NCBI GenBank assembly: GCA_030446715.1
Contig: JAUJMU010000003.1
Location: 517,630 to 581,629 of the forward strand
Source of the DNA: Cytophagales bacterium
Lineage (GTDB): Bacteria > Bacteroidota > Bacteroidia > Cytophagales > 172606-1
Direction of reading: 5' to 3'
Length of the DNA: 64,000 bases
Under the pieces are notes generated by a model, which saw only the letters and a program-made list of their open reading frames with translations, was not told the DNA's origin and did no database searches. Shown in pieces: positions 1 through 64,000 of this stretch; the first letter of the stretch is position 1; each line of letters starts with the position of its first letter. A program made the position numbers and the translations under genes.

Positions 1-103
1 GCCCCGGGAACCAACCGGACTCGATCGGGGTATTCGCAGAAGCCGGTAAATGCCGGCCCGAATCAACAGCTTTGACGAGCTGATTTCGGTATTGGTACTT
101 CAT
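1..103 (-). CDS. Partial unknown CDS, 5' end only
   Basis: An ATG at 103 on the minus strand opens a frame of 34 codons that runs off the left edge without a stop. The visible protein starts MKYQYRNQLVKAV and shows no signal peptide or recognisable motif. The 200 bases upstream (104-300) are AT-rich and could hold its promoter. It may be the beginning of a real gene or a chance opening; too little is visible to name a family. Confidence 0.3.
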   Translation of the reverse strand, partial: MKYQYRNQLVKAVDSGRHLPASANTPIESGWFPG

Positions 104-380
104 AAAGTTTAGGTTAAGGGTGAAAAAGGAAACAAAAAATGGTGTACTGAGGAATAAAAATGTAATTAATTAAACAATGAATTGTATCTGAATTTGCTAT
201 ACTAAAAACTTTATTCCAATTCTCACAAATTAAAGCATGAAATATTTTTCAGTTTCTGTACCCGGACACCGGCTTTGGTTCAACTCAATCCTTTATCTCC
301 CTGATGACAAGCCTTTTTGCGGGTAATTTTGCCGTAATACCGTCAGCGGCTGATTCCTGCTTTTTGAGTTATTTTGGCCT
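104..380. other. AT-rich intergenic spacer
   Basis: No convincing gene is seen. The segment 120-250 is A/T-rich and would suit divergent promoters for the minus-strand partial gene and the M23 peptidase gene. A short frame from 304 overlaps the start of the peptidase gene in another frame and has no family features. Confidence 0.4.
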
Positions 381-1067
381 ATGGACAAAGAACTCCCATC
401 CGGCCCTCATGATCTTCTTCCTGCAGGTTTTTCACTGGTGCCAATCCTTCCTTTCTCTCTGCGGGATGGCGCCAGCGTTAAACTGGACCTGAGTGCGCAA
501 AATCAGGACCTCCTCCACCTCGACCTGGCCAGCACTCCCGCCTTTGATGCTTACATACAGAAAAAAATCCGACAGGCAGGTGCCCGGGCCGCAACCGGAG
601 GGTATAATGAAGACAGGGTTGTGTATTCAAGAAGCAGCCACTTCAGCGGCAAGGAACTACGCTCCATCCACCTTGGGACGGATATCTGGACGGAAGCCGG
701 CACCGAAGTTTTTGCCCCGGTTCCAGGCAGGGTACACAGTTTTCAGGACAATGCCGGTTTCGGGGATTACGGCCCGACGGTGATTCTGGAACACAAATTG
801 ACCCACTTCACATTCTTCACCCTTTACGGGCACCTGAGCCGTCAATCGCTGAGTCTGCATCACCCCGGAAAGGAGGTAGCCGCCGGTGACCGCGTCGGCT
901 GGATCGGTCCCTGGCCCGAAAACGGCGACTGGCCGCCCCATTTGCACTTTCAGGTGATTACCGGTCTGATGGGTCATCGGGGTGATTTTCCGGGAGTGGC
1001 CGCCCTGAGTCAGCGGGAGAAGTTTCTCGCCATCTGCCCTGACCCGGCCTTTCTGATTACAACCTGA
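381..1067 (+). CDS. M23-family peptidoglycan DD-metallopeptidase-like protein
   Basis: A 228-residue protein whose second half is a LytM/M23 (lysostaphin-type) domain. The zinc ligands are visible as the H-x3-D motif in HLGTDIW (about residue 94) and the H-x-H motif in PPHLHFQV (about residue 191), with the typical YGHLS strand between them. Family members hydrolyse peptide cross-links of peptidoglycan. The segment GGYNEDRVVYSRS before the domain and the CPDP tail match a Bacteroidota/proteobacterial subfamily that also occurs fused to class III aminotransferases. No clear signal peptide follows the chosen ATG, so it could be cytoplasmic or the true start could differ. The assignment to M23 is firm; the exact substrate is unknown. 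Confidence 0.85.
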   Translation: MDKELPSGPHDLLPAGFSLVPILPFSLRDGASVKLDLSAQNQDLLHLDLASTPAFDAYIQKKIRQAGARAATGGYNEDRVVYSRSSHFSGKELRSIHLGTDIWTEAGTEVFAPVPGRVHSFQDNAGFGDYGPTVILEHKLTHFTFFTLYGHLSRQSLSLHHPGKEVAAGDRVGWIGPWPENGDWPPHLHFQVITGLMGHRGDFPGVAALSQREKFLAICPDPAFLITT

Positions 1068-1146
1068 TCCTGCTTTCCGGTCCGGAGTCATGTCTGTTGA
1101 CTGGTGGCGAAGCTGTATCTTGCGCCCTGCAAACCATTCACCGCCC

Positions 1147-1914
1147 ATGCAGACTTTTGAGGTAAAATATGAAACGTCACCGGCTTTGCCCCCGCCATAT
1201 TGTTATTATTACCACATCCGGGGCAGGGAAACTGACGGCAAGCCGGAGATTGATTTCCAGTGGGTATACCACAACCGGGAGGATCTTTCACCGGAGGAGT
1301 TAGAGGCGGAAGGCTTTTCGGCTCAGGATGATTTTCAGTGGAGAGGCACCCTTGAAAGGGTATGGCTCCACCTGTTTGAACAGGAAATTGCCCGGACCCG
1401 GAAGGCAACCCGGACGGGACAGGATCAGCCTTATCTGTATATCACATATAAAAAGGAAGGTAAAATCCGGTTCGATGGGGAACCTCAGAATCTGGGTCCG
1501 TGGGACTACTTCCTCCAGGAACTGGTTCAGGCCGTGTACGAAACCGCCGGTAAGGAGGCACCCCTTCAGTTACAGTTCCGCAAGGTCAGTCCTTCCGGGG
1601 AAGTCCACGAGGCCAGGGTAGTGGTTCAATTCAGGGACCGGCAAGTCAGGGTATTTATGAGCAAAGGAACGCCTGAGCCTCCCCCGGAACTGATCGCCTG
1701 GGAAGCTATGGGCCATACGCTGCATGCCCTCTACCTGCTTGAACCGGATGACGAAAAAGCCTCCCCCACTGCCCCGGCACGGCACGGCTACTACTTCGAA
1801 TCCGGCACCGGACTTTGGTTTGAGCCGGGCAAAAGTGCCACCGATCCCTCCCCGCAGAACAAATTTTCAAGGTCAGTTATACAATTTATGGATCACCTCT
1901 TCTCCGCCGGATAA
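1147..1914 (+). CDS. Conserved-looking hypothetical protein, 255 aa
   Basis: The frame is open from 1090, but the ATG at 1147 (MQTFEVKYETSPALPPP) gives a more natural N-terminus. I do not recognise the family. The protein is acidic and rich in charged and aromatic residues, with several predicted beta-strand stretches (YLYITYKKEGKIRF, ARVVVQFRDRQVRVFM) and no signal peptide or membrane segment, so it is probably soluble and cytoplasmic. It follows the M23 gene by about 80 bases on the same strand and may be co-transcribed. Codon use is like that of its neighbours, which supports a real gene. Confidence 0.65.
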   Translation: MQTFEVKYETSPALPPPYCYYYHIRGRETDGKPEIDFQWVYHNREDLSPEELEAEGFSAQDDFQWRGTLERVWLHLFEQEIARTRKATRTGQDQPYLYITYKKEGKIRFDGEPQNLGPWDYFLQELVQAVYETAGKEAPLQLQFRKVSPSGEVHEARVVVQFRDRQVRVFMSKGTPEPPPELIAWEAMGHTLHALYLLEPDDEKASPTAPARHGYYFESGTGLWFEPGKSATDPSPQNKFSRSVIQFMDHLFSAG

Positions 1915-2239
1915 TCCCCGGAGGAACGTTGATCCTTCAGAATCAACCAGGTTAAGCAGGTAGCTGCGCAATTTTAAATTGTGAATTAGAGATTTTAAAT
2001 GGAAACAAGTAACTGGTTGACCTGCAAGGGTATACGTCCCTTACATCAGGAATTAAAACCCATATTTAATTTTACTTCGGTACTTATTTTTATCAGGATC
2101 ATGCCACTTCAGGCTGACTTTGTCAAAAAATGTTAAATAGAAAACGGCCTTGCGGTAATGCTCCAAATCTTCTTTAATAGCACGATATTTGTTCCCTCAC
2201 AAATCAGTTCACACCAATTTCATCTTGCTTCTTGTACTT
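1915..2239. other. AT-rich intergenic spacer with degenerate repeat
   Basis: A 325-base gap without a gene. The stretch around 1968-2000 (AATTTTAAATTGTGAATTAGAG) belongs to the loosely repeated AAT/TTTAAA spacer sequence seen at several other places in the window (about 5020, 19360, 24290 and 24340). The promoter of the DUF2911 gene should lie in the last 100 bases, but I cannot place it with confidence. Confidence 0.4.
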
Positions 2240-2734
2240 ATGAAAAAAATCAGTGCTGCGTTGCTTTTGTTGCTCTGTGCCTGGGGGTCAGGGTACGGAC
2301 AAAATCCATCCAGTCCCCGGGTCACCGCGGAAAGTAAACACGTTAAAGTTGCTTATGGCCAGCCATCCAGAAGGGGCCGCGTCATATTCGGTGAACTGGT
2401 CCCTTTTGGTCAGGTCTGGCGGACAGGCGCCAATCAGGCAACTGAAATTACCTTTGGCAAAGACGGCACTTTTGGGGGAAAGCCCGTTAAAAAAGGTACT
2501 TATACTTTGTTCACTATTCCAGCCGAAAAACAATGGACAATCATCCTTAACAGTCAACTGAACCAACCTGGCTCATTTGAATACGAGCAGTATAAAAACA
2601 AGAACGTGCTGGAGGTAAAGGCAGCGGCAAAAAAGGCGAAAAGTGAAGTGGAAAAGTTCACAATCCGGCCTACTGATACGGCACTGCTCCTTGAGTGGGA
2701 CGAAACCAGTGTATCCGTGCCGATGAAGTTTTAA
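2240..2734 (+). CDS. DUF2911 domain secreted protein
   Basis: A 164-residue protein starting MKKISAALLLLLCAWGSGYGQ, a clear Sec signal peptide with cleavage probably after YGQ. An upstream start at 2189 would bury the signal peptide, so the ATG at 2240 is preferred. The body carries the DUF2911 hallmarks: a VKVAYGQPSRRGR-like segment, GxLVPFGQVWRTGAN and the later GTYTLFTIP strand. DUF2911 proteins are small periplasmic or exported beta-rich proteins of Bacteroidota with unknown function, often of 170-280 residues; this one is the short form with a single domain. A terminator-like hairpin follows at 2755. Confidence 0.85.
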   Translation: MKKISAALLLLLCAWGSGYGQNPSSPRVTAESKHVKVAYGQPSRRGRVIFGELVPFGQVWRTGANQATEITFGKDGTFGGKPVKKGTYTLFTIPAEKQWTIILNSQLNQPGSFEYEQYKNKNVLEVKAAAKKAKSEVEKFTIRPTDTALLLEWDETSVSVPMKF

Positions 2735-2754
2735 ACTTCTGCATGACTCTAATA

Positions 2755-2790
2755 AAGAAGAGCAGCTACGGAAGGCTACTCTTTTTCATT
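2755..2790. terminator. Hairpin terminator between convergent genes
   Basis: AAGAGCAGC and GGCTACTCTTTTT form a stem with one mismatch around a short loop, followed by a T-run on the plus strand. It sits between the DUF2911 gene (plus) and the lipid kinase gene (minus) and probably ends the former. Confidence 0.6.
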
Positions 2791-2792
2791 TA

Positions 2793-3685
2793 TCAGATAA
2801 CCAAACTCTCTTTAGCCGTCAGAACCTTCAGGCTGCGGGGCAATATTTGCAGTTGCAGTTTTGCCTCCATCCAGTGCGGCTCTCCGTCCAGATGCACCGG
2901 TCCCGGCCCGGGTCTTTCCATGGTGGCTTCCGGGGTTCTGATTATATGGAGGTATTTTGACTGATGCAGGGTACGGTTAAATAGTTTCAGGCCAAGGTTC
3001 AGAGCCATTGCCGGCGGAAAAGGCTTCAGGACGCAAACGTCAATAAGGCCGTCGCGGATGCTGGCTTCCGGGGAAATGAATGCATCATTGCCGTACTGGG
3101 CAGCATTGGCAAAACTCACCAGAAAGGCGGTTTGCTCTGCAGTTTTACCTCCGATGGTCAGTCGGTACAGATCAGGCTTGTAGGAAAAAATTCACCAAGG
3201 GTGGTCTGAACGTAGGCCTGAAAGCCGCGTTTGGTTTTGCCTTCAAACTTCAGCCCGATGTACGCATCAAAACCGGCTCCGGCAGTACAGAAAAAAGGCG
3301 TACCGTTCAAAGTAACACTGTCAATCGTGACAACATTTGCCTTGCCCAGCATCCGGAGGGAGGCAACCGTGTCAAGCGGAATCTTCAGGTGCCGGGCAAG
3401 GCCGTTGCCTGAGCCCATCGGAATAATTCCAAGGGCAACGGGAGTGTTGACCAGACTTCGGGCAGATTCATTCATGGTTCCGTCACCGCCTACCGCCACC
3501 ACGTAATCAAATGATTCCGTTACCGCCCGGGCTGCGAGTTCCACGGCGTGGCCCTTTGCCTCCGTAAAAGCAATTTCGTAATCAAAGGCTTCTCCGGAAA
3601 CGTATGCGCGGATCAATTCCGCCTTGCGTTCCTTGGACCGGGTTCCGGAAAAAGGGTTGACGATAAATAAAACCTTCTTTTTCAA
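2793..3685 (-). pseudogene. Diacylglycerol kinase-family lipid kinase, frameshifted
   Basis: The N-terminal part (3685 down to about 3190) starts MKKKVLFIVNPFSGT and carries the DAGK catalytic motif VAVGGDGTMNE (about residues 63-73) and the MGSGNGLAR loop (about 91-99), as in YegS/DgkB-type kinases that phosphorylate diacylglycerol or related lipids with ATP. The frame then ends early near 3158. The C-terminal half (SFANAAQYGNDAFISPEA onward to LVI) continues in another frame to 2793. Adding one T in the homopolymer at 3185-3190 rejoins the halves as EFFSYKPDLYRLTIGG and gives a normal 297-residue protein. Either the gene is freshly broken or, more likely, a base is missing in a homopolymer call. 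Confidence 0.85.
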
Positions 3686-3734
3686 AGCAGTGGCAGGCTT
3701 GGTCTGGAAAACACTTGTACTAACTTTTCGGACA

Positions 3735-3767
3735 AAACCTGTAAGATTTTGAAAACCTTACAGGTTT
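3735..3767. repeat. Palindromic intergenic repeat
   Basis: An 11-bp perfect inverted repeat, AAACCTGTAAG (3735-3745) and CTTACAGGTTT (3757-3767), with an 11-base spacer. It lies between the lipid kinase and aldolase genes and has no T-tract. I believe similar palindromes recur in Bacteroidota spacers. Confidence 0.6.
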
Positions 3768-3938
3768 ACCAGCAGTATCCTGCTCCGGTAAGTTGTGGCG
3801 CAGTCTATAGATTATCCCGAAGAGCCGGACAAAAATACCCCCGGCGGAGGTGAAAGGGGTAAATATAAAGCAGTCTGTTAAGGTTTCGGCAATAATGCCT
3901 AATTTTGAATCAGATCGTACCACTACAACCAGGGGGTT

Positions 3939-5012
3939 ATGTCATACCAGAAAATCCTTGAATTACTTGGAAATGAGCAGGAACTGTTGTTGAATCACAC
4001 CTGCCGGACGATTTCCAGAGAACAGCTTCACCTGCCTTCACCAGGCTTTCTGGATACGGTTTTTGCCATTTCCAACCGCAGTCCTCAGGTGCTGCGCAGT
4101 CTGGCGCAGTTGTTTGGGAATGGCAGACTAGCGGGAACCGGCTTCCTTTCGATCCTTCCCATTGATCAGGGAATTGAACACAGCGCAGGAGCCTCTTTTG
4201 CGAAAAATCCCATTTATTTTGACCCGGAAAATATAGTAAAGCTGGCAATCGAAGGTGGCTGCAACGCCGTAGCCACTACTTTCGGTGGCCTTGCTTTTCT
4301 GTCGCGGAAATACGCCCACAAGATCCCTTTCATTGTAAAAATCAACCACAATGAACTGCTTACCCACCCCAACAAATATGACCAGGTTATGTTTGGCTCC
4401 GTGCAGGATGCCTGGGAACTGGGTGCCGTCGCCGTCGGTGCGACCATCTACTTTGGCTCCGACGAATCAACCCGCCAGATCGTAGAAGTTGCCCAGGCCT
4501 TTGAAGAGGCGCGGTCCCTTGGCCTTGCAACTATCCTCTGGTGCTACACCCGCAACAACGCATTCAAGAAAGACGGGGTGGACTATCATCTTTCTGCCGA
4601 CCTGACGGGGCAGGCCAACCACCTTGGCGTAACGATCCAGGCGGACATTATCAAACAAAAATTACCGGAAAACAACGGTGGCTTCAAAGCACTCAATATG
4701 AGCGGCTCCAGCTACGGCAAAACCGACGAACGGATCTATACCCAACTGACCACTGACCACCCGATTGACCTGTGCCGCTACCAGGTGGCAAACTGCTACA
4801 TGGGCCGGGCCGGACTGATCAATTCAGGTGGTGCCTCCAGCGGTGAATCGGATATGAAAGAGGCTGTCCGCACTGCCGTGATCAACAAACGGGCTGGCGG
4901 CATGGGACTGATTTCCGGAAGAAAAGCTTTTCAGCGGCCGGTAAAGGAAGGCGCTGCCATTCTGCAAGCGATTCAGGATGTGTATCTTGCCAAAGAAATA
5001 ACTGTGGCATAA
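3939..5012 (+). CDS. fbaB: Class I fructose-bisphosphate aldolase (FbaB/DhnA type)
   Basis: A 357-residue protein with the features of the archaeal/bacterial class I aldolase family: [10 protein letters not shown] (substrate phosphate/active-site region, about residue 73), [20 protein letters not shown] (about 91-110), and the C-terminal phosphate-binding segment with [10 protein letters not shown] and [17 protein letters not shown]. It would cleave fructose 1,6-bisphosphate to dihydroxyacetone phosphate and glyceraldehyde 3-phosphate through a Schiff-base lysine, in glycolysis and gluconeogenesis in the cytoplasm. Length and motifs match the family. accD follows 123 bases downstream on the same strand; the spacer contains the AT-rich degenerate repeat. 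Confidence 0.9.
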
Positions 5013-5135
5013 TACCAGATTTTAAATTATTAATTCTGAATTTTGAATCAGTTCCTGAAACAGGTTTTTAAGTAGTTGGGCAACTGCCCGGCTACCGATT
5101 CATTCAGAGTTCAACATTCACAATTTCATCAACGG

Positions 5136-5978
5136 ATGTCCTGGTTTACCCGAAAAGAAAAAAATATCCATACCCCGACCGAACTCAAGCGGGAGGCACC
5201 CGATGGGCTTTGGTATAAGTGTCCCGAATGCAAAAAAGTAATGCATACCCGGGAACATAAGAGCCATGCCCATACCTGTATTCATTGCAACCATCACGAA
5301 AAAATTGGCTCTGAGGAGTACTTCGAACTTCTTTTCGATAACAATGAGTTTACGGAACTGGATACGACCATGACCTCGCAGGATCCGCTGGGCTTCAGTG
5401 ATACCAAATCGTATCCGGACCGGATCGCGGCCACGCAGAAAAAGACTGGTTTACGGGACGCCGTCCGGACTGCCCACGGGAAAGTCAATGGCATGGAAAT
5501 CGTAGCGGCCTGCATGGATTTCAGTTTTATCGGGGGTTCCATGGGTTCCGTGGTCGGCGAAAAAATTGCCCGTGCCGTTGACCATGCGCTCAGAAACCGC
5601 ATCCCCTTGCTGGTCATTTCCCGTTCAGGGGGTGCCCGTATGATGGAAGCCGGGTTCTCACTGATGCAGATGGCCAAAACTTCCGCCAGACTGGCCCTGC
5701 TGGATCAGGCTGGTATTCCTTTCGTATCCCTGCTTACTGACCCGACAACGGGTGGGGTTTCTGCTTCCTACGCTATGCTGGGCGATTTTAACATCGCAGA
5801 ACCGGGTTCCATGATCGGCTTCGCCGGACCAAGAGTAATCCGCGAAACCATTGGAAAAGACCTGCCCAAGGATTTTCAAAGCGCCGAATTTGTCCTGGAT
5901 CACGGTTTCCTTGACTTTATCGTAGACCGGAAAGATCTGAAAAACAAACTCTTCACTTTGTTCAGCATGCTGCAATGA
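5136..5978 (+). CDS. accD: Acetyl-CoA carboxylase carboxyltransferase subunit beta
   Basis: A 280-residue protein. The frame opens at 5076, but the ATG at 5136 (MSWFTRKEKNIHTP) matches the conserved AccD N-terminus. A four-cysteine zinc finger is present (C29, C32, C48, C51), followed by the crotonase-like carboxyltransferase core with FSFIGGSMGSVVGEKIARA and the SRSGGARMMEAG and LTDPTTGGVSASYAMLGD loops that form the CoA oxyanion pockets. With AccA it transfers the carboxyl group from biotin to acetyl-CoA, giving malonyl-CoA for fatty acid synthesis. The partner accA lies in the same window at 25755, not adjacent. Confidence 0.95.
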   Translation: MSWFTRKEKNIHTPTELKREAPDGLWYKCPECKKVMHTREHKSHAHTCIHCNHHEKIGSEEYFELLFDNNEFTELDTTMTSQDPLGFSDTKSYPDRIAATQKKTGLRDAVRTAHGKVNGMEIVAACMDFSFIGGSMGSVVGEKIARAVDHALRNRIPLLVISRSGGARMMEAGFSLMQMAKTSARLALLDQAGIPFVSLLTDPTTGGVSASYAMLGDFNIAEPGSMIGFAGPRVIRETIGKDLPKDFQSAEFVLDHGFLDFIVDRKDLKNKLFTLFSMLQ

Positions 5979-6247
5979 AATGAATGGGAGCAGGACAAGT
6001 TTAGTTTCCCGCAGATTTACGCGGATGAAACCGCAGATATCCGCAGATGGAACAGGGTATCTTCGAAGCTAAATAATCAATGTCTTTGAGAATTTGTCCT
6101 ACACCCGAATGCATTATTTAACTGCTTAATTGTTGCATTGTTATATGGCTAAAGGGCTGTATGGCCGGCATGATCCTTAGGAGGCAGACAATCTGATAAT
6201 CAGGCAGTGCAACAATCTGGCAATGAAACCATACAACAATTCAATCC
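5979..6247. repeat. Repeat-like spacer (Bacteroidota intergenic repeats)
   Basis: The spacer between accD and the radical SAM gene contains the internally repeated CGCAGAT/ATCCGCAGAT pattern (about 6010-6050) and phrases such as TTATATGGCTAAAGGGCTGTATGG and GGCAGTGCAACAATCTGGCAATG (about 6140-6235). These resemble the ATGGCTGAATGGTTA tandem at about 40363-40395. No coding frame is evident. Confidence 0.4.
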
Positions 6248-7225
6248 ATGCGTCTGATCCGCAGGCCGGTGCTTTGCAACTACTACGTCACCTACCGTTG
6301 CAATGCCACCTGTGGCTTCTGTGATATATGGGAACGCCCCTCCCCCTACGCTACCCCCGAAAACGTAACTGCCAACCTGAAAGGCCTTAAAAAGCTGGGG
6401 GTCAAGGTAGTGGATTTCACCGGCGGCGAGCCGCTGCTGCACCGCCAGATTGACCAGCTGCTGGCACTGGCCAAGGGCCACCGGCTGATCACCACCCTGA
6501 CCACCAACTGCCTGCTTTACCCCAAATACGCCGGGAAGCTCCGGGGCAAGGTGGATATGCTTCACTTTTCCCTCGATTCGCCCGTAAAAGAAGAGCATGA
6601 CGCCTCCCGGGGCGTTGCCTGTTTTGATTTTGTAATGGAATCAATCAGGGTGGCCCGCCGGCTGGGAGAGCGGCCTGATATTCTGTTTACTGTATTCGAA
6701 ACCAATATTCACCAGATCGGGGAAGTATGGCGGTCAGTGTGCCTGCCAAATGATCTGGTGCTGATTCTCAATCCGGTATTCGGATACAATTCCGTTGATA
6801 CCGGAAATCAGCTTTCGGAAGCTTCACTCCAACTGCTTTCCCGCTGGGCGGGGCAGAAAAATGTGTACATCAATGAGGGATTTTTGTCGCTGCGGCGCGA
6901 CGGTGGCAATCATATCAGCCAACCGGTTTGCCGGGCGGGCAGTGCTACCGTGGTGATTTCCCCGGAAAACAAACTGGTCCTGCCCTGTTATCACCTGGGA
7001 ATAGAAGAAATTCCCATTCAGGGTGCCCTTGCCGAACTTTATCACTCTGAAAAGGTCCAGAAACTGATAGCCCTTGAGGGTCGTCTGCCCGCCTGCGAAG
7101 GGTGTACCATCAATTGTTACATGCAGCCTTCCTTTGCTGTAGAGACCAGTAAATACTTCTGGAAGGCGTTGCCGGGCACCATCAAATACAACAAAATGAA
7201 GGGAACATGGAAACAATTGCTGTAG
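6248..7225 (+). CDS. Radical SAM protein with SPASM-like C-terminal cysteines
   Basis: A 325-residue protein with the radical SAM cluster motif C18-x3-C22-x2-C25 (YRCNATCGFCDIW), the GGE motif in VDFTGGEPLLH (about residue 62) and later strands of a partial TIM barrel. The C-terminal third has further cysteines (CRAG, LPCYHLG and the cluster CEGCTINCYM), as in SPASM or twitch auxiliary-cluster domains. It would bind [4Fe-4S] and cleave S-adenosylmethionine to a 5'-deoxyadenosyl radical. Family members modify peptides, act as maturases, or work on small molecules; nothing next to it gives away the substrate. The following gene is an arginase-family hydrolase behind a terminator, so no operon is evident. 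Confidence 0.8.
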   Translation: MRLIRRPVLCNYYVTYRCNATCGFCDIWERPSPYATPENVTANLKGLKKLGVKVVDFTGGEPLLHRQIDQLLALAKGHRLITTLTTNCLLYPKYAGKLRGKVDMLHFSLDSPVKEEHDASRGVACFDFVMESIRVARRLGERPDILFTVFETNIHQIGEVWRSVCLPNDLVLILNPVFGYNSVDTGNQLSEASLQLLSRWAGQKNVYINEGFLSLRRDGGNHISQPVCRAGSATVVISPENKLVLPCYHLGIEEIPIQGALAELYHSEKVQKLIALEGRLPACEGCTINCYMQPSFAVETSKYFWKALPGTIKYNKMKGTWKQLL

Positions 7226-7275
7226 CAGCCGGGTTATCATCTAAAGTTTTCATCAAGCTTCCCATAGTTTTTCAG

Positions 7276-7307
7276 AAAAAGGTCTGGTCTTTGGTCAGGC
7301 CTTTTTT
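7276..7307 (+). terminator. Rho-independent terminator after radical SAM gene
   Basis: AAAAAGGTCTG and CAGGCCTTTTTT form a stem around a short loop and end in a T-run, 50 bases after the radical SAM stop codon. Confidence 0.75.
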
Positions 7308-7436
7308 ATTTTTGAGAAAGGGGCTATGTTGCGCATCTGATGACGTCCGTGTCCTGCACCTGACGCTAACCTGATTAAAAAATTATTTCCGGTTCAGGAC
7401 AATGGTCACACTTACCGGTGTGTTTACCTAAAACGC

Positions 7437-8585
7437 ATGCTTCCCTTGGATTTATCCCTGTTTTTTGACTTAGCCGAAAGTTCTTTTGCGCCGGAGAATG
7501 TACCTGACGATGCGCTGTTTCACCAGATTGCCCGCAACGAAGGTGTATTTCCGGACTTGCAGCAGGTCGATATTGCGCTGATCGGTATTCCCGAGGAAAG
7601 AGGCACTTACATGAACAAGGGTACCTGGTCTGGTGCGGCAGGCATCCGCATGCAATTTTACCTGCTTAAGAAAGCATCATCCGACTGGCGGATTGCTGAT
7701 CTGGGGAACCTCCGCCTGGGTATGGAACTGGAGGAGACCTATTTCCGGCTCCGCGAAGTATGCGAAACGCTCCTGGTGCACGGCGTGTTTCCGGTTCTGG
7801 TCGGCGGCTCCCACGACCTGATGTTTGGGCAGTACCTTGCCTATGAACAGCGGGGGGAGCCGGTATCGGTGGTCAATGTAGACGCCACCCTTGACCTGCA
7901 CGGCCGCACTGCCAGCGAAAAGCATCTCGTCGACCTGCTGACGTATGAGCCAAACTACCTGCGTTCCTTCAGCCACCTGGCTTACCAGAGTTACCTCACC
8001 TCCGCGGATACCCTTGCCATGCTGGAAAAGCTTTCCTTTGAATCTTACCGGTTGGGACAGCTGAGGGACAATATTCAGGAAATGGAGCCCGTGATCCGGG
8101 AAGCCGATCTCTTTTGTTTTGATATTACGGCCATCAAACTGTCTGATGCGCCTGGCAATGCCAATGCCCATCCTTTTGGTCTCACGGCCGAAGAAGCCTG
8201 CCAGCTCTGCTGGTACGCCGGCCTGAACGACAAACTCACTTCCGCCGGATTCTATGAATACAATCCATTGCACGACCAGCGGGGCCAGACCGCCGAGGCC
8301 GTTGCGACCATGATCTGGTACCTGCTGGAAGGTTATTACCACCGCAGGCAGGACCTGCCGATTCAGGAGGGCACCCACACCCGCTATACCGTGCCCATCA
8401 GCCACCACGATCAGGACCTGATATTTTATAAAAGCAAACGGTCAGAAAAATGGTGGCTCGAAATTCATCAGGATAACCAAACCGGCAACCCGCTGGTGAT
8501 GCCCTGCAGCTACCATGACTACAAAAGGGCTACCGGAGGCGAAATCCCCGACCGGTTGATCCACCGGCTGGCCCGGCTGGGCTGA
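7437..8585 (+). CDS. Formimidoylglutamase-like arginase-family hydrolase
   Basis: A 382-residue protein of the ureohydrolase (arginase/agmatinase/formimidoylglutamase) fold. Visible elements are IPEERGTYMNKGTWSGAAG near the N-terminus, GGSHDLMFG (metal-binding region, about residue 122), VNVDATLDLHGR (the usual DAHxD is replaced by DATLDLH), and FDITAIKLSDAP (the usual SFDxDxxDP is altered). The family hydrolyses guanidino or formimino groups at a dinuclear manganese site. The divergence of two canonical metal motifs matches the long Bacteroidota subfamily commonly labelled formimidoylglutamase; the true substrate remains uncertain. It is monocistronic, with spacers on both sides. Confidence 0.75.
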   Translation: MLPLDLSLFFDLAESSFAPENVPDDALFHQIARNEGVFPDLQQVDIALIGIPEERGTYMNKGTWSGAAGIRMQFYLLKKASSDWRIADLGNLRLGMELEETYFRLREVCETLLVHGVFPVLVGGSHDLMFGQYLAYEQRGEPVSVVNVDATLDLHGRTASEKHLVDLLTYEPNYLRSFSHLAYQSYLTSADTLAMLEKLSFESYRLGQLRDNIQEMEPVIREADLFCFDITAIKLSDAPGNANAHPFGLTAEEACQLCWYAGLNDKLTSAGFYEYNPLHDQRGQTAEAVATMIWYLLEGYYHRRQDLPIQEGTHTRYTVPISHHDQDLIFYKSKRSEKWWLEIHQDNQTGNPLVMPCSYHDYKRATGGEIPDRLIHRLARLG

Positions 8586-8821
8586 CCGGGTTCATTAATC
8601 TGCCTACATCTTCTTTCCGGGGTGCCAACAATCAGAAACCGGCTCTATTCTCACCGGTGAAAGTTTCAGGTCAAAAACATAGGGTTACAGCCTCACTTTT
8701 GGAAGTAACTTTCATAAAAGTCATATCTGGGAAAATTCAAGCCTGACAAGAATAAGTGTTCTTTTCCGCCTCCTATTTTTCAGCAGTGTGACCGGCCAAC
8801 CAGCTAAGTTATACACACCCT

Positions 8822-9283
8822 ATGAAAAAGTTTCAGACCGAAATCCTGATCGAAGCCCCAGCCGAATACGTCTGGAAATTACTGATGGACTTTCAGAACT
8901 ACTGGCACTGGAATACCCACCTCCCCTACTGGGAAGGCAAACCAAAAGCCGGTAACCACCTGTATATCACCTCTTTTTTAAAAGAGAAACCTGTCCGGTT
9001 TTCCGCGCAGGTTACTGACCTCGTTGAAAATCAGCTGTTTTCCTTTGCGGAAATCGTGGCCAATCCGGTTTTCTTCCGTGCCGATCACACCATCGAAATT
9101 CATCCGGTGACCCCAACTTCCTGCCGGATTGTTCAGAAGGAATGTCTGCGGGGATTGTTGGTAAGAATGATTTGGAAAAAATGGCTCCTGAGGGCTCTCC
9201 AGTGCTACGGCCAGATGAACCGTGACCTGAAGCAGTTTGCCGAAAACCAGCAAAAGCCGGTATCTTACCTCAACGTCGGATAA
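8822..9283 (+). CDS. SRPBCC-family (polyketide cyclase/START-like) protein
   Basis: A 153-residue soluble protein starting MKKFQTEILIEAPAEYVWKLL, the typical first strand and helix of an SRPBCC (Bet v1-like) ligand-binding fold, followed by the FQNYWHWNTHLPYWEGKPKAG segment. C-terminal positions show the long helix with MNRDLKQFAENQQ. Such domains bind hydrophobic ligands; the ligand here is unknown. It converges with the GT2 glycosyltransferase gene, whose stop lies only 20 bases further on. Confidence 0.75.
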   Translation: MKKFQTEILIEAPAEYVWKLLMDFQNYWHWNTHLPYWEGKPKAGNHLYITSFLKEKPVRFSAQVTDLVENQLFSFAEIVANPVFFRADHTIEIHPVTPTSCRIVQKECLRGLLVRMIWKKWLLRALQCYGQMNRDLKQFAENQQKPVSYLNVG

Positions 9284-9303
9284 TGGTCCTGGTTATCACA
9301 TCC

Positions 9304-10866
9304 CTAATGTACCATCGGACCAGACAGTGCCGGACGGTTGCTGCTCATTTTCAACCGGAAGCCCTTTATATAACCACCTTTCATTTCAGCAATGGAGAAG
9401 TAACAGATCATGCCGAAACCAAAGGCGAGCATCAGGTGGTAAGGCAACATTGAATAATCACCAAGGAAAAATCCGGAAATGGCGCCCCCGAGGAAGTAGA
9501 TCATCATGCCTGCTTCCGCAAAGTTGAGCGGACTGAGCCTTGACACCCGGTACACATTGGGAGCAAAATCCTTATTTGCGTCACCTACATTGAATTTCGG
9601 GGTACGAACAAATGAAGATTTTATTCCCAGCCAGCCTTCCATAACCGCAATTGCATTGTGCAGGGAGATACCCATTGAAAAGCACAGGTACAGCGGGAAA
9701 TTCCGCATAAAATACCTCCGCGCGTTGGTTTCCCGGGAACTTTGGGTATTGACGGTAGCCACGTAGTGAAATACTGACAGAAATACCAGCGTAACCAGCG
9801 AAAAGGAGGCGTACATAAACAGGTTATGCATTTGCGGTACCTGCTGCTTCAGGAACAATAGTGGCACGCTTAGCACCGAACATACCAAAGCACTGATAAA
9901 TACCATGCCCACCGAGAGATGAAGGACCGCGTGGATCTTTACCCCGGCTGAAACATTCGCTCTCAATATGTTGGGCAGGTGCTTTTTGGAAGTCTCGGCT
10001 ATGCCTTTGATCCAGCGGTATTGCTGATTTTTCAAAGCACTCATCAATGGAGGCAACTCAGCCGGGGCTCCCACGTTTTCGAGGTATTTGAACTTCCAGC
10101 CCTTGAGTTGAGCCCGGTAACTCAGATCGAAGTCCTCGGTAAGGGTGTCGCTGTGCCAGCCCCCGGCATCCTCAATGCACTCTTTGCGCCATACCCCGCC
10201 TGTACCCGAAAAATTGATGAAGTAGCCACACGAATTCCGCGCTACCTGTTCAATTGAAAAATGGGCATCAAGCAGAAAGGATTGCACGTGGGTCAGCAGC
10301 GAGAACCGCTTGTTGAGGTGGTCCCACCGGGTTTGAACCATTCCTATTTTCGGATCATCAAAGCTTTGCACGGTCTTCTCCAGAAAATCCGGCTCCGGCA
10401 CAAAATCGGCGTCAAAGATGGCAATGAGATCTCCCTGCGCTTTTGACATGGCTTCCTGCAGGGCACCAGCCTTGTAACCCTGGCGGTTGCTGCGGCGGAT
10501 ATGCACGATATTGATGCCCATACGCCGCCAGTAATGAACTTTTCGGGCCACGATCTCCACGGTTTCATCGGTAGAGTCATCCAGAACCTGTATTTCGAGG
10601 CATTCGCGGGGATACCGGAAACTGGCAACGGCATCAATCAGCCGTTCCATTACGTATTTTTCATTGTAAACCGGCAACTGAACCGTCACCTTCGGATATT
10701 CCCTGCAGGTCAGGGATACCTGCCCGGGGGGAGACCGACGCTCCCGGCGTTTGGCTTTCAGGTACTGGTATACCAGGTGAATCTGCATCAGGCCATAAAA
10801 AAACAGGAAGAATAAAGCTACACCATACAGACCAAACAGGGCTACCGTAAGGATTTCATAGTTCAT
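9304..10866 (-). CDS. Membrane-bound GT2 glycosyltransferase (cellulose synthase-like)
   Basis: A 520-residue protein (an ATG four codons upstream at 10878 is also possible). It has one N-terminal membrane helix (about residues 5-28), a GT2 catalytic domain with VQLPVYNE, the VLDDSTDE, FDADF and TEDFD aspartates, the product-binding QQYRWIKG motif, and about four C-terminal membrane helices. This D,D,D,QxxRW architecture is that of processive or cellulose-synthase-like beta-glycosyltransferases, which extend a glycan or glycolipid at the cytoplasmic face of the inner membrane from a nucleotide sugar. No BcsB/BcsC-like partner is nearby, so a lone glucan, mannan or glycolipid synthase is more likely than a full cellulose system. 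Confidence 0.85.
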   Translation of the reverse strand: MNYEILTVALFGLYGVALFFLFFYGLMQIHLVYQYLKAKRRERRSPPGQVSLTCREYPKVTVQLPVYNEKYVMERLIDAVASFRYPRECLEIQVLDDSTDETVEIVARKVHYWRRMGINIVHIRRSNRQGYKAGALQEAMSKAQGDLIAIFDADFVPEPDFLEKTVQSFDDPKIGMVQTRWDHLNKRFSLLTHVQSFLLDAHFSIEQVARNSCGYFINFSGTGGVWRKECIEDAGGWHSDTLTEDFDLSYRAQLKGWKFKYLENVGAPAELPPLMSALKNQQYRWIKGIAETSKKHLPNILRANVSAGVKIHAVLHLSVGMVFISALVCSVLSVPLLFLKQQVPQMHNLFMYASFSLVTLVFLSVFHYVATVNTQSSRETNARRYFMRNFPLYLCFSMGISLHNAIAVMEGWLGIKSSFVRTPKFNVGDANKDFAPNVYRVSRLSPLNFAEAGMMIYFLGGAISGFFLGDYSMLPYHLMLAFGFGMICYFSIAEMKGGYIKGFRLKMSSNRPALSGPMVH

Positions 10867-10982
10867 CAGGATTATCATAGGGCTCCCAATCTTTCATATC
10901 AGCCGCTGCTGCATTTATTGGTGTCCTATACTACGGCAATGGACGTTCTGGGTTTGATGGAAATAATAATGAATGAATATAG

Positions 10983-11009
10983 AAAAACCCGCAACTTCCG
11001 GTTGCGGGT
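10983..11009 (-). terminator. Rho-independent terminator of the Hint-protein gene
   Basis: On the minus strand CCCGCAAC-CGGA-AGTTGCGGG is followed by TTTTT. The 8-bp GC-rich stem is perfect and sits 27 bases after the stop codon of the Hint-domain gene. Confidence 0.85.
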
Positions 11010-11035
11010 GACTGCTGTTTATCAGAAAGGGCTGG

Positions 11036-12064
11036 TTACTTGGTGTATACCACCATCTGGTTTACCAGGTAAGCAGGTTTGGAGGTAATCAGATTATACA
11101 CCTTGTCAGTGAAATAGGCAGCGCCGGCGGCCGCTGAATTACCCACTCCCATCACCTGCCAGCGGGCAAAAGTACCATCGGCATTCTGGCCGGTCAGGAC
11201 TTCGCCCGCGGCAAGATTCCCCAGCGGCTTGATGCCGCTTCTGGTCCAGACCGGATGATTCGGGGTTGCCTCCAGCATCTGGCTGCCTCCCCCCAGATCT
11301 GTGTTCAGGGAAGCAAACAATTCCACCCGCGACAAAAAGACGGTATTGATTCCGTAAAGCTGCTGGGCATGGACCTCAACTTCCTGCACGGTGGCAGTTT
11401 CGTACGTGCCGGTTTCGGTGTTATAACTTGCAACCTGGTCTCCGGCTCTCACCTGACTGATCGGCAGCAGCCTTCCGTCAGCCATGGTGACCACCGCGAA
11501 AGCCGGGAAACAAACATCAAAGTCAGTTTTACTGCCGGTGGAAGCAGTCGTGCCGGCGCCTCCACCGGCCAGAACGGCCATTTCCCGGGAAGTCACGTAA
11601 GAAAAAGCTGACCCGAAGCCTTTTTCCATCGCATTATACTCTTTCAGGTCGTCAATGTACCGGGCCCATACCGCTTTGTCGGCCTGAGGGTTGGGAATAC
11701 AAACATTGAATTTCTTTTTGTCGCCGGGGGTAAAATAAATAACCACCATTCCAAGGGATGCTTTGGTTTTGTTATCGAGCAGGCGGTACAGGTAAATCCG
11801 CCGCTCGATTCCATCGCTGTATTTGAATACGTACGGTGGCCGCATTTCGTACCGGTCGAGTACATAGGCGTTGTCAAACTTCACATAGGTTTCGCCTTCG
11901 AGGTCACTGATCCCGAAAGTTTTGACTTTCCTGTATTCTTCCAGCGTAAGACCACGGGCTTTATCCTGGGCTACGGCGGAAATAGTAACTCCTGAGAACA
12001 AGGCGATAAAGAACAATGCCATCAGACGGGCAATAGCCGGGAATCGGGATAGTTGTAGGTACAT
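11036..12064 (-). CDS. Secreted protein with C-terminal Hint (hedgehog/intein) domain
   Basis: A 342-residue protein with an N-terminal signal peptide (hydrophobic segment about 13-30, cleavage near VAQ). Residues about 35-180 form a domain I do not recognise, ending in a Gly/Ala/Ser/Thr linker (AGGGAGTTASTGS). From Cys185 (DVCFPAFAVVTMADGRLL) a Hint fold begins, with the typical PISQVRAGDQVASY block, the T267-x-x-H270 motif (ATPNHPVW) and the final KVYNLITSKP/YLVNQMVVY block. It ends without the His-Asn of inteins, so any self-processing would resemble the hedgehog N-S acyl shift at Cys185 rather than splicing. It has its own terminator and probably its own promoter in the 367-base spacer. 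Confidence 0.75.
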   Translation of the reverse strand: MYLQLSRFPAIARLMALFFIALFSGVTISAVAQDKARGLTLEEYRKVKTFGISDLEGETYVKFDNAYVLDRYEMRPPYVFKYSDGIERRIYLYRLLDNKTKASLGMVVIYFTPGDKKKFNVCIPNPQADKAVWARYIDDLKEYNAMEKGFGSAFSYVTSREMAVLAGGGAGTTASTGSKTDFDVCFPAFAVVTMADGRLLPISQVRAGDQVASYNTETGTYETATVQEVEVHAQQLYGINTVFLSRVELFASLNTDLGGGSQMLEATPNHPVWTRSGIKPLGNLAAGEVLTGQNADGTFARWQVMGVGNSAAAGAAYFTDKVYNLITSKPAYLVNQMVVYTK

Positions 12065-12431
12065 GATTTAAAAGTTTAGAATACAGGTAAGGGATTTTTT
12101 GGAAATTTATTTAAAAGCCATCAAATAGTATAGAATTTAATTTTACAAATTTCACTTTATGCAAAATTTAATATTAAAAGCTACAATAATACCACCAACT
12201 TATACTTTGAAAATATCATTTTACAGCTTTTTATCACTGTCAGCATACTTAGCCGTTCATCCTTCTTATTGCCCGAAAGTATAACACTATAAGAGTTTTC
12301 CGTGACTGATTTTCAAAAAATCAATAATTTTAAAGGTTAGTAATACAATCAGGCGACCGCAGGAAAAGCAACTGAGTCTTTCAACCTGCCGCCTGGTTTG
12401 GCCACCCGTAATTCCTAAACCATAAGATAAC
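12065..12431. other. AT-rich divergent promoter region
   Basis: This 367-base spacer lies between the divergent Hint-protein gene and tldD. It is strongly AT-rich from 12065 to 12250 and has no coding frame. It should contain both promoters; a TTATACTTTG sequence around 12200 resembles a Bacteroidota -7 box but is not an exact match. Confidence 0.4.
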
Positions 12432-14078
12432 TTGAATCGCAGAAACTTTATTCAACTGACCGGACTGGGTATGGGGGCAATGATGATGCCTGCCATACCG
12501 GTTACCGGCAACCCGGTTGCACCCGAGGCAATGACCGGACGGATGGATGCCGTTGTAAACAAACGTCTCGCTGATGCGGCACTCAACGCTGCCCGGTCGA
12601 AAGGCGCCACGTACACCGATGTCCGGATCGGCCGGTACCTCAATCAGTTTATCATTACCCGCGAAAAGCAGGTGCAGAACATTGTCAATACTGAATCATT
12701 TGGCGTTGGGGTGCGGGTACTGGCCAATGGAACCTGGGGCTTTGCCGCCACCAGCGACGTTACCGAAACCGGCATTGCCCGGGCGGCCGAACAGGCAGTT
12801 GCCATTGCCAAAGCCAACTCAAAGATTCAGAAGGACCCTGTAAAACTCGCTCCGCAGAAGGGCTACGGCGAGGTGAGCTGGAAAACGCCCATTGTGAAAA
12901 ACGCCTTCCAGGTGCCGGTTGCCGAAAAGGTGGACCTTCTCCTGCGGGCCAATGCCAAAGCCTTGGAGGGTGGCGCCAACTTTGTAAACTCTCAGCTTTT
13001 CCAGATCAACGAGCAGAAGTACTTCGCCTCTACCGACGGCTCCTACATTGATCAGGATGTCCACCGGATATGGCCTAATTTCAGCGTAACCTGCATTGAC
13101 CGCCAGACGGGTAAATTCCGGACGCGTCAGGCCCTGAGCGCCCCCCGCGGCATGGGCTACGAATACCTGGATGGCCGCCCCGACGGTAAAATTGCCGGCC
13201 CGACCGGCACCGGGATCAACGGCTACAAAGACTCCTACGACATGGTGGAAGACGCCGCGGCTGCCGCAAAACAGGCTAAGGAAAAACTGACTGCCAAATC
13301 AGTGGAGCCCGGCAAATATACGCTGGTGCTTGACCCTGACCATCTCGGGCTTACCATTCACGAATCCATCGGACACGCCACCGAACTTGACCGCGTACTT
13401 GGTTACGAGGCAAACTATGCCGGCACTTCCTTTGCCACGCTTGACAAATGGCAAGGCAAAAACTTCCAGTACGGCAGCAAAATCGTAAACATTTTTGCCG
13501 ATAAGACTCAGCCCGGCTCCCTTGGCGCAGTCGGTTACGACGACGAAGGTGTAAAAACCAAAAGATGGGACCTGATCAAAGAAGGTGTATTGGTGAATTA
13601 CCAGGCAACCCGGGATCAGGTTCACGTGCTTGGTGAAAACGAATCGCACGGGTGCTGCTACGCCGATAACTGGAGCAGTGTGCAGTTTCAGCGGATGCCT
13701 AATGTGTCGCTGGCCCCGGGTCAGGCGAAGTACTCCGTTGACGACATGGTGAAGGATGTGGACAAAGGCATTTACATTGCCGGACGGGGCTCGTTTTCAA
13801 TTGATCAGCAGCGCTACAACTTTCAGTTTGGCGGCACCCTGTTCTACGAAATCCAGGGTGGCAAAATCGTCGGGCCGATGGAAGACGTTGCCTATCAGTC
13901 CAACACGCAGGAATTCTGGAATTCCTGCTCCCGGATCTGCGACGAAAGCGACTACCGCCTGTTTGGCTCTTTCTTCGACGGCAAAGGTCAGCCCGGGCAG
14001 GTAAGTGCCGTGTCGCACGGAAGCGCCACTACCCGTTTTGACAACATCAATGTGATCAACACCGCCCGGAAGATTTAG
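12432..14078 (+). CDS. TldD/PmbA-family metallopeptidase with Tat-like leader
   Basis: A 548-residue TldD-type protein. Translation appears to start at a TTG (12432) giving MNRRNFIQLTGLGMGA, a twin-arginine-like leader with a hydrophobic stretch, so export is likely. The catalytic zinc motif H310ESIGH315 is followed by ATELDRVLGYEANYAGTSF, and the C-terminal half carries the conserved GSFSIDQQRYNFQFGG region. In other bacteria TldD and TldE form a heterodimeric protease that degrades unfolded peptides and matures some modified peptides. tldE follows 103 bases downstream on the same strand, so the two probably form one operon. The exported form is a Bacteroidota trait rather than the enterobacterial cytoplasmic arrangement. 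Confidence 0.85.
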   Translation: MNRRNFIQLTGLGMGAMMMPAIPVTGNPVAPEAMTGRMDAVVNKRLADAALNAARSKGATYTDVRIGRYLNQFIITREKQVQNIVNTESFGVGVRVLANGTWGFAATSDVTETGIARAAEQAVAIAKANSKIQKDPVKLAPQKGYGEVSWKTPIVKNAFQVPVAEKVDLLLRANAKALEGGANFVNSQLFQINEQKYFASTDGSYIDQDVHRIWPNFSVTCIDRQTGKFRTRQALSAPRGMGYEYLDGRPDGKIAGPTGTGINGYKDSYDMVEDAAAAAKQAKEKLTAKSVEPGKYTLVLDPDHLGLTIHESIGHATELDRVLGYEANYAGTSFATLDKWQGKNFQYGSKIVNIFADKTQPGSLGAVGYDDEGVKTKRWDLIKEGVLVNYQATRDQVHVLGENESHGCCYADNWSSVQFQRMPNVSLAPGQAKYSVDDMVKDVDKGIYIAGRGSFSIDQQRYNFQFGGTLFYEIQGGKIVGPMEDVAYQSNTQEFWNSCSRICDESDYRLFGSFFDGKGQPGQVSAVSHGSATTRFDNINVINTARKI

Positions 14079-14181
14079 TTATTCGTTATTCGTTGTTCGC
14101 AACATCGGTGAAGCGGAAATGAACAACGGACCCGGACAACTCTTATCCAGTAACCAATCACCAACAACGAACAACGAAAAA

Positions 14182-15513
14182 ATGGCAATACTTTCTCAGG
14201 ACCAGGCAAAGGCAATCATGCAGAATGCCCTTCGCTTCTCCAAGGCTGATGAATGTGAGGTGACGCTGACCGGCACCACGGGCGGCAACATCCGGTACGC
14301 CCGCAATTCAGTGTCAACCAGTGGTGCTGATGACAACACTTCACTGATTGTTACGTCTTTCTTTGGCAAGAAATCCGGCACGGCAACCATCAACGAATTC
14401 GACGAGGGTTCGGTTGAAAAGGTCGTGCGGCGCGCCGAAGAACTGGCCCGGCTGGCTCCCGAAAGTCCGGAACACATGCCCATGCTGGGGCCGCAGACTT
14501 ATAAGCCTTCTGTCTCTTATTTTCAATCCACCGCCAATATCAATCCTGACTTCCGGGCCGATGCGGCCCGGAAAAGTCTGGAGCCGGCCATTGCCAAAAA
14601 CATCACGGCGGCAGGATTTCTGGAAGATGCCGCCTCCTTTCAGGCAAAAATGAATTCCAAAGGACTTTTTGCCTACCATCGGGATACCGGGCTTACCTTT
14701 TCGGTTACGATGCGGTCGGCGGACGGTACCGGATCGGGTTACGCCACCGGCGACTACAATGACGCGGCTAAACTGGATACCGGCAAACTCTCGCGCATTG
14801 CCATAGAGAAAGCGTCCTCTTCGGTGAATGCCAAAGCCATTGAGCCCGGCAAGTACACCGTGATTCTGGAACCGGCTGCTCTGGTAGCCAATACGGACGC
14901 CAGCCTCATCGGCGCCCTGATGAACTCCATGGATGCCCGCAACGCCGATGAAGGGCGTTCATTCCTGAGCAAAAAGGGCGGCGGCAATAAGCTGGGTGAA
15001 AAACTATTCGACGAACGGATTACCGTGTATTCCGATCCGCTGAACACCGAAGTTCCCACTTCCACCTGGGCGGGTGACGGACGGCAGCGGGAGAAAATCA
15101 CCTGGATTGAAAAGGGAGTGGTAAAAAACCTGTATACCTCGCGGTTCTGGGCCCAAAAGCAGGGAATCAAGGACATTCCCAATCCGGCCAACTTCATTAT
15201 GGAAGGCGGTACTCAATCAGTAGAGGACATGATCAGGAGCACCAAAAAAGGCATTCTGGTCACCCGGTTGTGGTACATCCGTCCGGTTGATCCGCAGACG
15301 CTGCTCTACACAGGCCTTACCCGCGATGGTACTTTCTACATTGAAAACGGAAAAATCAAACATCCGGTGAAAAATTTCCGGTTTAATGAAAGCCCGGTCA
15401 TCATGCTCAACAACCTTGAAGCGCTTGGCAAACCGCAACGCGTAGGTGGAAACCTTGTACCGCCCATGAAGATCCGCGACTTTACGTTCACGAGTCTGTC
15501 GGACGCAGTCTGA
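14182..15513 (+). CDS. TldE/PmbA-family partner protein
   Basis: A 443-residue protein starting MAILSQDQAKAIMQNALRF; the frame is open from 14119 but that extension is repeat-derived spacer sequence. It belongs to the TldE/PmbA branch: the fold matches TldD but the HExxxH motif is absent (the equivalent position reads AALVANTDASLIGALMNS), as expected for the non-catalytic subunit of the TldD-TldE protease. The closing domain, with FIENGKIKHPVKNFRFNES, is typical. No signal peptide is visible, in contrast to the Tat-like leader on the tldD product, which is odd for a heterodimer. Confidence 0.8.
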   Translation: MAILSQDQAKAIMQNALRFSKADECEVTLTGTTGGNIRYARNSVSTSGADDNTSLIVTSFFGKKSGTATINEFDEGSVEKVVRRAEELARLAPESPEHMPMLGPQTYKPSVSYFQSTANINPDFRADAARKSLEPAIAKNITAAGFLEDAASFQAKMNSKGLFAYHRDTGLTFSVTMRSADGTGSGYATGDYNDAAKLDTGKLSRIAIEKASSSVNAKAIEPGKYTVILEPAALVANTDASLIGALMNSMDARNADEGRSFLSKKGGGNKLGEKLFDERITVYSDPLNTEVPTSTWAGDGRQREKITWIEKGVVKNLYTSRFWAQKQGIKDIPNPANFIMEGGTQSVEDMIRSTKKGILVTRLWYIRPVDPQTLLYTGLTRDGTFYIENGKIKHPVKNFRFNESPVIMLNNLEALGKPQRVGGNLVPPMKIRDFTFTSLSDAV

Positions 15514-15540
15514 TTTTTCTCCTCAATATGAACAGGACAG

Positions 15541-15579
15541 GTATCAGCAGGACAGGTTAAACCCCTGTCCTGCTGATAC
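15541..15579. terminator. Long perfect hairpin between convergent genes
   Basis: A 16-bp perfect inverted repeat (GTATCAGCAGGACAGG and its complement at 15564-15579) with a 7-base loop. It lies between tldE (plus) and the LutA-like gene (minus). It lacks a T-tract, so it may be a bidirectional structural terminator or an element of repeat origin. Confidence 0.55.
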
Positions 15580-15601
15580 TGATATTGCTGTCCGCGAAAG
15601 A

Positions 15602-16348
15602 TTACCAGCCACTGGCAAGCACGTCGGCAATGTGCATGGTTTTGAGGGTCAAGTTGTTCTTTTTGATGTAGGCATCCAGGTGAAGCAGGCAGGAGTAATC
15701 CGTCGAAACCAGAAAATCCGCATTGGTTTGGAGGGCATGGTGAACTTTTTGCTCACCCATAGCCGCGGAGATGGATTCAAATTTTACGGCAAAGGTACCC
15801 CCGAAGCCGCAACAGGTTTCATTTTCCGGCAGTTCCTTCAATTCAAGCCCGGAAACGTTCCGCAGCAGCCAGCGGGGCGCCTTGCTGATGTGGCATTCCC
15901 GGAGGGCACTGCACGAATCATGGTAGGTAGCTACGCCGTCCAGCCGGGCCCCTTCGATGCGGGTTACGCCCAGCACATCTACCAGAAACTCCGTCAGCTC
16001 AAACGTATTTTTACTCACCCGGTCGTATTCGGCGGCAAGGGCAGGGTCTTTTCCAAACAGCACTTCGTATGAGTTGCGGACCATACCCGCGCATGAAGCG
16101 GAAGGAGTGATAATGTACCGGTCGGCAGCAGGAAAATCCTTGAAAAACTTTTTGGCTACTTCACGGGCATTGTCAAAATAACCGGCGTTGAAGGCAGGCT
16201 GGCCGCAGCAGGTCTGGTTGGGGTTGTAGTTGACTTTACAACCCACTTTCTCCAGCACCTTTACCATATTAAACCCGATCTGCGGGGCTAACTGGTCAAC
16301 GAAACATGGAATGAATATATCTACAGCGAGTGGTTCTTTAGCGGACAT
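15602..16348 (-). CDS. LutA-like (Fe-S)-binding cysteine-rich protein
   Basis: A 248-residue protein with two cysteine-rich CCG domains: CxxC-type ligands in IPCFVDQ, NPNQTCCGQPAFN (about residue 46), SASCAGMV, then YHDSCSALRECH and NETCCGFGG. This is the arrangement of LutA/YkgE, a subunit of the LutABC lactate-oxidising complex, and of GlcF and heterodisulfide-reductase-like proteins. It likely binds an iron-sulfur cluster and passes electrons from a substrate oxidation. No LutB or LutC homologue is visible in the window, so its partner is elsewhere. It is first of a minus-strand run with the HMG-CoA lyase gene 95 bases upstream. Confidence 0.8.
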   Translation of the reverse strand: MSAKEPLAVDIFIPCFVDQLAPQIGFNMVKVLEKVGCKVNYNPNQTCCGQPAFNAGYFDNAREVAKKFFKDFPAADRYIITPSASCAGMVRNSYEVLFGKDPALAAEYDRVSKNTFELTEFLVDVLGVTRIEGARLDGVATYHDSCSALRECHISKAPRWLLRNVSGLELKELPENETCCGFGGTFAVKFESISAAMGEQKVHHALQTNADFLVSTDYSCLLHLDAYIKKNNLTLKTMHIADVLASGW

Positions 16349-16443
16349 AGGGAAAATTCAGGTTTGCGCTGATGCATAAAATCGGGCAGGAAAAGCAAAT
16401 GGAGGAAAAGCACCGGTATCAGGTCTGCTAGCAACCAGATCGG

Positions 16444-17307
16444 TTACGCAAACACGGATGCCGCCATCTGCCAGGCTTTCTTGAATGCCGGTACGTCCAA
16501 ATCTACCTTAATCTGCCCTTTTTCAAAAACCGATAGGATGCTTTCGGTGGGGATATTTCCGGTCAGTTTATCGGTGGCCATCGGGCAGCCGCCGAATCCC
16601 CGGATGGCCCCGTCGAACCGCCGGCAGCCAGCCCGCCAGGCGGCTTCGATCTTTTCTTCAGCCTGGGCCGGCACCGAATGAAGATGAGCCCCAAACTCTG
16701 TTTGTGGAAACGAGGGAATCAGTTGAGAGAACAGTTCCTGGATACTTTCGGCTGAAGAGCTCGCCACGGTATCCGAGGGTGCCACGGTGCGGATTCCCAG
16801 CCTCTCCAGTTTGCCGGTAAAGTCAACCACCAACCCAGGGCTGTACGGATCGCCGTACGGATTGCCAAAGCCCATGGACAGGTAAACCACCAGATTTTTC
16901 CCCTTTGCAGTACAGAGTGCCTGAATACGGGTCACTTCCTCCAGGGCTTCTGCCACCGACTTGTTGGTGTTGCGCTGCTGAAAAGTCTCCGAAACGGAAA
17001 GGGGAAAGCCCAGGTGCTTTATTTCATCGAAGCCGGCGGCACTTTCGGCACCCCGGTGATTTGCCACGATGGCCAGTAATTCTGTCTTGCTGTTGCCAGT
17101 GTCCAGACCAGCCAGTACCTGGGCGGTATCTTGCATTTGCGGAACGGCCTTTGGCGAAACGAAACTGCCAAAATCCAGTGTATGAAAGCCGACCCGCATC
17201 AGCTGGTTCAGGTAGGTGATTTTGGTTTGGGTAGGAATAAAATGGGAAAGCCCCTGCATGGCATCGCGGGGGCATTCTACGATTCTTATGGCCTGATCGG
17301 GTAACAA
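16444..17307 (-). CDS. Hydroxymethylglutaryl-CoA lyase-like protein
   Basis: A 287-residue TIM-barrel protein of the HMGL/isopropylmalate synthase family: IRIVECPRDAMQGL at the N-terminus (metal aspartate), GAHLHSVP (metal histidines, about residue 210) and RGFGGCPMATDKLTGN, which carries the catalytic cysteine of HMG-CoA lyases. The reaction is cleavage of 3-hydroxy-3-methylglutaryl-CoA to acetoacetate and acetyl-CoA at the end of leucine degradation. It lies between the LutA-like gene and metF on the same strand. Some relatives act on other aldol substrates, so the substrate is inferred. Confidence 0.85.
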   Translation of the reverse strand: MLPDQAIRIVECPRDAMQGLSHFIPTQTKITYLNQLMRVGFHTLDFGSFVSPKAVPQMQDTAQVLAGLDTGNSKTELLAIVANHRGAESAAGFDEIKHLGFPLSVSETFQQRNTNKSVAEALEEVTRIQALCTAKGKNLVVYLSMGFGNPYGDPYSPGLVVDFTGKLERLGIRTVAPSDTVASSSAESIQELFSQLIPSFPQTEFGAHLHSVPAQAEEKIEAAWRAGCRRFDGAIRGFGGCPMATDKLTGNIPTESILSVFEKGQIKVDLDVPAFKKAWQMAASVFA

Positions 17308-17394
17308 TTGATATTTGGTATTTGGTATTTGGTAAACCCGGCACGTTCGGCTCCGGACTAACCGGACCCTCTTCTCCCATATTCTGTCTCCCGT

Positions 17395-18351
17395 CTAAAA
17401 CAGGGCCTGTGCGATTTTCCGGGTGGTATCTGACTTACTCATGGTGTAGTAATGCAGCACCGGTACGCCAAACTCGATCAGCTCTTTGGATTGCTGAATG
17501 CACCATTCAATGCCCACCTGCTTCACGTCAGCGTCGGTTTTGCATTTATCAATGGCATCCACCAGATCATCGGGCAGGTCAATGAAGAAGGTACGCGGCA
17601 GGGCCACCAGCTGTTTTTTGGAGGTTATCGGCTTCAAACCGGGAATGATGGGCACATCAATGCCCTCCTGGCGGCAGCGGCGGACGTAATCCATGTACTT
17701 CTTGTTGTCAAAAAACATCTGGGTCACCACGTAATCGGCACCCATGTCTACTTTCTGCTTCAGCTTCTGGAGGTCAAACCTCATGCTGGGCGCCTCAAAA
17801 TGCTTTTCCGGATAGCCGGCCACGCCAATGCAGAATTCAGTCGGGATAGTATGCTTGGTCTCCTCATCAATGTAAACGCCTTTGTTGAGGTTCACCACCT
17901 GCTGCAGCAAATCCGTAGAATACCGGTGGCCGTCGGGCTCAGGCATAAATACGCCTTCACTCTTGATCGGATCACCCCGCAGCACCAGCACATTTTCAAT
18001 GCCCAGAAAGCTCAGGTCAATGAGGGCATTTTCGGTTTCTTCCTTAGAAAAACCTCCGCAGATGATGTGGGGTACCGCGTCTACCTTGAAGCGGTTCATG
18101 ATGGCCGCGCAGATGCCGACTGTGCCGGGCCGCTTGCGGATGGTGCGCTTTTCGAGCAGCCCGTTTTCCCGGAGTTTGTACACGTATTCCTCCCGGTGAT
18201 AGGTCACATCAATGAATGGAGGCTTAAACTCCATCAGCGGCTCGATGGCGTCAAAAATGCTATTGATGCTCTCGCCCTTCAGGGGAGGCAGAATCTCAAA
18301 GGAGAACAGCGTTTTCTGTGCCTCCTGAATGTGCTGGGTGATCTTGGTCAT
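17395..18351 (-). CDS. metF: Methylenetetrahydrofolate reductase
   Basis: A 318-residue FAD-dependent TIM-barrel enzyme. FSFEILPPLKGE marks the N-terminal catalytic Glu region, VTYHREEYV and NVLVLRGDPI are the standard flavin and folate loops, and GADYVVTQMFFDNKKYMDYV is the typical MTHFR segment. It reduces 5,10-methylenetetrahydrofolate to 5-methyltetrahydrofolate, the methyl donor for the MetH enzyme encoded 1.9 kb upstream on the same strand. The start codon directly abuts the stop codon of the upstream Uma2-family gene (zero gap), suggesting co-transcription. Confidence 0.93.
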   Translation of the reverse strand: MTKITQHIQEAQKTLFSFEILPPLKGESINSIFDAIEPLMEFKPPFIDVTYHREEYVYKLRENGLLEKRTIRKRPGTVGICAAIMNRFKVDAVPHIICGGFSKEETENALIDLSFLGIENVLVLRGDPIKSEGVFMPEPDGHRYSTDLLQQVVNLNKGVYIDEETKHTIPTEFCIGVAGYPEKHFEAPSMRFDLQKLKQKVDMGADYVVTQMFFDNKKYMDYVRRCRQEGIDVPIIPGLKPITSKKQLVALPRTFFIDLPDDLVDAIDKCKTDADVKQVGIEWCIQQSKELIEFGVPVLHYYTMSKSDTTRKIAQALF

Positions 18352-18918
18352 TTACTTTTTATTGCGCTTGAAAATGGCTTCGGAATGGATGGTGAAACCG
18401 GTCAGTAATGCGGATGAAATGCTGCCTTTCTCCGCCATAAATCCGTGCAACTGATATTTCTGGTCTGCCAAAGCAAATATCTCAATTACCTGATTGGCCG
18501 GGTCAGCAATCCAGTATTCCTGCACGCCAAATTGTTCATACAAATCTTTCTTCTGAACCGTGTCCCGGAAAAAAGAGGAAGGGGCAACTATTTCCACAAT
18601 CAGATCAGGGGCAACTTCCAATCCACGCGCCGTTATCTTGCCCTGCTTCACAGCAGATACAAAAAAAATATCTGGCTGCACCACATTGCTCTGGTCCAAA
18701 ATCACGTCATAAGGCGCGATATTGACCTCTCCGATTCCTTTGCCTTCAACAAAAGCATCAAGCAGGCGGAATATCTTTTTCAGCAGATGCTGATGGTCAG
18801 GTGTCGGAGCAGGACTCATACTCAACTGGTTTGCAATCACCTCGGCCTGAGTTTCAGGTGGTAGTTTCTCCTGCATCAACTGGTATGTCCATCTGGTTTG
18901 CGTGAGTGCTGAGGTCAT
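18352..18918 (-). CDS. Uma2-family (PD-(D/E)XK) nuclease-like protein
   Basis: A 188-residue protein; the ATG at 18918 (MTSALTQTRWTYQLM) is preferred to one eleven codons upstream. It shows the Uma2/DUF820 pattern: an N-terminal RWTYQLMQEKLPPET segment, NIAPYDVILDQSNVVQPDI, VAPDLIVEIVAPSS (the D and E-x-V of the nuclease core), a lysine in VQKKDLYEQFGVQEYWI and IADPANQVIEIF. Such proteins have a restriction-endonuclease-like fold; their biological role is not established. It is placed directly before metF without a gap. Confidence 0.8.
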   Translation of the reverse strand: MTSALTQTRWTYQLMQEKLPPETQAEVIANQLSMSPAPTPDHQHLLKKIFRLLDAFVEGKGIGEVNIAPYDVILDQSNVVQPDIFFVSAVKQGKITARGLEVAPDLIVEIVAPSSFFRDTVQKKDLYEQFGVQEYWIADPANQVIEIFALADQKYQLHGFMAEKGSISSALLTGFTIHSEAIFKRNKK

Positions 18919-18972
18919 GGTTGAAAACAGGTTTAATAAAACAAAACCCAACTATCCGGCAGTCAGACCCGC

Positions 18973-19342
18973 TTAAAAAGGCAAGTCATTTTCTTCCTCC
19001 GGCGAGAGGTAGGCAGAATTGATGGCTGAGGGTGCAGCGTTCTTTGCCTGCGGCGGTTGAGCACCCTGGGCCTGCGCCTCTATTTTCCACGCCTTCAGGT
19101 CAGTATACCAGCGTCCATTGTACTCGCGTGATTCCACATCGAAGGTTACTTTCAGTTCGTCGCCGGTGGATACTTCGAGCAGGATGTCGGCTTTTTCGCC
19201 CCATGCGGTCAGGCAGACTTTCTTTGGGGTACGGCCCGGAAAGTTCGATCACAAAGTCCTGTTTTTTCCACACGCCGTTGCGGCCATTGCCGGTTTGTTC
19301 GGGCAGCACGGTTACCAGTCTTCCGCTAAGTTCTAAAGGCAT
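18973..19342 (-). pseudogene. DUF3127 (SSB-like) protein, single-base frameshift
   Basis: The N-terminal 40 residues, MPLELSGRLVTVLPEQTGNG onward to DFVIELSGPYPK, match DUF3127, a small OB-fold family common in Bacteroidota and related to single-stranded DNA-binding proteins. The frame then goes astray and stops near 19100. Removing one base at the GGGG run 19226-19229 restores PYPKKVCLTAWGEKADILLE, then VESREYNGRWYTDLKAWKIE, and ends in EEENDLPF at 18973, giving 122 residues. The acidic DLPF tail resembles the SSB C-terminal peptide. The lesion is a one-base insertion and may be a sequencing artefact. Confidence 0.8.
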
Positions 19343-19420
19343 AGTTTGAGGGAATTATAAATGCTGAATTGTAAATGTTGAATGATCAGTGCTACCCCTT
19401 GTTGTTCAATGGAATAGCAA

Positions 19421-19534
19421 CTGCTAATAATTAACGTATCTGGTGCAGCCGTCCAACCGTGGGTTCATGCAGAGGTTCGCGCGTGGGCACCACGGTACGG
19501 CTGAACGGTGTTGTGTACCGTACTTATCTGTTCA
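19421..19534. other. GC-rich structured spacer downstream of the antitoxin
   Basis: Between the DUF3127 and antitoxin genes, 19440-19530 is clearly GC-richer than nearby spacers. It holds several self-complementary words (GCAGCCGT with ACGGCTG, CCAACCGTGG with CCACGG, GTACGG with CCGTAC). It could fold, but I recognise no RNA family. Confidence 0.35.
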
Positions 19535-19843
19535 TCAAAGTTCTAAAGTTATCTTCAGGTGTCCGCCAAGTCCCTGTTGAATGATTCTCATCAAGGTTGA
19601 TAATCTGATATCAGAGGCATTGTTCTCAATTCTGGAGATGTAAGCTTTATTTGTCCCGCATTTCTCGGCAAGCTCTTCCTGTGTCATGTTGAGTTTCTTG
19701 CGCGCCTCCTCTATCAATACACCCAGTTTGAATGCTTCAAACTCCTGCTCCCACTTATCCCGCTTTGGCATGCCTTTTTTGCCATATTTTGTATCAAGTA
19801 TCTCGTCTAATGTGGTGATGTTATCATTTGTTGTCTTTTTCAT
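19535..19843 (-). CDS. HigA-like XRE-family antitoxin
   Basis: A 102-residue protein starting MKKTTNDNITTLDEILDTKYG, with a Cro/C1-type helix-turn-helix in the C-terminal half (EARKKLNMTQEELAEKCGTNKAYISRIENNASDIRL). This is the usual layout of HigA-type antitoxins that follow RelE/HigB toxins. It would bind and neutralise the toxin encoded immediately upstream and repress their shared promoter. The ATG at 19843 lies inside the restored 3' end of the toxin gene (20-base overlap), a typical toxin-first coupling. Confidence 0.85.
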   Translation of the reverse strand: MKKTTNDNITTLDEILDTKYGKKGMPKRDKWEQEFEAFKLGVLIEEARKKLNMTQEELAEKCGTNKAYISRIENNASDIRLSTLMRIIQQGLGGHLKITLEL

Positions 19844-20170
19844 CAAAGTATTCCTCCATGATTTTTAGTGCTTTGTCTATCTCTTTTCCTGGCGTTTTCT
19901 GACTTTTCTTCTGAAAGCGTTACCAAGCACCACTAAGTTACCCTTATCAAAGAATGAAAAGATGCGGTAAATATTTCCTCCCTGCTCTACTCTCACTTCG
20001 TAAAGTCCTTTGGTTCCTTCCATATGCCTGAAGTATTTCTCAGGTACCTGTTGGGTAGTCCTGATTAATTCAAGCGTCCATTCTATCTTTTCCTGTACTT
20101 TATCAGACTGGCTGGAGTAGAATTCCAAGAAGTATTTCTTAAATGCAATAACTTGTCTTATGTAACTCAC
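19824..20170 (-). pseudogene. RelE/HigB-type toxin, probable single-base frameshift
   Basis: MSYIRQVIAFKKYFLEFYSS begins a RelE/ParE/HigB-type toxin: KYFRHMEGTKGLYEVRVE, NIYRIFSFFDKGNLVVLGNAF are the usual core strands of this mRNA interferase fold. As read, the frame ends at 19877 with the unusual tail RRKVRKRQEKR (97 residues). Adding one base near 19912 gives the family-typical tail FQKKSQKTPGKEIDKALKI and a stop at 19824 overlapping the antitoxin start, 115 residues in all. Because the restored end fits both the family and the operon overlap, the indel is probably a sequencing error; otherwise the toxin is truncated and may be inactive. Confidence 0.75.
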
Positions 20171-20280
20171 AAAACAAAGTTATCTGATCAGACAACAAAA
20201 TTCAAGCGCGTTTTATTCGTCAACCGTTTATTTTTTATTCCCATGGCACACAACAATGGAATAGCAATAACCAACATAAT

Positions 20281-23200
20281 CTACGCGTCGTAGTTCAGAT
20301 TGGGTGCCAGCCACCTCTCGGCTTCCTCCACCGACATTCCCTTGCGCCGGGCATAGTCTTCTACCTGATCCCGCGCAATTTTACCCAGGCCGAAATATTT
20401 GGATTCCGGATGGGAGAAATACCATCCGCTCACCGACGATGCCGGGTACATGGCAAAGCTCTCCGTCAGCACGATGCCGGTCTTCTTCTCCGCCTCCAGC
20501 AGGTCGAAAAGGATACGTTTTTCCGTGTGATCGGGGCAGGCCGGGTAGCCCGGCGCCGGACGGATGCCCGCGTATTTCTCGTCGATCAGCTCGTCGTTGG
20601 AGAACTGCTCATCCCTGGCGTAGCCCCAGAACTCACGCCGGACCCGCTGGTGCATCAGTTCGGCAAATGCCTCAGCCAGCCGGTCGGCAATGGCCTTGAT
20701 CATGATGCTGTTGTAATCATCATGGTCCTTCTCAAACTTTTCGATCAGGGCCTCAATGCCAATGCCCGCCGTCACTGCAAATCCGCCGACGTAATCCGTC
20801 TTACCGGTCTGGATCGGTGCCACAAAATCAGCCAGCGAAATATTGGGAACATTGGGGGCTTTCTGCCCCTGTTGTCGCAGGAAGTGAATCTTGGTGCCGA
20901 TTTCAAATCTGGAATGCCGGGTATACTCCGGTGCAAACCGGGCCGAAGAGCCGTTCATGGCTTTCAGGTCGTACCGTTGCGAAGTATGCACACCGTGCTT
21001 GTCGCAGGGCGTCTCTACGGTTACTTCTTCGTAATCGTACAGCACAATGTCATCCTCCACGGCGTTGGCCGGCCAGAAACCGATCACCGCGTTGGCCTGC
21101 AGCAGCTTATTGTCAATCACTTCCTGCAGGAGCTTATTGGCGTCGTCAAACAGTTTCTTTGCTTCGTCACCAACCACCGGGTTGTTGAAAATCTTCGGGT
21201 ATTTGCCCTGCAGCTGCCACGTCTGGAAGAAAGGCGTCCAGTCAATGAACTCAGCTATTTCGGCCAGATCATAATTCTCAAAATACCGGTTGCCAAGGAA
21301 AGCCGGCTTGTAAATCTGAGTGGCTTCCCAGTCAATGGGTGATCTTTTCTCCCGGGCTTTTTCAACCGGAATGTAATTCTTGTCCTTCTGCCGGGAGGCG
21401 TGTTCAATGCGCAGCGCTTCGTATTCGGACTTGATCTTTTTAAAGAAATCATCACCGGTTTCCTGCCCGATCAGCGAAGAAGCTACCGGTACACTGCGGC
21501 TGGCATCCAGCACGTGCACCACTGGTCCGGAGTAATGCGGATCAATCTTAACGGCCGTGTGAATACGGGAAGTAGTGGCACCGCCGATCAGCAGGGGCAG
21601 TTTAAAGCCCTGCCGCTCCATTTCCCGGGCTACGTGTACCATTTCATCGAGGGATGGCGTGATCAGGCCACTCAGGCCGATAATGTCCACGTTCAGTTCT
21701 CTGGCCTTCTGCAGAATTTTTTCGGCCGGAACCATCACGCCGAGGTCCACTACTTCAAAATTATTGCAGCCCATTACAACCCCGACAATGTTTTTGCCGA
21801 TGTCGTGAACATCGCCTTTGACGGTAGCCATCAGCACCTTGCCGGCTGAACTGCTCACGCCGGCCTGTTTCCCGGCTTCAATGTAAGGCAACAGGTAAGC
21901 CACGGCTTTTTTCATGACCCGGGCACTTTTCACTACCTGCGGAAGAAACATTTTTCCTTCGCCAAACAGGTCGCCTACCACATTCATGCCGTCCATCAGC
22001 GGTCCTTCAATTACCTGCAGGGGCTTTTCGTACAGGTGCCGGGCTTCCTCCACATCCAGATCAATGTATTCCACAATGCCTTTCACAAGGGCATGCGTGA
22101 GACGTTCCTGCACGGGGGCTTTGCGCCACTCTTCGTCTTTTACCTGCTCCTTGCCTTTGGACTTGATGGTCTCGGCAAACTCCACGAGCCGCTCAGTCCC
22201 GTCGGAACGGCGGTTCCAGAGCACATCCTCTACCCGCTCCAGCAGGTCGTTGGGGATATCGTCGTACACAGCCAGCTGACCGGCATTGACAATGCCCATG
22301 TCCATACCAGCCTTGATGGCCCGGTACAGGAATGCAGAGTGCATCGCCTCCCGGACGGCTTCGTTGCCCCGGAAGGAGAATGATATGTTACTTACGCCGC
22401 CGCTTACCTTGGCGTAGGGCAGGTTTTCCTTAATCCACCGGGTGGCGCGGATATAGTCAATTGCGTAGTTGTTGTGCTCCTCAATTCCGGTGGCAACCGT
22501 CAGGATATTGGGGTCGAAAATGATGTCTTCGGCCGGAAAGCCTACTTCGTCCACCAGAATTTTATAAGCTCTTTCGCAGATTTCGATTCTTCGTTCGTAG
22601 GAATCCGCCTGCCCGACCTCGTCAAAAGCCATCACCACCACTGCCGCTCCGTAACGCTTCACCAGCCGTGCCTGCTCCCGGAACTTCTCCTCCCCTTCCT
22701 TCATGGAAATGGAATTGACAATGGCCTTGCCCTGCACGCACTTCAGGCCCGCCTCGATCACTGACCATTTGGAGGAGTCAATCATCACCGGCACGCGGGC
22801 AATGTCGGGTTCGGCGGCAATCAGGTGCAGAAAGTTCACCATCACCGCTTCCGAATCCAGCATCCCTTCGTCCATGTTGACGTCAATCACCTGGGCGCCG
22901 CCTTCTACCTGCTGCCGGGCCACGGAAAGGGCTGCTTCGTAATCACCGGCCTTGATCAGGCGGGCAAACGCCTTGGAACCAGTCACGTTCGTCCGCTCAC
23001 CCACGTTTACGAAATTGGTTTCCCTGGTGATTTTCAAAGGCTCCAGCCCACTCAGCTTCGGCAGATGATCCGGCTGGGGCAGGGTGCGCGGCTTGAACTG
23101 CGCGGCAACGTCGGCAATCGCCCGGATATGGGGCGGCGTAGTACCGCAGCACCCGCCGATAATGTTGATAAAGTCGTTTTTGAGAAAATCTTCAATGATG

Positions 23201-24063
23201 CCCGCCATGTGCTCCGGCGATTCGTCGTATTCGCCAAACTCGTTGGGCAGACCGGCATTGGGGTGCGCCGAAGTAAAGAAAGGAGCCTCCCTTGCCAGCG
23301 CCTGCACGTACGGACGCATCAGGTCGGCACCAAGGGCGCAGTTTACGCCCACGCTCAGCAGCGGAATGTGGGAAACGGAGTACAGAAATGCTTCAATGGT
23401 TTGGCCGGACAGGGTGCGGCCGCTGGCGTCAGTGATGGTACCCGAGACCATCACGGGGATGCGGCGGCCGGCAGTTTCAAAAACCTGCTCAATGGCAAAC
23501 AGAGCAGCTTTGCAGTTCAGGGTGTCAAATACGGTTTCTACCAGCAAAATATCGGCTCCGCCATCCATCAAAGCCCGCACCTGTTCCTCGTAAGCTTCTA
23601 CCAGATCGTCAAACGTGACGGCCCGGTAACCGGGGTTGTTTACATCCGGCGAAATGGAAGCGGTGCGATTGGTGGGGCCGATCGAACCCGCCACAAAACG
23701 GGGTTTATCCGGGTTGGCTCTGGTAAACTCATCAGCTGCTTCCTTTGCGATTTTTGCCGACTCGTAATTGAGTTCATACACCAGATGCTCCATGTGGTAA
23801 TCGGCCATGGCGATGCGGGTACCGCTGAAGGTATTGGTTTCGGCGATATCGGCTCCGGCTTCGAAGTACTGGCGGTGAATCTCTTTTATAATATCCGGAC
23901 GGGTCAGGGAAAGCAGATCGTTATTTCCCTTCAGATCGTGCGGAAAATCCCTGAACCTTTCGCCGCGGTAATCTTCTTCGGTCAGGCTGTACTGCTGAAT
24001 CATGGTGCCCATTGCACCATCCAGCACCAGGATGCGTTCCTTGAGCAGTTCGTTGATAGTCAT
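20281..24063 (-). CDS. metH: Cobalamin-dependent methionine synthase
   Basis: A 1260-residue, full-length MetH. The ATG at 24063 ([20 protein letters not shown]) is preferred over an in-frame start 32 codons upstream that lies in repeat spacer. Domains in order: homocysteine-binding barrel with the zinc cysteines in [10 protein letters not shown] (about residue 305), pterin-binding domain ([14 protein letters not shown]), the cobalamin cap and binding domain with [14 protein letters not shown] (histidine ligand, about residue 740), and the AdoMet activation domain with [11 protein letters not shown]. It transfers methyl from 5-methyltetrahydrofolate, made by the nearby MetF, to homocysteine. 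The upstream spacer may be regulatory but no riboswitch could be established. Confidence 0.95.
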
Positions 24064-24760
24064 TTTATTAATTGACAATTGAAAATTAATAATCGACAAT
24101 AAAACTGACAATGACCAAAGCAGACCGGCATTTTTCCGGACACAATTATCAATTGTCAACTATCAATTGTCAATTAAACTACGCTTATCAGGAGAGGGAG
24201 GCATGGGTGAGTTGCGTCCTTATCTGTCTCCGGGCCGGAAGCCTGAAGTGGAAAGTGGCACCTAACCTTTCAGGAATTATGAATGATAAATGTTAAATTA
24301 TAAATTATAAATGACTGGCAGGCTAAAAAGCCTCATTTAGAATTCAAAATTTATCATTCAAAATTCCCTCAGGGGTTGCCAAGACATCGCAGGGTCCAAT
24401 CCCTCCGTCTTTCTTGATAAGTATGGCTGCAAAAATATAGAATAAATCAATATCCAAGGAAATTATCTTTTGAATCAGGGTAGTGCTACAAATAGGGTGC
24501 TGCTCCAAGTTCAAAACCACCCTTAATACCACATTGAACCAAGTTTTCAAATTCAGGTAGCACCCTATTTGTAGCACTACCGGATCAGAGAGGATCAGGT
24601 AGGGTACAAAAGGAAGACTTCTGAATGGCTGCCGGCGGAATACTCATGATTGAAATTTTAACTTCCTGCCAGGCAACAAAATCAGACTGAACATTATTCA
24701 GCCGCCGGGGTGCATCTGCGGGAAAGTGTTTACGTACACTTACCAAAAACAGAAACACAA
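24064..24760. other. Repeat-rich divergent spacer metH / Ppx
   Basis: About 700 bases without a credible gene. 24069-24180 carries three or four AATTGTCAATT-like units; 24181-24260 is a GC-richer block that could fold and includes GGTGCC and GATAAG words on the minus strand; 24275-24370 is built of AAT/TTTATCATT repeats; 24479-24581 is a perfect-ended inverted-repeat element (listed separately). Short frames inside have no family features. Confidence 0.45.
24479..24581. mobile_element. MITE-like element with 23-bp perfect terminal inverted repeats
   Basis: A 103-bp unit whose first 23 bases (GGTAGTGCTACAAATAGG...) are the exact complement of its last 23 (24559-24581). The 57-bp centre has no coding capacity. 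ATCAG occurs just outside on both sides and may be the remains of a target duplication. Such non-autonomous elements are mobilised by a transposase encoded elsewhere; the parent family is unknown. Confidence 0.65.
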
Positions 24761-25645
24761 GTGAAACTTGCCGCCGTTGACATAGGCTCCAATGCCGCCC
24801 GCATGCAGATTTCGGCTGTCCTGCACGACAGCGGGAAGGCTGTTTTTAAAAAAATTGAATATATCCGCTACCCGCTGCGGCTGGGCCACGATGTATTCAC
24901 CATCCGGGGGTTATCCCCGGAGCGGCAATTGAAACTGGTTCAGTTCCTGCACGCCTGCAAATTGCTCATGGAATTGCACGAGGTGGATGATCATGCCATC
25001 TGCGCCACCTCGGCCCTGCGGGAAGCGGTCAACAAAAAGGAAGTAACCGAAAGGGTCAGGCGGGAGCTGGGGCTGGCCATTCAGGTGATAGACGGCGACC
25101 GCGAAGCCGAACTGGTCGGCAAGGTAATCGCCCAGACGCTGGACGACAAAAATTACCTCCACATAGACGTAGGCGGTGGCAGCACCGAACTGAATCTGTA
25201 CGCTGACCATCGAAAACTGGCTTCAAAGTCATTTAAAATCGGCACCGTCCGCCAGTTGGAGCACGCCGACTCACCCCTCCCCTGGAAACAGATGGAGATA
25301 TGGATTAAAGACCATATTCCAGCGGTGAAAGGCCCCATCGTAGCCATCGGCACCGGCGGTAACATCAGCAAAATTTTTGAACTGACGCCGAATAAAAAGG
25401 ACGCTAAAGTCAGCCGGCAGGAAATTATCAATACCCGTGACTACATCGCCCGGTTCACCGAAGAAGACCGGATAAACAAACTTAAGCTGAACCCCGACCG
25501 GGCTGATGTGATTGTGCCGGCTACTGACATTTACCTGAGTGCCATGAAGTGGGCCGGTGCCGACCAGATGCGGGTACCGGACATCGGGCTGAAGGATGGC
25601 ATGCTGCTGATGCTTTACGAGAATGCCGCCAGCAAAGGCCGGTGA
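24761..25645 (+). CDS. Ppx/GppA phosphatase-family protein
   Basis: A 294-residue protein of the actin-like ASKHA fold. The GTG at 24761 (VKLAAVDIGSNAARMQI) matches the usual N-terminus; a GTG further upstream at 24710 is possible. Phosphate-binding loops are visible as AAVDIGSNAAR, ATSALREAVNK and HIDVGGGSTELNLY. Ppx/GppA enzymes hydrolyse polyphosphate from the ends or pppGpp to ppGpp, linking phosphate stores to the stringent response. At about 300 residues it is a short form lacking the C-terminal HD domain of enterobacterial Ppx. accA follows on the same strand after a repeat. Confidence 0.85.
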   Translation: MKLAAVDIGSNAARMQISAVLHDSGKAVFKKIEYIRYPLRLGHDVFTIRGLSPERQLKLVQFLHACKLLMELHEVDDHAICATSALREAVNKKEVTERVRRELGLAIQVIDGDREAELVGKVIAQTLDDKNYLHIDVGGGSTELNLYADHRKLASKSFKIGTVRQLEHADSPLPWKQMEIWIKDHIPAVKGPIVAIGTGGNISKIFELTPNKKDAKVSRQEIINTRDYIARFTEEDRINKLKLNPDRADVIVPATDIYLSAMKWAGADQMRVPDIGLKDGMLLMLYENAASKGR

Positions 25646-25660
25646 GATAGCAGATGGTAC

Positions 25661-25680
25661 AGACGCCAGGCATTGCGTCT
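25661..25680. repeat. REP-like palindrome AGACGCC...GCGTCT
   Basis: AGACGCCAGGCATTGCGTCT is an imperfect palindrome between the Ppx and accA genes. The same unit occurs twice in tandem at 41951-42010 in the kdsB/gldC spacer, so it is a dispersed palindromic repeat. Confidence 0.65.
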
Positions 25681-25754
25681 CTACAGCCTGCATGAATTTT
25701 GATTTTATCTCCTAACTTTACGCCCCTGTTTTTCTTACAAATATAAAATCAGAC

Positions 25755-26705
25755 ATGTTGTTGGACTTTGAGAAACCTATAGCGGATTTAGAGGCAAAGC
25801 TGGCCGAAATGAAACAACAACTGGACGTGGAACGCAACGAAGACCTTCGGTTGGCAGTCCGCTCATTCGAAGACAACATACTTAAACTAAAAAGGGAAAC
25901 TTTCCAGAACCTGACCCGCTGGCAGCGTGTACAGCTTTCCCGCCACGGCGACCGACCTTATACCCTTGATTATATCTACAGCATTACCACCCAGTTTATC
26001 GAGCTGCACGGCGACCGGTCGGTGCGCGACGACCAGGCAATGGTGGGCGGACTTGGCACCATTGACGGCCAGTCGGTCATGTTTATCGGTCAGCAAAAAG
26101 GCCGGAATACCAAACAAAGGCAGCAGCGTAATTTTGGTATGGCCAATCCGGAAGGCTACCGCAAGGCCTTGCGGCTCATGAAAATGGCCGAAAAATTTGG
26201 CAAACCAGTCGTAACTTTTATTGATACACCGGGTGCTTTTCCGGGTATCGAAGCCGAAGAACGCGGTCAGGGGGAGGCCATTGCCCGCAACCTCCGCGAA
26301 ATGTTCATGCTCAAAGTCCCCGTGATCTGCATCATCATCGGGGAAGGCGCATCGGGTGGTGCCCTTGGAATCGGCATCGGCGACCGGGTGCTGATGCTGG
26401 AAAACACCTGGTACTCCGTGATTTCTCCCGAGTCATGCTCATCTATTCTCTGGCGCAGCTGGGATTATAAGGAGCAAGCCGCGGAAGCCCTCAAGCTGAC
26501 TGCCCACGATATGCTCCACTTTGGCCTTATTGACGGGATTGTGGAAGAGCCCCTCGGCGGGGCTCACACTGATCCGGTGGCCATGTCCAGGATCATCAAG
26601 AATACCATTATCTCCCAACTGACTGAACTGTCCGCCATTGATCCGCTGGTCCGGATTGACCAGCGGATTGAGAAATTCTCTTCAATGGGCATTTTTCAGG
26701 AATAG
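25755..26705 (+). CDS. accA: Acetyl-CoA carboxylase carboxyltransferase subunit alpha
   Basis: A 316-residue Acc[21 protein letters not shown] (N-terminal helical region), [58 protein letters not shown] and [20 protein letters not shown], all typical of the crotonase-like carboxyltransferase alpha subunit. Together with AccD (gene at 5136) it moves the carboxyl group from biotinylated AccB to acetyl-CoA. It is monocistronic here, with the MBL-fold gene 107 bases downstream on the same strand. Confidence 0.95.
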
Positions 26706-26812
26706 TTGAGTTTTGGGTGATTGAGTTCTGAATAATTTCCTTCCTTCTCCTGCTTTATTTTTGGTAACTCCAAAACCTGAAAACCCTTCAACTCCCAAAC
26801 TCCCTCCTCCCG

Positions 26813-27661
26813 ATGAACCTCTACATCATTGATACGGGCTTTTTCAAACTGGACGGCGGGGCCATGTTTGGGGTGGTGCCCAAGTCCATCTGGCAGCGCA
26901 GCAATCCGGCTGACGGGAACAATCTCTGCACCTGGGCTTTGCGGTGCCTGCTGATCGAGGACGGTGATCACCTCATTCTGGTGGACAATGGCATCGGCGA
27001 CAAACAAGACCCCTCTTTTCTGCGCCATTATTACCTGCACGGTGAAGCAACACTGAACAATTCACTCCGCAAAGCCGGTTTTTCCCCCGCCGACATCACC
27101 GATGTGGTACTGACCCACCTCCACTTCGATCACTGCGGCGGTGGGGTAAAGCGGAATGCGGACAAAACCGGTTTTGAACTCACTTTTCCCAAGGCCCGGT
27201 ACTGGTCCAACGAAAGCCACTGGCGCTGGGCTACCCATCCGAATCACCGGGAGAAGGCCAGCTTCCTGAGCGAAAATCTCATGCCTATGCAGAAAAGCGG
27301 CCACCTGCATTTTATCGCCAAAAGTGAACCTTCCCCATTCCCGAATGTTGACTTCCTGTTCGTGGATGGCCACACGGAGAAAATGATGCTTCCCAGGGTC
27401 CGCTACCGGGACCGCACCCTTGTGTTTATGGCCGACCTGATTCCATCTGCCGGCCACCTGCCGGTCCCTTACGTGATGGGTTACGATGTGAGGCCCCTGC
27501 AGACCATGGAGGAAAAAACGCACTTTCTCGAAGAAGCCCTGCGCGAAAACTATCTGCTGATGTTCGAGCACGACCCGGCCGTGGAATGCGCCACGGTTAC
27601 ACGCACCGAAAAGGGAATCCGCCTGGGGAACACCGGTACCTTGCAGGAAATGCTCGGCTGA
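26813..27661 (+). CDS. MBL-fold metallo-hydrolase
   Basis: A 282-residue protein of the metallo-beta-lactamase fold with the H-x-H-x-D-H zinc motif in LTHLHFDHCGG (about residue 103), a further zinc Asp in VFMADLIPSAGH and the final His in LMFEHDP. The start MNLYIIDTGFFKLDGGAMFG matches the subgroup that includes quorum-quenching lactonases and many uncharacterised hydrolases. The substrate cannot be read from the sequence. It is soluble, with no signal peptide. Confidence 0.85.
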   Translation: MNLYIIDTGFFKLDGGAMFGVVPKSIWQRSNPADGNNLCTWALRCLLIEDGDHLILVDNGIGDKQDPSFLRHYYLHGEATLNNSLRKAGFSPADITDVVLTHLHFDHCGGGVKRNADKTGFELTFPKARYWSNESHWRWATHPNHREKASFLSENLMPMQKSGHLHFIAKSEPSPFPNVDFLFVDGHTEKMMLPRVRYRDRTLVFMADLIPSAGHLPVPYVMGYDVRPLQTMEEKTHFLEEALRENYLLMFEHDPAVECATVTRTEKGIRLGNTGTLQEMLG

Positions 27662-27749
27662 CTGGTTTAACCGGGTTAATTTATACCGGATAAATAATTT
27701 CTTTTCAGGAGTTTCTCAAAGTACCGTTTTGGTTGGCTCCGGGGCAGAA

Positions 27750-27840
27750 GTCAGAATCAGGATTTACGGGATTGAAAGATAAGCAGGATATGATCCTGAA
27801 ATCCTTTCATCCTGCTCATCCCGTAAATCCTGATTCTGAC
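27750..27840. repeat. Long inverted repeat (GTCAGAATCAGGATTTACGG type)
   Basis: A 91-bp unit with 23-bp perfect ends (27750-27772 and 27818-27840) and a second nested pairing (AGCAGGAT with ATCCTGCT), so almost the whole unit folds into one hairpin. It lies between the MBL gene and trkA, which converge. The sequence resembles a dispersed hairpin repeat I recall from several bacterial phyla. There is no T-tract, so termination is uncertain. Confidence 0.65.
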
Positions 27841-27917
27841 AAATACCGCCAGAAGTTCCCGCGCGCCTGACCATCTGTTTCTCAGCTGGATGATCCATCT
27901 CCCTGCCGGGATCAGCT

Positions 27918-28606
27918 TCAGCGGTCGGCATCAATGCACTTTTTCACATCATTGGGGCGGCCAAAAAGCACCAGGATATCATCGGCTTCAAGGCGGGTAT
28001 CCGGCCCGATTACCCCTACCACCTCGGGCTTTTTATAGGGGCTGCCAAGAATATTCGTTTTTTCCCGCATCTTAATAATGGTCAGCACATTAAGATTGTA
28101 TCTGGTGCGGAAGTTAACCTCGCCGATGGTCCTGCCCACATACCGCGCCGGCACTTCTGCTTCAATGATGCTGTAATTTTCAGAAAGTTCAAAAGAATCA
28201 ATCACTCCCTTGATCTGCAGCTTTTGGCAAAACGCTCCGCTGATTCTTTTTCGGGACTGATCACCTGATCAACACCGATAGCCTCAATGACCGTTTTGTT
28301 CAGTTCCGAACTGGCACGGCTGATCAGCCGCTTTACTTTCTGCTGCTTCAGAATGGCCGTGGTCATGACCGAGGCACCGATATCTTCACCGATGCTTACA
28401 ATGACCACATCCGCATCCCGCAGGGGCAGGGCTGAAATGGCTTGTACGTCCGTAGAGTCGATGCAGACGGCATGGGTGATCCGGTCTTTTACCTGATTCA
28501 CCTTCTGCATATCGCGGTCCACCCCGATCACCTCGTGACCCATTGCCGAAAGCGAAGTACAGAGCGTGGTGCCGAAATTGCCCAGGCCGATTATTATGTA
28601 TTTCAT
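27918..28606 (-). pseudogene. TrkA/KtrA potassium-channel NAD-binding subunit, frameshifted
   Basis: The first part (28606 to 28202) starts MKYIIIGLGNFGTTLCTSLS, an RCK/TrkA-N Rossmann domain with the acidic end VIGVDRD, and continues to SAERFAKS. The frame then fails. The second part (28205 to 27918) is the TrkA-C domain (IDSFELSENYSIIEAEVPA onward). Adding one base near 28220 joins them as AKSLQIKGVIDSFELSE and yields a normal 229-residue KtrA. The product would bind nucleotides and gate the TrkH-type channel encoded next to it. Both this gene and trkH carry one-base lesions. Confidence 0.85.
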
Positions 28607-28778
28607 AGAGTAAGTATCAATACACGAGTATCAGGTATGGAGCCATGAGCCATCCAACTGGTGATTCAGCATTCTGCCGGTTTTCATTTTTTGGTTTGTA
28701 AGCCTGTCCGGACGCCAGCGTTGGGAGGGACAGTCAGAAACCTTCCTTTTACCCACAGTCTTAGGTCCGATTTCTGTT

Positions 28779-30586
28779 TTAGCTGATAAATACGTTTTCA
28801 GTCGGATAGCGGTAATTTAAATTTTTGACGGTCCGCAGCAGACCAACAATCAGCGTCAGGGTTCCGACCCGGCCGAGGTACATGGTTGCAATGATAACGA
28901 TTTTACTTGCGTTGCTCAGGTCACCGGTAAAGCCCAGACTCAGCCCGACCGTGCTGTAGGCCGAGAAGCACTCGAAGGCGATAAAAATCAGGCCCTGCTC
29001 CGGATTGAACAGCGACACCAGAAATACCGCCAGCCCGATGACCAGAAAGGAAAGCAGCATCACGGCAAAAGCCCGCCGGACCGATTCACTGGGGATTTCC
29101 CGCCGGAAAAGTTCCAGCCGGTTCTTTGATCTGGCAATGCTGATGGTGTTGAGAATGCCAATGGCGAAAGTTGTCGTCTTGATACCGCCTCGGTGGACCC
29201 CGGAGAGGCCCCAATCCACATAAACAGCAGGTAAAACAGAATGGTAGGTGTGCTGAGTGCCGTCATGTCAAAGGTGTTGAAGCCGGCAGTGCGGGGAGAA
29301 ACTGATCCGAAGAATGAAGTTACGAACTGGCCATAAAGGCTCCGGTCCGCCAGCACGTTGCCCTGTTCGGAAATGTAAAATAAAGCGGTGCCGAGCACCA
29401 GCAATACAAAAGTGGTAATCAGAATCAGCCTTGTGTTTACATTCAGAGCCACTACATCTGTATCCCCTTTCAGGTGCAGAATTTTCCTCCGCTTGCGGCC
29501 AAGGTAGCTTTTGTAATACTGGTAGTAGTTGAAAATAACCGGAAACCCGATGCCGCCCAAAATGATCAGCAGGGCGATCACCAGCTGGAAGGAGTAATTT
29601 TCGCGGAACAGGGGATCATAAAGGCCATCGGTAAGCGTCGAGAATCCGGCATTGCAAAAGGCCGACACGGAATGGAAAACCGCAAACTGCACCCGGTCAA
29701 TTGAATCAGCGAATACCCTGGGGTCCAGGGTAAGGTAGATAAACAAAGCGCCAACGGCTTCGATGCCAAGGGTAATGAAGATAATCTTGAACAAGGTCCG
29801 GAAGATCTGACCGATCTTGTCCTCATTGATGAAATCTTTGATGAAGATCTGGTTCTGATAAGAGTAGGCGCCCTGGAAAAAAAACCCCAGAAAGCTGGTC
29901 AGCGTCATAACGCCCAGGCCACCGATCTGAATCAGCAGCAGGATGATCAGCTTGCCGGTGGTGGTAAAGTGGGTAGCCGTATCCACTACAATCAGACCGG
30001 TAACGCAGACTGCACTGGTGGCCGTGAAGAACGCATCAATGTAGCTGATCCCGTTTACCGTAGCTTTGGGCAGTAACAAAAGGCCCGTACCGAAGGCCAT
30101 CAGGACCAGGAATGAACCCACATAAAGCAGGGCCGGGCTGAACTTGATCCGGTAAAAAGACAGGCTTACCTTCGACAGTTCAATAAAAAATACGATAATG
30201 AAAAGCAGGTAAATAAAAAACAGGGACCGGACATAAGGTGCATTATCGGCCAGCCAGCCTCTCAGCACAAACCGGCTGATGATGACCACGATCTGAAAAC
30301 CAAAAACGGCGTATTCTGCAAAACGGGCGGCCCGGCCTTCGGAAAGTCTTGGCAACAGCAAAAGCCGCAGCGACAGGCAGATAAATCCGGTGACCAGACT
30401 GGCTGAGTAGAAGAATTCAAGCGCATTTTTGACGGGTTGGCTGTGGTCAAAACCAAAATCGAAGATAATTACCGTGAAGTTGAGTATGCTCAGCCAGAGC
30501 AGGGTCGAATTTACGTACTTGAAAACTGTTCTTTTCAGATAGGTCAGCCTTTCGCCGAAGCGGTCAGAACCGGTTTTTAGTTTCAT
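28779..30586 (-). pseudogene. TrkH/KtrB potassium uptake membrane subunit, frameshifted
   Basis: The N-terminal part (30586 to about 29190) is a multi-helix membrane protein with two extra N-terminal helices as in Bacteroidota TrkH, then pore-loop signatures such as SAVCVTGLIVVDTATHF and SAFCNAGFSTLTDG. It goes out of frame after GASPGST, where the family has GASPGSTGGGIKTTT. The remainder (GGIKTTTFAIGILNTISIAR to the end, 28779) continues in another frame. One extra G near 29190 restores a 602-residue protein. TrkH forms the K+ path in the inner membrane; trkA lies 170 bases downstream on the same strand. Confidence 0.85.
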
Positions 30587-30705
30587 TACACCAGTTTATT
30601 GAAATGCAGGATACAAACTTACCCTTCTTGCCGGAACTAATCCTGAAGTCTTTCATTTTGAAACCCCATTCCAACCCGCCGCAACGACACTCTTAAACTC
30701 TCACC

Positions 30706-30820
30706 TTATACTACGGTACATGGATTGCCACAAAGTCACCAAGTCACGAAGAAAACACAAAGTAAAGACAGTAGTGAACCTTTGTGCCTTTGTGGCAAAA
30801 ATGAAAATGTACCGTAGTAT
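30706..30820. mobile_element. MITE-like element with 8-9 bp target duplication
   Basis: A roughly 115-bp element bounded by ATACTACGGTACAT (30708-30721) and its exact complement (30807-30820), with a nested inverted repeat TTGCCACAAAG / CTTTGTGGCAA (30725-30735, 30788-30798). The nonamer ACTCTCACC occurs immediately outside both ends (30697-30705 and 30821-30829), which looks like a target-site duplication. It is inserted just beyond the stop codon of the TspO-like gene and does not code for protein. Confidence 0.75.
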
Positions 30821-30830
30821 ACTCTCACCC

Positions 30831-31613
30831 TTATCCATTGACCGGCCGGAAAGACCGGTTCCGGAGGAGACGGAAACCAAGCAATGCCGCCCAGGCGGTG
30901 AGCACAACTACAGCCATCAGGGCGACAAGGGCAATGTTCTCGTATCTCATGTGCCGGGCCACCCAGATTGCCAGCGCAGCCCAGGCAACCACCATCGGAA
31001 ACACGACGTCGCGCAGCCGCCAGCTCACAAAAATCGCGATGATGACTGCCACGGCGATCATCAGTACCGTCCAGTTAACCGGGCCCGGGCGCTCTCCTTC
31101 CCAGCCGATACTTGTCAGAAACACGGCAGCGTTGGCGATGGTAGCCACCGTGAGCCAGCCGGCGTAGAGGCTGAAGGGAACTGAAAGCCAGTTCCAGCCC
31201 CGCTCACGCATGGCCCACTCCCTTGACCTGACCACCAGCACCACAGATGCGGCCAGCATTCCGGCTATGACCACCACACTGGCCAGTAACCTCTCGGTGT
31301 TAAACAGGACCAGCCAGAGGATGCTCAGCAGGCTGAGTACAGTCAGGGGAATGGCCAGCTGGTCGTGGATTGGTACGTTGCGGCGGGCAGGCAGCACCTG
31401 GTAAATGCTGTAGGCAGCCACTGTCAGATAGATCAGTCCCCAGATGGCAAAAGCATAACCGGCCGGCGTAAAAAGAGTTGCATACCGGGCAGAAATGTCG
31501 GCGTTGTTCTGGCCACCGATGATCCGGGTATTGGATATATAACTGAAGGCAATGCTGAAAATTACGCTGAACAGGGCAATCCAGCGCCGGAAACGAGGCT
31601 TTTCTTCTTTCAT
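30831..31613 (-). CDS. TspO/MBR-like tryptophan-rich membrane protein
   Basis: A 260-residue inner-membrane protein with about seven hydrophobic helices. FTPAGYAFAIWGLIYL (about residues 48-63) is the signature of the TspO-related tryptophan-rich sensory family in its longer, seven-helix version, and SVPFSLYAGWLTVATIAN is a second conserved segment. Short TspO proteins bind porphyrins and sterols; the function of the long form is not established. It is a single-gene unit on the minus strand, with a MITE inserted right after the stop codon. Confidence 0.75.
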   Translation of the reverse strand: MKEEKPRFRRWIALFSVIFSIAFSYISNTRIIGGQNNADISARYATLFTPAGYAFAIWGLIYLTVAAYSIYQVLPARRNVPIHDQLAIPLTVLSLLSILWLVLFNTERLLASVVVIAGMLAASVVLVVRSREWAMRERGWNWLSVPFSLYAGWLTVATIANAAVFLTSIGWEGERPGPVNWTVLMIAVAVIIAIFVSWRLRDVVFPMVVAWAALAIWVARHMRYENIALVALMAVVVLTAWAALLGFRLLRNRSFRPVNG

Positions 31614-31785
31614 TTTAAACGGCAGAACGGGGTGGCTGAGTAGGATCTTTACGTGTAAATACGGGTTTGGTTATGACGATCCAGAACCCCAAAAAGACAC
31701 ATTTGTGCATTGCCGTTTTATCCGGGAATTTCAATAAACTAAGTATATTGCCTGAATACGCTGCATTTTTTAAAAACTCCTGACA

Positions 31786-33084
31786 ATGTCAACTACGATC
31801 AAGCCCGGCACCCCGAAGATTGCCGCCCAATCTCCGGCCAGTTACACGGGTCCGCTGATAATCATTGGCTGCCTCTTTTTTATTTTCGGCTTCGTCACCT
31901 GGGTCAATGGCACCCTGATCCCTTACCTCAAGATTGCCTGCCAGCTCGAAACTGATTTCCAGAGTTATCTGGTCGCTTTTGCTTTTTTTATTGCCTATAC
32001 CGTGATGGCAATTCCCTCTTCGTACGTGCTGAGAGCCACCGGTTATAAAAAAGGCATGGCCCTCGGACTGGGCATTATGGCTGTGGGCGCCATTCTTTTC
32101 GTACCCGCCGCCCAGACTCGGAATTTTAACCTCTTTCTGCTTGGATTGTTTATCATCGGCACGGGATTAGCCTTGTTGCAGACGGCTTCCAATCCATACG
32201 TTACCATTATCGGTCCTCCCGAAAGTGCCGCCACCCGGATCAGCATCATGGGCATTGCCAACAAGATAGCCGGCATTCTGGCAGGTCTTATCTTCGGCTA
32301 CATTGCCCTCAACGACGCCGATGCACTGGTAGAAAGCCTTAAAACCATGGATGCCGCAGCCCGTGAAGCTACGCTGAATGAACTCGCCAGCCGGGTAATC
32401 GTGCCCTACATCATCATTGCCGCGGTGCTGGTAGTGCTGGCCATTGCGATTCTCTTTTCTACCCTGCCCGATCTGAAGGACGAAGGAGCAGAAGGGTCAG
32501 CCTCTTCCGCGTCTGCCGGGAAAACCAGCGTTCTCCAGTTTCCGCAGCTGGTGCTGGGAGTGATTGCCCTGTTCCTGTACGTGGGAGCCGAAGTAATTGC
32601 GGGTGATACCATCATTACCTACGGCAGTTCTTTGGGAATCGAGCTTTCGGTGGCCCGCTACTTTACCCAGGCTACGCTGGCTTTCATGCTGGTCGGTTAC
32701 CTGATCGGCATCTTTACCATTCCAAAGTACATTTCTCAGGAAAAAGCCCTGAGCATCTGTGCGGTGCTGGGACTGATATTTTCGGGTCTTGCCATCCTGA
32801 CGACTGGTTTTGTGTCCGTTGGTTTCATTGCGCTGCTCGGCCTTGCCAACGCCCTGATGTGGCCGGCTATTTTCCCCCTGGCCATCAGCGGACTGGGGAA
32901 ATTCACCAAAATCGGTTCCGCCCTGCTGATCATGGCCATTGCCGGCGGCGCGATACTGCCCCTGCTGTACGGCAGCCTTTCGGACATTCTGAACACCCGG
33001 ATTGCTTATATCATACTCCTGCCCTGCTACCTGTTTATTCTTTACTACGCCCTCAAGGGCCACAAGACCGGGGTAAGGGCGTAA
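31786..33084 (+). CDS. FHS-family MFS sugar permease (FucP/GluP-like)
   Basis: A 432-residue, about 12-helix major facilitator superfamily protein. IIGCLFFIFGFVTWVNGTLI in the first helix and LLQTASNPYVTIIGPP (about residues 130-145) are diagnostic of the fucose-galactose-glucose:H+ symporter family. It would import a hexose or 6-deoxyhexose across the inner membrane with protons. The nearby, opposite-strand aldo/keto reductase and alpha-ketoglutarate-semialdehyde-type dehydrogenase genes suggest a sugar or sugar-acid route, but the genes are convergent and not one operon. Confidence 0.88.
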   Translation: MSTTIKPGTPKIAAQSPASYTGPLIIIGCLFFIFGFVTWVNGTLIPYLKIACQLETDFQSYLVAFAFFIAYTVMAIPSSYVLRATGYKKGMALGLGIMAVGAILFVPAAQTRNFNLFLLGLFIIGTGLALLQTASNPYVTIIGPPESAATRISIMGIANKIAGILAGLIFGYIALNDADALVESLKTMDAAAREATLNELASRVIVPYIIIAAVLVVLAIAILFSTLPDLKDEGAEGSASSASAGKTSVLQFPQLVLGVIALFLYVGAEVIAGDTIITYGSSLGIELSVARYFTQATLAFMLVGYLIGIFTIPKYISQEKALSICAVLGLIFSGLAILTTGFVSVGFIALLGLANALMWPAIFPLAISGLGKFTKIGSALLIMAIAGGAILPLLYGSLSDILNTRIAYIILLPCYLFILYYALKGHKTGVRA

Positions 33085-33100
33085 TTTAAAATTTTGCTTC

Positions 33101-33913
33101 TTACCACACCGGTGACCACGCAGGATTAATCAGTCTCTTGCCCCGTGCCAGTCCGTGAATTTGATCCATTTCCTCCCGCGTCAGTTCAAAATCAAATATG
33201 TCAAAATTCTGGCGGCGACGTTCGGTGCCGGAGGCTTTCGGAATGGCAGCCACCTGCTCCTGACTGATCAGCCAGCGAAGCGTAATCTGCACCGGACTTT
33301 TCCCGTACTTCTCCCCGATCTGACGCAACGATTCTTCTTCCATTACGGCTCCGTGGGCAATGGGAGAATAGGCAGTCAGCAGCACGTCGCTTTCCCGGCA
33401 AATTTCCAGCAGGCCCTCCTGCGACAGATAGGGATGATATTCAACCTGATTGCAGAAAACGGGTGCATGCCGGAGCGCCTCCCGGAGCAGGCCGGGCGGA
33501 AAATTACTCACTCCTATTTGCCGCACCTTGCCCTCCTGCTGGTGCTTCTGCATCGCATTCAGGGTTTCGGCAAGCGGTACCTTCTTATCCGGCCAGTGGA
33601 TCAGTAACAGATCCACGTAGTCAGTATGGAGGGAACGCAGGCTGTCGTGCAATGCTTCGGTGACCTTGCCGCCCGCCAGTTCAGTGTTCCAAAGTTTAGT
33701 GGTCAGGAAAATCTCTTCACGGGGCACCTGGCTGTCCCGGATCCCCTGCCCGACTGCCACTTCGTTGACATACATCCGGGCGGTATCTACGTGGCGGTAC
33801 CCGATGCGGAGGGCGTCTGTTACGGCTTCGCGGCAATCGGGGCCCTTCAGCGGCCAGGTACCAAAGCCAAGAGCAGGGACTTCAACCCCTCTGATTGTTT
33901 TCAAAAGTTGCAT
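33101..33913 (-). CDS. Aldo/keto reductase
   Basis: A 270-residue TIM-barrel NAD(P)H-dependent oxidoreductase. The catalytic tetrad can be seen: Asp and Tyr in IGYRHVDTARMYVNE (about residues 42 and 47), Lys in FLTTKLWNTE and His in LLLIHWPDK. IGVSNFPPGLL and the C-terminal IPKASGTERRRQNFDIFDF cofactor segment complete the family pattern. Substrates of such reductases range widely (aldoses, methylglyoxal, 2,5-diketogluconate). It lies 27 bases downstream of the aldehyde dehydrogenase gene on the same strand, so the two probably form an operon. Confidence 0.88.
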   Translation of the reverse strand: MQLLKTIRGVEVPALGFGTWPLKGPDCREAVTDALRIGYRHVDTARMYVNEVAVGQGIRDSQVPREEIFLTTKLWNTELAGGKVTEALHDSLRSLHTDYVDLLLIHWPDKKVPLAETLNAMQKHQQEGKVRQIGVSNFPPGLLREALRHAPVFCNQVEYHPYLSQEGLLEICRESDVLLTAYSPIAHGAVMEEESLRQIGEKYGKSPVQITLRWLISQEQVAAIPKASGTERRRQNFDIFDFELTREEMDQIHGLARGKRLINPAWSPVW

Positions 33914-33940
33914 AATCTGGTTTTAATGGTGACGGTCCGG

Positions 33941-35524
33941 TCAGGCCACGGCCGACTGGGTCCATTCCCCGTTTACCATGCGCCAGATGCCCAGCGGATT
34001 GCCGTTTTTCAGCGCCTCAGGCAACAGATCATCCGGAAAGCCTTGGTAGCAGAGGGGTCTGGCCCACCGGCTGATGGCCGCCGTTCCTACGGACGTTGTA
34101 CGGGAATCGGTGGTGGCGGGATAGGGTCCTCCGTGCTGCATGGCGTAACCAACCTCGACGCCGGTCGGAAAGGCGTTGATAATCAGGCGCCCTACCTTCT
34201 GGCCGAGTACGTCCAGCAAGGGTTTGTATTCACGCAGATCCTCTTCCGTCCCGTGTACGGTAGCTGTCAGGTGGCCTTTCAAACCGTTGGCAATGGTCAT
34301 CAGTTCTTCCGGTGAATGCGCCACAATGCCAACCGTGGAGGGGCCAAACACTTCTTCGGCGAGTTCAGGATTTTCGACAAATTGCCGGGCATCCGTTCGG
34401 AGCATGACGGCACCGGCCTTGCCATCGGACGCATCCGCCTGAGCCACGACCTGGGTATTGCCAATGGCCGTGAGTTTGGCAATGCCTTCCCGGTAGGCTT
34501 TGAGCATCGGGCCAGTCAGCATGGCACCGGGGACGGTAGCGGCAAGTGCTTTCCCGGCCTGGCTGATAAACTCTTCCGTGTGCTCATCGTGGAGGGCTAC
34601 GAAAAGGCCCGGATTGGTACAAAACTGCCCTACTCCCAGCGTGACCGATGCTGCCAAAGCATTGGCAAGCGAAGCCCCTTTCTCGCGGATGATTCCGGGC
34701 AGGACAAAAACCGGGTTGGTGCTGCCCATCTCAGCGTAAACGGGAACCGGTTCTTCTCTGCGGTTGGCCGCTTCAAAAATGGCCTTACCGCCGCGGAAAG
34801 ACCCTGTAAATCCAATGGCTTTGATTAAAGGATGATTCACCAGCGCCATGCCCACCTCCACGGAGCCACCCTGCACCAGAGAAAAGACGCCTTCCGGCAT
34901 ACCGGTGGCCTGAGCCGCGCGGATAATGGCCGCCCCCACCAGTTCAGAGGTACCGGGATGCGCCGGGTGCCCCTTGAATACAACCGGACAGCCGGCCGCA
35001 AGCGCAGAGGCCGTATCACCACCGGCCACTGAAAACGCCAGGGGAAAATTGCTGGCGCCGAAGACTCCCACTGGCCCGAGCGGAATAAGCATGCGGCGCA
35101 GGTCAGGCCGGGGCAGTGGCTGGCGGTCGGGTAAAGCCGTATCGATGCGGGCTTCCACCCACGAACCTTCGCGGAGTACGGTAGCAAATAATTTCAGCTG
35201 GCCTGCCGTCCGGCCCCTTTCGCCGGTCAGGCGGGCTTCGGGCAACGCCGTTTCCTGCATGCATCTGCTGATCAGCGCATCCCCGAGGGAAAGAATCTCA
35301 TCGGCAATTCTGTCCAGGAAAGTTGCCCGGTTTTCGGGAGTGGTCTGGCTGTAAATTTTTGCCGCCCTGGCAGCCAGCCTGACCGCCTGATCCACCTCAT
35401 CTGATGTAGCTTCGGTAAAATCAGGCTCCAGCGATTTGCCGGTTTCGGCGCGGTAGCCGGTAAAAGTTTTATTTCCCTGCCGGGACTTATGGGAACCAAT
35501 GAGTTGTCCACCGGTGAGTTGCAT
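33941..35524 (-). CDS. Alpha-ketoglutarate-semialdehyde-type aldehyde dehydrogenase (NADP+)
   Basis: A 527-residue aldehyde dehydrogenase. The ATG at 35524 (MQLTGGQLIGSHKSRQGN) matches the family's short N-terminus; the open frame further upstream is not supported. Visible motifs: LGPVGVFGASNFPLAFS (cofactor), FTGSFRGGKAIF, YAEMGSTNPVFVLP (Glu base) and VGVGQFCTNPGLF with the catalytic Cys (about residue 285). This subclass oxidises 2,5-dioxopentanoate to 2-oxoglutarate at the end of non-phosphorylated pentose and hexuronate degradation. The neighbouring permease and reductase fit a sugar-acid route. Confidence 0.87.
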   Translation of the reverse strand: MQLTGGQLIGSHKSRQGNKTFTGYRAETGKSLEPDFTEATSDEVDQAVRLAARAAKIYSQTTPENRATFLDRIADEILSLGDALISRCMQETALPEARLTGERGRTAGQLKLFATVLREGSWVEARIDTALPDRQPLPRPDLRRMLIPLGPVGVFGASNFPLAFSVAGGDTASALAAGCPVVFKGHPAHPGTSELVGAAIIRAAQATGMPEGVFSLVQGGSVEVGMALVNHPLIKAIGFTGSFRGGKAIFEAANRREEPVPVYAEMGSTNPVFVLPGIIREKGASLANALAASVTLGVGQFCTNPGLFVALHDEHTEEFISQAGKALAATVPGAMLTGPMLKAYREGIAKLTAIGNTQVVAQADASDGKAGAVMLRTDARQFVENPELAEEVFGPSTVGIVAHSPEELMTIANGLKGHLTATVHGTEEDLREYKPLLDVLGQKVGRLIINAFPTGVEVGYAMQHGGPYPATTDSRTTSVGTAAISRWARPLCYQGFPDDLLPEALKNGNPLGIWRMVNGEWTQSAVA

Positions 35525-35737
35525 ATCTTGTGGGTCTGGGTTGAAGTGAATGAGAAGCGGACGAATATAAGCACGAAGGCGGAAAATCCCGTTGAGCGGG
35601 TCGTATTTTCCGGGCACGGCCGTTCATTTGAGTAAATTATGTCATCGGGTGCGTGCCGGCACCGCCGGAATATTCCTGTTCCCGCAGAAACGGGCAAACG
35701 GTTTCCACCGGGGTAAGCCTGCCTGCACGATTCGGAA

Positions 35738-36031
35738 TTGAATCTGACCTTCAACCCTGAAAAATTAAAAGCAGCTAACATCCGGGCAAAATTTCTGTCC
35801 GGTAAAATCGGAGTGGCAAACTCCCAGTTTGTGGATATTCTGAACGGCAAGCGGCGGATCACGCCACGCATTGCGCTTGCACTGGAGAAGGAACTCGGCG
35901 TCAGGGCAATTGATCTGGTGCGCCAGCAAGCTGAATACGAACTGCTGGTGGAGCGGCTCGAACTGACAGGTGAATTAACAGGCAATCAAGGGACCCCGGC
36001 CAAAGTGGAACTGTTTCTCCCGAAAAACTAA
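35738..36031 (+). CDS. Small XRE-like helix-turn-helix protein
   Basis: A 97-residue protein whose start is a TTG (35738). Residues about 15-60 form a helix-turn-helix: IGVANSQFVDILNGKRRITPRIALALEKELG, the pattern seen in HigA/XRE regulators. The C-terminal tail, with LVRQQAEYELLVERLE, could be a dimer helix. It is divergent from the aldehyde dehydrogenase gene (213-base spacer) and might regulate it, but no toxin gene or operator could be identified. An antitoxin-like orphan is an equally good reading. Confidence 0.6.
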   Translation: MNLTFNPEKLKAANIRAKFLSGKIGVANSQFVDILNGKRRITPRIALALEKELGVRAIDLVRQQAEYELLVERLELTGELTGNQGTPAKVELFLPKN

Positions 36032-36058
36032 GCAACCGAGAGGCGGTCCTGAATAATT

Positions 36059-36122
36059 CAGCCTCCTGAACCACTCTTCCAAATCCATCATCCGGGAATT
36101 GGGAAGCATACTCAGGAGGCTG
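36059..36122. repeat. Inverted repeat between convergent small genes
   Basis: CAGCCTCCTGA (36059-36069) pairs perfectly with TCAGGAGGCTG (36112-36122) and there is partial inner pairing (CTTCCAAA with TTGGGAAG). The unit separates the HTH gene from the hypothetical gene on the other strand. It may act as a bidirectional terminator or be another small repeat. Confidence 0.5.
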
Positions 36123-36165
36123 CTGTGTATAAAGGGGTCGTCAGCTCTGCTCAGGAAAAAAGTGC

Positions 36166-36540
36166 CTAAATTTTTCCGGTCACATTAGAGAAATCGGCAG
36201 CCTGCTTCAGGGTGCGTTCCTGACCGGTTTCGGGGTCATCGTAACTGCGCTCCTCCACCTGTACCGAAACTTTCTTGTGGATCAGTTGTTTGGTATCAAT
36301 CTGTTCCCCTTCCTTCACCTCAATGCCGGCTGCCTGGCAAAGTGCAATGATGCCCGACATGCCGGGCCTGGTCAGGTAAAAGCGCTGCACAATAAATCCG
36401 TCGTTGTTCTCAAACCGGCAGGCAAAAAACGGGGTGCCCTTGTGTTCGCTGGTTCCTTCCTCTATACTGGTAATTTCTACGGTATGGCGGCCATCCGGCA
36501 GAAATGGCTTATCCATTCCTTTTTCAACTGGAATTTTCAT
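36166..36540 (-). CDS. Hypothetical protein, 124 aa
   Basis: A small soluble protein, MKIPVEKGMDKPFLPDGRHT at the start. The order of segments (H-TVEITSIEEGTSEHKGTPFF, ACRFENNDGFIVQRFYLT, IIALCQAAGIEV) looks like a single-domain beta-barrel of the type found in phage or plasmid DUF669-like proteins, with KVSVQVEERSYDD near the end. That comparison is by eye only. No signal peptide. Codon use is consistent with a real gene. It has no informative neighbours. Confidence 0.55.
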   Translation of the reverse strand: MKIPVEKGMDKPFLPDGRHTVEITSIEEGTSEHKGTPFFACRFENNDGFIVQRFYLTRPGMSGIIALCQAAGIEVKEGEQIDTKQLIHKKVSVQVEERSYDDPETGQERTLKQAADFSNVTGKI

Positions 36541-36624
36541 CACGATAGGTTTGGTTACCGGGACCTATACGTCAGGAAGCCGGGCGGGGTTTGGCTCATG
36601 CCCTGATTTGCGGGGGCCAAACAA

Positions 36625-36939
36625 TCAGTTCAGCTTCCAGAGTTCGCAGGGATTTTTGCTGAAGATATGACAATCAAGGTCAGTGTGTTGGGTGGCTACT
36701 TCCATGATGGTAGCCATGATTGAGCAGCAAGTATCCAGAATCACTTTCGCTGACTGCCCCGACAGGGCAATTGTAATCGTAATAATGGATGCCTTGTGGG
36801 TCGGACACCGGATCTTGCTGGTAATGTCAATTATACCGGCAATACTCTTCAGGACCAATGCTTTCTCCGTTGGCTCCAGCAGGGAGAAGGCAACTTTTTC
36901 TTTCCGGCGGATAATATCCGCATTGAAGTTTAAAAACAT
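36625..36939 (-). CDS. Hypothetical protein, about 104 aa
   Basis: An open frame from 36990; the ATG at 36939 (MFLNFNADIIRRKEKVAFS) gives a plausible start. The first 40 residues, with SLLEPTEKALVLKSIAGIID, are helical and hydrophilic; the middle (ASIITITIALSGQSAKVILD) is strand-like; three cysteines follow (DTCC, DCHIF, NPCELW). I do not recognise the family. It may be a small remnant of a larger gene; support is mainly the open frame. Confidence 0.35.
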   Translation of the reverse strand: MFLNFNADIIRRKEKVAFSLLEPTEKALVLKSIAGIIDITSKIRCPTHKASIITITIALSGQSAKVILDTCCSIMATIMEVATQHTDLDCHIFSKNPCELWKLN

Positions 36940-37349
36940 AGACAGGTGCGATAACTTACTCTGAAACCGAAGAATCATAACCGTGCACAAAGCCCGTACA
37001 CAAATCCAGCAAAGCGCTTACCTGAACCTTTTTTATGCCTGCTGTACAAGTGGCAGGCCGTGAAAATCAACAACCGAACCGTTGCAGATGAAATCAATAC
37101 TAAAAAAATAAGCCCATCAGGCTGCCAAAAGTCAAGATGGGTAACGCATAAAAAAAAGTAAAGTTTAGACTATAATTAAGTATTTACCGTACCGGAAATT
37201 GTTATTAATACGGAAGATTTTTCTGAAATTTAATCAAAACTTCCCGTTTTTATACCTTACGCATTTGACCTGTATGCCGGTTTGCTGCCTCTGAACAGCC
37301 TGAAATTCATTTCTTACCTCCTTATCTCACGCAACTTTCCGGTATGGCC
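36940..37349. other. AT-rich intergenic region
   Basis: About 410 bases without a supported gene. The part 37080-37260 is strongly AT-rich (A-runs near 37105 and 37150). The frame open from 37282 on the plus strand is only an antisense shadow of the GMC oxidoreductase gene. Confidence 0.4.
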
Positions 37350-37385
37350 AAAAAAACAGCGCCCGGCAGGCCCGGACGCTGTTGC
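37350..37385 (-). terminator. Rho-independent terminator after GMC oxidoreductase gene
   Basis: On the minus strand CAGCGTCCGGG-CCTG-CCGGGCGCTG is followed by seven T residues. The stem is GC-rich with one mismatch and begins 25 bases after the stop codon at 37411. Confidence 0.85.
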
Positions 37386-37410
37386 ATATTACCAGAGCAC
37401 TGAAATTACT

Positions 37411-39123
37411 TCAGATGTTCCGCCGGTTGAGTTCTTTCACCGCGTGGTCAGCGGCCCGGGCCGTCAGAGCCATGTAGGTCAGCGAAGGATTCACGCAGGA
37501 GGCAGAGGTCATGCAGGCCCCGTCCGTTACAAATACATTTTCGCAGCCGTGCACCTGATTGAATTTGTTGAGGACCGACGTTTTGGGGTCATTGCCCATC
37601 CGGGCGGTGCCCATTTCGTGAATTGCCATTCCGGGCCAGGAGCCGTTGTCGTAGGTTCTTACGTTTTTGACACCGGCGGCTTCCAGCATTTCGGCCGCGT
37701 CGTTCATCATGTCCTGCCGCATGAGCTTCTCGTTTTCCTTAAACTCAGCATTGAAGGTAAGGGTGGGCAATCCCCACGCGTCTCTTTTCTCCTTGTTCAG
37801 GCTGACCTGGTTTTCTTCGTAGGGCAGGCATTCTCCAAAGGCGGTCATGCCCATATTCCACTTGCCGGGTTTGGAAAGAGCATCTTTAAAGTCCGCTCCC
37901 ACGCCCAGTTCAGCGATTCCCCGCTGCCAGCTCTGACGGCTGGCCCCGCCCTGGTAGCCAAAGCCACGGGTATAGGTCCGCTTGTCGTTGCCCACGTTGC
38001 GGTAGCGGGGAATGTAAATACCGTTGGCCCGGCGTCCGTAAAAATACTTATCCTCAAAGCCATCCCACTCGCCCGAAGCCCCGATCCGGAAATGGTGATC
38101 CATCAGGTTGCGGCCCAGCTGGTCGCTTTCGTTGCCAAGCCCGTTGGGGAACCGGTCAGAGGTAGAATTGAGCATAACTGCCGTGGTGCCAAGGGTAGAG
38201 CCGTTCAGGAAAATGATTTTGGCGGTATAGTCAATTTCAGTATTGGTGTTGGAGTCAATCACCCGCACACCGGAGGCACGGCCTTTCTGCGGATCATAGA
38301 TAACGGAAGCCACGATAGAATTGGGCCGCAGGGTAAGATTACCCGTTTTCATGGCGGCCGGTAAGGTGGAGGCCTGGGTGCTGAAGTAGGCACCGTACGG
38401 ACAGCCGCGGCTGCACAGGTTGCGGTACTGACAGGTGGCCCGGCCGTGCCGGGTATGAATGTCGGCGGCCCGGGAAAGGTTGGCCACCCGCCCGATGGTC
38501 ATGTTGCGACCCTTAAACTTTGATTCAATGCCTTTTCGTACTTCTTTCTCTACGCAGTTGAGCTCCATCGGTTCCAGAAACTTGCCGTCGGGCAATTGAG
38601 AAAGACCCAGATTTTCGCCGCTGATACCGGCAAAAGTTTCCACGTAGTCGTACCAGGGGGAAATATCCTTGTACCGGATCGGCCAGTCAGTTGCGATTCC
38701 TTCCCTTTTATTGGCTTCAAAGTCAAGGTCACTCAGCCGGTACGACTGCCGGCCCCACATGATGGATTTTCCGCCTACGATGTTGGGGCGGTACCAGTCA
38801 AAGCGCTTCTGTTCTTCGTAGAGGGCTTTGCTGTCGTCAAACCAGTAATTCGCGTTGTATTCGCTGTAGGGGTAATCGCGGGTAAGAAAGGGATGACTCT
38901 CCTTTTGTTCCATGGTGTGGCGGCCACGGTGTTTGAATTCCCAGGGATCTTTGGTGGCAGTTTCGTAACCAGTGATGTGCTCTAGCTTGTTGCCGCGTTC
39001 GAGCATCAGCACCTTCAGTCCTTTTTCGGTCAGCTCCTTGGCGGCCCAGCCCCCGCTGATTCCGGACCCTACCACTATGGCATCGTATGCATTCTGATCT
39101 TTTGCTTTTATATTCAGATTCAT
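37411..39123 (-). CDS. GMC-family oxidoreductase (sugar/gluconate dehydrogenase-like, FAD)
   Basis: A 570-residue flavoprotein. The N-terminus has the FAD-binding Rossmann motif VVGSGISGGWAAKELTEKG (about residues 16-34); GGKSIMWGRQSYRLSD, a CQYRNLCSRGCPYGA cysteine-rich segment and the C-terminal HEMGTARMGNDPK are typical of the GMC group to which gluconate 2-dehydrogenase large subunits belong. It oxidises a sugar or sugar-derived alcohol and passes electrons onward. The small subunit gene lies 59 bases upstream on the same strand, in the usual order. No signal peptide of its own is seen; export could rely on its Tat-type partner. Confidence 0.88.
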   Translation of the reverse strand: MNLNIKAKDQNAYDAIVVGSGISGGWAAKELTEKGLKVLMLERGNKLEHITGYETATKDPWEFKHRGRHTMEQKESHPFLTRDYPYSEYNANYWFDDSKALYEEQKRFDWYRPNIVGGKSIMWGRQSYRLSDLDFEANKREGIATDWPIRYKDISPWYDYVETFAGISGENLGLSQLPDGKFLEPMELNCVEKEVRKGIESKFKGRNMTIGRVANLSRAADIHTRHGRATCQYRNLCSRGCPYGAYFSTQASTLPAAMKTGNLTLRPNSIVASVIYDPQKGRASGVRVIDSNTNTEIDYTAKIIFLNGSTLGTTAVMLNSTSDRFPNGLGNESDQLGRNLMDHHFRIGASGEWDGFEDKYFYGRRANGIYIPRYRNVGNDKRTYTRGFGYQGGASRQSWQRGIAELGVGADFKDALSKPGKWNMGMTAFGECLPYEENQVSLNKEKRDAWGLPTLTFNAEFKENEKLMRQDMMNDAAEMLEAAGVKNVRTYDNGSWPGMAIHEMGTARMGNDPKTSVLNKFNQVHGCENVFVTDGACMTSASCVNPSLTYMALTARAADHAVKELNRRNI

Positions 39124-39182
39124 TTTTTGTTCGTTTTGATACTTGGGAAAACGGGAACAGTTGTTGCCCCGGGTTTATTTGC

Positions 39183-39815
39183 TTACGCCCATGCTTTTTG
39201 TCCCGGCGGCATGTCGATACACCCATCATAACGCCCCGGCACCGGCACGTAATCCAGTGCTTTGGTGGAGCCCGCCTCCGAGGTAAAATAACCCAGCAGG
39301 GTCAGTTCTTTCAGCGTCAGGAAGTAGTGCGGCAGCGGCTTTCCGGCTTCCTCAGCCGCCGCAGTGCTGTTATGCTGCGTTTTGTTTTTTTCCGCTTCGG
39401 CCTTCTGCTTGTCGCGGTACGCCACGGCTTCTGCCTCCACTTTCTTCATTACTTCGGTCCGTTCGCCGGCACCTAACTCCATGAATGATTTCTTATAGGC
39501 ACTCTGCGCGGACTGGTCCAGGGAGCTGATTCCTTCCAGAAAATGAATCCGGTCCCGCTCAGGATAGCATTCATTGATCATCATCACGATCCACGGCCCT
39601 ACACCAGCCGCCCTGGCTCCCGGAGTGGAGGTTTCGGGAATTATGGTTTCGGCAGCCTCGTCTACCAGTTTTTCGTGATCCGGGGTGAATTTACCGGCAG
39701 CGGCTTTCTGATCAGTTTTTTTGTCACAAGCCGTTACCAGAGCTGCCAGCGTGGGTGCTGAAAGGGTACTTCCCATCAGGGCAGCTACTCTCAGAAGTGC
39801 GTCTCTACGGTACAT
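39183..39815 (-). CDS. Gluconate 2-dehydrogenase subunit 3-family protein
   Basis: A 210-residue protein beginning MYRRDALLRVAALMGSTLSA with twin arginines at 3-4 and a lipobox-like VTAC ending at Cys30, so it is probably a Tat-exported lipoprotein. Residues about 45-190 belong to the gluconate 2-dehydrogenase gamma/subunit 3 family: DEAAETIIPETSTPGARAAG, then LKELTLLGYFTSEAGSTKAL and the closing GRYDGCIDMPPG. Subunit 3 is required for export or assembly of the GMC flavoprotein encoded just downstream. Confidence 0.88.
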   Translation of the reverse strand: MYRRDALLRVAALMGSTLSAPTLAALVTACDKKTDQKAAAGKFTPDHEKLVDEAAETIIPETSTPGARAAGVGPWIVMMINECYPERDRIHFLEGISSLDQSAQSAYKKSFMELGAGERTEVMKKVEAEAVAYRDKQKAEAEKNKTQHNSTAAAEEAGKPLPHYFLTLKELTLLGYFTSEAGSTKALDYVPVPGRYDGCIDMPPGQKAWA

Positions 39816-39927
39816 AAAAGATTCTCTATTTTGGAAGGATGAACAGACAATTTACGGGGATAAGGTGAGAATGCAAATAATCCGGGTATTTATACCAAAT
39901 CTGAGCCATTTGCTGCGGTTACCAAAA

Positions 39928-40329
39928 ATGGACATATTGCCTTGCCAACCTTTAAATCCTGAAGATGATCGAGCAGAAGCGGCCCCATACGGCCCAGCAA
40001 CAAAACCCGATGATCTGGAACTGCTCAATGGCGTACAGGGCAAAATATGGCGGCTGAAAAAGGTAATGCACCTGCTCAACAAGTACGCAACCAAAACCAA
40101 AGACTGGTCGCCGGACTTTCTTGTCGAAGCAGCTCAGACGGGTACCCGCCTCAGCCTGCGGCCCGAAACGGCACTGGAAGAGTTGCGCAAACTGGAAAAC
40201 ATCGTGCCGCAGGTCATCAGGGAAATTTATCCCGTGGAAGGCGACAGCGGCATTGAGAAACTGGCGGTGCTGCAACTGAAAACACTCCTTAAAGCCGATG
40301 CCGGATTGTTTGCCCCGCGGAAGGACTGA
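39928..40329 (+). CDS. Hypothetical protein, 133 aa
   Basis: The frame is open from 39721 (antisense to the gluconate dehydrogenase subunit), but the ATG at 39928, MDILPCQPLNPEDDRAEAAP, lies beyond that gene and is the more plausible start. The rest is helical and charged, with KIWRLKKVMHLLNKYATKTK and ETALEELRKLENIVPQVIRE. No membrane segment or known motif is seen. It is divergent from the dehydrogenase pair and followed by repeats. I do not recognise it. Confidence 0.5.
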   Translation: MDILPCQPLNPEDDRAEAAPYGPATKPDDLELLNGVQGKIWRLKKVMHLLNKYATKTKDWSPDFLVEAAQTGTRLSLRPETALEELRKLENIVPQVIREIYPVEGDSGIEKLAVLQLKTLLKADAGLFAPRKD

Positions 40330-40451
40330 GGAGCTGCGCAACGCTGAATAGTGAAATGATGGCTGAATGGTTATATGGCTGAATGGTTAATTTCTGATTT
40401 ACAGCTATATACCATGTCGTATACCAGATGTTGCATTTCACGGCAAAAATA

Positions 40452-40486
40452 GCCACGGTTGGGGATTCACGGTTTTCAACCGTGGC
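40452..40486. repeat. Palindrome GCCACGGTTG / CAACCGTGGC
   Basis: Perfect 10-bp inverted repeat with a 15-base loop. Similar CCAACCGTGG words appear in the structured spacer near 19450, so this may be a dispersed repeat. Confidence 0.5.
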
Positions 40487-40543
40487 ACGCCTTTCCGTAG
40501 TACGCCTTTTTTGAATAACTGCCAACCCCTCGACTGAACGCAG

Positions 40544-40576
40544 AAAGCCTTGCGAAGAACACTTGCAAGGCTTTCA
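40544..40576. terminator. Hairpin with 10-bp perfect stem
   Basis: AAAGCCTTGC (40544-40553) and GCAAGGCTTT (40564-40573) form a strong stem, followed by CAGTTTTAAG on the plus strand. It probably ends transcription of the hypothetical gene at 39928 or stops read-through from both sides. Confidence 0.65.
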
Positions 40577-40605
40577 GTTTTAAGCTTTATCGCAAAAGAT
40601 GGTTG

Positions 40606-40706
40606 CAGGACTTACGCAAAAAAACCTTTGAAGCCGTTTGTAAGACATAAACGGCGGTGTCTGTACCGTTGTCAGTGTCTCACTGACAACTTTTGCGTAA
40701 GTCCTG
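40606..40706. mobile_element. MITE-like element with GGACTTACGCA ends
   Basis: A 101-bp unit with 16-bp perfect terminal inverted repeats (CAGGACTTACGCAAAA at 40606-40621; complement at 40691-40706) and an inner hairpin GTTGTCAGTG/CACTGACAAC. GGACTTACGCA-type ends resemble insertion sequence termini I recall from other bacteria, so this may be an internally deleted derivative. No target duplication is obvious. Confidence 0.6.
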
Positions 40707-40748
40707 TGTAAATCTGGTGAGTTTCAAAAATCAATACAAGGCAGAAAA

Positions 40749-41081
40749 TCAGGATTGTCCGGCTGCTTTTTGCTCATCGTCCGGATTGCTGTTGCGGTCG
40801 GCAAACTCGTAGAAGAAGCTGGTTTCGCCGCTTTTTTCGTCGTTCCGGTACTGGAAGGCCAGTTCGTATTTTTCAAACTTTTCAAAGAAAGCTTCCCACG
40901 AAATCTCATCAAGGCTGTCCTCAGCTCCCCCGGGAAAGTCAATTCTTAATAAATTTGCGCCGTCTTTTCCCCGGTTGCTGTTCTTCCGGAGGGCAGTCGG
41001 TTTGCCATTACGTTCTTCGATCCATTGTTTGATTACAGCGTGGTCAGTAGTGGTTATGGATGATTTTGCTGGTGATGCCAT
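40749..41081 (-). CDS. Small conserved hypothetical protein, 110 aa
   Basis: MASPAKSSITTTDHAVIKQW starts a small acidic soluble protein. HAVIKQWIEERNGKPTALR, LLRIDFPGGAEDSLDEISWE and FFEKFEKYELAFQYRNDEKS match a short family I recall from Bacteroidota and Proteobacteria without known function; these are sometimes mislabelled as branching enzymes in databases, which nothing here supports. It lies upstream of the MITE and 107 bases downstream of kdsB on the same strand. Confidence 0.65.
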   Translation of the reverse strand: MASPAKSSITTTDHAVIKQWIEERNGKPTALRKNSNRGKDGANLLRIDFPGGAEDSLDEISWEAFFEKFEKYELAFQYRNDEKSGETSFFYEFADRNSNPDDEQKAAGQS

Positions 41082-41188
41082 AGTTCTTTCACTTTGATAG
41101 TACCCTTTGGTGTACGGCTTCCGGCACCCGAATGTTGGGATCAGGGGCGGGAGAGATAGACCAATTTTCCTGAATTCTGGTCAGCGGC

Positions 41189-41935
41189 TTAGTTTCCCTG
41201 CAGCAAAGCCAGCACTTTCCGGAGGTCTTCCGGCGTATCAATTCCCATGCTTTCGCAGGGCGTGACTGCGACCCTGATCCGGTAGCCATTTTCGATCCAG
41301 CGCAGTTGTTCCAGTGATTCGGCCATTTCGAGGGATGATACCGGCAACCGGGTGATCTCCGCCAGAATGTCGGGCCGGTAGGCGTACATGCCGATGTGCT
41401 GATAAAAAGTATGTTTTTGCAGCCATTCCTTCCGGTCGGCTCCCCGTACAAAGGGAACCGGATTGCGGCTGAAGTAGATTGCTTCCTGAAAAGTGTTGAG
41501 AATTACTCTCACCTTATTGGGATCAAACAGTGCCTCTTCGCTGTCAATCTTCCGGACCAGCGTAGCCAGCTGAACGTCGGCGGCAGTAAGCACCGAGGCC
41601 AGCGTATCAATCTGCTCCGGCTGGATAAACGGCTCATCACCCTGAATATTGACGACGAAACTGAACCCGTCACCAGCTTTTTGCAGCGCTTCAAAACAAC
41701 GGTCGGTACCGCTGGGGTGCTCCGTGAGGGTCATGACGGCTTTGCCCCCGAATGACTGTACGTGTCGGAAAATTTCCTCGTGATCCGTTGCCACAACCAC
41801 ATCAGACAGAGATTGTGCCCGCCGGGCCTGTTCGTAGACCCGCTGAACCATACTTTTCCCCGCAATATCTGCCAGCGCCTTGGCCGGAAACCGGGTGGAT
41901 GCGTACCGTGCCGGAATGATGCCTAGTATTTTCAA
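41189..41935 (-). CDS. kdsB: 3-deoxy-manno-octulosonate cytidylyltransferase
   Basis: A 248-residue CMP-Kdo synthetase. No ATG precedes the family N-terminus, so the TTG at 41935 giving (M)KILGIIPARYASTRFPAKAL is the likely start. The nucleotide-binding loop PARYASTRFPAK, VVVATDHEEI, SGTDRCFEAL and VNIQGDEPFI are conserved. It activates Kdo with CTP for lipid A inner-core synthesis in the cytoplasm, showing an outer membrane. gldC lies upstream on the same strand, separated by a 40-bp tandem repeat that sits directly before the kdsB start. Confidence 0.92.
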   Translation of the reverse strand: MKILGIIPARYASTRFPAKALADIAGKSMVQRVYEQARRAQSLSDVVVATDHEEIFRHVQSFGGKAVMTLTEHPSGTDRCFEALQKAGDGFSFVVNIQGDEPFIQPEQIDTLASVLTAADVQLATLVRKIDSEEALFDPNKVRVILNTFQEAIYFSRNPVPFVRGADRKEWLQKHTFYQHIGMYAYRPDILAEITRLPVSSLEMAESLEQLRWIENGYRIRVAVTPCESMGIDTPEDLRKVLALLQGN

Positions 41936-41943
41936 ATGGTACG

Positions 41944-42023
41944 TGGGAAGAGACGCCCTGCATGGCGTCTGGATCAGGGGAAATGGGAAGAGACGCCATG
42001 CATGGCGTCTGCACCAGGGAAAA
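41944..42023. repeat. Two tandem 40-bp units with AGACGCC palindromes
   Basis: Two near-identical 40-base units (41944-41983, 41984-42023) beginning TGGGAAGAGACGCC, each holding a 20-base palindrome (AGACGCCATGCATGGCGTCT in the second, perfect; one mismatch in the first). A third partial unit starts TGGGCAG. The same palindrome occurs alone at 25661. They lie immediately upstream of kdsB. Confidence 0.8.
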
Positions 42024-42062
42024 TGGGCAGCAGAAATAATTTGATCAATTGACAATTGACAA

Positions 42063-42407
42063 TTATTTCTGCTGCCTGCGCATTTCTTCCTCCACGTGGC
42101 GGGTAAGGTCACTGCAGAGGGTGTCAATGTCACCGGCCATTTTGGCATCGCCGGTAGCACCCAGCAGCGTTTCGCCGAGGCCACCGATGGTTTCAATTAC
42201 AAACCGCTTCATTTCGTCCACCGGCATATCCTTCGTCCAGAGATCAATTTTCATAGTGCCTTTGTGAAAATGGTCCCAGACGGCGATGGAAATAGCCTTT
42301 GCTTCTTCAATGCCTTCATTAGGGTTGTCGGTTGCCTCCCAGTGTATCTGACCGGGAACATTCTGGTCGTCGAGGGTAATGCTGAACTTGATTTCAGATT
42401 TTTTCAC
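42063..42407 (-). CDS. gldC: Gliding motility protein GldC
   Basis: A 114-residue protein. The GTG at 42407, giving (M)KKSEIKFSITLDDQNVPG, matches the family N-terminus; upstream in-frame codons add unrelated residues. QIHWEATDNPNEGIEEAKAI, AVWDHFHKGTMKIDLWTKD and FVIETIGGLGETLLGATGD are characteristic of GldC, a small protein linked to Bacteroidota gliding and type IX secretion. In many genomes gldC adjoins gldB; here gldB is not present nearby and kdsB lies downstream. GldC is also present in many non-gliding Bacteroidota, so motility is not proven. Confidence 0.9.
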   Translation of the reverse strand: MKKSEIKFSITLDDQNVPGQIHWEATDNPNEGIEEAKAISIAVWDHFHKGTMKIDLWTKDMPVDEMKRFVIETIGGLGETLLGATGDAKMAGDIDTLCSDLTRHVEEEMRRQQK

Positions 42408-42584
42408 GGGTAATTGGTATTGGTTGAATGATTTGGCTGCTGAAACAGGTTGCTGCACGCCCGGTACTCCGAATTTGAGAATAAAAATCAACATCCTGCT
42501 GACCTGGAACATTCAGATGCTTTGGTACGTCTCAGCAGCAAAGAGGCGTTGAAGCTAGATTCCCAATTTTCAAGTGGCCATTAA

Positions 42585-43397
42585 TCAGGGCAACAGACTC
42601 TTAAACCGGCTGTATTGTGCCCCCTGGAATGGATTCATATTGCATTTTTCAGCACGGGCTTTTTCGGTAATCTTCTCTACCCGGTTGCCGGGGTTGGGAT
42701 GGGTACTCAGAAACTCCGGAACGCCCTGACCATCTCCCTGCTGCTGCATTTTCCGAAAAAACCCTGCCGCCCCGTCTGATTTGTATTCTGTGTTGCAAAG
42801 GTAAAGAACCGAGAAGTCGTCAGCCTGCTCCTCGAAACCCCGGCTGTAGCGAAGCCCCACCAGGCCGCGGGCCAGATCCACCAGCGTACTGCGGTTTTCG
42901 CCCAGCAGAACGGTCAGCACCAGATCATAGCCGTATTCGCGGGTGATGGTCCGGGAAGTGTGCCGCTTGTCGGCGTGGGCAATCTCGTGCGCCATCACCC
43001 CGGCCAGCTGGTCTTCCGTGTCCAGGTATTTGATCAGCCCCGTAAAAACGTATATAAACCCGCCGGGAGCCGCAAAAGCATTGAGGGTGGTATCGCTGTG
43101 GATAATCTTTACCTGCCACGGAAACTCATCTTTGTGCTGCACTTTGCCGGAGTTCAGAATGCGGCTGACAATGCCCCGCAGGTAAGCATAGGCAGCTTCA
43201 TTCTGGCCGTTGCGACCCGTCTCGGGCAAGAGCGGATACTGCTGCGGGTTTCCTTCGATTTCTGCGCTTACCTGCCGGCCCAGTTCTATATCCTGTTCAA
43301 CGGATAAAATATTGATTCCCTGCCCTTCTTTGCAGCTATTGAAGGTCAGCACGGAGAGCAGCAGACAAACGCAGGTTATATACTTAGGGTTGGTCAT
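42585..43397 (-). CDS. M48-family metalloprotease, lipoprotein
   Basis: A 270-residue protein with a lipoprotein leader (MTNPKYITCVCLLLSVLTF, lipid-attachment Cys22). The M48 core has VMAHEIAHADKRH (HExxH zinc motif, about residue 137), a third ligand region in SRGFEEQADDFS (E-x3-D) and STHPNPGNRVEKI. Relatives (BepA, LoiP, YcaL) act in the periplasm on outer-membrane proteins. It lies 0.2 kb downstream of a close paralogue on the same strand, indicating tandem duplication. Confidence 0.9.
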   Translation of the reverse strand: MTNPKYITCVCLLLSVLTFNSCKEGQGINILSVEQDIELGRQVSAEIEGNPQQYPLLPETGRNGQNEAAYAYLRGIVSRILNSGKVQHKDEFPWQVKIIHSDTTLNAFAAPGGFIYVFTGLIKYLDTEDQLAGVMAHEIAHADKRHTSRTITREYGYDLVLTVLLGENRSTLVDLARGLVGLRYSRGFEEQADDFSVLYLCNTEYKSDGAAGFFRKMQQQGDGQGVPEFLSTHPNPGNRVEKITEKARAEKCNMNPFQGAQYSRFKSLLP

Positions 43398-43544
43398 GGG
43401 ACTTTACTTTCACGATCTGGTTCTCCATTTGTAAACGAAGCCGGTGGTAAATTGTTAAGCCGGAATCCTGCCTTCGTTGGTGGGTGAAATTGCGGTACGG
43501 ACCATAACGACCGGCGTCGGGCGGCATCCCGGCCGCCCCAATCA

Positions 43545-43582
43545 TAAAAAAGCTGGTCCGGAATGACTCCCGGCCAGCTTTT
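43545..43582 (-). terminator. Rho-independent terminator after upstream M48 gene
   Basis: On the minus strand AAAAGCTGGCCGG-GAGTCATT-CCGGACCAGC is followed by six T residues. It separates the two M48 genes, which therefore are probably transcribed separately. Confidence 0.8.
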
Positions 43583-43616
43583 GCGTCAAACGATTGGTTA
43601 CAACCGGAAGTAATTT

Positions 43617-44429
43617 TCAGGGCATCAGGCCTTTAAAGTAGGCGTAGCGGGCAGCCGCAAAATTGTTAAGGTTACAGCCATCCGCTTTGGCCTTGGCCGT
43701 AATGGCCTGTACACGGTTTTGTGGATTGGGATGCGTGCTGAGAAAAGCCGGAGTACGGCCACCTGGCTGACCTTCGAGCATCTTCTGGAAGAAACCGGCG
43801 GCACCATCTGACCGGTAAGGCGTTCCGCAAAGGTAGTCTACGGAAAACTGATCCGCTTCCCGTTCGTGTTCGCGGCTGTAGTTAAGGCTGAGTAACCCCT
43901 GGGCCAGTTGGGTCAGGGCACCCTGGTTGCGGCCCAGCACTACGTCAACCAGCATCTGCTGGCCGTACTGTTTGGTCATTGACCGGGTGGAGTGTCGTTT
44001 GTCGGCATGGGCAATTTCATGTCCGAGAACACCGGCCAGCTGATCTTCGGTGTCCAGAAATTTAATCAGGCCGGTATATACGTAAATGTATCCGCCGGGT
44101 ACACAAAAGGCATTGAGCGTCTTATCGTCGTGAATGATCTTTACCCGCCACGGAAACTCCTTGCGGTAAGTTACTTTTCCCGAGTTGAGAATCCGGTCAA
44201 CAATTCCCCTCAGGTAAGCGTAAGCCTGTTCATTTTTACCATCGCGGCCAGTTTCGGGGAGTTGGGGATATTCCTGGGGTTTACTGTCGATTTCGGCACT
44301 GACTTTCTTGCCAAGCTCAATGTCCTGCTGCAGGGAAAAAATATTCAATCCTCCTCCCCTTTTGGATTGTCCATAAGAACAGGTCAGAGGTGCAAGCAGA
44401 ACAAGGATAAACAACAACTTTTTTTTCAT
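43617..44429 (-). CDS. M48-family metalloprotease, secreted
   Basis: A 270-residue paralogue of the next gene. The ATG at 44429 (MKKKLLFILVLLAPLTCSYG) opens a signal peptide ending near YGQ; an upstream start would not. The zinc motif is VLGHEIAHADKRH, the third ligand region is SREHEREADQFS and STHPNPQNRVQAI closes the domain. It is likely periplasmic; the lipobox cysteine of the paralogue is not clearly conserved (TCSYG). Functions are inferred from BepA/LoiP-like proteases. Confidence 0.9.
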   Translation of the reverse strand: MKKKLLFILVLLAPLTCSYGQSKRGGGLNIFSLQQDIELGKKVSAEIDSKPQEYPQLPETGRDGKNEQAYAYLRGIVDRILNSGKVTYRKEFPWRVKIIHDDKTLNAFCVPGGYIYVYTGLIKFLDTEDQLAGVLGHEIAHADKRHSTRSMTKQYGQQMLVDVVLGRNQGALTQLAQGLLSLNYSREHEREADQFSVDYLCGTPYRSDGAAGFFQKMLEGQPGGRTPAFLSTHPNPQNRVQAITAKAKADGCNLNNFAAARYAYFKGLMP

Positions 44430-44683
44430 AGATGGAAAGAATTGAGACTCAGCAGAACATTTGATTTTATTCAAAAAACATTCACTGATCAGCCGTTTTT
44501 AAAGGCCAAATCTAACGGGATCAGCGTGAACTCGCCGGTGCAATATTCCTGCCGAACTTACCTGGCAAAAGCCGCCGCGTAAAACTTCTGGAGGCAACGC
44601 CAAAACCCGGCCGGCCCTAGGGAGGGAGCCACAATGGATTGCCGGCAGGACGCAGAACTTGTTTCCACCGGAAAGAATTACGC

Positions 44684-45613
44684 TCAGAAGGGAAGTTTGC
44701 CCAGATCCACGTTGCCCCCGGTCAGGATAATGCCGGTCAGTTTACCGTTAAACTTTTCTTTATCCTTGAGCAGGGCGGCAAATGGCACCGCGCAGGAAGG
44801 TTCAATGATGATTTTCATCCGTTCCCAGATCAGCCGCATAGCCGCAATAATCTGCTCATCGGTGACCGTGATGATCTCTTCCACGTACTGCCGGATCAGG
44901 GGGAAAGTCTTGTCGCCAAGGCTGGTCAGCAGCCCGTCGGCAATGGTCCGGGTGGAATCATTGGTTTGGAGGGAACCCGCCCGAAGGGAACGGAAAGCAT
45001 CGTCGGCACCGGCCGGCTCTCCGGCAATTACTTTGGTACGGGGCGAAATGTGGTGCACGGCCAGCGCCGTTCCGCTCAGCAAACCACCACCGCCCACCGG
45101 AGCCATGACCAGATCCAGATCCGGAACATCTTCCAGCAACTCAAGGGCACAGGTCGCCTGCCCGGCAATGACCCGGTAATCATTGTAAGGATGGATAAAT
45201 GCGGCACCGGTCCTTTCCACCACTTCCCGCAGCGCATCCTCCCGGCTCTGCAGGGTAGGTTCGCACAGAATGATTTCGGCACCGTAGCCGGCTACTGCCG
45301 TTTTTTTGATCTCAGGAGCCGTCCGGGGCATGACAATGTAAGCCATTAACCCAAACAGCCCGGCTGCAAAGGCAATAGCCAGGGCGTGATTGCCGGAAGA
45401 GTTCGTGGCTATTCCGTTTTTCCGTTCAGAATACGGCAGGGCCAGTTCGGCATTCAATACGCCCCGGATTTTAAAAACGCCGATCTTCTGAAAATTCTCG
45501 CATTTGAAGAAGATTTGCGCAATTCCATTCAGGCTGGAGGAAGTCAGCAATGTCCATTCGTAGGCCTCCCGGATGCTTTCCAGACCGAAGTCAGTAGTCA
45601 CGTCGGTGTTCAT
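44684..45613 (-). CDS. Threonine/serine dehydratase-like PLP enzyme
   Basis: A 309-residue fold-type II PLP enzyme. GVFKIRG (the Schiff-base Lys, about residue 47), NSSGNHALAIA, PVGGGGLLSGTAL (phosphate-binding loop) and GGNVDL near the end are the threonine dehydratase/serine racemase signatures. It would deaminate threonine or serine to 2-oxoacids, or racemise serine. The regulatory ACT domain of biosynthetic IlvA is missing, so it belongs to the short catabolic/racemase group. The N-terminal segment reads EWTLLTSSSLN where the family commonly has a TP motif, a small oddity. Confidence 0.87.
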   Translation of the reverse strand: MNTDVTTDFGLESIREAYEWTLLTSSSLNGIAQIFFKCENFQKIGVFKIRGVLNAELALPYSERKNGIATNSSGNHALAIAFAAGLFGLMAYIVMPRTAPEIKKTAVAGYGAEIILCEPTLQSREDALREVVERTGAAFIHPYNDYRVIAGQATCALELLEDVPDLDLVMAPVGGGGLLSGTALAVHHISPRTKVIAGEPAGADDAFRSLRAGSLQTNDSTRTIADGLLTSLGDKTFPLIRQYVEEIITVTDEQIIAAMRLIWERMKIIIEPSCAVPFAALLKDKEKFNGKLTGIILTGGNVDLGKLPF

Positions 45614-45729
45614 ATTTGTGGCGGCGTCCGGTGGATATATGGTTTGCGTTAATTTTCTTTCGGGTAAAGGCCTCCCGGATCCCCTTTTGCTTTCCAGACT
45701 GTACGGGAACTGTCAACAGTAGTCACTTA

Positions 45730-46391
45730 GAGTGTGTCGCAAACCGACAAGGGTTCATAACTTGTGGTTATCAAATCTCAGGTTAGTTATGGTAGTAGTT
45801 AAGCTCAGGTTTGAACGGTTTACCCCATTGACCAATTCCCAATGGAAGTTGAAAAAACAATTAGCGTAAGCACAGTTTAAGAGCAGTGGTCAATGGGATT
45901 TTGAAGATCACCAGAACGGGCACTCAGTGGCGTAATCTGGAAGAAAGCATTGCGAGTTTGTATTACTACTCTGCTTCGGCAGTGCTGGTTTAATCGGCCG
46001 TGGCCGTTGATTCGCAAAGCGTCAGGAAGGGCAGTCTGATCAGTTTGCGGGTAAACGGTTACTATTGCGGCCAACGCAGGACGGACAAGAAGGTATTGAA
46101 CTGCTTTGGCAACTTTTACTGACCGGCTGGCTCTGATCCGGGCCGACAAGGCGTACAAAGGCGATTTTACCACTTGTGCTGACTACTACCACAGAGAGCC
46201 TGAGTCGGTCAAGGTTTTGTCCCTCAAACCGGAAGATGGCAAGTAGAACGATCCTTCGGTTGGTTCAATTTCTTCCGCAGGCTCAGCCGGGACTTTGAGA
46301 AAACAGTAGAATCTTCCCCTGGCTTTCATGCAATTAGCCTTTATTGACATCATTTTGGCAAGAACACCCAATTAAATTCTTAAACACACTC
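45730..46391 (+). mobile_element. Decayed IS5-family insertion sequence
   Basis: A 662-bp remnant bounded by GAGTGTGT and ACACACTC, with TTA on each outer side (45727-45729 and 46392-46394), the 3-bp duplication known for several IS5-family groups. The interior encodes broken pieces of a DDE transposase in more than one plus-strand frame. It is shorter than a usual 0.8-1 kb IS5-type element, so it has internal deletions. Its right end is 3 bases before the first possible lpdA start codon. Confidence 0.8.
45885..46345 (+). pseudogene. IS5-family transposase fragments
   Basis: Separate frames give VNGILKITRTGTQWRNLEES (N-terminal part), AVAVDSQSVRKGSLISL and LTDRLALIRADKAYKGDF (DDE core including the catalytic-type Asp in VDSQSV), and QVERSFGWFNFFRRLSRDFE followed by KTVESS (C-terminal part with the catalytic Glu). 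The pieces are in family order but are separated by stops and frameshifts, so no active transposase is made. Confidence 0.78.
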
Positions 46392-46400
46392 TTAATGTCA

Positions 46401-47801
46401 ATGGATTTTGATGTAATCGTAATAGGTTCCGGTCCCGGAGGTTACGTAGCGGCCATCCGCTGCGGCCAGCTGGGACTCAAGACCGCAATAATCGAAAAAT
46501 ACAGCACCCTTGGCGGTACCTGCCTCAATGTAGGCTGCATTCCGTCCAAGGCCCTGCTTGATTCTTCGGAACACTTCTACAATGCAACGCATACTTTCGC
46601 CACCCACGGCATTGATCTCGAAGGGCTGAAGGTAAACCTGCCGCAGATGATCAAACGCAAGAATGAAGTGGTGAAGCAAACCACCGATGGAATCAAATTC
46701 CTGATGCGTAAGAATAAGGTCACTGAGTACTATGGAGTAGGCTCATTTGTGGATAAAAATACGATCCGGGTGACCAATGCGCAGGGAGAAACCCGGCAGA
46801 TCACCACCAGGAATGTAATCATTGCCACCGGTTCCAAGCCAGCCTCACTGCCCGGAATTGTCCTGGACAAAAAACGCATCATCACCTCCACCGAGGCCCT
46901 GAACCTGACCGAAGTGCCTAAACACATGATCGTGATCGGTGCCGGTGTGATCGGTGCTGAACTCGGGTCGGTGTACGGCCGCATCGGAGCAAAAGTGAGT
47001 TTTGTGGAGTACGCCAGTGCAATGATCCCCAGCATGGACGCCAGCATGGGCAAGGAACTGCAGCGGGTACTTAAAAAAGCTGGTGCTGACTTTTACTTCA
47101 GTCATAAGGTAACCGGCGTGGAAAACAAAGGCGAAGAGGTAACAGTTACCGCCGAAAACAGCAAGGGTGGCTCCCTTACCCTAACCGGCGACTACTGCCT
47201 GGTGGCCATCGGCCGCAAACCCTTTACCGAAGGACTGAACCTCGAAGCGGCCGGCATCCAGAAAGATGACCGCGGCCGGATTCCGGTCAACGAACACCTC
47301 CAAACGGCGGTGCCCGGCATCTACGCCATTGGTGACGTGGTGCGCGGTGCCATGCTGGCCCACAAAGCAGAAGAAGAAGGTGTTTTTGCTGCCGAAACCA
47401 TTGCCGGACAACAGCCCCACATCAATTACCTGCTGATTCCCAATGTAGTATACACCTGGCCCGAAGTAGCCGGCGTGGGCCACACCGAAGAAGAGCTCAA
47501 GAGCAAAGGGGTAGCTTATAAAACGGGTTCTTTTCCGTTCAAGGCTTCGGGCCGGGCCAGAGCCAGTATGGATACCGACGGGCTGATCAAGGTACTGGCC
47601 GACGGGCAGACAGATGAGATTCTGGGTGTGCACATGATCGGTCCGCGTGCCGCCGATATGATTGCCGAAGCCGTGGTAGCAATGGAGTTCCGGGCTTCCG
47701 CCGAAGACATCGGCCGGATTTCTCATGCTCACCCTACGTATACAGAATCATTCAAGGAGGCGGCGCTGGCTGCTACCGACAACCGGGCCCTGCATATTTA
47801 G
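46401..47801 (+). CDS. lpdA: Dihydrolipoyl dehydrogenase
   Basis: A 466-residue flavoprotein disulfide reductase. MDFDVIVIGSGPGGYVAAIR holds the FAD Rossmann motif, and C41-x4-C46 (GGTCLNVGCIPSK) is the redox-active disulfide. VIGAGVIGAELGSVYGRIGA binds NAD, and the C-terminal HAHPTYTESF carries the catalytic His. It reoxidises dihydrolipoyl groups of 2-oxoacid dehydrogenase or glycine cleavage complexes. An alternative ATG two codons earlier (46395) directly follows the TTA duplication of the IS remnant, so the native 5' region was displaced by 662 bases and transcription probably starts inside or before the IS. Confidence 0.93.
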   Translation: MDFDVIVIGSGPGGYVAAIRCGQLGLKTAIIEKYSTLGGTCLNVGCIPSKALLDSSEHFYNATHTFATHGIDLEGLKVNLPQMIKRKNEVVKQTTDGIKFLMRKNKVTEYYGVGSFVDKNTIRVTNAQGETRQITTRNVIIATGSKPASLPGIVLDKKRIITSTEALNLTEVPKHMIVIGAGVIGAELGSVYGRIGAKVSFVEYASAMIPSMDASMGKELQRVLKKAGADFYFSHKVTGVENKGEEVTVTAENSKGGSLTLTGDYCLVAIGRKPFTEGLNLEAAGIQKDDRGRIPVNEHLQTAVPGIYAIGDVVRGAMLAHKAEEEGVFAAETIAGQQPHINYLLIPNVVYTWPEVAGVGHTEEELKSKGVAYKTGSFPFKASGRARASMDTDGLIKVLADGQTDEILGVHMIGPRAADMIAEAVVAMEFRASAEDIGRISHAHPTYTESFKEAALAATDNRALHI

Positions 47802-48263
47802 CCCTTCGTCTGGCAGTTGTAAGGAATGCCCCGATTTTCCGGATCACACCGGACCAGCTACCTGACCAGAGACCTTAGCTGGAAAAGTCATTTTCCGGTA
47901 CCCGCTGCCCGATTGCAACCCATGTTTCTTTATTCCAGGCCGGTACTTCAGGTGCCGGCTTCTTTTTTCCAGAATTCACGGATGGGTAAATTCCTTTTTT
48001 TGCCCCTGTAACGACTTGCATCAGGTAATCACTGCGGGAAAAAAGCCAGCCGTACTTTTTCAAAAAACTGATCCTTCCCAGTCGGAAAGGCTGGCTTTCT
48101 TCAGGACTCCGGTGCTAAACTTACGTTGAGCCCGCACCTTTCCAGAGACCGTCAGGAAGGTAAAACAGCCGAATCTGCCCATATTGGAGGCTGTATTTCC
48201 GAAGCCTTCGGTTTTATTTTTCAATACAACAGCCAAGAATTCTTCCCACTGACCGGGTTCCCC
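47802..48263. other. Spacer lpdA / sensor gene
   Basis: About 460 bases. It holds the lpdA terminator at 47939-47968 and otherwise no gene that I can support; short frames on both strands lack family features. The promoter of the sensor gene should lie in the 3' half. Confidence 0.4.
47939..47968 (+). terminator. Terminator after lpdA
   Basis: GCCGGTAC and GTGCCGGC form an imperfect stem around TTCAG, followed by TTCTTTTTT; located 140 bases after the lpdA stop. Confidence 0.65.
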
Positions 48264-50186
48264 ATGAGAAAACTCAACGTACGCATCAGTCAAAAAATCA
48301 CCGGCGGATTTGCAATCCTCATTGCAGTTTTCGCGCTCAATGCGGTTTTCAGCCTGATAACGCTCCAGAGAAGCTCCTCGCTGCTGCAGTCGTTTACCAG
48401 CCAAACCGATCCTTCCCTCACCGCCCTGCAGGAGTTTAACCTGCTGGTGGTCAATTCGAGAATGTACGCCACCAACTGGATCTACCTGCAGGCCAACATG
48501 GAAGACAAGGAGGCACTCAAAAAACTGCACTCCCGCGAATTTCCGCTCCTGAAGGAAAAACTAAAGCAACTGAGTACCCTCTGGACCCCGCAACAGCAGG
48601 CAAAACTTGATACTGCTGTCATGCATTTTGAAAGGATTGTGCTGGAAGAAAAAGAAATCATGTCCGAACTGGCCACTTTTGAAGACTACGACAAGGAAAG
48701 CGGCTTTGTCAAAATGAACAACGGTACCCGGCTGGAAAGCGAAATTCTGCCGTTATCAAACGTTGTGCTGGATCTGATTGAAATCCTGATCGTACAAAAA
48801 CAAGATGAGAAGCAGAATGCCAGTGGGACGATGCTGGATTCTTTTACCAGCGTAAAGCGGGTAACGCTGTTTGCCGGTTTTGCCCTGACCCTTGCCGGGG
48901 CGCTGGCTGCCCTTCTGCTCACCCGTTCGATTATCCAGCCCATCAACCAGATCCGTGACGTGATCAGAAAACTGGGTTTAGGCGAACTTCCCGAAAACCA
49001 GCAGCTTGCCAGTACCAACGATGAAATCGGTGAAATGGCTCAGGCAGTAGACAAGCTTGTAGCCGGACTTCGTGAAACCTCTAGCTTTGCCGAAGAGATC
49101 GGCAATGGCAATTATGACGTTGAACACCAGCCGCTGAGCGAAAGTGATGCCCTTGGCAATGCCCTGATCAATATGCGGAATAACCTCAAAAGAGTTGCCG
49201 ATGAAGACAAGCGCCGCAACTGGGCAACGGAAGGAATGGCCCGCTTCGGGGAAATTCTCCGCAAAAACAACGATAACCTGAACCTGCTTTGCGATACGAT
49301 CATTTCTAACCTTGTCAAATACACCAATTCCAATCAGGGAGGTCTGTTTATCATAAACGATGAATCCGGGGATCCTTATCTGGAACTGAAAGCCTGCTAT
49401 GCCTGGGACAAGAAGAAATACCTTGAGCAGAAAATACATTCCGGAGAAGGATTAACCGGACAGGCGTGGCAGGAAGGCGACCTGATTCATATGACCGAAA
49501 TTCCGGACAACTACGTAAGCATTACCTCCGGACTTGGTGAAGCCAACCCCCGCAGCCTGCTGATTGTGCCCCTGAAAGTGAACGAACAGATTTATGGCGT
49601 AGTCGAAATGGCCTCCTTCTCCTCCTTCGCGGACTATCAGATCGGCTTTGTGGAGAAAGTAGCGGAGAGTATTGCCTCTACGGTTGCCTCTGCGAAGGTG
49701 AACGAAAGGACTCAGCGCCTGCTGGAAGATTCGCAGATGCTAACCGAGCAGATGCGGGCTCAGGAAGAAGAAATGCGGCAGAACATGGAAGAACTACAGG
49801 CCACTCAGGAAGAAATGGAACGTTCGCAGCGTGATACGGAAGCCCGCGAAAAAATCCTCAACGACACGCAGTGTATTATTGAATTTGATAAAAACGGGCG
49901 GATCATAACCATCAATCAACTGGCCTGCAACTGTACCGGGTACAGTGCCCATGAATTGGAAGGTTCTGCACTTGAGTACATTTTCAACGCCACTAGCCGG
50001 GCTGATCAAATGAAAGCCCAACTGGCCAGCCAGCAGATATGGAAAGGAACGGCCCAGCTGAAAACCAGGAGTGGAGAATCCATTTCCGTAAGGGCAGTGG
50101 CAGGAACTATGCTTGATCACAAAGGTTCGGTGTCAAAGCATATGCTTATCCTCGAAGACGTCCGGGATTTGCAGTTGAGGAGTTAG
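48264..50186 (+). CDS. 4-helix-bundle/HAMP/GAF/PAS sensor protein without visible output domain
   Basis: A 640-residue inner-membrane protein; the ATG at 48264 (MRKLNVRISQKITGGF) is chosen because it directly precedes the first membrane helix (about 12-32). Residues 35-190 form a periplasmic helical bundle; a second membrane helix lies at about 196-218 (FAGFALTLAGALAALLL); HAMP follows to about 270 (SIIQPINQIRDVIRKLGLGE). A GAF-type domain spans about 330-470, then a glutamate-rich coiled coil (EEEMRQNMEELQATQEEMER) and a PAS domain to the C-terminus. No histidine kinase, GGDEF, EAL or methyl-accepting signalling tip follows, so output must come through a partner or the protein is a truncated receptor. 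Confidence 0.8.
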   Translation: MRKLNVRISQKITGGFAILIAVFALNAVFSLITLQRSSSLLQSFTSQTDPSLTALQEFNLLVVNSRMYATNWIYLQANMEDKEALKKLHSREFPLLKEKLKQLSTLWTPQQQAKLDTAVMHFERIVLEEKEIMSELATFEDYDKESGFVKMNNGTRLESEILPLSNVVLDLIEILIVQKQDEKQNASGTMLDSFTSVKRVTLFAGFALTLAGALAALLLTRSIIQPINQIRDVIRKLGLGELPENQQLASTNDEIGEMAQAVDKLVAGLRETSSFAEEIGNGNYDVEHQPLSESDALGNALINMRNNLKRVADEDKRRNWATEGMARFGEILRKNNDNLNLLCDTIISNLVKYTNSNQGGLFIINDESGDPYLELKACYAWDKKKYLEQKIHSGEGLTGQAWQEGDLIHMTEIPDNYVSITSGLGEANPRSLLIVPLKVNEQIYGVVEMASFSSFADYQIGFVEKVAESIASTVASAKVNERTQRLLEDSQMLTEQMRAQEEEMRQNMEELQATQEEMERSQRDTEAREKILNDTQCIIEFDKNGRIITINQLACNCTGYSAHELEGSALEYIFNATSRADQMKAQLASQQIWKGTAQLKTRSGESISVRAVAGTMLDHKGSVSKHMLILEDVRDLQLRS

Positions 50187-50255
50187 GGGAGGTATTGGGT
50201 TATTGGGTTAAAAAATTGACAATTGTCAATTAAAAAGAGGTGTATTGAATGATTT

Positions 50256-50288
50256 GCCCCGGCTGGTTTTTACCGCCGGGGTTTTTGT
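50256..50288 (+). terminator. Terminator after the sensor gene
   Basis: CCCCGGC-TGGT and ACC-GCCGGGG pair around TTTT and are followed by TTTTTG; 70 bases after the sensor stop codon. The repeat AATTGACAATTGTCAATT lies just upstream of it. Confidence 0.78.
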
Positions 50289-50300
50289 TTGAAACCCCGG

Positions 50301-50305
50301 GGAGG
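50301..50305 (+). promoter_or_regulatory. Strong Shine-Dalgarno before the DUF3365 gene
   Basis: GGAGG (with preceding GG) five bases before the ATG at 50311. This is unusually canonical for the window, where most genes lack a clear ribosome binding site, and it decides between the GTG at 50305 and the ATGs at 50311 and 50317. Confidence 0.6.
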
Positions 50306-50310
50306 TGAAT

Positions 50311-51012
50311 ATGGTTATGACAGATATATCCCCTTATACCAACATGATTGCTGATCTTCTGAGAAGGAAACTATATTTTGGCCTGGTCATCATGCTGATT
50401 ACGGCCTGCGGAGAAACCCGGCAGCGGGTGGCTGATCCGGGTCTGAAGGAGGAGATCAGGAACCGGGAACTGCGTCACATCAGTCCGGGGCAGATCACGC
50501 AGGCTGCCATGGCCTCGGGGGGGCAAGTCACCGGCACCATTCAGGCGGCGCTGATCCGCAAACTGAACGAGGCCATTGCCCGGGAGGGGCTTCTGGAAGC
50601 CGGAAAGTATTGCCAGCCTTCAAGGCTACCGGCGGCCGATTCCCTGAGCAAGGCTCGCAACGTCAATATCAACCGCTACCGGCTTAAGGGAGAACTCACC
50701 AGAGGGTCGCTAAGCGACAAAGAATACCAGTTGCTGGATGCCTACCGGTACAGCGCCGGGCGTAACCTGCCCCTGGACCCAAACGTGCAGGGAGACAAGG
50801 ACATTTTACTCTACAATGCCCCGGTCACCGTCAGCGACCAGGTTTGTCTTAAATGCCACGGGAAAATCGGGCAGGACCTGAGCGAAAAGGACTACCTGGC
50901 CTTATCATCCCGGTACCGGCTCGATAGCCTGGTTAATCTGGAGAATGGTCAGGCGCTTGCCATCTGGTTGTTGCGCTTCAACCGGAGGGAGATCATTAAA
51001 ACGATCAGGTAA
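50311..51012 (+). CDS. DUF3365 (Tll0287-like) haem-type lipoprotein
   Basis: A 233-residue protein. A membrane-type leader (KLYFGLVIMLITACGE) ends in a lipobox with Cys33, so the protein is likely anchored in the periplasm. The remainder matches the DUF3365/Tll0287-like domain: an N-terminal helix with ITQAAMASGGQVTGTIQAAL, the RNVNINRYRLKGEL segment, and a c-type haem site C179-x2-C182-H183 (QVCLKCHG). Such domains are usually haem-binding sensor domains of receptors; here it is a separate protein, encoded directly after an output-less HAMP-GAF-PAS sensor, but behind a terminator. Function is unknown. Confidence 0.8.
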   Translation: MVMTDISPYTNMIADLLRRKLYFGLVIMLITACGETRQRVADPGLKEEIRNRELRHISPGQITQAAMASGGQVTGTIQAALIRKLNEAIAREGLLEAGKYCQPSRLPAADSLSKARNVNINRYRLKGELTRGSLSDKEYQLLDAYRYSAGRNLPLDPNVQGDKDILLYNAPVTVSDQVCLKCHGKIGQDLSEKDYLALSSRYRLDSLVNLENGQALAIWLLRFNRREIIKTIR

Positions 51013-51090
51013 GTAGTATTGGTTGGTTGTCCGTTTTCCTCTGAAGGGACCGAATCCGTCAGTTTGACGTAAATGAACGGGTATTCCCCT

Positions 51091-52053
51091 TTACCCTTCA
51101 AGTTCATGCCAGATCAGGGCACTGGCGCCGAGAACAGCAGTATTGGCTCCCGTCAGGCCGGAAGAGAGCAGCTTTACCTTATTCTTGAAAATGGGCATCA
51201 TGTGATTTTCCATGTGGCGGTGGGTGGGTTCAAACAGGATTTCCTTGGCTTTGGTCAGGCCACCAAAAAGAATGATAGCTTCCGGACTCAGCAAAGCCAT
51301 CACGTCGGCCAGTTTCATGCCAAGAATTTTGCCGGTGTACTCAAACGCCTCAATGGCAATCTTGTCGCCCCGGAGAGCGGCTTTGGTGATGTCACTGGCA
51401 TCCAGGTCATCAAAACTGATCCGGCGCATTTCGCTGTTTTCGGTATGGTCGGCCAGCAATTTATACACCGTCCGGCGGATGCCGGTGGCCGACACATAGG
51501 TCTCAAGGCAGCCCCGCCGGCCGCAGCCGCACATCCGTCCTTCGGGGTTGACAGTGATGTGTCCGAGTTCACCCGCAAAACCGTCGTGCCCGTAGGCAAT
51601 CCTGCCTTCCACTACAAAGCCACTGCCCAGACCGGTGCCCAGAGTTACCACCAGAAAGTTCTTCATCCCCTTTGCCACTCCGAACTTCATCTCGCCGATG
51701 GCCGCCGCATTGGCGTCATTGGTAATTTTTGTGAGAACCTTATAATGGTCACTGATCCACTGGCAAAGCGGAGAAACCTCGCGCCACGGCAGGTTAGTGG
51801 GTTTTTCGACCGTTCCTTTGTAATAGTTGGCATTGGGGGCGCCAATGCCAACGCCTACGATCCTGACACGTTCCCGGATCGGGAGCAGCGTTTTGTCGAC
51901 GGCTTTGAAGAGGCGTGGCAAAAAGCCGTCTACGTCATCCTCTCCCGTGGGCACTGAACTGTCAGCTAATGAAACACCGTTGCGGTCCACGAAACCGAGT
52001 TTGGTATTCGTGCCACCAATATCTATTCCTAAGGCAACTTCGGTCAGGGGCAT
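51091..52053 (-). CDS. ROK-family sugar kinase
   Basis: A 320-residue ROK protein. The ATP-binding ALGIDIGGTNTKLGFVDR opens the protein, LGTGLGSGFVVEGRI is the second phosphate loop, and the zinc-binding cysteine motif CGCGRRGCLETYVS (about residue 170) marks ROK kinases. It lacks an N-terminal DNA-binding domain, so it is a glucokinase-like enzyme phosphorylating glucose or a similar sugar, not a repressor. The trehalose gene treZ follows 139 bases downstream on the same strand. Confidence 0.88.
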   Translation of the reverse strand: MPLTEVALGIDIGGTNTKLGFVDRNGVSLADSSVPTGEDDVDGFLPRLFKAVDKTLLPIRERVRIVGVGIGAPNANYYKGTVEKPTNLPWREVSPLCQWISDHYKVLTKITNDANAAAIGEMKFGVAKGMKNFLVVTLGTGLGSGFVVEGRIAYGHDGFAGELGHITVNPEGRMCGCGRRGCLETYVSATGIRRTVYKLLADHTENSEMRRISFDDLDASDITKAALRGDKIAIEAFEYTGKILGMKLADVMALLSPEAIILFGGLTKAKEILFEPTHRHMENHMMPIFKNKVKLLSSGLTGANTAVLGASALIWHELEG

Positions 52054-52191
52054 AGTAAAAGGATAAATCCGGATTGAATATCGGGGGGTGAAGTTATAAA
52101 TAAACCCTTAAAAATTGCAGCCATTGGTATAAAATGCAGCAACCCGGGTCTTAACTTCTCTCCTTACAGCCTGATTTACCTCTAACCTGAT

Positions 52192-54060
52192 CTACATCTT
52201 ATTGCCGTACAGCACTACGCAGTATGGCGGCAGCGTCAGGGTGCCCGATGTGCCTAATTCGTCGGGCAAACCGGCTGGTTTCTGGCGGCCAGTGTTTTCG
52301 GTAGTCTGCCACTGGCTGTCACCCGAGCTGAGTACTTTCCGAAGGGAGGCAGTTTGCCTCGTTACCGGATAGGAGCAAGGCTCAGGGCCGAAGTTGAAAA
52401 AGCAAACAACCTGATTTAAGCCGGTCTGCCGGTGCATTGCCAGACCCTGCGGCTGCAAAACCTCTACGTGCATGCCCGCCCGGGAAAGGTCGCTCAGGGC
52501 AGGCCACTCCCTCCGCAAAGCAATCAGGGTTTTGTACCAATCCAGCATTACTTTGTGCCTGCCCCTTGCGGTTTTTTCCCAATCCAGTTTGCACCGCTCA
52601 AAGGTCTCCTCCGCCTGCGGATCCGGCACCTCACCCGACCACTTGAATTTAGCAAACTCCTGCTTCCGCCCCTGCCTGACGGCCTCTACCAGATCCTTGT
52701 CGGTGTGGCTGATGAAATACTGGTAGGGATTATCCTCGGCATACTCTTCACCCATGAAAAGCATAGGAATGTAAGGCGAAAGCAGCATGACGGCGGCGGC
52801 CAGCTGAAGCTGTTCAAAAGACAGGGTTTGGGTAATCCGGTCGCCCAGCATCCGGTTGCCTACCTGGTCATGGTTCTGGATGCACACCACGAAGTGTTCA
52901 CCCGAAATCCCGGCTGAGGCATTGCCGTATTTCCGCTTGCGGTAGGGAGAAAAAACTCCATCGTACACAAAGCCGTTCTGCAAGGCTTTGGCTACGTGCT
53001 CCACCTTACCGTAATCATCGTAGTAGCCGTCCCGTTCACCGGTCAGCAGGGCATGGAGGGCGTGGTGGAGGTCGTCCATCCACTGAGAGTCGAAGCCGAA
53101 GCCGTGCTTCTCCAGCGGCCGGATCACTTTGGTATCGTTGAGATCACTTTCAGCAATGGTGTACCGCTTCCAGCCGGAGCGTCTGGATAAGGCCTGCACT
53201 TTTTCGTTGACCAGTTGCCAGAAATGCCTCGCGCCCATGTCGAATACGGAATGGATGGCGTCGAGCCGGAGGCCGTCGAGGTGATACTGTTCAAGCCAGT
53301 AGACGGCACTGTCCGAAAAAAACTCCCGCACCCCGTCGGCGTACTCCTCGTCGTAGTTGAGGGCGTCGCCCCAGGGCGTCCGGTATTTTTCGATGAAATA
53401 AGGTCCGAACTCCCGAAGGTAATTGCCTTCCGGCCCCATGTGGTTGTATACAATATCAAGGACTACAGCTATTCCCCGGGCGTGGCATTCATCCACAAAC
53501 TGCTTCATGTCGTCAGGAGTCCCGTAGGAGTTCTGAACAGAGTAGGGATATACGCCATCGTAGCCCCAGTTGCGGGAACCCGGAAATTGGGATACGGGCA
53601 TGATCTCAATCGCCGTAATGCCAAGCTGAGCCAGGTAATCCAATTTGCGGATGGCACCGGCAAAGTTTCCTTCCGGGGAAAAAGTTCCGATGTGCATTTC
53701 GTAGATGATCCAGCTGGTGAGGCTGGTCCCCTTCCAGCCCGTATCCTTCCACCGGTATGCATTATGGTCTACCACCTGCGAGGGTCCGTGTACACCTTCG
53801 GGTTGAAACTTTGAGGCCGGGTCAGGCCGGTTATCTTTGCCATCCACCCGGAAGAAATACGCCGTTCCCGGCTGTACATCCTTCATATCCGCCTCAAAAT
53901 ATCCGTCGCCACGCTTTTCCATTGCAACTGTGCGGTCCTGGGGTGTTACCAGGTTAAGCTGAACTTCTCCGGCCATCGGAGCCCACACCAGAAACTGGCA
54001 TCTTCCATCGCCAAGGTATTGTGATCCGGCGTGCATCATTGCGGCTTGTTGTGCTTTCAT
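52192..54060 (-). CDS. treZ: Malto-oligosyltrehalose trehalohydrolase
   Basis: A 622-residue GH13 enzyme. An N-terminal carbohydrate-binding E-set domain (FLVWAPMAGEVQLNLV, DPASKFQPEGVHGPSQVVD) is followed by a (beta/alpha)8 barrel with GLRLDAIHSVFD (Asp nucleophile), YTIAESDLND (Glu acid/base) and CIQNHDQVGNRM (third Asp). It releases trehalose from the reducing end of maltooligosyl-trehalose. The partner treY is not in this window. Length and domain order match TreZ well. Confidence 0.9.
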   Translation of the reverse strand: MKAQQAAMMHAGSQYLGDGRCQFLVWAPMAGEVQLNLVTPQDRTVAMEKRGDGYFEADMKDVQPGTAYFFRVDGKDNRPDPASKFQPEGVHGPSQVVDHNAYRWKDTGWKGTSLTSWIIYEMHIGTFSPEGNFAGAIRKLDYLAQLGITAIEIMPVSQFPGSRNWGYDGVYPYSVQNSYGTPDDMKQFVDECHARGIAVVLDIVYNHMGPEGNYLREFGPYFIEKYRTPWGDALNYDEEYADGVREFFSDSAVYWLEQYHLDGLRLDAIHSVFDMGARHFWQLVNEKVQALSRRSGWKRYTIAESDLNDTKVIRPLEKHGFGFDSQWMDDLHHALHALLTGERDGYYDDYGKVEHVAKALQNGFVYDGVFSPYRKRKYGNASAGISGEHFVVCIQNHDQVGNRMLGDRITQTLSFEQLQLAAAVMLLSPYIPMLFMGEEYAEDNPYQYFISHTDKDLVEAVRQGRKQEFAKFKWSGEVPDPQAEETFERCKLDWEKTARGRHKVMLDWYKTLIALRREWPALSDLSRAGMHVEVLQPQGLAMHRQTGLNQVVCFFNFGPEPCSYPVTRQTASLRKVLSSGDSQWQTTENTGRQKPAGLPDELGTSGTLTLPPYCVVLYGNKM

Positions 54061-54137
54061 GTTCTGAACGTTTTCCTTCTAAAAATGCTCTATATCCGAC
54101 CGCCAGCCTTCCGGCCCCGGCCTGTTATTTTCATATG

Positions 54138-55892
54138 CTATAATTTCCAGATTACAGGTACCATCAGTACGATAATAATCATCATGATCAGGGTCAGCAG
54201 TGACCCGGTCTGCAGAAAATCTTTGAACCGGTATTTTCCCGGACCGTACACCAGGATACAGGATGGTTCAAAAGGCGTGATCAGCGAAACTGAAGCGGCC
54301 AGCATGATGGCAATGGCAAACGGCCGCGGATTGACCTGTAACTGCCCGGCGACTTCCATTGCCACGGGCAGCACCACCAGCGCCGCCGCCGCATTAGACA
54401 TTGGCTGGGTGAGCACCACCGTCAGCAGGACGAAGCCGCTCAGAATGGCCAGTACGCCAAAGGACTGCAGCAAGCCCACAATCCAGTTGGCCACAAAGGA
54501 CGAGGCTCCCGTTTTTTCCATGGCAATGCCAAATGCACTCATACCGCCGATCAGGATCAGGAGCCGCCAGTCGACCAGATGGTAGGCCTTTTCCGCCGAC
54601 ATTTTGTTGACGACAACCACCACCATGGCAGCCGCCAGAAAACTGATGGCCAACGGAACCTTGACAAACATATTCAGCAGGATTGCCAGCAGGAAAACAC
54701 CAATGGTAATAAATCCGCGGCGCTTCTTGTATAATACGGGGGTAAACTGCCCAAGGATGGCAAAATCATTGGTAGCCTGCCCGCCTTCAATCCGTTCGGC
54801 GGTTCCCTGCACCAGCAGGACATCACCCAGCACCAGCGAAATGTCGCCGATCTTCTCGCGCAGGTAACTGCGGTTGCGGTGGATGGCCAGCACTTTGAGG
54901 CCATATTTCTGCAGGAAATGGGCTTGCTTGACGGTACAGTTGATCAGCGGGGAACGGGGTGTGATGATAATCTCGGCTAATTTGATCTCTTCGTTCTGCA
55001 GGTCAGAAGCCAGCAGATCGGCTTTTATATCAATGCCCTCCGTTTCTTTCACCTTCACCAGCTCGTCTATTTTGCCTTTTACCAGCATCACATCGCCAGC
55101 CTCGATCAGGGTGTTGGCGCGGGGCAGGATGTTTCGCGTGTCGCGGATCACCCGCAGAATCGTAAAATTCAGCTTGCTCAGGTCCGACTCATATACAAAC
55201 TGCCCGACCATGGGCGAATTGTCGTTCACCCGGATCTCGGTCAGGTATTCCCGCACGGCGTACTGCTCGGTGAGGCTGGTTGCCGGGTGATTCGGCAGCA
55301 GCCATTTACCGATGGTAAGCATGTAGACCATTCCGACCCCAAAGAGCATTAATCCTATCGGAAGCAATTCGAATAGCCCAACGGGAGCCATGCCTTCGCG
55401 GGCAATGTAGCTGCTGACTGCCACGTTGGTAGAGGTGCCGATCACCGTGCAGGTGCCCCCGAGGATGGAGGCAAAGGCCATCGGCATCAGCATTTTGGAC
55501 GGACTGATAGAAAGCTGGCGGCAGAGGCTGGTAAGCGGCCCCAAAAACAAAGCCGTTACGGTGGTGTTGTTCATGAACGCTGAAACTGTTCCGGAAAAAC
55601 CCATCACGATCACCAGCAATACGCTGCTGCTTCTGGTTCGCAGCCTCACCAGCTGCGAACTCAGGGAATCCAGAATACCGGTATCCTGCAAGGCCCCGCT
55701 TATGATAAACACGGAAGCCAGAATTACAATAAAATCACTGCTGAAGCCGGAAAAAGCTTCCTCCAGGGTAAGGATACCAGTCAGCGTGAGGATGATTACA
55801 AGAATTAAGGTAACGGCATCTACCGACATTTTTTCGGTAGCAAACATAATAACAGCTACTAAAAGCAGCCCTAACACCAGAGCAATCTGCAT
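54138..55892 (-). CDS. SLC13/DASS-family anion permease with RCK-C domains
   Basis: A 584-residue inner-membrane protein. Two membrane bundles flank a central cytoplasmic region. GLLLVAVIMFATEKMSVDAV and MNNTTVTALFLGPL mark the first half, and MEKTGASSFVANWIVGLL and QPMSNAAAALVVLPVAME the second. Between them, residues about 200-390 hold two TrkA-C-like (RCK-C) domains, seen as SDLSKLNFTILRVIRDTRNI and AHFLQKYGLKVLAIHRNRSY. Members transport dicarboxylates, sulfate or other anions with sodium. The substrate is not deducible. Confidence 0.85.
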   Translation of the reverse strand: MQIALVLGLLLVAVIMFATEKMSVDAVTLILVIILTLTGILTLEEAFSGFSSDFIVILASVFIISGALQDTGILDSLSSQLVRLRTRSSSVLLVIVMGFSGTVSAFMNNTTVTALFLGPLTSLCRQLSISPSKMLMPMAFASILGGTCTVIGTSTNVAVSSYIAREGMAPVGLFELLPIGLMLFGVGMVYMLTIGKWLLPNHPATSLTEQYAVREYLTEIRVNDNSPMVGQFVYESDLSKLNFTILRVIRDTRNILPRANTLIEAGDVMLVKGKIDELVKVKETEGIDIKADLLASDLQNEEIKLAEIIITPRSPLINCTVKQAHFLQKYGLKVLAIHRNRSYLREKIGDISLVLGDVLLVQGTAERIEGGQATNDFAILGQFTPVLYKKRRGFITIGVFLLAILLNMFVKVPLAISFLAAAMVVVVVNKMSAEKAYHLVDWRLLILIGGMSAFGIAMEKTGASSFVANWIVGLLQSFGVLAILSGFVLLTVVLTQPMSNAAAALVVLPVAMEVAGQLQVNPRPFAIAIMLAASVSLITPFEPSCILVYGPGKYRFKDFLQTGSLLTLIMMIIIVLMVPVIWKL

Positions 55893-56085
55893 CAGTTGGG
55901 ATTAATCGATTCGAATAGTAACCTCACCTTATACGGCAAACGGCGTCCTGCGATAGTATTTCTTCCGGGAATAATTGGCCTTAAATTTTTTGTTACCGGT
56001 AGAAAAAAAGCTTTAGTGAAACTTAACCGATGAACAATCAAATCTTGTTTTTCGTAAAAATCAGGATAAACAGTCCGGAAAACAG

Positions 56086-56355
56086 ATGCCTGCAGGGGAG
56101 ATTTTACCCGGGCAAATAAAACCTTACGGCCGCATGTACATTGATTTTAGTGAACTGTTTTCAAAACGTGGGGACCGTTGGGTAGCCCGGCGCCTGATCC
56201 GCATCAAAGGCATTGTGATTCCGCCCGGAGTAACGCTTCGGGGTCTGGATCTTCAGACCTATCACGATAAACTCCTGCACGCTGATTTACAGAATGGGGT
56301 TTATGTGATTCAGGGGTATTATACATTCCACCCACTGCCTGACCCAACCGGGTAA
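56086..56355 (+). CDS. Small hypothetical protein, 89 aa
   Basis: MPAGEILPGQIKPYGRMYID begins a small protein with predicted strands (RRLIRIKGIVIPPGV, DLQNGVYVIQGYYTF) and no signal peptide or membrane segment. It is a short frame between two minus-strand genes and converges with the GH1-RmlD fusion gene. I do not recognise a family; support rests on the start codon and sensible composition. Confidence 0.45.
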   Translation: MPAGEILPGQIKPYGRMYIDFSELFSKRGDRWVARRLIRIKGIVIPPGVTLRGLDLQTYHDKLLHADLQNGVYVIQGYYTFHPLPDPTG

Positions 56356-56410
56356 ATTTTTTTTAACTGCACCACCACTCTTCCCGTTTAATACCGCCAT
56401 GGCCCACCCT

Positions 56411-58636
56411 TTACACCACCTGGAATTCCTTCACTTCGCTCAGGTTTTGCAGCATAACGGCATCTCGGATATACCTTTCAATGGCGTGTTCGAGTGGCGG
56501 CAGCAGCCATGCCTTTTCACTTGCCAGCACGGTATTCCGCACAGGCAGCCGGGCCTGATTTTTCATTTGCCCCTTGTACCAGCCTTCTACCTGAGTCTCC
56601 GGCAACCCTGCCTTAAGGGCTACCAGCCGGGCAAATTCGGCCCAGCTGACATTGCCCGGATTCGCCGAGTGCCAGATTCCCTCCGCTCCGTCCAGTAGCA
56701 GGTCGAGGCAGGCGTTCACAAGATCCACCACATAGGTAGGAGAAACCCGCACATGCGCCGCGGCCTCAAACGGTTCGCCGGCGGCAAGCTTACGCAGGGC
56801 AATGGTGGCAAAATTGTATTCATCCCAGGGACCAAAAAATGCACTGGTGCGGATTACAAGAGCCGATGGCAGCAATGCCAGCACGTCCTTTTCGGCCATT
56901 GCCTTGCTGGCTCCGTATACATTGACCGGGTTTACGGGATCACTCTCCAGATAGGGACTTCCCTTCTGGCCATTAAAAACGAGATCTGATGAAAAAGTGA
57001 GATAGCCCAGGCCATGGTCGCGGCAGGCTTTGGCCAGTTGGACCGCGCCAAAGTGATTGTCGAGGGAGCAACGGTCGGGTTCATCTTCCGCCTGATCCAC
57101 TTTCACGTAGCCCGCCGTGTTGATAACCGCCCATGGCTTTATCTTCTCCAGTGCTTTAGTAATGGATTGGGGATCAGTAATGTCCATCTCCGCCCGGTTT
57201 ACCAGCCGGTACGCAATGCCGCGGCTGGTGCAGATGCGGGCAAATGCCTGCCCGAGTGTGCCGGTAGCCCCGGTGATCAGAAGGGGTCTGCCTTCCGGAA
57301 AGACTTGACTGCTAGCGCATATTTCGTTGGCGAACCCGGGCCGCCTGATCCACCGGTCTTCCCGTTGCCACCACCCTTTTCCCTCCAGTATAGGATGTGC
57401 GGCGTTTCCGGTAGTGATAATTTCTTTTATAAGTCCGGCCAGCCCGGTAGGCCTCGGCTCGGGGCTCCGAAGATCCATCAGGCCTGGTTCATAGTAATGG
57501 CGGCTCTGCACGAGGAGGCTGTCCCAGTCGAAGGAGCCGAGCATCGCCCAGACCGTTATGGCGCGGATATCAGCCCCGTCAGCTTTTGCCTTATTGGCTT
57601 TCAACCATACCTGATGAAACCAACGCATGTGGTCTTCGCGGGTACAGCCGAGATGGACCTCAGTAACCGCAATGGGGATTTGGTACCGGTCCCATGCTTC
57701 TTTCAATAACCGGTCAGCGCCAGCCATCCTGACTTCCCTGATCCGGATGGCTTCGGTATCCACATAGGCATGCCGGCCGTTGCCGCCAACAAGGTGTGGC
57801 GGGTATTGTGCAATGCGGTGGTCGAGAAACCGTTCGCTGGTCAGGTAATGGTTAATCCCCAACAGGTCAGGCGGGCAGGGATTTTCCCAGAAAAACCGCA
57901 ATTCTTCCTCCGTCAGGCCGGAGCTGAGCAGGTGCTGCCAAAGCGGATGATCTCGTTTGACCCGTCCGCAGAGCAGATCAAACGAGAGCCACCGGCGGTG
58001 ATTTTCATAGACTGCCTGGTATTCAAGGCGGGGGGTACTGTGGGTCTGACCGAGGTCTTCGGTTTGTACAAGTCTGGCATCCGGCCTTATCTTCCGGATT
58101 TCCTGCATGGCAAGCACGGTTCCCTTGCATTCATGGTAAAGAATACGCAGAAAATTACCCGTACTACGGCCATGGGGATACCAATGCCCGTAGAGTCCGC
58201 AGAAGCGGGCAGTGGTAAGAGGCTCATTGACGGGAGTGTAATCGCGCACCCATGGATACCGGCGGGCTACCATACCGGCAAACTGAGCGAGTCCTTCCGC
58301 AAATGAAGGTGTTTCAATGGAGGCGTACTTCGGGCCGCTGCCGTGGTGGACCAACCCGACAATCGGATTCATGCCCGGCAATCTTAGTTTCTCCAGTCGC
58401 TCATCGGCCCATTGCCAGTCCGGCGTCTGCAGGCTTTGCGGTGCAGTACGTTCCCAAAGTACAGGGTAGCGGATGGTCCGGATGCCGAGGGCAGCAAAAC
58501 GATCCAGATCATCCGGGCGGAGTTCGTGTCCGCTCCGGATAATCTGATCCTTGTACTCTTCTCCTACCCGGTTAACCGTACATTCGATCCCACCCCATAT
58601 ATCAACCGGCAGGTGAAACTTTTTTACGTTGACCAT
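56411..58636 (-). CDS. Fusion of GH1-like glycosidase domain and RmlD-type sugar-nucleotide reductase
   Basis: A 741-residue two-domain protein. Residues about 1-410 are a glycoside hydrolase family 1-like barrel with acid/base TPVNEP (about residue 137) and putative nucleophile in VTEVHLG (about 325). Residues about 450-735 are a short-chain reductase of the RmlD type: LLITGATGTLGQAF, SSDLVFNGQKG, YGASK (Tyr-x3-Lys) and HVRVSPTYVVDLVNA. RmlD-type enzymes make deoxysugar nucleotides. The start codon overlaps the end of glf by 35 bases, so the pair is translationally coupled. The joint function is unknown; a role in building a galactofuranose- or deoxysugar-containing glycan is inferred. Confidence 0.82.
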   Translation of the reverse strand: MVNVKKFHLPVDIWGGIECTVNRVGEEYKDQIIRSGHELRPDDLDRFAALGIRTIRYPVLWERTAPQSLQTPDWQWADERLEKLRLPGMNPIVGLVHHGSGPKYASIETPSFAEGLAQFAGMVARRYPWVRDYTPVNEPLTTARFCGLYGHWYPHGRSTGNFLRILYHECKGTVLAMQEIRKIRPDARLVQTEDLGQTHSTPRLEYQAVYENHRRWLSFDLLCGRVKRDHPLWQHLLSSGLTEEELRFFWENPCPPDLLGINHYLTSERFLDHRIAQYPPHLVGGNGRHAYVDTEAIRIREVRMAGADRLLKEAWDRYQIPIAVTEVHLGCTREDHMRWFHQVWLKANKAKADGADIRAITVWAMLGSFDWDSLLVQSRHYYEPGLMDLRSPEPRPTGLAGLIKEIITTGNAAHPILEGKGWWQREDRWIRRPGFANEICASSQVFPEGRPLLITGATGTLGQAFARICTSRGIAYRLVNRAEMDITDPQSITKALEKIKPWAVINTAGYVKVDQAEDEPDRCSLDNHFGAVQLAKACRDHGLGYLTFSSDLVFNGQKGSPYLESDPVNPVNVYGASKAMAEKDVLALLPSALVIRTSAFFGPWDEYNFATIALRKLAAGEPFEAAAHVRVSPTYVVDLVNACLDLLLDGAEGIWHSANPGNVSWAEFARLVALKAGLPETQVEGWYKGQMKNQARLPVRNTVLASEKAWLLPPLEHAIERYIRDAVMLQNLSEVKEFQVV

Positions 58637-59756
58637 TGGTGCGTTTTATAGTTTCAGCAGCCGAGGTACGCAGCGCCAGTTTTTTATAAAGCGTCAGCGC
58701 CTGAGCTACTACCTGATCCATATTGTAGTACCGGTACGTGCCTAAGCGGCCCGCAAAATGCACGTGCGGCATATCCTCGGCCAGTGACTGGTACCGGCGG
58801 TACAGCTCTGCGTTTTCGGGCCGGGGGATGGGATAGTACGGATCACCCTCTGCACTCGGAAATTCGTAGGTAATACTGGTTTTATCGCTTTTCTGACCGG
58901 TCAGGTACTTGTACTCCGTTACCCGGGTGTAGGCGTGGTCATTCGGAAAATTGACCACCGCAACCGGCTGGTGCCACTCCTCATTGAGGGTAACGTGTTT
59001 GAAATGCAGAGACCGGTAAGGCAGCTTTCCGTAGCAGTAGTCGAAGTACTCATCAACCGGACCGGTAAAGATCAACTCTTTGTAGGGCACAAATCCTTCC
59101 ACATCCTGATAATCGGTGTTCAGGAGGATGTGGATGTTCTTGTTGTCCAGCATGTTTTCAAACATGCGGGTGTAGCCATGCAGCGGCATATACTGATACT
59201 CGTCGGTAAAGTACCGGTCATCCTGATTGGTCCGCACGGGAATGCGTGAGGTCACGGATTTGTCCAGCTGGGATGGATCTACGCCCCACTGCTTGCGGGT
59301 GTAGCCCCGGAAAAACTTCTCATAAAGGTCACGGCCCACCTGGCTTACAACTACGTCTTCGGAGGTCCGGATGGTATCTATCTTTTCGCCGATGCTGGCG
59401 AAATATTGGGCAAGTTGTTCTGAGTTGAAGTTATGCCCATATAATTTGTTAACGGTATCGAGATTGATCGGAATTGGCAGCAGTTTGCCGGTTACCTGGG
59501 CAAGTACCTTGTGCTGGTAGGGGCGCCAGCGGGTAAACCTTGACAGGTAATTGAATACGTCAGGTGAGTTGGTGTGGAAAATATGGGGTCCGTATTTATG
59601 GATCAGAAGACCGTGGTCATCGTAAAAATCGTAAGCATTGCCGCCGATGTGGCTACGGCGGTCCAACAGCATCACTTTTTTACCACCCTCGTTGGCAAGC
59701 CGTTCCGCCAGGACACTGCCTGCAAAACCAGCTCCCACTATCAGATAATCGTACAT
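58602..59756 (-). CDS. glf: UDP-galactopyranose mutase
   Basis: A 384-residue flavoprotein starting MYDYLIVGAGFAGSVLAERL (an ATG two codons upstream is possible). DRRSHIGGNAYDFYDDHGLL (FAD-binding), KYGPHIFHTN, FFRGYTRKQWG and the C-terminal RLGTYRYYNMDQVVAQAL segments are characteristic of Glf. It interconverts UDP-galactopyranose and UDP-galactofuranose, the donor for galactofuranosyl glycans. It lies between a GT4-type glycosyltransferase gene (31 bases upstream) and the GH1-RmlD fusion gene (35-base overlap). Confidence 0.92.
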   Translation of the reverse strand: MYDYLIVGAGFAGSVLAERLANEGGKKVMLLDRRSHIGGNAYDFYDDHGLLIHKYGPHIFHTNSPDVFNYLSRFTRWRPYQHKVLAQVTGKLLPIPINLDTVNKLYGHNFNSEQLAQYFASIGEKIDTIRTSEDVVVSQVGRDLYEKFFRGYTRKQWGVDPSQLDKSVTSRIPVRTNQDDRYFTDEYQYMPLHGYTRMFENMLDNKNIHILLNTDYQDVEGFVPYKELIFTGPVDEYFDYCYGKLPYRSLHFKHVTLNEEWHQPVAVVNFPNDHAYTRVTEYKYLTGQKSDKTSITYEFPSAEGDPYYPIPRPENAELYRRYQSLAEDMPHVHFAGRLGTYRYYNMDQVVAQALTLYKKLALRTSAAETIKRTNGQRKKVSPAG

Positions 59757-59787
59757 AGTCATTATTGTAGTTTAAGGTCAACAGGAT

Positions 59788-61056
59788 TTAATTTTTAGAA
59801 GATCTTTTCACGCGAATGGCTCCGCCAATCAGGGTGGCCATTTTGTGCCAGGTGATGTCCCATGAATTCTGCTTCAGGAACGCATCAACCGTTGCCTGCC
59901 GGTCCTGATCGTCGCGTTCCGCGAGGGCTTTGCTGATGGCTTCTTCCATCTGAGCCACGTCAGCGGCAATATGAACCAGGGCCTCGTCGCCATAGGGCCG
60001 TACCACGTCACGGATCGGCGTAGAAACTACCGGTTTTCCGGCCGCCAGGTACTCGGGCGTTTTTGTGGGGCTGATAAAGCGCGTAGATTCATTCATGGCG
60101 AATAGCAGCAGTGCCACATCCCATCCACTCAGGTATTTGGGCAATTCGGGGTAGGATTTCATGCCCAGGTAGTGAATGTTGGGGCCATGAGGCAGTTCTT
60201 CCTGGCTGATCTTCACCACCGGACCCAGCATCACAAAATGCCAGTCGGGTCGTGCGGCGGCAATTCCACCTAATAATCCAATGTCAAATCTTTCGTCGAT
60301 CACGCCGTAGAAACCAAACCGGGGGTGCGGAATTGCCGCCTGATCCTCAGGGTCGGGCTGTGGCTGGCGGGCCTGCGCAAAATGTTCCTGTTCAATGCTG
60401 CTCGGGAAAGCGTGCACACTGGAGTGTCTTTCCTGTTTGGCTTCGTATAGGCTCTGGCCGCCGGTAAACACCAGGTCAGCTCTTTGAAAAAGTTCTTTTT
60501 CACGATCCAGCAGAATCGGCGGCGCTCCCCTGAATGCCGACAGCTCGTCCATGCAGTCGTACACAGTCACAAGTGGCTGCAGCGTTTGGGTGAAACCAAG
60601 GGCCATCGGGGTATAGTACCACGCGATGAAGGAGTCAATCTTTTGTTGGGGAAACAAAGGTTGCAGCAACTGCTCCACTCCTTTTTCCTGATCTTCGCGT
60701 TCCATGCCACCGGGCAGGTGCGGAATGACCACCCAGAGGTTTTGCTCCGGGTTCTGTACTTCAAGCCATTCGCCTCCGGGAGTGCCATCCCAATAAGGCT
60801 CTTCCACGAAGAAAACCCTTATATGCCTCATGAAGCGCGTCATGATGTGCTGAGGCCGCTGAAAAACAAAATTCCAGCGCAGGTGGGAAAAACATACAAG
60901 GTCAGGCACTGGCATTCCCGGCATCACCAATGGATTGTTCCGGTCACTGTCTGCGGTTGTCACGGTTATGCTGCTGCTTTGGGGAATTACTACCCGTGCG
61001 GATTTTTTTTCCCCTTTTGCCGGGGCAGGCATTAGCTGGTCATGTGGTTCTTTCAT
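59788..61056 (-). CDS. GT4-like glycosyltransferase
   Basis: A glycosyltransferase of the GT-B fold (422 residues if the ATG at 61056, MKEPHDQLMPAPAKGEKKSA, is the start; the frame is open to 61158). LVCFSHLRWNFVFQRPQHIM, ARPDWHFVMLGPVVKI, LSGWDVALLLFAMN and the acceptor-side SPTKTPEYLAAGKPVVSTP (E-x7-E-like) are typical of GT4 enzymes. It is the first gene of the glf operon and the likely galactofuranosyl- or other hexosyltransferase of the cluster. The poorly conserved, proline-rich N-terminus makes the start uncertain. Confidence 0.82.
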   Translation of the reverse strand: MKEPHDQLMPAPAKGEKKSARVVIPQSSSITVTTADSDRNNPLVMPGMPVPDLVCFSHLRWNFVFQRPQHIMTRFMRHIRVFFVEEPYWDGTPGGEWLEVQNPEQNLWVVIPHLPGGMEREDQEKGVEQLLQPLFPQQKIDSFIAWYYTPMALGFTQTLQPLVTVYDCMDELSAFRGAPPILLDREKELFQRADLVFTGGQSLYEAKQERHSSVHAFPSSIEQEHFAQARQPQPDPEDQAAIPHPRFGFYGVIDERFDIGLLGGIAAARPDWHFVMLGPVVKISQEELPHGPNIHYLGMKSYPELPKYLSGWDVALLLFAMNESTRFISPTKTPEYLAAGKPVVSTPIRDVVRPYGDEALVHIAADVAQMEEAISKALAERDDQDRQATVDAFLKQNSWDITWHKMATLIGGAIRVKRSSKN

Positions 61057-61768
61057 GTATAATATTGGTTCACTGGTATTCAGGCACACTGGTTTCATCC
61101 GGACAAGCGTAGCCCACGGCCGCAAGTCGGGAATAAAATGGTTAGAAAAAGTAAACAATGTAACGCAGCAGACACCGGGAACCCCTCTGTTTTCAGAGAG
61201 TCAAACTCTCTCCCGGTCAAAATTCTATGCTTTTGCAGCAGGTTGGATGCACGGCGGTTGATCTGTACTTACTTCGTCCGGAGAAAAGTGCTTTGGCGAT
61301 CCAAGCCGTGGTCATATACGGCAACACCCACCAGAGGGTTATAGCCGCGGCGGCCCCTCTGTAAAAAGTTTGGTGCCAAAGGTGGTGGTGTTTTTAAAAT
61401 CTCAGGGGGAGAGAAAGGTAAACCCCAACTGGCAGCTTTTGTTCCGCCGGCAGGTATGATTGGCAGAGGCTGCGAGCCATTTTGGAATATTTTATCAGAT
61501 ATGCTGATGCTGCCGGTTGCAAAACCCGAGTTAATTATACATAAAAGACTAAAAGTCAAAGCTTTGTTAATGGCCCCTTTCACAATTGAAGCCCAACATT
61601 GCCCATGTATGTTTTTGCCCTTTTTGTAAGGCCCCGTCTGAAATTTCTAGCTTAATATTGAGTTATTCTTATCCTGTTCCGAACACTATTTTTTTTCACC
61701 CAAAAGGCTCTTAGTGAAAAATAAGGTATAAATATTGTAACAAATTATAGCGAGCCACCTTACAGTTT
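61057..61768. other. Divergent spacer of the glycan cluster
   Basis: About 700 bases between the GT gene and the stand-alone GH1-like gene. 61610-61765 is AT-rich, suiting the promoter of the latter. A minus-strand frame at 61269-61583 has a signal-like start but a low-complexity, proline-rich body and is not accepted as a gene. The block 61320-61380 is GC-rich and may be a repeat. Confidence 0.4.
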
Positions 61769-63001
61769 ATGTCAACATTCATGTTTGCTACGGGTATCGA
61801 AAACAGCTATCCGACCATTGCTCTTCCCAATGGCCAGATCAAACGGGTAGATGAGCTTGAAAAGGCCAGGCATTATCAGCACTGGAAAGAGGATTTTCAA
61901 CTGGTGAAGGAAACCGGCATCCGCTTCCTCCGCTACGGACCGCCTTTGTATAAAACCCACGTGGCTCCCGGTGTATACGACTGGAGTTTCACCGATGAGG
62001 TTTTCAACGAAATGAAACGGCTGGGAATCACACCTATCGTGGATCTTTGCCACTTTGGTGTCCCTGACTGGATCGGCAGTTTCCAAAATCCGGATTTCCC
62101 GGTTTACTTTGCCCAGTACGCCCAGGCTTTTGCCAAACGCTTCCCTTACCTGCGCCACTACACCCCGGTGAATGAGATTTTCATTGCGGCCATGTTTTCG
62201 GCGCAGTACGGCTGGTGGAATGAACGGAAAAAGAACGAACACAGCTTCGTGAATGCCATCCGGAACCTTTGCAAGGCCAACCTGATGGCAATGGAGGCGA
62301 TTCTGCAGGTACAGCCGAAGGCAATCTTCATCCAGGCCGAATCCTGCGAATACTTTCATGCCCAGGACCCTTCCTGCCAGGCGCAGGCCGATTTCCTGAA
62401 CATGAAGCGTTTTCTGGCCATGGACATCACCACTGGTTACCCTATGGACCCGGCCATGAGGCAGTATCTGCTCAACAACGGAATGACCAGAGAAGACCTT
62501 GCCTGGTTCCGTGACCATACCTGCAAAGGCAAACTGGTGCTGGGTACGGACTACTACATCACCAATGAGCACATGGTACATCCGGACGGCATGACTTCGG
62601 CTTCGGGTGATCTGTTTGGTTATTACGTGATTGCCCGCCAATACTACCAGCGCTACCGGCTGCCCCTGATGCACACCGAAACCAACATGAAGGAGCCCCG
62701 GGCAGTAGAATGGCTGCACAAGCAGTGGGCCAACCTTTACCGCCTCAAAATGGACAATATACCCGTGATCGGCTTTACCTGGTACAGCCTCATTGATCAG
62801 GTGGACTGGGATACTGCTCTCCGCGAAGACAATGGCAACATCAACTCGCTGGGACTTTACGACATGGATCGCAAGATCCGCCCGGTGGGGGAAGCCTACA
62901 AGCAGCTGATTTCCCAGTGGAGCGGTATTCTGGCTGATAACTGGACCAAAAACCAGTATAGCCTCCGCCGTCAGGCCAAAAAGGTAACTGAGCTGATTTA
63001 A
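61769..63001 (+). CDS. Stand-alone GH1-like glycosidase
   Basis: A 410-residue protein of the GH1/clan GH-A barrel type without signal peptide. RFLRYGPPLYKTHVAPGVYD replaces the usual start, HYTPVNEIF gives the acid/base Glu (about residue 136) and LMHTETNMKE the putative nucleophile (about residue 303), followed by GFTWYSLIDQVDWD. The sequence departs from typical beta-glucosidases (no VTENG) and resembles the N-terminal domain of the neighbouring GH1-RmlD fusion in having divergent nucleophile motifs. It is divergent from the glf operon and probably acts in the same pathway. Substrate unknown. Confidence 0.82.
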   Translation: MSTFMFATGIENSYPTIALPNGQIKRVDELEKARHYQHWKEDFQLVKETGIRFLRYGPPLYKTHVAPGVYDWSFTDEVFNEMKRLGITPIVDLCHFGVPDWIGSFQNPDFPVYFAQYAQAFAKRFPYLRHYTPVNEIFIAAMFSAQYGWWNERKKNEHSFVNAIRNLCKANLMAMEAILQVQPKAIFIQAESCEYFHAQDPSCQAQADFLNMKRFLAMDITTGYPMDPAMRQYLLNNGMTREDLAWFRDHTCKGKLVLGTDYYITNEHMVHPDGMTSASGDLFGYYVIARQYYQRYRLPLMHTETNMKEPRAVEWLHKQWANLYRLKMDNIPVIGFTWYSLIDQVDWDTALREDNGNINSLGLYDMDRKIRPVGEAYKQLISQWSGILADNWTKNQYSLRRQAKKVTELI

Positions 63002-63059
63002 ACCCAAAATATTGTAGATTTTCTGCACCCCTGAATTTCAGGTGTCCTCAATTCTTCCC

Positions 63060-63088
63060 AAAAGCCTGACCTCAGCGTCAGGCTTTTT
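63060..63088 (+). terminator. Rho-independent terminator after stand-alone GH1 gene
   Basis: AAAAGCCTGAC-CTCAGC-GTCAGGCTTTTT, a perfect GC-rich stem with T-run, 60 bases after the stop codon. Confidence 0.88.
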
Positions 63089-63195
63089 GCTTTTCCGGAT
63101 ATAGCCAGCCGGCAAAACTGCTAACCGGCTCCGGCAAAAACCGTATACGCATGGGCCGGCAGGTGCCGGATTCACCAAAACCTACTTTATCCTTT

Positions 63196-63360
63196 ATGAA
63201 AAAGAAAGCAAAAAAACGGATGATGGCAACCCTTGGCGTGGCCATATTTCTCCTTGAGGCGGCCGAGCTGGGAATCATTTTATGGGATAAATACCGGAAC
63301 ACCCCCGGAAAAGTAAATCCCTCCAAAACAAGCAACCGACAGGTGGCAACCGACAGGTGA
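63196..63360 (+). CDS. Small single-helix membrane protein, 54 aa
   Basis: MKKKAKKRMMATLGVAIFLL starts a 54-residue protein with a basic N-terminus, one hydrophobic helix (about residues 10-27) and a hydrophilic tail (DKYRNTPGKVNPSKTSNRQV). A longer frame from 63151 exists, but the ATG at 63196 opens the natural membrane protein. It precedes the antiporter gene by 83 bases on the same strand. Function unknown; gene status moderately likely. Confidence 0.45.
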   Translation: MKKKAKKRMMATLGVAIFLLEAAELGIILWDKYRNTPGKVNPSKTSNRQVATDR

Positions 63361-63443
63361 ATGCACCGGCTTCCTGACCAGAATATCTGATGGTTTGCGG
63401 CAATGCTTTGCCAGCATAGCTTTGTGGTGTAATTTCACGGGCT

Positions 63444-64000
63444 ATGGAGATACCTCTGCTGAGTGATATCCTGATTATCCTGGGCTGTTCGGTTTTTGTG
63501 ATCCTGCTCTTCCAGCGGTTCCGGCTGCCGGCCATTCTTGGCTTTCTGATTACTGGCGTACTGGTGGGCCCCAACGGACTCGGCTTTATCCAGGCTTCCC
63601 ATGAGGTAGACATTCTGGCTGAGATCGGGGTAATCCTGCTGCTTTTTATCATCGGTCTGGAGTTTTCCCTTCAAAGTCTGGCGGCCATCCAGCGGACGGT
63701 ATTCATCGGCGGTGCGATTCAGGTGGCAGGCACGGTCCTGGTCACTGCCCTGGTTTTTGCCGCCGTAAAAATGCCCCTTCCTAAAGCTGTATTCATCGGG
63801 TTTTTGTTTTCGCTGAGCAGTACCGCCATTGTGCTTAAACTCCTGCAGGAAAAGGGTGAGATCAGCAGTCCGCACGGTAAAATTGCCCTTGCTATTCTTA
63901 TTTTTCAAGACATCATCGTGGTCCCCATGATGCTGTTTACCCCACTGCTGGCGGGGCAGTCAGACAACGTTGTACTGTCGCTGCTGATCCTTCTGCTGAA
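63444..64000 (+). CDS. CPA2-family cation:proton antiporter, 3' truncated by window
   Basis: The visible 185 residues start MEIPLLSDILIILGCSVFVI and show several membrane helices with RLPAILGFLITGVLVGPNGL (first conserved segment), EIGVILLLFIIGLEFSLQSL and FSLSSTAIVLKLLQEKGE followed by ALAILIFQDIIVVPMM, all hallmarks of the KefB/KefC-GerN-type monovalent cation:proton antiporter-2 family. It exchanges K+ or Na+ for protons in the inner membrane. The rest, including any TrkA-N domain, lies beyond the right edge. Confidence 0.9.
   Translation, partial: MEIPLLSDILIILGCSVFVILLFQRFRLPAILGFLITGVLVGPNGLGFIQASHEVDILAEIGVILLLFIIGLEFSLQSLAAIQRTVFIGGAIQVAGTVLVTALVFAAVKMPLPKAVFIGFLFSLSSTAIVLKLLQEKGEISSPHGKIALAILIFQDIIVVPMMLFTPLLAGQSDNVVLSLLILLL

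Follow-up and report, generated by a model that had tools for sequence, protein, structure and literature searches.

Plant SFR2 is a GH1-type protein, and dTDP-fucofuranose pathways of the Fcf1/Fcf2 type pair a reductase with a Glf-like mutase. SFR2 is a galactolipid:galactolipid galactosyltransferase, as stated in a passage of PMC11525325. The gene analyzed here, found in a 64,000-nucleotide stretch of a Cytophagales bacterium genome (the window), joins a GH1-like half to an RmlD-like half in a single protein, next to genes for a UDP-galactopyranose mutase (UGM; glf) and a glycosyltransferase (GT) (Table 1). The family is already in public annotation by name, and we found in the open-access literature no description of a GH1-RmlD fusion, of the four-activity set or of the function of the product.

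Table 1. Features of the fusion gene, its neighbors in the window and its paralogue
Feature	Position	Strand	Basis or remark
TreZ, malto-oligosyltrehalose trehalohydrolase	52192-54060	-	744 bits vs 538.8; near the fusion gene
GH1-RmlD fusion gene, 741 aa	56411..58636	-	Single ATG-to-stop frame; Pfam and AlphaFold model
RmlD-like SDR half, residues 450-727	56456..57289	-	Pfam, motifs, pocket comparison, Foldseek
YGASK, residues 574-578	Tyr574 56915-56917; Lys578 56903-56905	-	Catalytic motif
GATGTLG, residues 456-462	57251-57271	-	Cofactor glycine motif
Linker, residues 426-449	57290..57361	-	AlphaFold model; pLDDT <50 at residues 435-443
GH1-like half, residues 8-425	57362..58615	-	Pfam; Z 37.1; Glu pair kept in 116/116
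Glu326, nucleophile position	57659-57661	-	Aligns with Glu of the TE(N) motif in solved GH1 enzymes
Glu138, acid/base position	58223-58225	-	Aligns with Glu of the NEP motif in solved GH1 enzymes
glf, UDP-galactopyranose mutase	58602..59762	-	Upstream of the fusion gene, overlap 35 nt; TIGR00031 389.1 vs 303.75
Glycosyltransferase (Glyco_trans_1_4)	59788..61158	-	34.4 bits vs 27; TTG-started frame
Stand-alone GH1-like gene, 410 aa	61769-63001	+	Divergent from the GT gene
Second GH1-RmlD fusion, 797 aa, longer linker	L175:6925-9318, contig C2	-	Same genome

The initial annotation held that the fusion is real and not an assembly join, and our data confirm this. The frame is open over its 741 codons, a fused paralogue lies on another contig of the same genome, and full-length fused open reading frames (ORFs) occur in many independent assemblies, with fused homologues in six phyla. 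An assembly artifact is ruled out by the paralogue and by those assemblies. Pfam assigned Glyco_hydro_1 (PF00232) to residues 41-372, with 33.1 bits against a cut-off of 22.6, and RmlD_sub_bind (PF04321) to residues 452-708, with 192.6 bits against a cut-off of 27. The AlphaFold model obtained from an 85-row alignment had a mean pLDDT of 92.4 and a pTM of 0.91; it superseded an earlier model from 5 rows only (pLDDT 69.2). Both active-site sets described in that annotation are present (Table 1). The translation has no hydrophobic N-terminus, suggesting that the protein is cytosolic.

By sequence alone, the GH1 half matched PDB entries weakly (best E 2.4e-8). In the VIA structure comparison, its model superposed on the Thermotoga maritima GH1 enzyme with a Z score of 37.1 and an rmsd of 2.8 over 378 residues, and GH1 structures matched over fusion residues 8-412, as expected of a (beta/alpha)8 fold in the model. 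This comparison returned only GH1-type chains, all drawn by the GH1 half; the fold of the RmlD half rests on Foldseek. We aligned 116 proteins after removal of rows that repeat a gene already included (L001-L003, L005, L124, L125, L139, L140, L142) and of partial or frame-broken rows (L059, L089, L122, L129, L141). Both catalytic Glu residues were retained in every one of them, and so were His97, His98, Asn137, Tyr264, Trp363 and Trp371. The invariance of the Glu pair argues that glycosidase chemistry is what selection keeps. The possibility that the GH1 half is a dead lectin was ruled out by the same intact pair. His98 occupies a position usually held by Trp in solved GH1 enzymes, and Asp370, found in 103 of the 116 proteins, stands where these enzymes usually have Glu. 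These two departures indicate that the sugar site probably differs from that of a beta-glucosidase, and the fusion scored far below the cut-off of the beta-glucosidase equivalog TIGR03356 (43.6 vs 478.5).

Foldseek on the model gave target-normalized TM-scores of up to 0.85 between the RmlD half and solved RmlD chains. In the window protein, the cofactor glycines and the Ser550-Tyr574-Lys578 triad are intact. The pocket of the fused family is consistently changed relative to that of single-domain RmlD. Among 104 fused proteins, Ser replaces the catalytic Thr in 99, Leu replaces the next Tyr/Phe in 92, Ala replaces Trp, presumably a sugar-pocket residue, in 95, and GYV is found where single-domain RmlD has AYT (G in 96, V in 92). 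Ser550 and Ala599 of the window protein lie at the Thr of the STD motif and at the Trp, respectively, whereas Thr was present in 16 and Trp in 15 of 20 single-domain rows, 4 of which are short, mis-extracted pieces mostly counted as gaps. The fusion also remained under the cut-off of the RmlD equivalog TIGR01214 (195 bits vs 224.05). Thus, a canonical RmlD identity is not supported by these scores and pocket changes, and the activity on dTDP-4-keto sugars that the initial annotation proposed to assay appears doubtful for this half.

The genome itself (G000) provides the main point in favor of a rhamnose-type role for the RmlD half. It has rmlB and two rmlC genes over their cut-offs and no RmlD over that of TIGR01214; the highest score for that model, 198 bits, is that of the window fusion, followed by 197 for a gene standing alone on contig 8 and 169 for the second fusion. 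At the best 79 of at least 571 loci (see below), rml genes were not among the 16 commonest neighbor clusters, ten of which were typed by Pfam.

The RmlD half is usually intact but dispensable. All six key RmlD positions are kept in 93 of the 104 fused proteins, including that of the window, so the loss of substrate-binding residues in all homologues that the initial annotation had named as a refutation was not observed. The other 11 are altered at one or more of the six positions, a set that includes L135 and L148, each with a single triad change only. Two of the 116 aligned proteins have the RmlD half split off as a separate gene, 3 have only a 130- to 150-aa tail in its place, and 7 show no RmlD half. 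In each of the 11 altered proteins, mean identity to the intact set was lower for the RmlD half than for the GH1 half, with differences of 0.12-0.28; for L128, the values are 0.30 for the RmlD half and 0.58 for the GH1 half. In the control, intact against intact proteins, the gap was only 0.04 (0.620 vs 0.662); of 1500 sampled pairs, 1313 had the higher identity in the GH1 half.

We searched the short tails against five sequences. The tail of L154 matched an RmlD half over 142 columns (E 2e-5) and that of L153 did so with an E value of 2e-4, whereas L155 reached only 0.01. The first two matches support decay of the RmlD half after fusion in two of the three short proteins. The GH1 tree required 4 changes for the fused or not-fused state and 8 for the altered RmlD state, counts that alone give no direction. 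The tree was made with the 'quick' method, 8 further near-copies being omitted, and neither its root nor its long branches are certain. The row nearest to the window fusion in this tree is L040, whose RmlD half is altered while that of the window is intact.

The initial annotation had proposed that the reductase channels a sugar released by the glycosidase. In such a bifunctional enzyme, a sugar freed by the GH1 half would be reduced by the RmlD half, or the latter would be a dTDP-4-keto-sugar reductase tied to the modification of a glycan end. The single polypeptide, the conserved RmlD positions and the rml complement of the genome speak for it. The proteins whose RmlD half is altered, split off, shortened or not seen, with a Glu pair that is never lost, the replacement of the catalytic Thr and of the Trp, and the lack of rml genes among the commonest neighbor clusters typed all argue against it. 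Since the reductase half is optional, channeling is unsupported as the protein's raison d'etre, and we consider this explanation unlikely.

Alternatively, the RmlD half may be a non-catalytic scaffold or sensor that keeps Glf or GT attached to the GH1 half. MAT2B, which is regulatory for methionine adenosyltransferase, is among the matches, and the domain is retained in the 11 proteins with altered catalytic or cofactor residues. Against this, the triad and cofactor glycines are kept in the 93 others, which would hardly be the case without selection for catalysis, and a GH1-only protein of Ensifer still sits with GT and glf. A MAT2B-like function seems quite improbable.

We also surveyed the distribution of the family. 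A search of 148 genomes from the order of the window organism gave matches at E<=1e-60 in 17. Ten of them carry the fusion, truncated at a contig boundary in one case; in five, no RmlD ORF adjoins the GH1 half, and in two, G495 and G483, GH1 and RmlD are encoded by neighboring genes, an arrangement that the initial annotation had suggested looking for. The split RmlD genes bear the same pocket marks as the fused halves, indicating that they belong to the same lineage. At the phylum level, 41 of 395 genomes matched at E<=1e-30; full-length fusions were found in G000, G122, G033 and G190 only, the remaining matches covering one half. A scan of genome contigs yielded at least 571 stretches encoding any relative, of which we kept the best 79 loci: 61 from Cyanobacteriota, 8 from Acidobacteriota, 6 from Pseudomonadota, 2 from Bacteroidota and 2 from Chloroflexota. 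As the best of at least 571, this sample leans toward close relatives and Cyanobacteriota. In addition, 19 plasmid records have one place covering >=80% of the query at 44-58% identity, their hosts including Gloeothece, Deinococcus, Azospirillum, Microvirga, sphingomonads, Caballeronia and Runella. Public annotation calls the product 'family 1 glycosylhydrolase' in 13 of 20 plasmid regions (in one case for the first of two pieces), hypothetical protein in 4, SDR family oxidoreductase in 1 and sugar nucleotide-binding protein in 1, and 1 is not annotated. The plasmid of Azospirillum thermophilum has two fused copies approximately 3 kb apart (L144:5992-8274, plus strand, and 11382-13652, minus strand).

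The fusion is part of a four-activity set that comprises a glycosyltransferase, Glf, the GH1-like half and the RmlD-like half. The window glf is the only full glf of the genome, and the best solved relative of its product is the UGM of PDB 3hdq (E 6.4e-179). The true start of the GT frame may lie further inside than the TTG; the TuaH model gave this protein only 70.2 against a cut-off of 550. At the best 79 of at least 571 loci, the order GT, Glf, fusion on one strand was found in 62. The other loci have a different order (3), GT only (3), Glf only (2) or neither (9, of which 3 have <5 kb of upstream sequence). Both partners are present at 13 of the 20 plasmid loci, GT only at 3 (one a weak fragment) and neither at 4. 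In 38 of the same best 79 loci, the GT and Glf matches lie in a single ORF of 793-919 aa, a count that requires both matches inside the ORF, with Pfam run on one such ORF (L080); they form one annotated coding sequence in Gloeothece and in three Sphingobium plasmids. The partners of the fusion gene are thus themselves fused at these loci. In Ensifer, the GH1-half-only gene remains within a GT-glf operon. The occurrence of the same parts in fused and split forms suggests a single pathway for all four activities.

GT-glf pairs were also seen on their own. In Deinococcus radiodurans, the two genes overlap (L157:7842-10107), with no GH1-RmlD gene annotated within 9 kb; a table line of PMC7022480 names dr_A0367 UDP-galactopyranose mutase. 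Azospirillum lipoferum has GT-glf without an annotated GH1-RmlD gene within 7 kb. The paralogue in the Cytophagales genome has no glf beside it. It groups in the tree with the copy of G465 inside a mostly cyanobacterial clade, a placement that may reflect horizontal transfer.

The neighbor genes point to galactose and galactofuranose, as judged from their sequences. Of the best 79 of at least 571 loci, 21 have a same-strand galE relative that begins 16-566 nt downstream, and 45, all cyanobacterial, have one or more galE, galK or galT relatives in their flanks, as raw co-occurrence. One representative of each of these three clusters exceeds its NCBIfam cut-off. None of these genes is present in the window, and in this sample they were seen in cyanobacteria only. 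Other recurrent neighbors, also as raw counts over the same best 79 loci, are a PhyH-type oxygenase (27), GH43 (24) and GH2 (17) relatives. The two glycosidase families, the GH1 fold and the Glu pair would fit an ordinary cytosolic, catabolic beta-glucosidase fused by chance, with incidental neighbors. The TIGR03356 score, His98 and Asp370, and a GT-Glf link that holds across phyla make this improbable.

Two other window genes were considered. The stand-alone GH1-like protein is 28-31% identical to the fusion GH1 half across many loci, and close relatives of its gene (66-80%) are also divergent from GT in L039, L040 and L014. In L136, the GH1-only gene is followed by an ORF (2861-4225, plus strand) whose initial part looks like TreZ. 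A trehalose link was set aside as too thin, TreZ lying beside the window gene and one GH1-only gene only.

At about even odds, we favor the view that the fusion is a retaining enzyme of the cytosol that acts on galactosides, as hydrolase or transglycosidase, in concert with Glf and GT, and that its SDR half is accessory and dispensable. The GT-Glf linkage, the galE, galK and galT neighbors, the invariant Glu pair, the Ensifer operon and the altered or shortened RmlD halves speak for it. Against it stand the loci with neither partner (9 of the best 79 and 4 of the 20 plasmid loci), the paralogue that has no glf beside it, the restriction of the gal neighbors to cyanobacteria and the lack, elsewhere in this genome, of an RmlD over its cut-off. 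The set would handle galactose in the furanose form, with Glf converting UDP-Galp to UDP-Galf and GT putting Galf (or galactose) onto an acceptor. On this GT-made intermediate, the GH1 half would act by double displacement via Glu326, with Glu138 as the acid/base. It could cleave or, perhaps likelier in a biosynthetic operon, transfer a galactosyl-type residue. The RmlD half, as an SDR with a Ser-Tyr-Lys triad and NAD(P) as cofactor, would oxidize or reduce a sugar of this pathway other than dTDP-4-keto-rhamnose, and lineages without it would run the pathway minus the redox step. More tentatively, it is possible that GT, UGM, a GH1-type transglycosidase and the SDR form a galactofuranose cassette that has spread horizontally, as two composite proteins in many lineages. 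The GH1 half would then act in the cytosol as the synthase of a galactosyl glycoside or glycolipid not yet described, the redox-tailoring half being optional. The set occurs in six phyla, and a GH1 enzyme that acts next to a source of UDP-galactofuranose within a biosynthetic operon would be one more of the few cases in which a glycosidase fold serves synthesis. Such proteins should not be read as plain beta-glucosidases or dTDP-4-dehydrorhamnose reductases.

The fusion shares its fold and both catalytic Glu residues with GH1 beta-glycosidases (PF00232) such as the T. maritima beta-glucosidase. It differs from them by its low identity in structural rows (13-22%), by His98 and Asp370 in place of Trp and Glu, and by its C-terminal SDR half and GT-Glf neighbors. 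With RmlD, the dTDP-4-dehydrorhamnose reductase (PF04321/TIGR01214), it has in common the fold, the cofactor glycines and the Tyr-Lys pair, but most members of the fused family have the Ser/Leu/Ala/GYV pocket and the fusion is under the TIGR01214 cut-off. Unlike in the Fcf1/Fcf2-type pathways, the Glf here passes the UGM cut-off and accompanies the GH1 half even without the RmlD half. SFR2 offers a precedent for the use of a GH1-type enzyme in galactose transfer, likened by function and not by sequence kinship; it is an envelope protein of plants and, unlike the fusion, has no SDR half. The same end-to-end architecture is found in the RefSeq 'family 1 glycosylhydrolase' proteins of Gloeothece, Deinococcus, Azospirillum, Runella and other genera, which are annotated by name only.
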